Below the pieces are notes generated by a model, which had not been told where the DNA came from, did no database searches, and worked only from the letters and a program-made list of their open reading frames with translations. Positions 1-33,660 of a stretch of DNA of 33,660 bases are shown here, piece after piece (position 1 is the first letter of the stretch; each line of letters starts with the position of its first letter). The stretch is from Clostridiaceae bacterium. GTDB lineage: Bacteria; Bacillota; Clostridia; CAYPLH01; DUMO01. The stretch lies in contig DUMO01000069.1 of assembly GCA_012839865.1 (NCBI GenBank), positions 1 to 33,660 of the forward strand. The letters are read 5' to 3'. Position numbers and translations under genes: made by a program.

Positions 1-64
1 GTGCAGAAAATAACACTGCTGTAAAGGGTTCGGTAGTATAGAGAATGGGGAGGTAAAAGGTGCA

Positions 65-133
65 ATGAATGTCTTCCTGTTTTGCTTTACCAGGCAGGAG
101 CAATTCGCAATATGTAAACTATATAAAAAATAG
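65..133 (+). other. possible 22-codon peptide ORF in the first 240 bases
   Basis: The stretch 1-240 holds no recognisable gene. An ATG at 65 follows a GGGGAGG at 47-53 (spacing about 11) and opens a 22-codon frame ending in TAG at 131-133, inside the inverted repeat that follows. The peptide is rich in Phe and Cys and resembles nothing I know. It could be a leader peptide, the tail of a decayed gene or chance. A clear TAGGAGG further right (about 225-231) belongs to the S-layer gene at 241. Confidence 0.2.
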
Positions 134-138
134 TTTAC
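114..138. repeat. 9-bp inverted repeat upstream of the SLH gene
   Basis: GTAAACTAT (114-122) and ATAGTTTAC (130-138) are perfect inverted arms around the 7-base spacer ATAAAAA. It lies about 100 bases before the ATG at 241. It has no T-run after it, so it does not look like an intrinsic terminator on the plus strand. An operator for the SLH gene is the simplest reading, but this is inference from position and symmetry only. Confidence 0.4.
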
Positions 139-240
139 ACACTTAAGGCAAAATATGTTAACATAAGATTAATGCAAATAATGTTATTTTACCTCAAAAG
201 TTTGATAAACAAACCAAAATTAATTTAGGAGGCAATTCCC

Positions 241-1383
241 ATGAAAAAAGTATTTTTATCTTTTATAATTGCAGTTCTTGTAATCAGCATGTTACCTTTT
301 GCAGTATCAGCCGAAGAAGGCACAGCAGATTATGGCACAGATCTCGCAATGGAACAGGAAGACGCTCCCTTTACTCTGGAAACTCCCCGAAACTTGAAAG
401 CCGAGCTTAAGTATGATGAGGACGGGTTGCCATATTTTGCTTTAACACTTGTCATACCCGAAAGTGTAAGGGAAATTAACCAAAATATAATTGAGAACGA
501 AGAGCCCTATGAAGGGATTAACTGCGATGAAATCAGCATACAGTTTGATTACAAGGTTAATGATTATGACTGGAATGAGGGGCCTTCAATGTATTGGAAC
601 ACATCCATGTCACTTGCTGAATATTTGGGAGGCGGGTACTATGAATACCGTCCATATGAAGAGTATGAAGATGACGGTTCATTTAAGATAGAGGAGCAGA
701 ATTATCAATTTCGTGCATATTTTTATACAACATGGGGATATGTCGATGATTGGATGGACAAGGAAATAGTTTCTGATTTCTCTAATTTAGTAACCATTGG
801 AAATGCTTTTTACTACGAAGGTGCCTCCGAATGGGCAAAGCCCGAGCTTGACATGGCTGCCGGATATGGCTTGATTCCTGAATCCATCAGGAATAAAATG
901 AGTGAACCCATTACCCGGGAAGAGTTTGCAGAGGTTGCAGTCCTCCTGTATGAAAAAATGACCGGGAAAAAGGCCGAACCAGTGTCGCCAAATCCTTTTA
1001 CCGATACGAACAACCCCGAAGTTTTGAAGGCCAATAAACTTGGCATTATCCAGGGTATAGGAAACAATAAATTCGATCCTAAATCCCTAACCAACCGCGA
1101 GCAGGTTGCAACCATGCTTGGCAGGGCCCTTCGCGTAATGGTTCCCGATGCTGACTTTTCAACAGAAGGCGCACCCACCTTTACCGATGAAGAGTACATA
1201 TCTTCCTGGGCGCTGGAACATGTAAAATATATGAGCAAGCTTGGCATTATAAAGGGATCAGAAGGTAAGTTCATGCCAAAGGCTGTAACCCCTGCGGAAG
1301 TAGCTGCAGGGTATGCAACAACCACATGCGAGCAGGCGGTTATAATGTCAACCAGGATATATAAGGCATTTAAATCTGAATGA
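241..1383 (+). CDS. secreted S-layer homology (SLH) domain protein
   Basis: A 380-residue exported protein expected to sit on the cell wall. Residues 1-24 form a classical signal peptide: a lysine pair, a hydrophobic core and an AVSA cleavage site. Residues about 45-190 are an acidic, Tyr-rich region of unknown fold. The C-terminal half (about 195-375) carries three SLH repeats, recognisable by FTDTNNPEV/FTDEEYISSWA starts, the LGIIQGIGNNKFDP and LGIIKGSEGKFMP turns and TNREQ/TPAEV helices. SLH trimers usually bind pyruvylated secondary wall polymer. The start is set by TAGGAGG nine bases before the ATG. The gene is monocistronic and ends at a strong hairpin terminator. The ligand or activity of the N-terminal region is unknown. 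Confidence 0.88.
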   Translation: MKKVFLSFIIAVLVISMLPFAVSAEEGTADYGTDLAMEQEDAPFTLETPRNLKAELKYDEDGLPYFALTLVIPESVREINQNIIENEEPYEGINCDEISIQFDYKVNDYDWNEGPSMYWNTSMSLAEYLGGGYYEYRPYEEYEDDGSFKIEEQNYQFRAYFYTTWGYVDDWMDKEIVSDFSNLVTIGNAFYYEGASEWAKPELDMAAGYGLIPESIRNKMSEPITREEFAEVAVLLYEKMTGKKAEPVSPNPFTDTNNPEVLKANKLGIIQGIGNNKFDPKSLTNREQVATMLGRALRVMVPDADFSTEGAPTFTDEEYISSWALEHVKYMSKLGIIKGSEGKFMPKAVTPAEVAAGYATTTCEQAVIMSTRIYKAFKSE

Positions 1384-1406
1384 AGGTTTGCAGGATAATT
1401 AAGTAT

Positions 1407-1446
1407 AAAACGGCATGGTCATTTATATGATTATGCCGTTTTTATT
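1407..1446. terminator. bidirectional intrinsic terminator between converging genes
   Basis: AAAACGGCAT (1407-1416) pairs with ATGCCGTTTT (1433-1442), with a further TCAT/ATGA pairing inside. The plus strand continues in T (TTTTTATT), and the A-run on the left arm supplies a U-run for minus-strand transcripts. It can therefore end both the SLH gene and the Imm-5-like gene. Confidence 0.8.
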
Positions 1447-1455
1447 GCATAAAAA

Positions 1456-1983
1456 TCAGAACTTCCAGTTGATTTTCGCCGGGTTTGGTTCATCAGCAAC
1501 CGATACGGCACGAAGTGCTTCCAGCATACGGCCACACTCTATTGCAGCACATTGCTCCAACTGTTCCCACGGGGCACCGGCTCCCAGAGTGTCATACGCA
1601 ACCGCCAACGCCCCGTATAACGCAAGCCCGATGCAGTGCCTTGCTGAATGAATGGTGGATGCGCTCTGGCCAACCGCTCTTGCAGCCGCCTGCGCTGCAG
1701 GATTCTTTTCCGCTTCCCGGGCGGCGGCATGGCATTCCAGAATTGCCGTTCTTGCCACAGGAAGTTTAATTGCTCCGGCCAGCCACTCCCTGGCGGCGTT
1801 TATTGCATTTTGCGGCCTCTGGTCTTCAGGATAAAATTTTCTCCATATCTTCAATATATTCTGTTCTGCATAATCAACTGCCCAATTTGCCAGAGTTGAC
1901 TTGCTCTGTGTACCAATCAATTTCACAAGCGGCTGGATATATGGAGCCTTCAAGTCATTTAACGCCTTTCGGTACTTTGCCAT
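1456..1983 (-). CDS. Imm-5-like putative immunity protein
   Basis: A 175-residue, alanine-rich, all-helical protein resembling the Imm-5-like 'putative immunity protein' family, found singly in many Firmicutes and thought from comparative genomics to protect against polymorphic toxins. Typical parts are the basic N-terminus MAKYRKALNDLKAPYI, the central WLAGAIKLPVARTAILECHA segment and a second helix block around SASTIHSARHCIGLALYG. No catalytic motif is evident. The ATG has AGGAGG seven bases upstream. It stands alone, with no toxin gene next to it. By my count G+C over 1501-1620 is about 58%, well above the AT-rich neighbours, which suggests horizontal acquisition. The family call is by sequence feel; the function is inferred. 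Confidence 0.6.
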   Translation of the reverse strand: MAKYRKALNDLKAPYIQPLVKLIGTQSKSTLANWAVDYAEQNILKIWRKFYPEDQRPQNAINAAREWLAGAIKLPVARTAILECHAAAREAEKNPAAQAAARAVGQSASTIHSARHCIGLALYGALAVAYDTLGAGAPWEQLEQCAAIECGRMLEALRAVSVADEPNPAKINWKF

Positions 1984-2143
1984 GTTTGCCTCCTGTTGAC
2001 ATAGATTTTCAGAAAACCCGGCGGGAGTCCTCCACTTTTCAATATGAAGTTGAAAGCCAGGTTTCGGTGCGGGAATTCACACTGCAGCATTTCACAATTA
2101 ATATATCAGCTTCAATAATCATTAGAAATACTGCATAGTTTAT

Positions 2144-3265
2144 TTATATTATAAAAAGTTCATAACATTTGGTATAGTCATTATCCCTGGAAACAGCCAC
2201 CACCGGGCCTTTGATAAACTTACTCTCATTCCTGTCAAATACACAGAGGAATCTTTTGTGCAACACCATATTATCATACCTTACCATGTTCATTGGGTCA
2301 TAACCGCAAATCATAAATTCACCTTTTGATCTTTTCGCATTTTCATTAAGCATAACTTTATCCACACTGATTTTTATATTTGCAATGTATTTTTCAAACA
2401 GCTGCTTAAGCACGCAATCATTGAAAAATGGGTTTTCTTCTTCATCTGGCAACGAAATTTTATCAGACAGTCTGCCTTCATCATGAAACGAACCATGCAA
2501 TTTATCCTTGAGCCATTGATTAGCGACTTTGTCATATAGATATACCTTAGCCTTGCCTATCTCGTCAAAAATATCAAGTCCCAATTGCTCTGCTATGAGA
2601 CAGATTAAGGCACCGGTAAAATATGACGGCCTTCTTGTGTCAAAGACCCCGTCCTCTGTTTTGCAAAGGTTATTGCACATAAAATTTATTTTTTCCTCAA
2701 AATCTTTAACGGACAATACTTTCAAGGCCTTCAGGGCCATGTATTCCGCGCAGCCTTCAAAGGTTTCTATTGCTTTTTCATAGTTGATACAGTCATTTAT
2801 TATCTTTTCCCTTTTACGTCTTAATGAAATAAATTTGTCAAAAAGGGAGCCTTTTTTGTTTAGATCAGCTTCTACAGCCATTTTTGCAATCAGCAGCCGT
2901 TCAGCATATCTCAATTTATAATTTTCAAAGTCATATGGATACTTTAGGCCCTCCAGATCATTAAAGATTCTCTTTTCCTCTAGCGTGCGCTGGTGGGCAT
3001 GATACATTTCATGGACAATGTTTGCTGCTAAAACATCCAAGTTTTTTATATCATCATCGCTTATACTCCATATTGCTATGTACTTGCCGTCATACTCAAT
3101 GCTGGTGTTTCCCAGAAACCTGTTATCCACCGGGATGGTTATATCACTGAAATAGACGTTTTTATCATCATATAGCGCATAATCATACCTGACAAATCCC
3201 TTCCACAGCTTGTCAAAGTTAATCGAATCCAACCTCTTGTCAATTTCCCTCAGCAAATTATTCAT
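2144..3265 (-). CDS. HExxH zinc metallopeptidase-like protein
   Basis: A 373-residue protein with a gluzincin-style zinc site. HEMYH at residues 85-89 gives the two His ligands and catalytic Glu. EGCAEY at 170-175 offers the third ligand, as in the EGxAxY motif of several M1-like and uncharacterised peptidase families. There is no signal peptide or membrane segment, so it is probably cytoplasmic. The region between the motifs is basic and helical, and the C-terminal 130 residues are unassigned. Its ATG overlaps the TGA of the upstream alpha/beta hydrolase gene (ATGA), indicating translational coupling. I cannot name the family or substrate. A non-peptidase role for the metal site is possible. 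Confidence 0.65.
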   Translation of the reverse strand: MNNLLREIDKRLDSINFDKLWKGFVRYDYALYDDKNVYFSDITIPVDNRFLGNTSIEYDGKYIAIWSISDDDIKNLDVLAANIVHEMYHAHQRTLEEKRIFNDLEGLKYPYDFENYKLRYAERLLIAKMAVEADLNKKGSLFDKFISLRRKREKIINDCINYEKAIETFEGCAEYMALKALKVLSVKDFEEKINFMCNNLCKTEDGVFDTRRPSYFTGALICLIAEQLGLDIFDEIGKAKVYLYDKVANQWLKDKLHGSFHDEGRLSDKISLPDEEENPFFNDCVLKQLFEKYIANIKISVDKVMLNENAKRSKGEFMICGYDPMNMVRYDNMVLHKRFLCVFDRNESKFIKGPVVAVSRDNDYTKCYELFII

Positions 3266-4101
3266 AACATTGTCCCCCTATCTACTTCATCAAAAAATGA
3301 CAATACATTCATCGAATGTTCTTTGCTGGCTTCCTGGCTCGCACCATGCCCAACACCCGGTATTATTATTTGTTTGGCATTTGGTATTAAGCTTGCCATC
3401 TCGTTTTGAAGTTCCAGGTTTGTTACTTCATCAGCATCTCCGCCTATTACAAGAGCCGGGCATATGATTTTATTCAAATAAGGCCTGTTGTCCATATTTA
3501 TAAGTCCCTCCAGAAGTCTTATCATTCTGTCCGGATTTTCAGGTTTGGGCATAAAACGGGCCATGGGAAAAAGCCATTTGAATTTATTATAGTATTTTTG
3601 CGTATAGGCTTTAATAAAACTGTCCACATGAAGTTTATGCCACTGACCTTCTTTGCTCCATTCCAGCCATTGAATCAGAATCCTTTTCAAGCTGTCATCC
3701 ACATGAGCCATTGTTGCCCCTAATACGAGGCTCCTTACTCTGTCTGGAGAATCAATTGCCATCCACTGCCCCACCGGGCCTCCTCCTGAATTTGTTTCAA
3801 TGTGTGCCATATCAATTTCAAGTTCATCCATAACCCGGATATAATCCTTTGCAAAATCTCTTACCGTAAAACCTTCCGGAATAGGCTCCCTTCTGCTGAT
3901 AATTGTGACGCTGTGTTTATCTGTATATCTTTTGTACATTCTTGCAAGGACATATGGGTATGGAAATTTCCCGACGGTATTGAGGCCGTCTCCCGCACCG
4001 GGTATAAGGATTATCGGCGTGCCGTCTCCTTTTATATGTACAAATTCAATGACAGCGTTATCTTCTGTTTTTAGTTTTAATACTTCATACTTTGGTCCCA
4101 T
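3262..4101 (-). CDS. alpha/beta hydrolase
   Basis: A 279-residue alpha/beta-hydrolase-fold enzyme. Visible landmarks are the oxyanion loop ILIPGAGDG (31-39), the nucleophile elbow with Ser105 in TNSGGG, the acid in VIGGDADEV (Asp222 or Asp224) and the catalytic His252 in GVGHGAS. Between strands 6 and 7 is a helical cap (about 135-205). The substrate is unknown; esters, lactones or peptides are all possible. There is no signal peptide. It sits 29 bases downstream of the 2H phosphoesterase gene and overlaps the metallopeptidase gene by four bases, so the three form one transcription unit. The elbow GxSxG is modified to N-S-G-G-G, with Asn in the first Gly position. Confidence 0.85.
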   Translation of the reverse strand: MGPKYEVLKLKTEDNAVIEFVHIKGDGTPIILIPGAGDGLNTVGKFPYPYVLARMYKRYTDKHSVTIISRREPIPEGFTVRDFAKDYIRVMDELEIDMAHIETNSGGGPVGQWMAIDSPDRVRSLVLGATMAHVDDSLKRILIQWLEWSKEGQWHKLHVDSFIKAYTQKYYNKFKWLFPMARFMPKPENPDRMIRLLEGLINMDNRPYLNKIICPALVIGGDADEVTNLELQNEMASLIPNAKQIIIPGVGHGASQEASKEHSMNVLSFFDEVDRGTML

Positions 4102-4130
4102 AAAATCACATCCATTATTTTCTTCGTTTA

Positions 4131-4655
4131 TTAGTCCAGTTTATGAGAATATATTATATCAAAACCACTTTCATTTACTATAGAAAGCTCCAACCTGACA
4201 ATCTTTCCGCTGAATTGTACAAATCTTTTTGCCATTTCCCCAAGTACCTTCCCCATATCTATTATTTCGCTATAAAAAAGTGAAATATGAGGCAGCCACA
4301 ATCCACTTTCAGCTTTTGTCCAAACATTGCAATATGAATCAAATTCCCGGTGGTATTCCTCATAATATTCAAGCAATTTCCCTGAAGTGGAAGGTATGCA
4401 GGCTATGCAATTGGTTGAAAGATAACCTAAAGCGTTGCAATTGATGTGGAAGGAACTCTTCCCCGCTGCAAACCTCCTGGTATATTCCAGAATTTCATCC
4501 ACATCAACATCCAAAAAATGCGCAAACGTAATATGTCCATAGACAGGACCGGGTTCTATGCCAAATATATACAAAACTTTTCTTATTTCGTTTAATTTTT
4601 GATTGGTTGCATCATCCAATACCCAAACAGCACTTACTTCTTTGCCCACTCGCAC
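4131..4655 (-). CDS. 2H phosphoesterase superfamily protein (2'-5' RNA ligase-like)
   Basis: A protein of about 174 residues with the two signature H-x-S/T motifs of the 2H superfamily: HITFAHF at 41-47 and HISLFY at 123-128. Both catalytic His residues and both hydroxyl partners (Thr43, Ser125) are present, so it is probably active. Family members hydrolyse or transfer 2',3'-cyclic phosphates or 2'-5' linkages in RNA or nucleotides. The start is GTG, either at 4655 or two codons in at 4649; GGAGAGG upstream fits the second better. It is the first gene of the 4655-2144 operon. The natural substrate cannot be read from sequence. Confidence 0.72.
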   Translation of the reverse strand: MRVGKEVSAVWVLDDATNQKLNEIRKVLYIFGIEPGPVYGHITFAHFLDVDVDEILEYTRRFAAGKSSFHINCNALGYLSTNCIACIPSTSGKLLEYYEEYHREFDSYCNVWTKAESGLWLPHISLFYSEIIDMGKVLGEMAKRFVQFSGKIVRLELSIVNESGFDIIYSHKLD

Positions 4656-4838
4656 CTCTCCCCCATAAGGTTGGCTCGTTACTCAACCGTGAATTTCCGG
4701 CAACCATTATTATGTTTATCCTGAAATTCTCAAAATTACTGTCAGCGGTTCATTGTCCAATGCATTTCATATATTCACCGGATTGAAAAACAATGATAAA
4801 TCTGCAAGTGTGAATGAAATGACAGGGGAAGCGTTTAA

Positions 4839-5504
4839 CTACTTCACAACTCCTATTGCCATTCCATCATGTTCCTTTTCTCCAACCATCTGAAGAATTG
4901 TAAAATCAGCTTCTTTACACTCTTTCAAATAATCGTTAAATTTTTGCACGCCAATAACTTTAGGATCAGATGAATCAACCTCTAAAATCTTACCATTGCG
5001 AATGACATTATCCAGTACAATAATTGAACCTTTCCTGGCAAGTTTGATTGCCCACTTTAAGTACTCTACGTATGGAGGTTTATCTGCATCAATAAAAATA
5101 AAATCAAAGGGATATAAATGATTCTTTTCTATTTTGGGCAATACATCCAATGCCTTGCCCCTGATTATTGTGACTATATCATTATAACCTGCTTCTTCTA
5201 TATTCCTGCAGGCAATATTATAGTTTGTCTCTTCATATTCAACGGTAATAATTTTGCCGCTTTTCGGCAAGGCTCTGGCCAGCCATATCGTGCTGTAGCC
5301 GACAAGTGTACCAAGCTCCAGGATGTTTTTTGCGCAGCAGGATTTGGCAAGGATGTAAAGTAATTTTCCCTGATTTGCAGAAATATCTGCACCGGGCATG
5401 GTGGAATATTGACTTGATTCTCTGGTTTTTATCAGTATTTGGTCCTCTATTCCAACCCTTTCCTTGATATAGTCATCAACAGCTTTAAATTTCTCCTGCA
5501 ACAC
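4839..5504 (-). CDS. class I SAM-dependent O-methyltransferase (COMT-like, family 3)
   Basis: About 220 residues. The SAM-binding motif I is ILELGTLVGYSTIWLA. The acidic loop ITVEYEE binds the ribose, and FIFIDADKP is the metal/SAM Asp motif typical of bacterial cation-dependent catechol-type O-methyltransferases. GSIIVLDNVIRNGKI is the usual active-site loop with DN. The reading frame is open from an ATG at 5540, but GGGAGGT lies just before the GTG at 5504, so I place the start there. The acceptor is unknown. It has no obvious operon partner; the HAD remnant ends about 90 bases upstream in the same orientation. Confidence 0.82.
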   Translation of the reverse strand: MLQEKFKAVDDYIKERVGIEDQILIKTRESSQYSTMPGADISANQGKLLYILAKSCCAKNILELGTLVGYSTIWLARALPKSGKIITVEYEETNYNIACRNIEEAGYNDIVTIIRGKALDVLPKIEKNHLYPFDFIFIDADKPPYVEYLKWAIKLARKGSIIVLDNVIRNGKILEVDSSDPKVIGVQKFNDYLKECKEADFTILQMVGEKEHDGMAIGVVK

Positions 5505-5592
5505 ACATATACCTCCCGGCAAAATTTTATAATTACGCATATTTTTAAGTCAGTTTTTTTGCATTTCAATCACAAACTCACAAGGTCTTTTC

Positions 5593-5898
5593 TCAATGGC
5601 TGTTTTTTTTAGCCCAAGATTGACTTTCTGTGAAAAAGTTTGAGCAAAGTATTTTTCTGCTTAAATTATCTATAACAAATACACCATTATAGACGATTAA
5701 GGGCATGGCTGCGTTTAATCCTTCTGTAACCTTTTCTGCGGTAACAATGGAACGAGCAGTGGCATATGTGAATTTCATTCCTTTTTCAACGAGAGAGTTG
5801 ATGACAGAGCAACTGTAGCCGGATATCCTCTGGTCACTTCTCAGCAAAGTTCCGTCAAGATCGGAAACATATAGTGTTTTACTTCTTTTATTACCCAT
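5593..5898 (-). pseudogene. Cof-type HAD phosphatase, N-terminal remnant
   Basis: The frame begins like a Cof/YidA-type HAD hydrolase. It has the nucleophile motif VSDLDGTLLRSD, then the motif II region KFTYATARS and the cap start PLIVYNGVFVID. It stops after 101 residues, whereas the family is about 260-290 residues. The break falls near a run of eight A on the coding strand (5602-5610), a likely slippage point. Shifting frame there gives only some 20 more codons before another stop, so most of the cap domain and motifs III and IV are gone. A promoter-proximal ATG is still present, but the product cannot form the HAD active site. Confidence 0.75.
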
Positions 5899-5961
5899 CT
5901 TTTCCTACCGCCCAATTCATATAGCTCATCTAATATAATTCTTTTTCAAAAGTGCACATCT

Positions 5962-6627
5962 TCAGCTTCCAGGCCATACAAGTGTTGGCTTGTCAAATGG
6001 ACTGTATCCTTTCTTTATCCAAAAAGGGTTGTAACTCCATATGTGCTTTAATATGTCTTTAGCGTCAAGCCCTTCTTCTTTAATTTTTCTTTCAAGATAC
6101 TCCCTGGCAGCCCGATCTTTTTCACGCTCTTTCCATAATGGATTAAGATATTTTACAATATTCCTGAATCCATATTCAAAGCACAAACCGGAAGTATAAA
6201 CCTTTATATCGTAAAAACTCCGTGGTTCCTTGTCCAGCCAATCATAAGGAAAATATACTGTTCCCTGGTCGCCGATATGTCTCCACATTGCAACAGTCCC
6301 GTCTATATCAAGCGGGTTGAAAGCTGCATGCTGCTCACCTTTTAGTATCTTCAGCATGTTAAAATCGCTGATAAATTCAGTATGATAGCCCCTGTTTTTA
6401 TATTCAGGCATCAGTTGGTCCAGAACCTGCATCATATTTTCAACAAAGCAGTCCAGGTCCCCATGTTCTCTTAAAAACATACCTTCAAAGATATCTATTG
6501 TAAACCCGCCCCAGATATATGTTTTTACGTTGCAGGCAGCAGACACTTCAAATATATCCTTCATAAACTCCAGGTAGCTTAAGTTTCTTTGGGACATACT
6601 CATTCCTTTTGCAAACTTTTCTGACAT
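5962..6627 (-). CDS. nucleotidyltransferase, aminoglycoside 2''-adenylyltransferase-like
   Basis: A protein of about 221 residues of the polymerase-beta nucleotidyltransferase fold, closest in look to the AadB/LinA-type group. It has the glycine pair in YIWGGFTIDIF followed by the metal-binding pair in EHGDLDCFV (D-L-D). Beyond it are a Trp/Phe-rich C-terminal half and YLNPLWKEREKDRAAREYL, typical of proteins that keep residence with small-molecule substrates. It may modify an aminoglycoside or lincosamide, or be a housekeeping homologue. I choose the ATG at 6627 because GGGGGTG lies just upstream; an ATG at 6648 is also in frame. A good minus-strand promoter sits about 200 bases upstream, leaving a long leader. 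Confidence 0.72.
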   Translation of the reverse strand: MSEKFAKGMSMSQRNLSYLEFMKDIFEVSAACNVKTYIWGGFTIDIFEGMFLREHGDLDCFVENMMQVLDQLMPEYKNRGYHTEFISDFNMLKILKGEQHAAFNPLDIDGTVAMWRHIGDQGTVYFPYDWLDKEPRSFYDIKVYTSGLCFEYGFRNIVKYLNPLWKEREKDRAAREYLERKIKEEGLDAKDILKHIWSYNPFWIKKGYSPFDKPTLVWPGS

Positions 6628-6793
6628 TTGACACCCCCACTTTTGCATTCACAATTCCAGAGTCTGTTTTACAGTAACCTGCACAGGAATATCAATCGTT
6701 TTGGGTATTTTAAAGAACTTTCGGAACTGCGGCGCTAATCTTTTTATAACAACATATGCTTGAGATCCTTTAGACTGACGAATGCAACGACTT

Positions 6794-6887
6794 AGCTTGA
6801 ACCAATTTTTTGTTACTAATACATTATATAATATCTGAAAAAAACTAACAATATTTTTTCGAACATTTGTTTTAACTTGAACCAGTT
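6794..6887. repeat. direct repeat pair TTGAACCA flanking a promoter
   Basis: AGCTTGAACCAATT at 6794-6807 and AACTTGAACCAGTT at 6874-6887 match at 11 of 14 positions and are 80 bases apart. One copy lies upstream of the -35 box and the other downstream of the probable start of the minus-strand promoter at 6823-6851. The right copy has AACT/AGTT inverted ends. They look like paired operators. Confidence 0.4.
6823..6851 (-). promoter_or_regulatory. sigma-A-type promoter for the nucleotidyltransferase gene
   Basis: On the minus strand, TTGTTA (6851-6846), a 17-base spacer and a perfect TATAAT (6828-6823). Transcription should begin near 6816 and run into the gene at 6627. Confidence 0.55.
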
Positions 6888-7038
6888 AATTAACCCTTAA
6901 TGGACTACATGGTCTTTATGAGTAAGCGTGTATTTCAAACATATTTGATATTTACCGGGGATGGAATCTGCAAAGCTTTTCGCAGAAAATCTTCTCAATT
7001 TTTCAGGATAAGATGCTGCATACAGAAAGCCATCAATA

Positions 7039-7686
7039 TCAATATATTTGAAGCATTCTTAAACCACTTCCCATGAAGTATATTGAAAATGCCATCATAA
7101 ATACACCCAGGGAAAAGGCAACCCAGTGATATACCCTGTCGCTTATCAGCTTTTTCCCCCTGGAAAGGGCTATGGAGACTGCGGAATACCATACAAAGTC
7201 TGATAAAATATGTCCAACGAAAAAGCATAATACGCCAACCCGGCCCAAAGCGTATGACTGGCGAACTGATTCCATCCCGGCTGATGTCCACCATAGTATA
7301 AAGTAAGGATTTGTGGCGCTCACAAGTGCCCCCGCTAAAGCCGGATTCTTCATCCCTGTTCTGTTTTTCGCTCCCTGGCTATCCAATGAAATGGACTTGT
7401 TAATGCCTGCCCTTACCATTCCATATCCCATCCACGCCAGAAAAGCTCCGCCAAATAAACCAATAAATCCTGAAACCGTCGCATTGGAAAAGAAATCTTT
7501 AAGCCCGAGTGTCATGGCAACAACCAATATAAGTTCCAGAATTCCATGGCCCAATACTATCAGAGGACCTGTTGTCCATCCTTTTTTAATGCTGCCGTCA
7601 ATGGCGACCCCCAATAGCGGCCCGGGCATCATCGCTCCTGAAAATCCTATCATAAAAGCGCTGATGAAAACTCCCCACAAAGTCAT
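7039..7686 (-). CDS. LysE/RhtB family exporter
   Basis: A 215-residue membrane protein with about six hydrophobic segments. The N-terminal GFSGAMMPGPLLGVAI is the LysE-family signature (GxxxxPGP), and the second segment has GLFGGAFLAWMGYGMV. The family exports amino acids or other small metabolites out of the cell by proton antiport; the substrate here is unknown. An in-frame start exists at 7806, but GAGAGGG before the ATG at 7686 and the family length fix the start there. The central loop (NKSISLDSQGAKNR) separates the two halves, followed by NPALAGALVSATNPYFILWW, again typical. The gene is apparently monocistronic. Confidence 0.87.
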   Translation of the reverse strand: MTLWGVFISAFMIGFSGAMMPGPLLGVAIDGSIKKGWTTGPLIVLGHGILELILVVAMTLGLKDFFSNATVSGFIGLFGGAFLAWMGYGMVRAGINKSISLDSQGAKNRTGMKNPALAGALVSATNPYFILWWTSAGMESVRQSYALGRVGVLCFFVGHILSDFVWYSAVSIALSRGKKLISDRVYHWVAFSLGVFMMAFSIYFMGSGLRMLQIY

Positions 7687-7861
7687 ACAAATTATCCCTC
7701 TCGTGTAAATTACGCAAATTAACTTTAAGTATATCATAAATAGATAATAATATGAAAATAATTGCAGTACAGCATCATCATACCTTTCGGACTGTAACAG
7801 CATCATACATTGTCCGGGAAATATATTAGATTATACTTGAAAACAATTCAGGGACGACCAG

Positions 7862-8341
7862 ATGTTTCGCTTCTGGTACCGGTTCATCCCGAACAATATG
7901 AGCAGTATAGCCACGGGTCTGGCCGATATTGTATATGACAAATCAATAGCGCCACAGCTGCCAGATTACATGGGACAAGCTTTTGAACAGATTTGCATTC
8001 AATATCTTTTGAGAGAAAACAGCAAGCTCTCTTTACCCTTTGTATTTGGGAGAATCGGGAGATGGTGGGGAAATAATCCAAATAAGAAAAGGCAGGAGGA
8101 AATTGACATCCTCGCAATTGGTGAAGATAACGCAATTTTCGGCGAATGCAAGTGGAAAAATGAGCCGGCCGGCATAAGTGTCTTCAATGAGCTTGTCGAA
8201 AAAACTCTGCTTTTTAAGAGGTTTAAGAACAAGTATTATTTCCTGTTCTCAAAAAACGGATTCACCAGGGAACTGGAAGATACTGCTGCAGGTATGGATA
8301 ATTTAGTACTGGTGGATTTAAAGAAGCTCTATAAAGGATAG
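7862..8341 (+). pseudogene. DUF234 nuclease-like domain, remnant of an ATPase gene
   Basis: The 159 residues match the C-terminal DUF234 region of archaeal/bacterial AAA ATPases of the 'ATP-binding protein' type: MFRFWYRFIPNN, then DYMGQAFEQICIQYL and GRWWGNN. The PD-(D/E)xK-like core EEIDILAI...GECKWKN is intact (Asp, then E-x-K). The ATPase domain (about 300 residues with Walker A and B) is missing. In frame upstream only seven more codons precede a TGA at 7838-7840, and family similarity begins right at the first Met. No convincing ribosome binding site is seen. It is most simply a 5'-truncated gene; a free-standing nuclease domain is the less likely alternative. Confidence 0.7.
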
Positions 8342-8351
8342 TAAATGTATA

Positions 8352-9575
8352 TCAATTAGGCCACTTACCGGTTGAAGATTTGCTATATAATACTTCAACC
8401 AGAAAAGATGCCATTGTTTTTACACCGAACGCCAGGCAGTCTTCTTCAATATCAAACCCAGGTGTATGATTCCATGCTTTTATCCCTTTTTCCAAATTCG
8501 CTGAACCCAAAAAGAAAAACAATCCGGAAAGCTCGTTTTGAAAGCAGGCAAAATCATCTATCCCATGGGGAGGTACTTCCTCCAGGATAGGGATTACATT
8601 GTCGCCAATCAGTTCCCTCAATATCAGTTCTGCTTCTTTGCATTCGGTTTCATCATTGTATACCGGCGGAATTGATTTTACATAATTGACCGTTACATCA
8701 GACTTTGATTGTTTTATATACTCATCAATAATTCCCGCCAGTTCATTTCTGATTTCATCCCGGTATTCCTGCATGGCATATCTGAACTGGGCTTGAATCC
8801 TAATTTCACCGGTCTCATCGTTTCCCTCTTTTTTCAGGATTTTAAAATCGATTATTTTATGGATATCCCTTTCAGCTTGTTTTATATTATAATTGTTAAT
8901 TCTGCTGATCTTGTATATGAAACGCTCCTGTTCCGCCCAGGAGTTGAACTTTGGTTTTACAGCCTTAATATTGATATCCAATCTGTCAAGTCCAAAGAGA
9001 GCAGTCCCATAATGTATGTTTACCGCACCGGACTCCATATAGCTCTGATCAGCCCCCAGGCTGCCCTGGTGCAGGCCATAAATTGCAATTGGGCGGGGGT
9101 TTTCCAAAACACCGTCTTTAATCATTCTCATGGCACCTTCCGTGCCCTCTTCAAAGGGCTGGAAGATAAACTTGACAGTGCCGCATAAATCATCTTTAAC
9201 TGACGACAGAGTCTCAGCCATGCCTAATGCAATTGCTGTATGGGCATCGTGTCCGCATGCATGCATCACACCTTTAATTCGCGATTTATATGGTTTGTCA
9301 TTTTCTTCCTGTATGGCACAAGCATCCATATCGGCACGCCATGCTATTGTTGCTCCCAGCTTTCCACCTTTTAATATCCCGACAACCCCATAGCCACCTA
9401 TATTGGTCCGGACATCCAGCCCCAACGCCTCAAGCCTTTCTGCCACAAGGCGGCTGGTTTCCTTTTCCTCGCCCGGCAACTCGGGATACATATGAAGATG
9501 CCTGCGGGTGTTTATAACATCATCTTTAATTTCTTCCACTTTTTCAGCTATTGCCATATGGATATTTTTGTTCAT
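8352..9575 (-). CDS. M20 family amidohydrolase / N-acyl amino acid hydrolase
   Basis: A 407-residue metallohydrolase of peptidase family M20 (M20D, IAA-amino-acid-hydrolase type). The signatures are RRHLHMYPEL, the metal Asp in WRADMDACAI, the MHACGHDAHTA motif with Cys and His ligands, FQPFEEG with the catalytic and metal Glu, GLHQG, and HTPGFDIEEDCL near the end. It should cleave amide bonds of N-acylated amino acids or similar compounds in the cytoplasm. The dimerisation domain lies between about 190 and 300. The frame is open to a TTG at 9644, but no ribosome binding site is there; the ATG at 9575 after GGCGGTG fits the family start. The dimerisation domain looks more divergent than the catalytic one. 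Confidence 0.88.
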   Translation of the reverse strand: MNKNIHMAIAEKVEEIKDDVINTRRHLHMYPELPGEEKETSRLVAERLEALGLDVRTNIGGYGVVGILKGGKLGATIAWRADMDACAIQEENDKPYKSRIKGVMHACGHDAHTAIALGMAETLSSVKDDLCGTVKFIFQPFEEGTEGAMRMIKDGVLENPRPIAIYGLHQGSLGADQSYMESGAVNIHYGTALFGLDRLDINIKAVKPKFNSWAEQERFIYKISRINNYNIKQAERDIHKIIDFKILKKEGNDETGEIRIQAQFRYAMQEYRDEIRNELAGIIDEYIKQSKSDVTVNYVKSIPPVYNDETECKEAELILRELIGDNVIPILEEVPPHGIDDFACFQNELSGLFFFLGSANLEKGIKAWNHTPGFDIEEDCLAFGVKTMASFLVEVLYSKSSTGKWPN

Positions 9576-9674
9576 GCCGTACACCGCCAAAAACAGATTT
9601 TGAAAATCCCTGGAGCAAAATATATAAAATTCCTTAGATTTCAATTGTTTTAATTATATAACTTGCAAATACTT

Positions 9675-9884
9675 TTATAAATACTTAAAATCCAATTTGC
9701 TGTTAACATAAGGTACAATCTCATTCACATCAACAATTATTTGCTCCATGGTATCCCTGTCCCTTATTGTGACTGTATTTTTTTCAAGAGTGTTATCATC
9801 AATCGTGACTGCAAAGGGTGTTCCGATAGCATCTCCCCTTCTGTACCTTCTCCCTATACTGCCTGACTCATCATATGAAACCAT
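9675..9884 (-). pseudogene. glycyl-tRNA synthetase, C-terminal fragment
   Basis: The 69 residues match the end of the anticodon-binding domain of dimeric (eukaryote/Gram-positive type) glycyl-tRNA synthetase: [20 protein letters not shown], then [12 protein letters not shown]. The full enzyme has about 460 residues; the catalytic domain with motifs 1-3 is absent. A stop codon directly precedes the ATG at 9884 and no ribosome binding site is present, so this is a leftover of a deleted or duplicated glyS, not a gene. A functional glyS must exist elsewhere. Confidence 0.82.
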
Positions 9885-9983
9885 TCAATTTTTACTTCAA
9901 TTTATCACTAAACTACCAGATCACCATTAATATTTAGTTTCATGATTAGCTGTGGAATATAATTTCTTCCTTTTGGAATTGTA

Positions 9984-10012
9984 TTGAATTTTATTCCGTA
10001 ATGGTGTATTAT
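9984..10012 (+). promoter_or_regulatory. promoter of the PHP-RpiR-HAD operon
   Basis: TTGAAT (9984-9989), a 17-base spacer and TATTAT (10007-10012) form a good sigma-A promoter about 65 bases before the ATG at 10078. The leader carries CAGGAGG as ribosome binding site. Confidence 0.55.
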
Positions 10013-10077
10013 TTGATTGTACAATTACCAGTTTATGTTCATTAATCGAACTAACTGCAATCTCAGGAGGCTATATT

Positions 10078-10974
10078 ATGTTTGCAAATCCATACGAAAG
10101 CTTGAAGCACAAAAACGAAGAATGGTTGAGAGCAAATTTCCACACCCACGCCGGTACCGGACCGAACACTTGCGGTGCCAATGAAATTGATGATGTGATT
10201 TCCGCTTACAAAGATGCCAAATACGATGTTCTGACAATATCAAACCATGATATCTATACCGATGTCAGCGAATATCAGGAAAAGTACGACATGATCCTCA
10301 TAAACGGCTACGAATACAGCAACCATCCCCACATGCTCTGTATTGGAAATAAAACCGCAGTGGAAGGCGCTCACAAGTTTGCAGTGAACGAATGCCTGAA
10401 AGAGGGCGGTTTCGTCATTCTTTGCCATCCAAACTGGCAGAGAAAAGAATACTGGCCCTGGAAAGACCTTTTAGCTATGAAGGGTTACACAGGAATTGAA
10501 ATATTTAATGGAGTAATTTTCAGATTAAACGGTTCCGGACTTGCGACAGATACATGGGACTTTTTGCTTTCCCAGGGGAAACTTGTTTGGGGATTTGGAA
10601 GCGATGATTTTCACAGGTGGCATGACCTGGCCAGATCATGGAACATGATATATGCAGAAAAGAAACATGAAAGCGTAAGAAAATCCATTGATGCAGGAAG
10701 CTTTTATGTATCCACAGGACTAATCTTGCATGAATTCGCATTCAAAAACGGTACTATACGAATGTCTGCCACATCCAAGGACAACTATGTCAAGGAAAAC
10801 AAATATTTATTCATAGGCAAAGACGGTAAAATTCTTAAGGAAGTGACCGGTGAATTCGGAGAATACAAATTGGAAGGCAATGAGTTGTATGTAAGGGCAC
10901 AGGTAATCAGCGAGCATGGCGCAATGCTCTGGACACAGCCCGTATACGATGAATCAAAATTTAAAAGACCATAG
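10078..10974 (+). CDS. PHP domain phosphoesterase
   Basis: A 298-residue protein of the polymerase-and-histidinol-phosphatase (PHP) superfamily. Metal-binding motifs appear in order: FHTHAG near residue 21, SNHDIY near 57, YEYSNHPH, FVILCHPNW and GFGSDDFH near 180. Together they can hold a two- or three-metal site hydrolysing phosphate esters. The C-terminal 100 residues form a beta-rich domain with a YVKENKYLFIGKDGKIL stretch, seen in some PHP proteins attached to carbohydrate operons. CAGGAGG precedes the ATG. It is the first gene of an operon with an RpiR regulator (eight bases downstream) and a HAD phosphatase. The substrate is unknown; a sugar or nucleotide phosphate is likely from context. 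Confidence 0.85.
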   Translation: MFANPYESLKHKNEEWLRANFHTHAGTGPNTCGANEIDDVISAYKDAKYDVLTISNHDIYTDVSEYQEKYDMILINGYEYSNHPHMLCIGNKTAVEGAHKFAVNECLKEGGFVILCHPNWQRKEYWPWKDLLAMKGYTGIEIFNGVIFRLNGSGLATDTWDFLLSQGKLVWGFGSDDFHRWHDLARSWNMIYAEKKHESVRKSIDAGSFYVSTGLILHEFAFKNGTIRMSATSKDNYVKENKYLFIGKDGKILKEVTGEFGEYKLEGNELYVRAQVISEHGAMLWTQPVYDESKFKRP

Positions 10975-10982
10975 GTGGTTAT

Positions 10983-11828
10983 ATGGAAAAAAACAGTCTG
11001 TTGATAATGAGAAGCCTTTACCCATCCATGCATGAATCTGAAAGAAAAATTGCAGATTTTATCATGAAGCAGCCTGAGTTGGCGGTTAATATGACCGTTG
11101 CCCAGTTGTCCGGAAAAGCCGGTGTAGCCGATTCAAGCATCATAAGGTTTTGCCGGAAGCTTGGCTTCAACGGGTTTACCGAGCTAAAGATTAATATTGC
11201 AAAGAACCTGAAAAAGCCGGAAGAATTAATTCTTGAAAACATAAGCAGAGAGGACAGCTATCCGGCAATTGCATCAAAAGTTTTTGCATTAAGCATTCAG
11301 GCCCTTGAAGACAGCCTTAAGGTTCTTGACCCAAATGAATTGTCAAAGGCTGTTGAACTTTTATTAAATGCCAGGAGGATTGAGTTTTATGGCGTAGGAA
11401 CTTCAGCAACCCTGGCCATGGATGCGTACTATCGTTTTATGCGAATAGGGCTGAACACCTATGCTGCAACCGACCCTCATATCTGCAGGATTTCTGCAAG
11501 CAAGCTGGATTCAGGATGCGTTGCTGTAGGAATTTCTCATACCGGCCGTACCAGGGATACGGTAAGAGCAATTGAAATTGCAAAGGAGAGAGAAGCAAAA
11601 ACAATATGCATAACAAGCTATCTGGAAAGCCCCATTGCTAAACTGGCTGACAGCCTCCTATTGACCTCCACCTCGGAAGCCCGGTTCATGAAAGAGGCTG
11701 TATCAGCCCGTATCGCGCAGATAGCGCTTTTGGACAGCCTTTATACTTGTGTGGCTGTACGAAGGTATGATTCCGTTGTGGAAAACATAGAACAGATGAC
11801 AGAAATACTTAATGAAACGAGGCTCTGA
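10983..11828 (+). CDS. RpiR/MurR family transcriptional regulator
   Basis: A 281-residue regulator with two domains: an N-terminal HTH of the RpiR type (about 1-80, recognition helix around VADSSIIRFCRKLGF) and a C-terminal SIS domain (about 125-260, with RRIEFYGVGTSATLAMDAY and the phosphosugar loop GISHTGRTRDTV). SIS domains bind phosphorylated sugars, so it probably senses such a compound and controls the operon it belongs to, including its own gene. AGGTGG precedes the ATG. It is three bases from the next gene and eight from the previous one, so co-transcription is almost certain. The effector is not known. Confidence 0.9.
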   Translation: MEKNSLLIMRSLYPSMHESERKIADFIMKQPELAVNMTVAQLSGKAGVADSSIIRFCRKLGFNGFTELKINIAKNLKKPEELILENISREDSYPAIASKVFALSIQALEDSLKVLDPNELSKAVELLLNARRIEFYGVGTSATLAMDAYYRFMRIGLNTYAATDPHICRISASKLDSGCVAVGISHTGRTRDTVRAIEIAKEREAKTICITSYLESPIAKLADSLLLTSTSEARFMKEAVSARIAQIALLDSLYTCVAVRRYDSVVENIEQMTEILNETRL

Positions 11829-11831
11829 CAA

Positions 11832-12716
11832 ATGACTGAATTTAAGGACCTGGCTTATCTAATCGATATGGATGGTACTATTTACCGCGGTTCTGTACCG
11901 ATACCCCATGCAAGAGAATTCATCCGGTATCTTCAGCAAAACCGGCGTAAATTCCTTCTTGTGACAAACTGCCCCGGGAATTCCACCAATGCTCTTGTTG
12001 AGAAAGTACGCAATATGGGGATTCACATAGGTTGCAACGATATCATAAGCTCCGGGGATGCCACAGCAGAATTCCTTTGCACAAGTCCCTATAAAAGAAT
12101 CTACCTTATTGGCAGCGACGCTTTGAAGGATAAATTGGTCAAAAAAGGAATCAATGTTGTAACCGAGGATGCGGATTGTGTAGTAGTAGGCTATGACCTT
12201 TCATTCAATTATAAAAAAATGAAGGAGGCTGCACAGTTCATCTTAAACGGAGCCGGTTTTGTCTGTACAAACTATGATTTAACCATACCTGACGGGGACA
12301 GGGTGGTTCCCCATACCGGTTCAATAGCAGCCAGCATTGAAGCCGCAACAGGAGTAAAACCTGTATATATGGGCAAGCCCGAGTATTACTTGCTGGAGGC
12401 GGTAATAAAAAGGCTCAACTGCAGCAGGGACAAGTGCTGCACCGTCGGAGACAGGCTGGATACCGACATTTATTTTGGAATCAGGCAGAATATCAAATCT
12501 TTTCTCGTACTGACAGGAGTTACAACCCGGGAGATGCTCAGGCACAGCAAAATCCAGCCCACAAGAGCTTTTGAAAATTTGCTTGATATCTTATCCTATT
12601 ACTCCCTTTTTTCTATATATATTCGCTGCTGCATACCTGCCCCCTGCTTCTCATTTTGTCTTGAAACAAAAACAAACCTACTCAATCATTATTGTCTCCC
12701 CATAGATTTTGAATAA
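11832..12716 (+). CDS. HAD-IIA family (NagD-like) phosphatase
   Basis: A 294-residue HAD hydrolase of the NagD/p-nitrophenylphosphatase group. Motif I is LIDMDGTIYRG, with Asp12 as nucleophile and Asp14 as acid/base. Motif II is LLVTNCPGNST, the C2-type cap lies between about 80 and 180, then YMGKPEYYLLEAV with the motif III Lys and VGDRLDTDIYFG with the motif IV Asp pair. It should dephosphorylate a small sugar or nucleotide phosphate in the cytoplasm. The last 35-40 residues (from about SYYSLFSIYIRCC) are unlike the family, which normally ends near 260, suggesting loss of the original stop codon. It is the last gene of the PHP operon. Confidence 0.87.
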   Translation: MTEFKDLAYLIDMDGTIYRGSVPIPHAREFIRYLQQNRRKFLLVTNCPGNSTNALVEKVRNMGIHIGCNDIISSGDATAEFLCTSPYKRIYLIGSDALKDKLVKKGINVVTEDADCVVVGYDLSFNYKKMKEAAQFILNGAGFVCTNYDLTIPDGDRVVPHTGSIAASIEAATGVKPVYMGKPEYYLLEAVIKRLNCSRDKCCTVGDRLDTDIYFGIRQNIKSFLVLTGVTTREMLRHSKIQPTRAFENLLDILSYYSLFSIYIRCCIPAPCFSFCLETKTNLLNHYCLPIDFE

Positions 12717-12799
12717 ACAAATATGTCATCCCTTTTAGTCCAAACAAATAATATATTTTATGTCAGGATAAGCTTTCATACTTTGCTTTTTATTCAACG

Positions 12800-13480
12800 T
12801 TATACTATACCCAATACCCTGGCCAACTCTTTGCGGTTGATATTTTTGCCTATTGCAATGCCAATATCAAGTATCCTCTCCCTTGCCTCTTCACAGCTTA
12901 GGCCGGTATTATTCTGCATCCATTCCCGGGGAGCCCAGTTTTCTACTTTATCGTATACATTTGAAGCCCAACCGTAAGGTTTGCCATATTTATCAGTTTT
13001 TCGCCTGTTTCCTGCAACAGTAATATAAAAATGCTTCTGCAGCTCCTGAATGGCTTTGTCGACTTTACTGCCGCCTTTTTTTAATGTGACTCCCATCTCT
13101 CTTCTTATTTCACTGGTATTCAGCATGGTTTTTCTTTCAAAAAGCTGCCATAATTGCCAGACAGTCTGGCTTACGCATCCAGACTCCCTTCTTTCCTCCA
13201 TAGATTCCTCCGGGTGAAACGCCGTAAAAAAAATTGAGTACATCCGTGGCGATATAAACCCCTTATGTCCTCCAAGTATGCATCCAAACGCCAGCTGTTT
13301 TTCCTCTGCAACTCTATCCTTCCAGCACCAGGGGTCAGTTTCAGGGTCACCGGAATGCCAGCAGCCCTTGGGTGTCTCACCTGAAAGAGATGGAAAACCG
13401 GTAAGAATATCTGACAATGCCATAAATCCAAGCTCATTGACCCTATTTACAAAATCCTCGTATTTTCTCAATTGAATCAT
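12800..13480 (-). CDS. AlkZ-related protein
   Basis: A 226-residue protein of the AlkZ-related group, distant relatives of the YcaQ/AlkZ winged-helix DNA glycosylases. Recognisable parts are CWHSGDPETDPWCWKDR near residue 40, FGCILGGHKGFIS, TVWQLWQLFERKTMLNT and the basic block KGGSKVDKAIQELQKHFYIT. Its C-terminus ends with IGKNINRKELARVLGI. The catalytic QxQ/QxD motif of true AlkZ enzymes is not seen, so base-excision activity is doubtful. The ATG at 13480 has AAAGG at a proper nine-base spacing; an ATG at 13489 abuts that site. It converges with the HAD gene and is monocistronic. Confidence 0.68.
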   Translation of the reverse strand: MIQLRKYEDFVNRVNELGFMALSDILTGFPSLSGETPKGCWHSGDPETDPWCWKDRVAEEKQLAFGCILGGHKGFISPRMYSIFFTAFHPEESMEERRESGCVSQTVWQLWQLFERKTMLNTSEIRREMGVTLKKGGSKVDKAIQELQKHFYITVAGNRRKTDKYGKPYGWASNVYDKVENWAPREWMQNNTGLSCEEARERILDIGIAIGKNINRKELARVLGIV

Positions 13481-13489
13481 TGATTTCAT

Positions 13490-13955
13490 CCTTTCAAAGT
13501 CAATTTTTCAGCCGATAGGACTTACATAAGCCGGTCCAGGTAAGCAATTCCCACATGTCAATTTAATACCGTGATTGTCAGTTCCACATTTGCCATGGTT
13601 TCGGCCTCTATTCTTTTAAAGACTGTAATGTTTCTTTTCTTATTTCTATCATTACATTATCTTATAAAATCAAAACAAAAACAACATTAACCTTCAAAAA
13701 TCTGTATACAAACACTTAGTTCAAGTGGAGTGCTAAATCAAAAATACTATCAATTCCATTACACCCGGAAAACCCTTGAATAAATTATTTCATGTTAGGT
13801 AACCATAGATATTGCATTAGAAAAGCAATTTATGTAACTTCACTGTATCTGCCTGCTGAATATATATTGCGAAAAACACAGCTAACTGCTGATAAATTCA
13901 CCTTTGAAGCTAATATGAAGATATAAACACAATTACGATAGGAGAAATCATATAG
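13490..13955. other. 466-base gap before the germination operon
   Basis: AT-rich and without a gene I can recognise. A short minus-strand frame around 13563-13650 ends in VELTITVLN but is too short to judge. The forespore sigma-G promoter expected for a gerA operon should be here. A TGAATA box at 13857-13862 is a partial match to a -35, but I see no convincing -10 (CATACTA-like) at the right distance. ATAGGAGA before 13956 is the ribosome binding site. Confidence 0.4.
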
Positions 13956-15476
13956 ATGAAGTCCGGTAGTTTTAAAAATAACAGTAAACAGAATTATAAT
14001 GAAGAAGTTGACTTTACGGATAAAGAAGTATCTACTGAAAATATTAAGAGCATATTATCCGACTGCAGCGATATTATTTATCAGGAGCATTATATAAATG
14101 GCTGTCCCAATCTACCGGTTACTGTTGTCTTTGTCGACGGTTTGGTAAATACAAAGATAGTTAATGACGATGTTCTAAAGCCTTTGTCCCAGGAAAAAGT
14201 ACTGGAAGAGGCCAGGGATTTCAACAGTATTATAGACCTTATAGAGCATGGTACGGTATATCACGCCACACGCAAACTCCGGACAAATCTGGGAGATACA
14301 CTTTCAGACATATTATCAGGCTCAGTTGCTTTAATATTTGACAGTGTGAAAAAAGCAATCACATTTGATATTAAAGAGTTTGAAAAAAGAACTATCAGCG
14401 AACCGCAAACCGAGAGTGCCCTGAAGGGAGCGAAGGATTCTTTTATTGAAGTCCTCCGGGTAAATACGTCATTGGTGCGCCGAAAAATACATACACCTTA
14501 TTTACGCATAAAGGAAACCTTTGTCGGGTATCAAACAAAAACACCTATTGCAGTTATCTATATAGAAAACCTGACAAATAAAAAAATTGTGGAAGAAGTT
14601 TTTAAGCGTCTGGACAGCATAAAAATTGACGGAGCAACAACTGCCGGAAGCATAGAAGAATATCTAATAGACAATAAGCTCACTATATTCCCTTTAGTTT
14701 TGAACACTGAAAGAACCGACAAATTTTGTCATAACATCCTGGAAGGAAGAGTAGGATTGCTGATTGACGGTCTGCCCACAGCTTATATAATTCCGGCAAC
14801 TCTGAACATGTTTTTTCAGGCTCCGGAAGACTATGCCCAGAACTTTATTATAAGCTCCTTTCTCAGGTCTTTACGGTTTGTAAATGCAATGGTTACATTG
14901 ATTTTCCCTGCATTTTACATATCAATAACGACATTCCACCAGGAAATGATACCTACTGTACTAGCCATATCCATAATCAGGAGTAAGGAGGAGGTGCCTT
15001 TCCCCACATCCACTTCCATATTTTTTATGTTGCTGGCATTTGAAGTATTGGTTGAAGCTGGATTTCGACTGCCAAAAACAATCGGACAGACCATTTCAAT
15101 CATAGGAGCTTTGGTAGTGGGGCAGGCTGCTGTACAGGCTAAAATTATATCACCTACTGCAGTAGTCGTTATTGCTATTTCAGGTATGGCGGGTTTTACC
15201 ATGCCGAATCAGGATTTTTCAAATGCTCTTCGGATTTTCAGACTGCTGTTTTTAGTTTTCGCAACCATTGCCGGCCTGTATGGACTATCTTTAGGTGTAT
15301 TGCTGCTTATACATCATCTAAGCTCACTGGAAACTTACGGCGTGCCATATTTTACTCCCTTTGCAGCTAATGAAGGACAGGATATAGCACATGATACCAT
15401 CATCCGGGTACCGTTGCACTATATGAGAAAACGACCGTCAAGTCTCAAGACATTAAATAAAAAACGTCAGCAATAG
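13956..15476 (+). CDS. spore germinant receptor A subunit (GerA/GerKA family)
   Basis: A 506-residue GerA-family protein located in the inner spore membrane, where A, B and C subunits form a germinant-gated ion channel. The N-terminal soluble domain (about 1-290) has family marks LPVTVVFVDGLVNTK, GDTLSDILSGSVALIFD, RRKIHTPYLRIKE and GRVGLLIDGLPTAYIIP. Some four to five membrane helices follow (about 305-450), with FPAFYISITTFHQEMIPT, FEVLVEAGFRLPKTIGQTIS and the PNQDFSNALRIFRL loop. The length and ending (HYMRKRPSSLK) are typical. It leads a four-gene operon; the next gene starts eight bases after its stop. Regulation by sigma-G is expected from the family but not visible here. Confidence 0.95.
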   Translation: MKSGSFKNNSKQNYNEEVDFTDKEVSTENIKSILSDCSDIIYQEHYINGCPNLPVTVVFVDGLVNTKIVNDDVLKPLSQEKVLEEARDFNSIIDLIEHGTVYHATRKLRTNLGDTLSDILSGSVALIFDSVKKAITFDIKEFEKRTISEPQTESALKGAKDSFIEVLRVNTSLVRRKIHTPYLRIKETFVGYQTKTPIAVIYIENLTNKKIVEEVFKRLDSIKIDGATTAGSIEEYLIDNKLTIFPLVLNTERTDKFCHNILEGRVGLLIDGLPTAYIIPATLNMFFQAPEDYAQNFIISSFLRSLRFVNAMVTLIFPAFYISITTFHQEMIPTVLAISIIRSKEEVPFPTSTSIFFMLLAFEVLVEAGFRLPKTIGQTISIIGALVVGQAAVQAKIISPTAVVVIAISGMAGFTMPNQDFSNALRIFRLLFLVFATIAGLYGLSLGVLLLIHHLSSLETYGVPYFTPFAANEGQDIAHDTIIRVPLHYMRKRPSSLKTLNKKRQQ

Positions 15477-15484
15477 GTGATGAT

Positions 15485-16702
15485 ATGAGAAAAACAATCT
15501 TTGGTGCAATACTTATCCTTTTACTTGTGAATTTTACAGCATGTAAAAAAAGCTTCCTGCCTGAAAGGAAAGAAATAAATGAATTGCAGTTGGTTCAAGT
15601 TATTGGAATTGATAAAGTGGCAGATGGCCCTAATGACTGTATGGTAACTGTAGCAAGCAAGAATCTTGAAGCAGGAAAAGGGCAGGATAACTCAGAAAGC
15701 ATGGGAGTTAACACTGGCAGCCAAAAAGCACAGGCTTTGGTTTTATCTGCGAGAGGGGAAACCCTTTTCGATGCTGCCAGAAATATTCAAACCCACAGCA
15801 ACAAATCAATTTTTTGGGGCCATACCGAATATTTCCTTATAGGAGAGGAAGCTGCAAGAGATAATATCTCTAAATATATTGACTTTTTCACACGGGATCA
15901 TGAAATGCGCATTGAGTCCAAAATATATGTAGTAAAAGGCTCAACTGCCAAAGATTTAATCGAGCAGTTCAATCAATCAAGCTACTATATTCTTGATAAA
16001 CTGGATAGCCTGGGTAATAATCTCAGACTGCTGAGTAACTCTCAGGAAATGAAAATTCATGAATTAATCCGGTTTATTGATATACATCATGCATCTGCCC
16101 GTGTCCCCTGCATATATTTAACAGATCGTGAGGGTGATAACGGAAAGAAAGTAAAGGATATAGAAAGTTGCGGTTATGCAATATTCAGCGAACTTAAACT
16201 GGCAGGTTATTTAAACCCGGACATATCACGGGGTTTAAATCTTATCACCAATACCATCTGGTCATCTATTGTCAACGTTAAAGACTTAACAGGCCAGGAT
16301 GCATCTCTTGAAATTATCGAGTGCAATACTGAAATTATACCATACTTTAACGGTGATAATCTTGAAAGAGTTCTCCTGAAAACAAAAGTTAAAAGCAATT
16401 TAGGCGAAATACAGTCCCAGACAGATTTTACAGATAAGGAAACTATTTCATATATGGAATCCCAACAATCAGAGATACTGAAAAAAGAGATGGAAGCCGT
16501 TCTTGAAAAAGTCCTGGAGTCCAAATCCGATTGTCTTGGGATTTGTGATGGAATAAGACTCAAAAAACCTCTAAAATGGCGCAAAATTGAAGATCAATGG
16601 ATGGAAGTCTTTCCTAAAATCAAGTTTGACATACAGGTTGATTCAAGAATTCAGAGAACTTATGAGATGAGACAACCCAGTGGATATAAAAGGCAGGATT
16701 AA
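15485..16702 (+). CDS. Ger(x)C family germinant receptor lipoprotein
   Basis: A 405-residue GerC-type subunit. It has a lipoprotein signal peptide with the Cys at about residue 20 (LLVNFTAC; Phe is unusual at -3). Next come the family motifs ELQLVQVIGIDK, the segment ARGETLFDAARNIQTHSNKS, FWGHTEYFLIGEEAA and FFTRDHEMRIESKIYVVKG. The C-terminal third (about 290-400) is the typical domain 3, with LKTKVKSNLGEIQ. The lipid-anchored protein sits on the outer face of the spore inner membrane and is needed for receptor function. AGGTGATG lies just before the ATG. Two bases separate its stop from the next start. Confidence 0.93.
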   Translation: MRKTIFGAILILLLVNFTACKKSFLPERKEINELQLVQVIGIDKVADGPNDCMVTVASKNLEAGKGQDNSESMGVNTGSQKAQALVLSARGETLFDAARNIQTHSNKSIFWGHTEYFLIGEEAARDNISKYIDFFTRDHEMRIESKIYVVKGSTAKDLIEQFNQSSYYILDKLDSLGNNLRLLSNSQEMKIHELIRFIDIHHASARVPCIYLTDREGDNGKKVKDIESCGYAIFSELKLAGYLNPDISRGLNLITNTIWSSIVNVKDLTGQDASLEIIECNTEIIPYFNGDNLERVLLKTKVKSNLGEIQSQTDFTDKETISYMESQQSEILKKEMEAVLEKVLESKSDCLGICDGIRLKKPLKWRKIEDQWMEVFPKIKFDIQVDSRIQRTYEMRQPSGYKRQD

Positions 16703-16704
16703 GC

Positions 16705-16905
16705 ATGATTTACCTGGTATTAGTTATCGTAATAGTAAGTATAAGTGATATTAAATATTTGATATCCAAGAACAAGAAGAGGGATTTATTTGTATATGTG
16801 GCCATTATGTTACTGGTTGGCGCATTAGGCATCTTTTACTTTTCAAACCCGGAACGGGATTCCTTTGCAAAAATAGTGCTTTCATTAATAGGAAAGGAAG
16901 GCTGA
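16705..16905 (+). CDS. small membrane protein of the ger operon (D-type subunit candidate)
   Basis: A 66-residue protein with two hydrophobic segments (MIYLVLVIVIVSISDI and VYVAIMLLVGALGIFYF) joined by a basic loop (SKNKKRD). Its position between the C and B genes, two bases after one and five before the other, makes it part of the operon. Some gerA-type operons encode a small two-helix 'D' protein that modulates receptor activity. This fits by size and topology, but I have no sequence motif to prove it. AGGCAGGAT precedes the ATG. Confidence 0.75.
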   Translation: MIYLVLVIVIVSISDIKYLISKNKKRDLFVYVAIMLLVGALGIFYFSNPERDSFAKIVLSLIGKEG

Positions 16906-16910
16906 TTTAA

Positions 16911-17999
16911 TTGTTGTCTTCAAGAGAGAAAATTTCTGTTCGCCAGGTTACCATACTTTTTCTTCTGTTTGTATACTCCATATCAATACGAATATTTCCC
17001 ACATATGCGGCAAAAACTGCGGAACGGGCCGGGTGGCTGACACCTGTCGTTGCCATGTTGCCATTTATCTGCCTTATATATACCAATCAGGCATTATTTA
17101 AGATTAAAAAAAATGTAAACCTCTCAGATATAATTATCAAGGTCTTTGGTAAAATCATCGGAACAATAATTTTAACAGTGTATCTTATATGGACGTTGCT
17201 TTTGCTGGGAATAGTTTTGAGGTATTTTTCAGAAAGATTTTTGTCATCAATACTTCCAAACACGCCGATGAACTTCCTTTCCGTGACTATCATGGCAGCT
17301 GTTTTCTATACTTTGCGACATGGAATTGTATACATTGTCAGAACTGCAGAATTCTTTTTTTTAATCATTGTGGTTGTATATATAAGTGTTTTTTTATTTA
17401 TTATACCAAATATCGAAGTTATAAACCTGTTTCCTGTAACTCATTATGATGTTTGGCCATTAATGAAAGCATCCGTTTCTATTTTAGGCGTATGGAGCAT
17501 GTTTACACTTTTTTTCTTCTTTGGAGACAAAATAAATGACAAAGAGCATATCAAAAGGTTTGGAATGCATTGCACATTATACCTGGTAATTGCGTCACTG
17601 ATGCTGCTGATAGAAACAATCGGTGTATACGGCTATTCGGTTATGGAACGTGTTTCCCTACCATACATCTTTGCAATAAAAAGCATATCCATATTGGAAA
17701 CTATTGAACGCATAGAATCTGTCGCCCTGGCATTCTGGGTTATTGCAGACTATTTAACAATATCTGCTCTGGTATATGTTGCTATAAGCATAATAAAATC
17801 ACTTTTCTCTGTTTCAGAGGAAAAGCCATTTATAAGTTCTGTTTCAATATTTGCATTTGTTTTTTCAAACTTTGTTGCACATAACAGATTTGAACTTGAA
17901 AATTTCACAAACAATATCAGTCTTCCAGGAAATATAATCCTTGGATTTATTTTCCCGCTTGTAATTTTGATTGTTGGGAAGGTAAGAAAGAAGGTATAA
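16911..17999 (+). CDS. germinant receptor B subunit (GerAB/ArcD/ProY endospore permease family)
   Basis: A 362-residue polytopic protein with about ten membrane helices, related to amino acid-polyamine transporters and thought to hold the germinant binding pocket. Family features include the start SREKISVRQVTILFLLF, GWLTPVVAMLPF, ILRYFSERFLSSILPNTP and SIETIERIESVALAFWV-like helix 8 (here SILETIERIESVALAFWV). The start codon is TTG at 16911, with GGAAGG at suitable spacing; a second TTG follows directly. The gene ends the operon. Which amino acid or sugar triggers the receptor cannot be told from sequence. Confidence 0.92.
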   Translation: MLSSREKISVRQVTILFLLFVYSISIRIFPTYAAKTAERAGWLTPVVAMLPFICLIYTNQALFKIKKNVNLSDIIIKVFGKIIGTIILTVYLIWTLLLLGIVLRYFSERFLSSILPNTPMNFLSVTIMAAVFYTLRHGIVYIVRTAEFFFLIIVVVYISVFLFIIPNIEVINLFPVTHYDVWPLMKASVSILGVWSMFTLFFFFGDKINDKEHIKRFGMHCTLYLVIASLMLLIETIGVYGYSVMERVSLPYIFAIKSISILETIERIESVALAFWVIADYLTISALVYVAISIIKSLFSVSEEKPFISSVSIFAFVFSNFVAHNRFELENFTNNISLPGNIILGFIFPLVILIVGKVRKKV

Positions 18000-18005
18000 T
18001 AAATT

Positions 18006-18026
18006 GGTTTCTTGAATTTAGAAACC
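18006..18026. terminator. weak hairpin after the ger operon
   Basis: GGTTTCT (18006-18012) and AGAAACC (18020-18026) form a 7-bp stem with a 7-base loop, seven bases after the TAA of the B gene. There is no T-run on the plus strand, so termination is uncertain. It may also serve the minus-strand VOC remnant. Confidence 0.35.
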
Positions 18027-18047
18027 ATCCTGCTTTGGCAAGCACTG

Positions 18048-18209
18048 CTACTCCTTCGCGCCTTCTTCCACCATAAATCCCCATTGCACTCCGAACTTAT
18101 CAATAAATTGGACATTCAGCAGGCTGTACGGCAGGGTTTCCAAAGGATCTACCGTAATGCTTCCTTCTTTCATTATTTCATAGCAGGAAAGGAAATCAAT
18201 ATGCGATAA
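18048..18209 (-). pseudogene. VOC/PhnB-like glyoxalase-fold protein, C-terminal remnant
   Basis: On the minus strand, about 54 codons end in TAG at 18048-18050 and read like the end of a PhnB/YjdN-type VOC protein: the CYEIMKEGSITVDPLE segment, then VQFIDKFGVQWGFMVEE. The tail DKFGVxW is the family hallmark. The remaining 80-100 residues that should precede it are absent. Upstream the frame runs into AT-rich sequence with no start. A 5' deletion has left only this end, between the ger operon and the nitroreductase gene. Confidence 0.65.
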
Positions 18210-18281
18210 ATACTTAACAGTAAATAAATGATATAATATTATTGTTGCTAATAATTTGAAAGCTGAAAGGAGTTGCTGCAG

Positions 18282-18800
18282 ATGTCATTCATAGATCTTG
18301 CCAGGAAGAGATATTCAGTAAGAAACTATAAAGATAAACCTGTTGAAAAGGAGAAGATTCTACAGGTGATTGAGGCAGCCCGGTATTCCCCGTCAGCTGT
18401 CAATTACCAGCCCCGTCACTTTATCGTTGTCACAACCGAGGAGATGAAAAACAGGATTTCAGAAACCTATCCTAGAGACTGGTTCAGAAAAGCACCGGCC
18501 ATAATCGTTGTGTGCGGAGACCATTCCACCTCCTGGAAGAGGAAGGATGGCAAGGATCATTGTGATATTGACGCGGCTATTGCAATAGATCATTTGACCC
18601 TTGCTGCCGCTGATATTGGTCTTGGAACATGCTGGGTATGCGCCTTTGATGCGGCAAAATGCCATCAGGTTCTGGGTCTGCCGGATCACCTTGAAGTTGT
18701 AGCATTGCTGCCCATAGGCTATACTGCTGATGACGAAATCCCGCAGAAGAAAAGGAAAAGTCTGGATGAGATTGTCAGTTGGGAAGGGTATGCAAAATAA
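18282..18800 (+). CDS. nitroreductase family protein
   Basis: A 172-residue FMN-dependent oxidoreductase. It begins with the FMN-binding SFIDLARKRYSVRNY signature and continues VEKEKILQVIEAARYSPSAV and QPRHFIVVT. Later come the DAAIAIDHLTLAAADIGLGTC helix region and LPIGYTADDE near the end, all standard. Such proteins reduce nitro compounds, quinones or other electrophiles with NAD(P)H, or act in flavin chemistry; the natural substrate is unknown. AAAGGAG nine bases before the ATG at 18282 fixes the start, although an in-frame start exists three codons earlier. It is followed 94 bases on by the D-2-hydroxyacid dehydrogenase gene in the same direction, and may be co-transcribed. Confidence 0.9.
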   Translation: MSFIDLARKRYSVRNYKDKPVEKEKILQVIEAARYSPSAVNYQPRHFIVVTTEEMKNRISETYPRDWFRKAPAIIVVCGDHSTSWKRKDGKDHCDIDAAIAIDHLTLAAADIGLGTCWVCAFDAAKCHQVLGLPDHLEVVALLPIGYTADDEIPQKKRKSLDEIVSWEGYAK

Positions 18801-18894
18801 GGAAGACACCATTAATATGTTATAAAGTACATGCTTTTAATAATTAAAGCAAAAAACGAAGCAGAAATCCAAAATAAAAAACGGAGTGTATACA

Positions 18895-19848
18895 ATGAAT
18901 AAAAACATACTTGTTCTTTTGCCAGTTGACGAAAAACACAGAAAAATTCTGGAGGAAAAAGCTCCATCCGCAAATTTTACTTATTTTAAGAAAGACCAGC
19001 TTGACACAGTGCAGATTCAGAATGCAGATATTATTATCGGAAATCCCCCCGTGCACATGCTTAGGGATGTAAAAAACCTTGAATGGCTGCAACTCCAGAG
19101 TGCAGGCGCAGGTGAATATACCGCCAGGGGGGTGCTTCCTGACAATGTGGTGCTGACCAACGCTTCCGGAGCATATGGCCTTGCAATATCCGAGTATATG
19201 CTTGGAGTTTTGCTTGAACTTTATAAAAAACTCCATCTGTACAGGGATAATCAGGCTGAATCCAAATGGCTGCACAGGGGACCTGTGAAATCAATTTATG
19301 GTTCCACGGTGCTTATTCTTGGAGCAGGAGATATCGGAGGCGAATTTGCCCGGCGGGTAAAAGCCCTCGGTGCGTACACAATAGGTATAAGACGCAAAGA
19401 TACCAACAAGCCAGAGTATCTGGACGAGCTATATCTTATGGATAAGCTGGAAGAGCTGCTGCCCAGGGCGGATATTGTCACAATGAGTCTGCCGGGAACC
19501 GATCAGACATACAAAATAATCAACCGGGACACATTGAAGCTGATGAAGCGGGATGCAGTGCTGATTAATGTCGGACGGGGAAATGCAATTGATACGGATG
19601 CCCTGTGTGATGCTCTGGAGAGCGGGCATCTGCTCGGTGCCGCCCTTGATGTGACTGATCCTGAACCTTTGCCGGAAGACCACAGGCTGTGGAAAATCAA
19701 AAATGCAGTCATTACGCCCCATGTCTCAGGCGGTTTCAGCCTGCAGGAAACTTATGAGCGTATAGTAAGGATATGCGCAGACAACCTTGAAGCCTTCATG
19801 AACGGCAGAAGCCTTAAAAATGTGGTAGACCGTACCGCAGGGTATTGA
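18895..19848 (+). CDS. D-2-hydroxyacid dehydrogenase family protein
   Basis: A 317-residue NAD(P)-dependent oxidoreductase. The substrate-binding part includes LEWLQLQSAGAGEY and ASGAYGLAISEYMLG. The Rossmann motif is LGAGDIGGEFARRVKALG (GxGxxG). The catalytic triad is visible: Arg in LINVGRGNA, Glu in VTDPEPLPEDHRLW and His in ITPHVSGG. It should interconvert 2-oxo and D-2-hydroxy acids. The first Gly of the coenzyme loop is GAG rather than the commoner GLG. GGAGTG precedes the ATG at 18895; an in-frame GTG at 18886 lies inside that site and is rejected. The end has a short imperfect TTGATGAGG repeat just past the stop. Confidence 0.9.
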   Translation: MNKNILVLLPVDEKHRKILEEKAPSANFTYFKKDQLDTVQIQNADIIIGNPPVHMLRDVKNLEWLQLQSAGAGEYTARGVLPDNVVLTNASGAYGLAISEYMLGVLLELYKKLHLYRDNQAESKWLHRGPVKSIYGSTVLILGAGDIGGEFARRVKALGAYTIGIRRKDTNKPEYLDELYLMDKLEELLPRADIVTMSLPGTDQTYKIINRDTLKLMKRDAVLINVGRGNAIDTDALCDALESGHLLGAALDVTDPEPLPEDHRLWKIKNAVITPHVSGGFSLQETYERIVRICADNLEAFMNGRSLKNVVDRTAGY

Positions 19849-20166
19849 TGAGACATTGATGAGGTATTGATGCAAGTCATCATAAACCGTGGATTTTGTA
19901 CTTATTGCTGTAAAATACCAGAACCTTGCTTTTCCTTCGGCTTTTTGCAAAGTTAAAGTAAAAGCAGGGTTCATGAATTTAGCAGCTTTTTGATAGAATG
20001 AACTCATGTAGAGCATCTCAGTTCAAACACGTCTGAATAAGAAGTTAAGGATTTACAGGCACTTTATATCAATTGGCACCAAAAATAAATCCAAACATAC
20101 AAAATTAAATATTTGTAACCTAAAGTAGTGATACTATTTATGAAAAACGAAAAAGGAGGTAGGAAA
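19849..20166. other. 318-base gap before the flavoprotein gene
   Basis: No convincing gene. Just after the stop codon is a short imperfect tandem repeat of about 11 bases (TATTGATGAGA, CATTGATGAGG, TATTGATGCAA). A minus-strand frame reaches from 20016 into the dehydrogenase gene but has no ribosome binding site. A TTGGCA box near 20070 is a possible -35 with only a weak -10. AAAGGAGG at about 20152 is the ribosome binding site of the next gene. Confidence 0.35.
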
Positions 20167-22101
20167 ATGGATTATTCAAAGCTGTTTACCCCATTCAAAA
20201 TCGGCAAGATGGAAGTGAAAAACAGGATAGTAATGTCTCCCATGGGGCTCAATGCTGCACATCCTGACGGAAGAATTGATGATGATGAAATTCATTATTT
20301 TGAAGAGCGTGCCCGGGGCGGTGTCGGACTTATTATCATGGGCTGTCAATTCTTAACCGAAGAGCTTGCGCAAGGTTCCCTTGAAGGCTACCTTGACAGG
20401 ACACATGTAATTCCTCAGCTGACTAATCTTTGTGAAGCAGTTCAAAAATATGGCACAAAGATTTCCGCCCAGTTAAGTTGCGGAACCGGAAAGAACGCAT
20501 TCAGCAATATGCTGGATGATGTTCCGGTATCAGCTTCGCCCATCCCGTCAATGTTTAATCCTGATTTATTGTGTCGTGCTTTAACAGTCGAAGAAATACA
20601 AGAAATTATGAAGCAATTTTATTTCTCCGCAAAATTGCTGAAGGATGCAGGATTTGATGCTATTGAAGTTCACGCCCATGCCGGATATTTAGTGGATCAA
20701 TTCATGTCTGCCGTATGGAACAAAAGAACCGACGAATATGGCGGCACTCCGGAAAAGCGGATGAGATTTGCCATTGAGATAGTTCAATCGATACGAAAAG
20801 CAGTCGGTCCAGACTTCCCCATTTTATTCAGGATTGCATGCAAGCATCATTTTGAAGGCGGACGCACTATTGAGGAAACGGTTCCATTGCTTAAAATGCT
20901 TGAGGATGCCGGAGTTGATGCCCTTGATATTGACAGCGGAAGCTATGAAAACATCGAATATATTTTCCCGCCGGCATATTTGGGGGATGCATGCATGGAA
21001 GATGTCTGTGAACCTGTCCGGAAAGCAGTAAGTATTCCGATACTGAACTCAGGCAATCACACACCGGAAACAGCAGTAAGGCTTATAGAATCAGGAAATG
21101 CCGATTTTGTAATGTTCGGGCGGCCTCTGATAGCAGACCCTGAAATTCCCAAAAAGCTTCTTAAAGGAAAAAGAAATGAAATACGCCCATGCATACGCTG
21201 CAACGATGACTGTATAGGCAGAATAATAAACAGGCTCACCAAAATAAGTTGTTCAGTAAATCCAAGGGCAGGATTTGAAGGACGTATGAACGAAATTAAA
21301 GCTCCCGAAAGTAAAAAAGTGGTTGTAATCGGGGGAGGCCCGGGAGGAATGGAAGCAGCACGAAGCGCAGCTATCGCAGGCCACAAAGTGATACTGTTTG
21401 AAAAGGGCAATGCTCTGGGCGGTCAGCTAAAAAGCGCTGCAACTCCTGACTTTAAGTCTCAGCTGCGGGAATTGGTTGAATGGTATAAGCATCAGATGGA
21501 AATTCATAATGTGGATGTAAGACTAAATACAGAGGTAACGGAAGATTCTCCTGAGCTTGCGGAAGCTGATGCAATCATAGTGGCTTCCGGTGCCACACCC
21601 CTGATGCCGGGAATAAAAGGCATAGAAAACGCTGTTGATATAATTTCTGCTCACACAAATCCGGACAAGCTTAAGGGAGAAAAAATAATTTACTGCGGTG
21701 GAGGTTTATCAGCTTGTGACAGCGCTCTGGAAACCGCAATGAAAGGAAAGAAAGTGGCTATCATAGAGATGCTGGACGAAGTTGCCATTGAAGATCATTT
21801 TATTAATAAAGCAGCTCTCATTCCAATGCTGAAACAACATGGTGTTGAGATATATACAGGACATAAAGTAGTTGAAATAGCACCTAACGGCGTCAAAGCT
21901 TCAACAAAAGACGGCAAGGAAGTATTCATTGAAGGGGATACCATTGTTGCAGCCCTTGGAATGAAGCCTGACAATGCAATTGCTGAAAAAATAGCTTCGA
22001 AGTACCACATTAAGACCCGTATAATCGGCGACTGCAGAAAGGTTGGAAAAGTAGGCAACGCTGTTCGGGAAGGCTTCTATGCAGGCCGGTATATAGAATA
22101 A
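20167..22101 (+). CDS. NADH:flavin oxidoreductase / 2-enoate reductase-like flavoprotein
   Basis: A 644-residue enzyme with old-yellow-enzyme plus reductase architecture, as in 2,4-dienoyl-CoA reductase, 2-enoate reductase and BaiCD/BaiH. The N-terminal TIM barrel (about 1-340) starts LFTPFKIGKMEVKNRIVMSP and includes DAIEVHAHAGYLVDQFMS and GRPLIADPEIPKKL. A [4Fe-4S] motif follows (CIRCNDDC, then Cys at KISCSVNP). FAD- and NAD-binding domains are shown by VVVIGGGPGGMEAARSA and IIYCGGGLSACDSALE. It likely reduces an activated C=C bond with NADH using FMN, FeS and FAD. AAAGGAGG fixes the ATG at 20167. The Tyr/His pair typical of barrels is partly represented by HAHAGY. The substrate is not known. 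Confidence 0.92.
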   Translation: MDYSKLFTPFKIGKMEVKNRIVMSPMGLNAAHPDGRIDDDEIHYFEERARGGVGLIIMGCQFLTEELAQGSLEGYLDRTHVIPQLTNLCEAVQKYGTKISAQLSCGTGKNAFSNMLDDVPVSASPIPSMFNPDLLCRALTVEEIQEIMKQFYFSAKLLKDAGFDAIEVHAHAGYLVDQFMSAVWNKRTDEYGGTPEKRMRFAIEIVQSIRKAVGPDFPILFRIACKHHFEGGRTIEETVPLLKMLEDAGVDALDIDSGSYENIEYIFPPAYLGDACMEDVCEPVRKAVSIPILNSGNHTPETAVRLIESGNADFVMFGRPLIADPEIPKKLLKGKRNEIRPCIRCNDDCIGRIINRLTKISCSVNPRAGFEGRMNEIKAPESKKVVVIGGGPGGMEAARSAAIAGHKVILFEKGNALGGQLKSAATPDFKSQLRELVEWYKHQMEIHNVDVRLNTEVTEDSPELAEADAIIVASGATPLMPGIKGIENAVDIISAHTNPDKLKGEKIIYCGGGLSACDSALETAMKGKKVAIIEMLDEVAIEDHFINKAALIPMLKQHGVEIYTGHKVVEIAPNGVKASTKDGKEVFIEGDTIVAALGMKPDNAIAEKIASKYHIKTRIIGDCRKVGKVGNAVREGFYAGRYIE

Positions 22102-22109
22102 TTATTACA

Positions 22110-22147
22110 TGACGTACTCCCGCGGTCTAAGCGTCGGGAGTACGTCA
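22110..22147. repeat. 13-bp perfect-stem hairpin between convergent genes
   Basis: TGACGTACTCCCG (22110-22122) and CGGGAGTACGTCA (22135-22147) are perfectly complementary around the loop CGGTCTAAGCGT. No T-run follows on either side, so it is a poor intrinsic terminator. Its GC-rich stem in AT-rich surroundings, and its shape, recall the subterminal hairpins of IS200/IS605-type elements; it might be a relic of one. No transposase or TnpB gene is adjacent. Confidence 0.6.
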
Positions 22148-22165
22148 CTTATGCAATAAATATAG

Positions 22166-22223
22166 AATAAAAAACCTGCAAAAGGGGATTCCAGCTTTTT
22201 CAGGAAACGTTCCCCTTTGCAGG
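22166..22223 (-). terminator. intrinsic terminator of the carbohydrate operon
   Basis: On the minus strand CCTGCAAAGGGGAA (22223-22210) pairs with TCCCCTTTTGCAGG (22188-22175), with one bulge, and is followed by TTTTTTATT. It lies 28 bases past the stop codon of the propeller gene and ends the 26496-22251 transcription unit. Confidence 0.85.
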
Positions 22224-22250
22224 CAGAGTATAAAACGGTCAAGTGTGATG

Positions 22251-23402
22251 TTATTCAAGCTTTCCAAACATAATCCGTTCCTTGCGGCTTGCTGATGTAT
22301 CACCCTGGGTAACGGCAAGATATATTGTTCCCTTGTACTGCAAAAACTTTGGGTATTGAAATGACTTGACTGTTTCAAATCTGTATTTGCGTTCCCAATT
22401 AATACAGTCAGTTGAAATATCTATATTGAATATCGAACGGCGTATTCCGTCTAATCTTTCTGCATCCTGCCATCCAAGATAATAGATGCTGTTAAACTTG
22501 TCAAAGTTTGGCTTTGAATTATCACCATTGTAAACAGGATTACGATATTCATGGGCTGACCATTCCCTGCCGTTCTTGCTGCAAGAAAATGCATAATTCA
22601 AATTACCGTTTTCCTGTCTTGAAATTGCAAGCCAGCTTCCATCTGGCAGACGGTTAATTGAAGATTCGGTCAGTTTCATCTCATAAGGTTCGTTATAATG
22701 GCCTATTACTTCAAATGTATCTATATCTTCATTAAGAATAGCAAGTGCATTCTGCCCGATTTTAAAATTGTTCAAAACTGCATATACCTTATTATCAAAC
22801 TCTCTAAATGAGTCAACAATATACATACCGTAATCAAATTGTATTCCTTTAAAACCCTGTGATACAGCATCCATGTATAAATACCGGGGCTGCATATCAA
22901 ATGTTCCAAGGGATATTTTTAGTTTTGCTTTATAAATGTTATAAATAAAATCATTTTCATCCAAATCAAAATCAATATACCAGGTTTGAGACTCACGAAC
23001 CCCTGGATTTTCGCTTGCAAAGAAACAGCGAAGTGTTTTGTCATTTTTCTGTATAATGCGTGGAACAAAGCACGCACCTGCCGGTAATTTTGCATTCCTG
23101 AAATCCATCTCAGAGGATGCAAATCTAATGACCTTTTCGACAGCGTTAGTATTCAGATTCACAATTGACATAACACAATATATAAAAGGCCATGTGGGAT
23201 TTTCACCCGGTTGAATATCATTAGCCTCATACACTATATATGCCCTGTCATTAACTATTACAAAATCAGCATCATGGGCTCCCTTTACAGATGGTTCGCA
23301 AACATTGATCAATCCTTCCAATATATTTGCAGCTGCCTGTTTCGGATCCCAGCAAGCACTCAGCAAGTGTTTATTCGAAGACACCGGACTTGCAATATCC
23401 AT
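22251..23402 (-). CDS. beta-propeller protein, sialidase/BNR-like
   Basis: A 383-residue protein without signal peptide, composed of repeated beta-strand blocks. Two degenerate Asp-box-like turns (SKNGREW near 285 and STDCINW near 340) and the phrases SSINRLPDGSWLAISRQ and NFDKFNSIYYLGWQD fit the BNR/sialidase-like or GH32/43-like propeller folds. The catalytic Arg triad of true sialidases cannot be confirmed. Given its place after an oligosaccharide ABC transporter, it may process an imported sugar in the cytoplasm. GGAGGTG precedes the ATG. It is the last gene of the unit, separated from the solute-binding gene by a 36-base palindrome. Exact activity is unassigned. Confidence 0.6.
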   Translation of the reverse strand: MDIASPVSSNKHLLSACWDPKQAAANILEGLINVCEPSVKGAHDADFVIVNDRAYIVYEANDIQPGENPTWPFIYCVMSIVNLNTNAVEKVIRFASSEMDFRNAKLPAGACFVPRIIQKNDKTLRCFFASENPGVRESQTWYIDFDLDENDFIYNIYKAKLKISLGTFDMQPRYLYMDAVSQGFKGIQFDYGMYIVDSFREFDNKVYAVLNNFKIGQNALAILNEDIDTFEVIGHYNEPYEMKLTESSINRLPDGSWLAISRQENGNLNYAFSCSKNGREWSAHEYRNPVYNGDNSKPNFDKFNSIYYLGWQDAERLDGIRRSIFNIDISTDCINWERKYRFETVKSFQYPKFLQYKGTIYLAVTQGDTSASRKERIMFGKLE

Positions 23403-23428
23403 TATAACACCTCCGCTAAACTAATTTA

Positions 23429-23464
23429 TTGAGAAAATGGCACTTTAAAGCGCCATTTTCTCAA
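23429..23464. repeat. 36-bp near-perfect palindrome between SBP and propeller genes
   Basis: TTGAGAAAATGGC (23429-23441) and GCCATTTTCTCAA (23452-23464) are perfect arms. Inside, CTTTAAAG adds four more pairs after one A/C mismatch. No U-run follows. In RNA it would be a stable hairpin just upstream of the propeller gene's ribosome binding site region. As DNA it could be an operator. An mRNA-stabilising or partial-termination hairpin after a solute-binding protein gene is common in transporter operons. Confidence 0.7.
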
Positions 23465-23598
23465 AGATACATATATAGCTAATCCATATTTACAATTTCT
23501 TATGGTCATTTACTCATGACAGACAATGATGTTAACATGGATTTTCAGTTTGACCAAAGTATTTCTCATTTAGTCTTACAACCTGTTTCTTGCAACTG

Positions 23599-25275
23599 TT
23601 AGTTGCTATTCCAGCGTTCATAAGCATCTGTATAAACTTTTATCAATTTATCCAGTCCACGATCTTTACACCCTTTTACAAAATTATCAAACTCATTTAT
23701 TGATACCTCACCTGTAATGAATTTGGCTGTCATTTGACTGATATAGGATTTCACATCTGTTTCAGCTACTGATATTTCGTCTAATTCTTCAACAGTAAGC
23801 ATTACATCCGGATAAGCAGTTTTGTAATAAGGGAGATAATTATTACGTACATGTTCAGAATATTTTGCCTGCCCTGGGTCTACGACCTCCATATACTGGG
23901 TAGAAGGATACGGTGGGTCAAAATTTACAAAGGGCAGCACCATCGGAGTAATAGTCAAATTGCGGAAATCATTGAAATTTTTATAACCTTCTGGTATTAT
24001 AAGTTCAACGGCTTTTTCGCCATTATCTAACTGGGTCCATTGCCAGCCGCCTTCGCCGCCTTCCCATTTTCCATTTTCAACTCCGGCTCTCATGGTAAGA
24101 GTTCCTTCCTGGGTATACACCCAGTTCATAAAAGCTACAAGTGCCTCGGGCTTTTTACATTTTGAAGTGATAACCAATGCATTATTTAGTTTACCATCAT
24201 TTGATGGCCAAATTTGTTTGTCGTTCACTTCACTGGTAAGAGGTGGTATTGCATCAAACTGTTTATGTATCTCCGGATCTGTAATAAACGTATAGAAAAC
24301 TTCACTGAAAGCACCATACAGGTTCATGGCACCTTTTGCCTTGTATTGGTCATCCGATTGCGAAAAACACTCCTTATCAATCAATCCTTCACTGTAAAGT
24401 TTATTTAAGTATGCTAAGAAAGACTTGTACCTTATATCAGTTGCACCATAAAAAACATTGCCGTTATCATCAACGTTCTGATATGCGCCAAGCAAGCCAA
24501 ACGGTTGAAGCAGCGCTTTGAATGTTTTATCGTTCACCGCAAACTTCCATGCCTGCGGGATCTCATCATTTTCTCCGTTCCCATTGAGATCATTATTCTT
24601 TATGCCAAGCAGGAACTGATAAAAATCATCTGTCGTCTTTGGTATATCCATATTTAATTTATTGAGCCAGTTCATGTTAATATAACGATGTGTCTCTGTT
24701 CTTCCACGAAAGGTAACTTCTGCTCCAAAAATACCATACATTTTCCCATCGGGAGTTAACATCATTTTTTTGATATTGGGATATTCATTGATCATGGTGA
24801 TAATGTTAGGTGCATATTTTTCTACCATGTCTCCTACATCAATTATAAGTCCCTGACTGCCATAAGTTAGCAGATCAGTTTTAGTTATACCGGTTAAGAA
24901 GCAATCAGGAATATCTCCTGTCGCAAATGCCAAATTCTTCTTTTCGTCCCAGGCTTCTTTATTAACATTAGTAATTTCAAACTTAATATTAAATCTTCTT
25001 TCTATTTCTTTGAAAATCCAGAGGCTATTCCATTCTCCTTCACTTGGTTTTCGTGGTGCCAATACTGTATAAACAGTTTTTTCCTTTAAAATAGGATAGC
25101 CTTCAGCATTCATATAATCAGGAAACCCATTGGGATTCGTATTATCCGTAGCATTGGTTGCAGCTGTTGTTTGTGTGCCGGAAGTTACGTCAGCAGTCTT
25201 GTTCAGCTGACATCCTGATAAAATAGTTGCAATGATTAAAACAGCAACCATAATACTAATATCCAATAAAAACAT
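23599..25275 (-). CDS. extracellular solute-binding lipoprotein of a carbohydrate ABC transporter (LplA/YtcQ type)
   Basis: About 558 residues from the first ATG, or 550 from 25251. The lipobox LSGC lies at residue 22 (first ATG). After a Thr/Asn-rich linker comes the family-1 binding fold typical of LplA/YtcQ: YTVLAPRKPSEGEWNSLW, EIERRFNIKFEITNV, FATGDIPDCFLTG, FLLGIKNNDLNGNGENDEIP and EALVAFMNWVYTQEG. It should capture an oligosaccharide outside the membrane. The 5' end is abnormal: the ATG at 25275 lies inside the truncated permease gene, no proper ribosome binding site is present, and the signal peptide lacks its positive N-region. Expression may rely on coupling to the permease remnant's stop at 25256. 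The mature protein looks intact. Confidence 0.85.
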   Translation of the reverse strand: MFLLDISIMVAVLIIATILSGCQLNKTADVTSGTQTTAATNATDNTNPNGFPDYMNAEGYPILKEKTVYTVLAPRKPSEGEWNSLWIFKEIERRFNIKFEITNVNKEAWDEKKNLAFATGDIPDCFLTGITKTDLLTYGSQGLIIDVGDMVEKYAPNIITMINEYPNIKKMMLTPDGKMYGIFGAEVTFRGRTETHRYINMNWLNKLNMDIPKTTDDFYQFLLGIKNNDLNGNGENDEIPQAWKFAVNDKTFKALLQPFGLLGAYQNVDDNGNVFYGATDIRYKSFLAYLNKLYSEGLIDKECFSQSDDQYKAKGAMNLYGAFSEVFYTFITDPEIHKQFDAIPPLTSEVNDKQIWPSNDGKLNNALVITSKCKKPEALVAFMNWVYTQEGTLTMRAGVENGKWEGGEGGWQWTQLDNGEKAVELIIPEGYKNFNDFRNLTITPMVLPFVNFDPPYPSTQYMEVVDPGQAKYSEHVRNNYLPYYKTAYPDVMLTVEELDEISVAETDVKSYISQMTAKFITGEVSINEFDNFVKGCKDRGLDKLIKVYTDAYERWNSN

Positions 25276-25492
25276 ATGGATAACTCAAAATGGATTTGTA
25301 CCCGTTAATATTAAAGCCTTTAGGAATAAACAATACTTGTCCCATACTGACTGCATCCGGGTCGCTGAAAGACGCAATAATAACAAACCAGATTGGGTAA
25401 AAAGCAATGATTAATACTACGAATAATAAAGAGTAATTAACAACATTAAAAATTCTGTCTGAAAAAGCTTCTTTAACTGTATGTCTATCCAT
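25256..25492 (-). pseudogene. carbohydrate ABC permease 2 (LplC/YtcP type), truncated
   Basis: The 78 residues are a faithful N-terminus of the second permease in this transporter type: FSDRIFNVVNYSLLFVVLII, then FYPIWFVIIASFSDPDAV and FIPKGFNINGYKSILSYPYV. Normal proteins have about 290-300 residues. The frame ends at TAG 25256-25258, exactly where the solute-binding gene begins, so the missing 220 residues, including the EAA loop that contacts the ATPase, were removed by a deletion that also took the original start of the next gene. The start ATG at 25492 follows a GGAGG (about 25502). Without this subunit the heterodimeric channel cannot form unless another copy exists. Confidence 0.88.
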
Positions 25493-25524
25493 AACTGCAT
25501 CCTCCGGTTAAGTACTGATTAACA

Positions 25525-26496
25525 CTAGAAAATCCCTATTTCAGTTACCTTCTTGGAAATATGATTTACGATAACCAGTAAAATAAAATTGATAACTGAA
25601 TTGAAAAGGTCTATGGCTGTAGTAAAAGAATACTTTGCACGCAGCAAGCCAATTTTGTAAACATAAGTTGATATTACCTCAGAAACCTCAAGATTCAGCG
25701 AATTCTGCATAAGATAAATTTTCTCAAATCCAACATTCATAATTTCTCCGGTCCTCAATATCAGAAGTATTACAATCGTCGGAAGAATACTTGGAATATT
25801 GATATGCCAAATACATTTTAACCGGGAAGCTCCATCAATTTTAGCTGCTTCATACATCTGCATATCAATACTGGATAACGCAGACAGATATATTATGGAT
25901 GACCATCCGGCGCTTTTCCAAATACCTGAAAAAATATATATTGTCCTGAAATATTCAGGTTTTTGCATAAATTCAATTGTTTCTCCACCAAGAATTTTTA
26001 TGAACTTATTAACAAATCCGTATGTTGGAGAAAGACATTCAATAATCATGCCTACAAGCACTACTGTTGAAATAAAATGAGGAATATATGTCACATTCTG
26101 CACCAACTTTTTATACCCGGTATGATTTACTTCATTAAGCATTAAAGCCAGTATAATTGGAACAGGGAACCCCCATAAAAGGTTATAAACATTAATCAGT
26201 ACAGTGTTTCTTATCATTGTCCAAAACACAGGCATTGTAAATATCTCTCTGAAATTTTTCAACCCAACCCAGGGACTCCCTGTAATTCCATTAACAGCAG
26301 TATAGTTACGGAAGGCAATTTGAACTCCATACATAGGCAAATATTTTATTAGAATGAAGTATAATGTCGCAGGCAATAGCAGGACATACAATTGCCAACT
26401 TTGAAAGATGGATTTGCTAAGTTTTTTCAGAATATTGTTTTTCTTGTGCTGAGTTTTTTGAATGCCTTTTCTGTTTGCTAATTTAACAATAGTCAT
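25525..26496 (-). CDS. carbohydrate ABC permease 1 (LplB/YteP type)
   Basis: A 323-residue membrane protein with six helices. A basic N-terminal tail (NILKKLSKSIFQSWQ) precedes the first helix LYVLLLPATLYFILIKYLP. Family marks are YGVQIAFRNYTAVNGI, SPWVGLKNFREIF, QNVTYIPHFISTVVLVGMI and the EAA loop YEAAKIDGASRLKCIWHINI that docks the ATPase. In this group (polysaccharide ABC transporters) the ATPase MsmX/MsiK is usually encoded elsewhere, which agrees with its absence here. The gene has its own promoter at 26550-26578, and GGAG lies about 17 bases before the ATG. It appears intact although its partner is not. Confidence 0.92.
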   Translation of the reverse strand: MTIVKLANRKGIQKTQHKKNNILKKLSKSIFQSWQLYVLLLPATLYFILIKYLPMYGVQIAFRNYTAVNGITGSPWVGLKNFREIFTMPVFWTMIRNTVLINVYNLLWGFPVPIILALMLNEVNHTGYKKLVQNVTYIPHFISTVVLVGMIIECLSPTYGFVNKFIKILGGETIEFMQKPEYFRTIYIFSGIWKSAGWSSIIYLSALSSIDMQMYEAAKIDGASRLKCIWHINIPSILPTIVILLILRTGEIMNVGFEKIYLMQNSLNLEVSEVISTYVYKIGLLRAKYSFTTAIDLFNSVINFILLVIVNHISKKVTEIGIF

Positions 26497-26549
26497 TTAA
26501 TTACCCAACTCCAATTTAATCATTTATGTACAGCAACATCGCAGATACA

Positions 26550-26578
26550 TTTATATTACAACATGACAATAAACTCAA
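26550..26578 (-). promoter_or_regulatory. promoter of the carbohydrate ABC operon
   Basis: On the minus strand TTGAGT (26578-26573), 17 bases and TATAAA (26555-26550). It lies 53 bases before the lplB-like start and downstream of the regulator's terminator, so the transporter can be controlled separately, presumably by the AraC-type protein next door. Confidence 0.55.
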
Positions 26579-26623
26579 TTTGCAGTTATTAAACTGTATT
26601 GTGCAAAAATTTCAAGCATTGAA

Positions 26624-26670
26624 TAATAAAAAAACCTGAACAATGCATGAAATAAGCATCACTCAGGTTT
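26624..26670 (-). terminator. intrinsic terminator of the AraC-type regulator gene
   Basis: Minus-strand stem AAACCTGA (26670-26663) with TCAGGTTT (26639-26632), an inner GATGC/GCATT pairing, and a following T-run (TTTTATTATT). It is about 70 bases after the stop at 26742. Confidence 0.85.
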
Positions 26671-26741
26671 GCAGAAATTTATCATTCAATTATGGAAAAA
26701 AACGCACATTACAATAGGTGATTTATAATTAGAAGTTTTAA

Positions 26742-29063
26742 TTATAAGCTTGAACCATCCTGTTTTTCCTTCCTGTACTTTCCAGGGCTGATACCCATAA
26801 TAGTAGTAAATTTTCGTGTAAAACTGGTCAGGTCCTGGTAGCCTACCTTTTTCATAACATCATATATTTTCATGTCAGTGCAGCTCAATAAGCGGCATGC
26901 CTCAGAAATTCGTTTGCTGGTGAGATAATCAATAAAGTTTACACCTGCATATTCCTTAAACAGCTTGCTCAGAGTTGACGTTGATGTTGAAAAAGTATTT
27001 GCAATATTATATAAGCTAATATTTTCATCCATATAATGCTCGTCGATATACCTGATCATTTGCACAAACATATTATTTTTCTCTGAATAATCCCGGTTTA
27101 CAGTCTTTTTAGCAATTTCATGGCATCTCGTTTTAAGCCTTTCAATATATTCCTCAACAGTGCTGAATTCAATAAGATCTTTTATATCACTGTTCAATGT
27201 TTCAATCTTCATTTCATCAATTAATTGCAATAAAGAAATAGATATGGAAGAAGCAATAAAATGCATATAAGTCGGATTTTCATCGTAAATTTCACTTAAC
27301 ACAACAGATAATTCCTTAAGCGAATCATTAATAAGGAAAAAATCTCCCTGTCTGACAGCTTGCACTAATCGGAGTTGTGCTTCACTGGGTCTCCAAACAT
27401 CAGGATACCTGGAACTGTACGTTTTGATATTTTCAAAAAGATATACACCGGGTTTTGCCGTATCAGACATGTTTATAGCTGCGATACTTTCTGAAAGTGA
27501 CCGATTCAACAGCGACAGTTTACCATAAGCAATACCTACTCCTACAACAGGAGAAACCTGCAGAATTTCTTCAGCCATACGATATATATCTTCAGCAATT
27601 TTTTTCCGGTCTTTGGAGTCCTGTACATTTATAAAGACTGCAAAGTATCCCCCTGATATTATACCCATACCATAATATAACCCATTACCTATATTCCGTA
27701 CTGATGAAACCAATTCATCAGATTCATTAGGCAGCAGACCCCGTGAAATTTTCAATGAAATGATAGCATATTGCGGTCCGGCAATCGAGATACCTGCATC
27801 TGCCAAACGCTTTTTTAACTCTTCTTCATAATCCCTGTTATTATGGCTTGTTTCCGATAAATCATTACCAGTATAAACAACATTTCTCAATACAGATTGA
27901 TCTATCCAAAGTTTGCTCATATCCAACTTTTTAAGAAGCATCTCTCTGTCATAAATCATCTTTTTCGTAGTATTGTATATGGACTGCAACTCATCCTGAC
28001 GTGCAGAATTATCCTGGCCCAATATTTGAGTCAGCCTGTAAATTGGCATATAGTTCTTAAAAGCAAAATATAAACCTATTAATGTACATACAATAAATAC
28101 AATGGTACCTACGAACAATATCTTTAAATTTGATTTAAAAAAATAAAATGTAAATTGGTCATGAGGAAATAAAGTAATATATTTCCATTGATTTATTTTG
28201 GAAGAATACATAATTACGGAATAGTAAGTCTTATTGTATTTTAGTACCATTTTTCCGTCAGGAATCCCCGAAAATTCATATGAGGACAATTCGTCAAGTC
28301 CGCCTGGGTGTCCATTGGCTTTAAATATCTGAAAAATCAATTCATCCTTAGGTATCGATGCACCATTTTCATTGGAAAACAGTGTTTGAAAATCCGAATC
28401 AAGTATATAAGAAGCTCCTGATATATCGGTACAAACATCAGATAGCTTTTTAATAAAATAATCCTTCTTTACAAGTCCGATAACCGATCCAAGACTGTAG
28501 ACAGTATTCCTGCGCCAGGGATAAAAAAGCATTATAAATTGAGTTCCGCTCCGGTCTATAAGGTATGAACCCGGAGGAGTATTGGTATATATCTCAGGAT
28601 TCTTCATCAGTGACTCAAGATTTGATGCATCCCAATTCTCAGAAAATGTAAATTTGTAATTGGTAAATGTGTCATAAGAAAACTCACCCTGGTTGGAATA
28701 TAAATTACTTTGAGAAAAAAAATGAATAATTAAAGTATCAATGAACTCAATCCTGGATTTATGGCTTGCTATACGGTCTATAAGCTCCCTCTTGTTTTCT
28801 TTTTGAGAAAACTCAAAGGGAGTCAAATAGTTGTCATAAATCATTGAATTGGCTATTGCTCCAAATTCCGAAATTCTTAAGTCAATTGTTTCCATGGCCT
28901 GTTCCAGCTTAAAGCTTTGGGTTCTCTCCATTTCAGCAATAAATTGATTTGTAAGGAATACATAATAAACAACAAGCAAAATTAACACACATATTGCAAT
29001 CAGGCAAATATAGTAACCCACGTAACGCTTTAACACACTGGATTTGAAAAGGGAAGCAATCAT
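26742..29063 (-). CDS. membrane-bound AraC family transcriptional regulator (YtdP/YesN-like)
   Basis: A 773-residue one-component sensor. Helix 1 (about 13-37, GYYICLIAICVLILLVVYYV) and helix 2 (about 302-322, ILFVGTIVFIVCTLIGLYFA) bracket an extracellular sensing domain. A cytoplasmic linker region follows (about 340-660, GGDEF-like topology in parts, with VGVGIAYGKLSLL). The AraC DNA-binding domain lies at about 665-770: MDENISLYNIANTFSTSTST, LSKLFKEYAGVNFIDYL and VGYQDLTSFTRKFTTIMGIS. Proteins of this type sit beside Lpl/Ytc-like transporters and respond to extracellular sugars or substrate-loaded binding protein. The gene is separately terminated. The frame seems intact. Confidence 0.92.
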   Translation of the reverse strand: MIASLFKSSVLKRYVGYYICLIAICVLILLVVYYVFLTNQFIAEMERTQSFKLEQAMETIDLRISEFGAIANSMIYDNYLTPFEFSQKENKRELIDRIASHKSRIEFIDTLIIHFFSQSNLYSNQGEFSYDTFTNYKFTFSENWDASNLESLMKNPEIYTNTPPGSYLIDRSGTQFIMLFYPWRRNTVYSLGSVIGLVKKDYFIKKLSDVCTDISGASYILDSDFQTLFSNENGASIPKDELIFQIFKANGHPGGLDELSSYEFSGIPDGKMVLKYNKTYYSVIMYSSKINQWKYITLFPHDQFTFYFFKSNLKILFVGTIVFIVCTLIGLYFAFKNYMPIYRLTQILGQDNSARQDELQSIYNTTKKMIYDREMLLKKLDMSKLWIDQSVLRNVVYTGNDLSETSHNNRDYEEELKKRLADAGISIAGPQYAIISLKISRGLLPNESDELVSSVRNIGNGLYYGMGIISGGYFAVFINVQDSKDRKKIAEDIYRMAEEILQVSPVVGVGIAYGKLSLLNRSLSESIAAINMSDTAKPGVYLFENIKTYSSRYPDVWRPSEAQLRLVQAVRQGDFFLINDSLKELSVVLSEIYDENPTYMHFIASSISISLLQLIDEMKIETLNSDIKDLIEFSTVEEYIERLKTRCHEIAKKTVNRDYSEKNNMFVQMIRYIDEHYMDENISLYNIANTFSTSTSTLSKLFKEYAGVNFIDYLTSKRISEACRLLSCTDMKIYDVMKKVGYQDLTSFTRKFTTIMGISPGKYRKEKQDGSSL

Positions 29064-29138
29064 ATTTATGTGCCTTTCTAAACATTATGGCTTATTTAAA
29101 TTATACATTTCTGTGGTGTTACATTCAAGCATATACAA

Positions 29139-29275
29139 TCAGTTCATAAAGAGCCTCCCTAATGCTGTAAAGTATACCCCATGCTTCACATCCTGCTCTT
29201 CACAGTATTCAAAATGGTGTGTTGCTCTACCACCACGTTTAAAGCTAATCCAGCCCAAATCCAGTATGGGTATCA
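29139..29275 (-). other. possible coding remnant in the valS-AraC gap
   Basis: Within the 242-base gap a minus-strand frame stays open for about 45 codons and ends at TGA 29139-29141. It reads, among others, SFKRGGRATHHFEYCEEQD and YFTALGRLFMN. It looks protein-like, but there is no start codon or ribosome binding site and I do not recognise it. It may be a decayed gene end or chance. No clear terminator for valS was found here. Confidence 0.2.
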
Positions 29276-29305
29276 AAGCCAAAGGTCCCCCTCATTTTAA
29301 ATCTC

Positions 29306-31690
29306 TTATTTTTTTGCTGCTCTCGAAAATATAATCTCCATAACTCTTGCATGGCAGCAGGCTTTTATATCGTTTATGGTTTGCTGAAACAATTCCGCCA
29401 ACTTTTCATCCGTGTTAATAACAACTTTCTCAATCTCTGCCTTCATTGACAAAGCGTTTTCGGTTTTATATTTTCTTGCTTCAAAGATACTTTCCTTCAA
29501 CTTTTCACCAAAACGGATTATTTCATTATCAACAGTTGCTTCAGCTTCCCAGCACAACTTGTGCAATGAAATTATTTTCTCATGCTGCCTGAAAAAAAGC
29601 TGGTAAATGTATTCTGTTATGTGGGGTACATAAATGGCATACAGCTTCAGCACATTAAGCATGCAATAATACAATGCATGCTGGGCCGACCGGCGCTGTC
29701 TTGCCCCATGAATCTCGGGCTTATACAAGCGTTCTTTGACAATTTCAAGATAATAATCACAAAAATCCTTCCAGAAAAAATCATCTATTTTATGCCGAGC
29801 CAGTCCTATTTCATATTGATTAAGCAAGCTGCGGGCATCAGCAACAGTCTGCCTGCAACGTTCAATTATCCATCGGTCTGCAGGCATTAATTCGATATCC
29901 TCATCTGTTTCAAAATCCTGCAAGTGATCCAGCACAAACCTGGATGCATTCCATAACTTTGTTATAAATCTTTTGGATGTATCCAGCTCATCAATCGAGA
30001 AGAATGTGTCCGTCCCGAGCCTTGCATTGGCAGCCCAATACCTTAAAGCATCAGCAGAATGGTTCTCTATAAGTGCCTTGGGCGATAACTCGGAATTCCC
30101 CTTCGACTTGCTGAATTTCTCCCCTTTTTTTGCAAGAACAAAACCGCAAACCATTATATCCTTCCAGGGTATTTGGCCTGTATGATACAGGCTTTTAACT
30201 ATTGTATAAAAGGCCCAGGTGCGTATAATCTCATGAGCCTGCGTCCTTAAGCTCATTGGCAAAAGCCTGTCTGATAAGTCATTTTCCTCGCCCCATTTCA
30301 CATTTATCAGAGGTGTGACTGAAGATGTAGCCCATGTGTCTAATACCGAACTCTCAGGTACAAATTCATTACATCCACAGGAGCAAGGTTCCCCGGGCAT
30401 TGTCTCAAGGGGGTTTACAGGCAGCTTGTTCTCAGACGCAGTTATAACCTTCCCGCATTTCCTGCAATACCATACCGGAAAAGGAACGCCAAAAAAGCGC
30501 TGGCGGGATATGCACCAATCCCATTTAAGATTTTCAACCCATGATACATACCGGTTTTTCATGCTTTCCGGATACCAATTGATTTTATCGGCTGCTTTTA
30601 AAAACATCTCTTTATTGGAAAGAATATCTATATACCATTGCCTTGAAGGTATTATCTCAATCTCCCTGCCGCAGCGTTCATGCACTGCAACGGTATGCGT
30701 TATGGTTTTGGCTTCCTGCAAAAGTCCATTTTCATATAGCAGTTTGATTATCAGTCTCCTGGCTTCTGTAACCTTCAATCCTCCAATCAGCGGAACATTT
30801 TTATCTATCATACCATCGGGCAGAATGACTTTTCTGTAAGGCAGTTTATATGTGTTATACCATTCAGCATCGGTGCTGTCACCAAAGGTTGCGCACATAA
30901 CAACTCCTGTTCCTTTGGTGATATCAACTTTGCTGTCTGTTAATATGGGTATTTTATAATTGTACAAAGGAACTGCGGCACTCTTGCCGATATAATACCT
31001 GTACCTGTCATCTTCCGGATTAACAAAAAGGCAAACACAGCCATAAAGCAGTTCGGGTCTTGTTGTAGCAACAATTAATTCTTCTTCGCCTGTTTTAAAC
31101 CTGATATAATTGAAAGTCGTTTCTTTTCCAATTAATTCCAAATCCGCCTGGGCTATTGAAGTCTGGCATTCGGTACACCACAAAACAGGTGAATCCTTCA
31201 TGTATGCTTTCCCATCCTTATACAACCTGATAAAGGACTTTTGCGAAATTCTTTGTACCGTTGGGCTGATGGTCTCATATTGAAGAGACCAGTCAACCGA
31301 GAAGCCCAAAGACTGCCATAAATCTTTAAATTCCTTTTCGTATTTTGCGACAGTTGCAATACATTTCCTGCTGAACTCGCTTCTCTTTAGGTCTTTGGCA
31401 TTGATACCCTCTTCCTTTTCTACAAGTCTTTCTGTAGGCAAACCATTATCGTCGAAGCCAAAGGGATAAAAAACATTATATCCTTGCATGCGTCTAAAGC
31501 GGGCGATTATTTCTGCCTGTGTATAGGAAAATACATGCCCGATGTGCAGGCTGCCGCTGACAGTCGGTGGCGGTGTGTCAATAGGATAGATTTCGCTTTT
31601 GTTCTCCGGATCAAAGCGATAAATGGAATTGTCTTTCCAAAACCTTTGCATCTCTTTTTCTACTTGCTTAGAGTCATACTTTTTCTGCAT
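29306..31690 (-). CDS. valS: valine--tRNA ligase, archaeal/Rickettsia-like short type
   Basis: A 794-residue class I synthetase. The HIGH motif is in PPPTVSGSLHIGHVFSYT, followed by RMQGYNVFYPFGFDDNGLP. The editing domain is inserted between about 180 and 330 (TTRPELLYGCVCLFVNPED). WDWCISRQRFFGVPFPVWYC leads to a zinc-like CxxC...CxC cluster (CRKCGKVI, then CSCGC), and KMSKS appears as KFSKSKGN. The TPPPTVSGSLHIGH context and short length identify ValRS of the archaeal-type branch, not LeuRS or IleRS. The long coiled-coil tail of common bacterial ValRS seems absent. AAGGAGG sets the ATG at 31690. It is controlled by the T-box leader directly upstream. The genome may hold a second, ordinary valS. 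Confidence 0.92.
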   Translation of the reverse strand: MQKKYDSKQVEKEMQRFWKDNSIYRFDPENKSEIYPIDTPPPTVSGSLHIGHVFSYTQAEIIARFRRMQGYNVFYPFGFDDNGLPTERLVEKEEGINAKDLKRSEFSRKCIATVAKYEKEFKDLWQSLGFSVDWSLQYETISPTVQRISQKSFIRLYKDGKAYMKDSPVLWCTECQTSIAQADLELIGKETTFNYIRFKTGEEELIVATTRPELLYGCVCLFVNPEDDRYRYYIGKSAAVPLYNYKIPILTDSKVDITKGTGVVMCATFGDSTDAEWYNTYKLPYRKVILPDGMIDKNVPLIGGLKVTEARRLIIKLLYENGLLQEAKTITHTVAVHERCGREIEIIPSRQWYIDILSNKEMFLKAADKINWYPESMKNRYVSWVENLKWDWCISRQRFFGVPFPVWYCRKCGKVITASENKLPVNPLETMPGEPCSCGCNEFVPESSVLDTWATSSVTPLINVKWGEENDLSDRLLPMSLRTQAHEIIRTWAFYTIVKSLYHTGQIPWKDIMVCGFVLAKKGEKFSKSKGNSELSPKALIENHSADALRYWAANARLGTDTFFSIDELDTSKRFITKLWNASRFVLDHLQDFETDEDIELMPADRWIIERCRQTVADARSLLNQYEIGLARHKIDDFFWKDFCDYYLEIVKERLYKPEIHGARQRRSAQHALYYCMLNVLKLYAIYVPHITEYIYQLFFRQHEKIISLHKLCWEAEATVDNEIIRFGEKLKESIFEARKYKTENALSMKAEIEKVVINTDEKLAELFQQTINDIKACCHARVMEIIFSRAAKK

Positions 31691-31723
31691 GGCAATACCT
31701 CCTTGATTTTTCGAACACAAAAC

Positions 31724-31768
31724 AAAAAGGTCCGTCCCAAGCTTTCCTGTAAATGCTTAGGACGAACC
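31724..31768 (-). terminator. T-box terminator hairpin
   Basis: A 14-bp stem with two G-U pairs and a 12-base loop, followed by five T. It competes with the antiterminator that includes the T-box sequence. It ends about 33 bases before the valS start. Confidence 0.88.
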
Positions 31769-32036
31769 GAAACGTTCCGCGGTACCACCTAAATTCAGAT
31801 ATGACTATCTGCACTTTGCCAATACGGGATAAAGCTATAAGTTATCCGATATTGCTTTCCTTTTAACGGTGGAAATTTCCGTTGAAGCCTACTTGGATAC
31901 AGCCCTTTCGGTTCACAGCTCAAAGGCTACTTCCATACTCCCTTCACGAAGATTTTCACCATCCATCTTCTCTCTATGCTTCAGGCGAGCATGTACTCCT
32001 CCTTGTCAACGCCATTTTGCTTGTGTTCGTAATGTT
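31724..32036 (-). promoter_or_regulatory. T-box riboswitch leader of valS
   Basis: A tRNA-sensing leader of about 310 bases. The conserved T-box TGGTACCGCG is at 31787-31778. The terminator stem follows: GGTTCGTCCTAAGC (31768-31755) with GCTTGGGACGGACC (31742-31729), then TTTTTGTTTT. Upstream lie Stem I features: an AGAGAG motif (near 31973) and the GGTGAAAATC apical region. GGAAGTAGCC contains a GUA triplet at 31930-31928 in a plausible specifier loop. GUA is a valine codon and agrees with the gene. Uncharged tRNA-Val would pair at both sites and allow read-through. The specifier assignment is by eye, not by folding. Confidence 0.9.
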
Positions 32037-32042
32037 TTCTTT

Positions 32043-32071
32043 ATACTAATTCATTATACTCAAAAAGTCAA
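32043..32071 (-). promoter_or_regulatory. promoter of the T-box/valS transcript
   Basis: Minus-strand TTGACT (32071-32066), a 17-base spacer and TAGTAT (32048-32043). Transcription would start near 32036, just before the Stem I region. Confidence 0.65.
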
Positions 32072-32102
32072 CATTTATGTTCCGGATTTTGGGTAAGCTG
32101 CC

Positions 32103-32237
32103 TTACCGGCCTTGCTTCAAGCATTCTGGACATTTTGGGCTTGTATATTGTGGATTAACATCAGATATAATTTTGAATATTTCTTCCACTGTTTCTGACA
32201 CAGTCAAACTTGTCACTACCTGTTCTCGGGCAAAAAC
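32103..32237 (-). other. possible degenerate small ORF with CPEC motif
   Basis: In the 32072-32420 gap a minus-strand frame of 45 codons ends at TAA 32103-32105 and reads SLTVSETVEEIFKIISDVN followed by TSPKCPECLKQG. It has no ATG in frame; an ATG at 32256 is in another frame, as if one base was lost or gained. A minus-strand TATAAT at 32306-32301 with TTTGCA 16 bases before it could drive it. The sequence looks protein-like, with a CxxC knuckle, but I do not recognise it. Confidence 0.25.
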
Positions 32238-32359
32238 TTACCTTAAAATTTGCCATTAATATATTTATATATGCATATTTTACTTGTTCTCATAATGTTA
32301 ATTATACCATTATATGCAAAAATGCAAACCTTAAGGGTTGACAAATTACATCAATTTCA

Positions 32360-32388
32360 TTGACTCGATCTACATGGAGGTGTATAGT
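32360..32388 (+). promoter_or_regulatory. promoter of the VanZ-like gene
   Basis: TTGACT (32360-32365), a 17-base spacer and TATAGT (32383-32388), 32 bases before the ATG. A second TTGACA at 32338-32343 lies 22 bases upstream without a matching -10. Confidence 0.6.
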
Positions 32389-32420
32389 GAAGGTGTTAAG
32401 GGTTTTGCAAAGGAGTAACC

Positions 32421-32939
32421 ATGCGTAATAGTCTAGGAATCACTATCGATTTTGCAGTACTTGCTATATTATATGCAACTGTTTTTTTCAATAAATGGAA
32501 AACAAGCAATAAAGCCAAGTTTGTTGTTAATACACTCATGTACATCTATATATCCTTAGTTTTATTCGTAACATTAATGCCGATAGTCGTCTCACTACCA
32601 TTTATTTTTAATCATCCGTATCATTCGGTGAATCTGATACCTTTTGATGATTATTTTTCAGGCAGGGGTGATGCAGTTCGTCAGATTATACTTAATGTGA
32701 TCATGATGATGCCATTTGGGTTTTTGCTACCTTTGGTAAAAAAGCAGAACTTACTGTCTTGCTTATTTTGGACATCTTTATTTAGTTTGGGAATTGAACT
32801 AACCCAACCTCTGATTAATGGTTTTCGTGCAGCAGATATTACAGATCTTATCACAAATGTTACAGGGGGGCTTTTGGGATATTTATTATATATAGTATTT
32901 AAACCGTTAATTAAAAAAATCATTTCACACTTTGAATAA
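32421..32939 (+). CDS. VanZ family protein
   Basis: A 172-residue membrane protein with four to five hydrophobic helices of the VanZ-like family. Typical parts are ISLVLFVTLMPIVVS, HSVNLIPFDDYF, RQIILNVIMMMPFGFLLPL, LFSLGIELTQPLINGFRAAD and the final DLITNVTGGLLGYLLY with its conserved D-x-x-x-N. VanZ gives low-level teicoplanin resistance in enterococci, but most homologues in Clostridia have no known role and resistance should not be assumed. AAAGGAG precedes the ATG, and a good promoter sits just upstream. It is a single gene, with no van genes nearby. Confidence 0.88.
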   Translation: MRNSLGITIDFAVLAILYATVFFNKWKTSNKAKFVVNTLMYIYISLVLFVTLMPIVVSLPFIFNHPYHSVNLIPFDDYFSGRGDAVRQIILNVIMMMPFGFLLPLVKKQNLLSCLFWTSLFSLGIELTQPLINGFRAADITDLITNVTGGLLGYLLYIVFKPLIKKIISHFE

Positions 32940-32995
32940 AGCCGTACGCCTGCCGAACCTTTTCTTCGGCCTGTTACTCATTTTCCGCCTCGATT

Positions 32996-33148
32996 TCAAC
33001 TGTCATGCAAAGGGTTTCCTTGATTTTCACTTGAAACCAGCAAGAAACTGTGATGAATAAGGCGGTCTATGATGGCGCTGGTCATCTTTTTATCGATAAG
33101 GTTTTCTTTGTTTTGGATAAACTCCACTGCCTTAAGGCTTCTAATTTC
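32996..33148 (-). pseudogene. IS21-family IstB helper ATPase, C-terminal remnant
   Basis: A minus-strand frame ending at TGA 32996-32998 reads VEFIQNKENLIDKKM followed by TSAIIDRLIHHSFLL. The phrase AIIDRLxHHS is the mark of the end of IstB/DnaC-like helper proteins of IS21 elements, and about 50 residues remain of some 250. The Walker motifs and the transposase IstA are gone. A stop at 33149-33151 closes the frame upstream, where it abuts the AbiEii remnant. Confidence 0.6.
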
Positions 33149-33281
33149 TTAGAAGATAATCTGCATCCATTGTTGGCCCTGAAGCAAACCCACTGATTGA
33201 ATATAACAGATAACCGCCTTTAAGTATAACTTTGTCTTTAAAAGCACTTACTGAAAGCCTTCGTATAACTCCTCCTGGCAA
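33141..33281 (-). pseudogene. AbiEii/AbiGii-type toxin nucleotidyltransferase remnant
   Basis: The minus-strand frame ending at TAG 33141-33143 reads GGVIRRLSVSAFKDKVIL then KGGYLLYSISGFASGPT and MDADYLL. The FxLKGG...TxDxDF pattern is that of the AbiEii nucleotidyltransferase family, toxins of the type IV AbiE system (here D-x-D is preserved as DAD). Only about 47 of some 280 residues survive, with no start and no AbiEi antitoxin partner nearby. The frame is cut at both ends by the ECF sigma and IstB remnants. Confidence 0.6.
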
Positions 33282-33301
33282 AATAAATATAAAAGCTGTT
33301 G

Positions 33302-33433
33302 TTAATGGAATGTTCTGACAATATCTTCGGTTTGTTCTTTATTTAACAAACGGTAGAAGACATAATTGTACACTTTACTGAAGTACATTTCATAGATCAT
33401 TTCCAGGTTAGTAAAACCAGAAGCTTCGTTCAT
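33302..33433 (-). pseudogene. ECF-type sigma-70 factor, region 2 remnant
   Basis: From the ATG at 33433 (GGGGTGG upstream) the 43 residues MIYEMYFSKVYNYVFYRLLN followed by KEQTEDIV match sigma region 2.1-2.2 of ECF-like factors. The conserved continuation (xxVFLKV and regions 2.3-4) is missing: after EDIV the frame reads RTFH and stops. The start region is intact, so this is a 3'-truncated gene whose tail was replaced by the AbiEii fragment. The 33434-33660 stretch upstream shows no other gene. Confidence 0.65.
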
Positions 33434-33660
33434 GTATCTACCACCCCATATAATTTGCCGATCGCCCATAAAAAGAACGACAAATATACATCTGGCAATG
33501 ATTCTAGTAAATATGGCCAATAATGCATATTGCACTTTGGTACAATAGACAGACTTTTCCGACATAAAACAACCTGAAGATGTGTTTTCGAATTTAGTCC
33601 AGTTCTGCATTCATAGTTTTCCAAATTGCCATTGGATGCTGTTTTATATTCTCCAATATA

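Follow-up and report, generated by a model that had tools for sequence, protein, structure and literature searches.

The closest described counterpart of the locus studied here is YtcQP-YteP of Bacillus subtilis, an importer of rhamnogalacturonan/polygalacturonan whose components are a solute-binding protein (SBP) plus a pair of permeases and which is presumably powered by MsmX (PMC5730181). Our locus, which lies in a window of 33,660 nucleotides (the whole stretch of DNA that was analysed), contains genes for the same kinds of subunits with an AraC-type regulator nearby, and its order, yteP-ytcP-SBP, is that of many Paenibacillus and clostridial relatives. In contrast to the B. subtilis system, however, ytcP is cut to 78 codons here, and the SBP gene appears to be without its native start.

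Short deletions in redundant bacterial transporter operons form pseudogenes. The locus resembles such cases in that the flanking genes are open, one segment is missing, and several members of the family are hit in one genome, and nothing about it is distinctive. We consider it likely that an in-place deletion of ~0.7 kb inactivated this YteP-YtcP-YtcQ-type importer, leaving an early-stage pseudogene among several decaying copies.

Gene layout and the truncated ytcP gene

On the minus strand, yteP is followed by a spacer of 32 nt, the ytcP stub, and the SBP ORF, the last two of which share 20 nt in different frames (Table 1). The BPD_transp_1 domain of YteP is complete, as expected of a MalF-like subunit. 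The protein encoded downstream of the SBP gene had no match in Pfam or NCBIfam and no credible match in PDB; that it forms part of the importer operon is a guess.

Table 1. Features of the importer locus (positions in the window).
Feature	Position	Strand	Basis
Membrane AraC-type regulator, upstream, intact, 773 aa	26742..29063	-	PF12833, PF17853
YteP-type (MalF-like) permease gene, intact, 323 aa	25525..26496	-	PF00528 positions 2-183 of 184; 57-59% identity to best relatives
YtcP-type (MalG-like) permease 5' stub, 78 codons + TAG belonging to the junction	25256..25492	-	Aligns to first ~78 residues of ~295-aa relatives
Approximate junction of the putative deletion: GGATAT (permease) / ATTAGTATTATGG (SBP leader)	25253..25262	-	End of permease homology and expected start of the leader hydrophobic core
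Solute-binding lipoprotein ORF, 558 aa, apparently without native start and charged n-region; lipobox LSGC	23599..25275	-	PF01547/PF13416; relatives; solved relatives
383-aa protein, downstream	22251..23402	-	Profile and structure comparison

As a comparison set, 80 loci from other bacteria were collected via YteP. None of these was related below the rank of class, and the genome collection contained no close intact relative from the same order, family, or genus (best matches 59% identical). In nearly all of the 80 loci, the gene after yteP encodes a YtcP of ~295 aa; the YtcPs of relatives measure about 293-309 aa. Among the matches listed for seven relative genomes, nearly all YtcPs were full length, and 1 of the 60 C-terminal YtcP matches in three relative genomes was a tail remnant.

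The ytcP stub, as read directly from its ORF, begins at a start codon with a good Shine-Dalgarno sequence (CCGGAGGATGCAGTTATG) and runs for 78 codons, the next codon being TAG. Its 78 amino acids align with the N-terminal part of full-length YtcP-type permeases found in ~80 relative loci, with E-values down to 2e-19 and an identity of 49% at best, in agreement with the preliminary description, which had recognized a family N-terminus of this length. The homology breaks off exactly after the first two residues, GY, of the conserved motif GY-x-N(T/S); relatives continue with x-N-T/S. The alignment, made with distant relatives, places the approximate junction at this GY. The SBP ORF overlaps the stub, and the proposal that the permease stops where the SBP gene begins holds as well. 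Compared with the ~295 codons of a MalG-like subunit with a complete core, only 78 are present, and ~215-222 are missing, close to the 220 or so residues first estimated. The stub was not recognized by Pfam (no PF00528 match); the transport domain would be expected farther downstream.

The preliminary description spoke of a fusion of the permease gene to the SBP gene. The 2 genes are indeed joined, but their frames disagree, and they are therefore joined without forming a fusion protein.

The solute-binding protein gene and its leader

Over nearly its whole length, the body of the SBP can be aligned with full-length YtcQ-type SBPs; it also aligns with SBPs of solved structure, such as 5g5y, and resembles AlgQ-type proteins. 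While this body and the lipobox are present, the leader contains neither Lys nor Arg. In the 45 relatives with a recognizable YtcP-SBP pair, the last Lys or Arg of the leader lies a median of 18 residues ahead of the lipobox Cys (n = 45). Here, the hydrophobic part of the leader starts at about -16 from the Cys, where the permease sequence is joined; immediately ahead of it stands an Asp whose position corresponds to the permease-derived GGATAT. This anatomy of the leader suggests that the native start of the SBP gene was lost, as had been proposed from the first reading. Since the leader carries no Lys or Arg, export of the SBP is predicted to be poor.

With its frame still open, the SBP would have to start at a fortuitous ATG at 25275, situated in old permease sequence, or by reinitiation at an ATG 4 nt past the new stop; neither of the resulting leaders contains a Lys or Arg. 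An SBP produced in either way, by reinitiation after the 78-aa ORF or from 25275, could in principle serve another permease pair, which would make the locus a stable functional rearrangement. The SBP ORF is open over 558 codons, and a start at the ATG at 25275 gives back a leader with 21 residues ahead of the Cys (relatives: median 22). Elsewhere in the genome there are about ten related permease pairs, and another SBP, on contig C25, is not accompanied by permeases of its own. An open frame is also expected after a recent loss, however, and the leader has an Asp but no Lys or Arg, the Shine-Dalgarno sequence ahead of 25275 is at most a weak GAG, and decay is seen in other SBPs of this genome. 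We therefore regard such a rearrangement as very improbable.

A deletion reading accounts for the locus as follows. The lost stretch would begin at ytcP codon 78 and end a short way into the part of the SBP gene that encodes the signal peptide, so that codon 78 now meets the leader at its first hydrophobic residues. Reckoned from distant relatives, in which the gap between YtcP and SBP has a median of 41 bp (n = 45), its size amounts to 654 + ~41 + ~20 = ~0.7 kb. The truncated permease would keep its N-terminal part only, without the coupling domain. As a transporter of this kind needs both permease subunits, the importer is very probably inactive. The locus looks like a redundant sugar importer undergoing ordinary decay, with a loss that may be relatively recent. 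It belongs in annotation as a broken importer, rather than as a 78-aa protein and a normal binding protein, and has little significance beyond this.

Deletion or assembly artefact

A segment found in relatives is absent from the locus, while homology to these relatives (at up to 59% identity) reaches both sides of the junction, a pattern that points to loss of the missing stretch by deletion. The same pattern could arise if a chimeric join or a mixed-strain assembly had removed the middle of the operon, in which case the organism would have a complete ytcP and SBP gene. The assembly is a draft in 89 contigs, its contamination is put at 3.73%, and the same gene family contains many broken joins. 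In addition, contigs C65 (L146, end 8059) and C85 (L135, end 14566) both end inside a ytcP gene, which shows that genes of this family were difficult to assemble in this genome.

Several observations nonetheless argue against an artefact. Gene order is kept at the locus, and a TAG that follows directly in frame restricts the extent of any repeat shared by the junction and an intact permease. The sequence across the junction occurs only once in the genome, and the identity among YtcP paralogues does not exceed ~37% over this stretch. Sampled ORF lengths and coding density are near normal. The missing ytcP segment was not found on another contig, nor did any fragment elsewhere in the assembly cover the rest of this permease. 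On balance, an artefact appears unlikely, and a real deletion was judged to be several times as likely. The description of the event as a clean in-place deletion is thus supported by the distant relatives and by the absence of the segment elsewhere, with a small but real chance left for an artefact or a mixture of strains.

Recombination between paralogues was considered as a cause and rejected on the basis of their low identity and the lack of a 17-nt match of the junction region in the other stretches of the genome that were sampled. A repeat scan of the locus revealed nothing notable around the junction, and the junction did not occur in viral contigs. The ytcP fragment on C85 was likewise rejected as the missing piece, since it is the end of a different ytcP gene, which has an SBP gene beside it. 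This fragment probably continues contig C65; the 2 contigs probably adjoin each other, the gap between them falling within the ytcP gene.

Other broken importer genes in the genome

The genome of 2.74 Mb contains about a dozen related operons. The event does not stand alone; several further members of the importer family are broken as well. On contig C20 (L138:1891-3885), YtcP residues 1 to ~274 are present and the last ~26 are missing, and the gene is fused in frame to EutB, of which profile positions 72-434 are present and 1-71 are missing. No other EutB is encoded in the genome, and the gene that follows is EutC-like, as named from reading its translation. Two isolated C-terminal tails of YtcP were found: one of 34 aa between unrelated genes (C54:15816-15917; L136 around 2817-2918), and one of 21 aa between a gene named fucI-like from its translation and an intact SBP gene (C25:6773-6835; L137 around 4774-4836). 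SBPs are affected as well. Those on C1 and C53 are without N-termini (L142:1703-2776 and L151:876-2276, which lack roughly the first 220 and 116 residues, respectively), the one on C23 (L141:3776-5347) is interrupted by an in-frame TGA, and the one on C85 (L135:2660-4257) is frameshifted.

In a sample of ~230 kb of the genome, coding density was 86%, compared with 90% in the one relative used for comparison, and ORF lengths were similar. As coding density in the sample is near normal, general damage to the genome was rejected as an explanation. Rather, the pattern looks like piecemeal loss of redundant importers, and the cluster of broken YteP-YtcP-SBP operons offers a small example of a shrinking redundant transporter family, or else a warning about the assembly. 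A more specific scenario, in which a recurrent deletion process in the lineage keeps removing ytcP-type parts, leaves 5' or 3' stubs, and generates novel junctions (an in-frame one of YtcP with EutB and one of YtcP with SBP) that in some cases the cell may express and use, seems very improbable to us.

Elsewhere in the window, on the minus strand, the gene for a HAD-type hydrolase (5593-5898) is also truncated. It encodes 101 aa that cover only positions 2-81 of the 255 of Pfam Hydrolase_3 and stands directly before an O-methyltransferase-like gene that starts at 5540.
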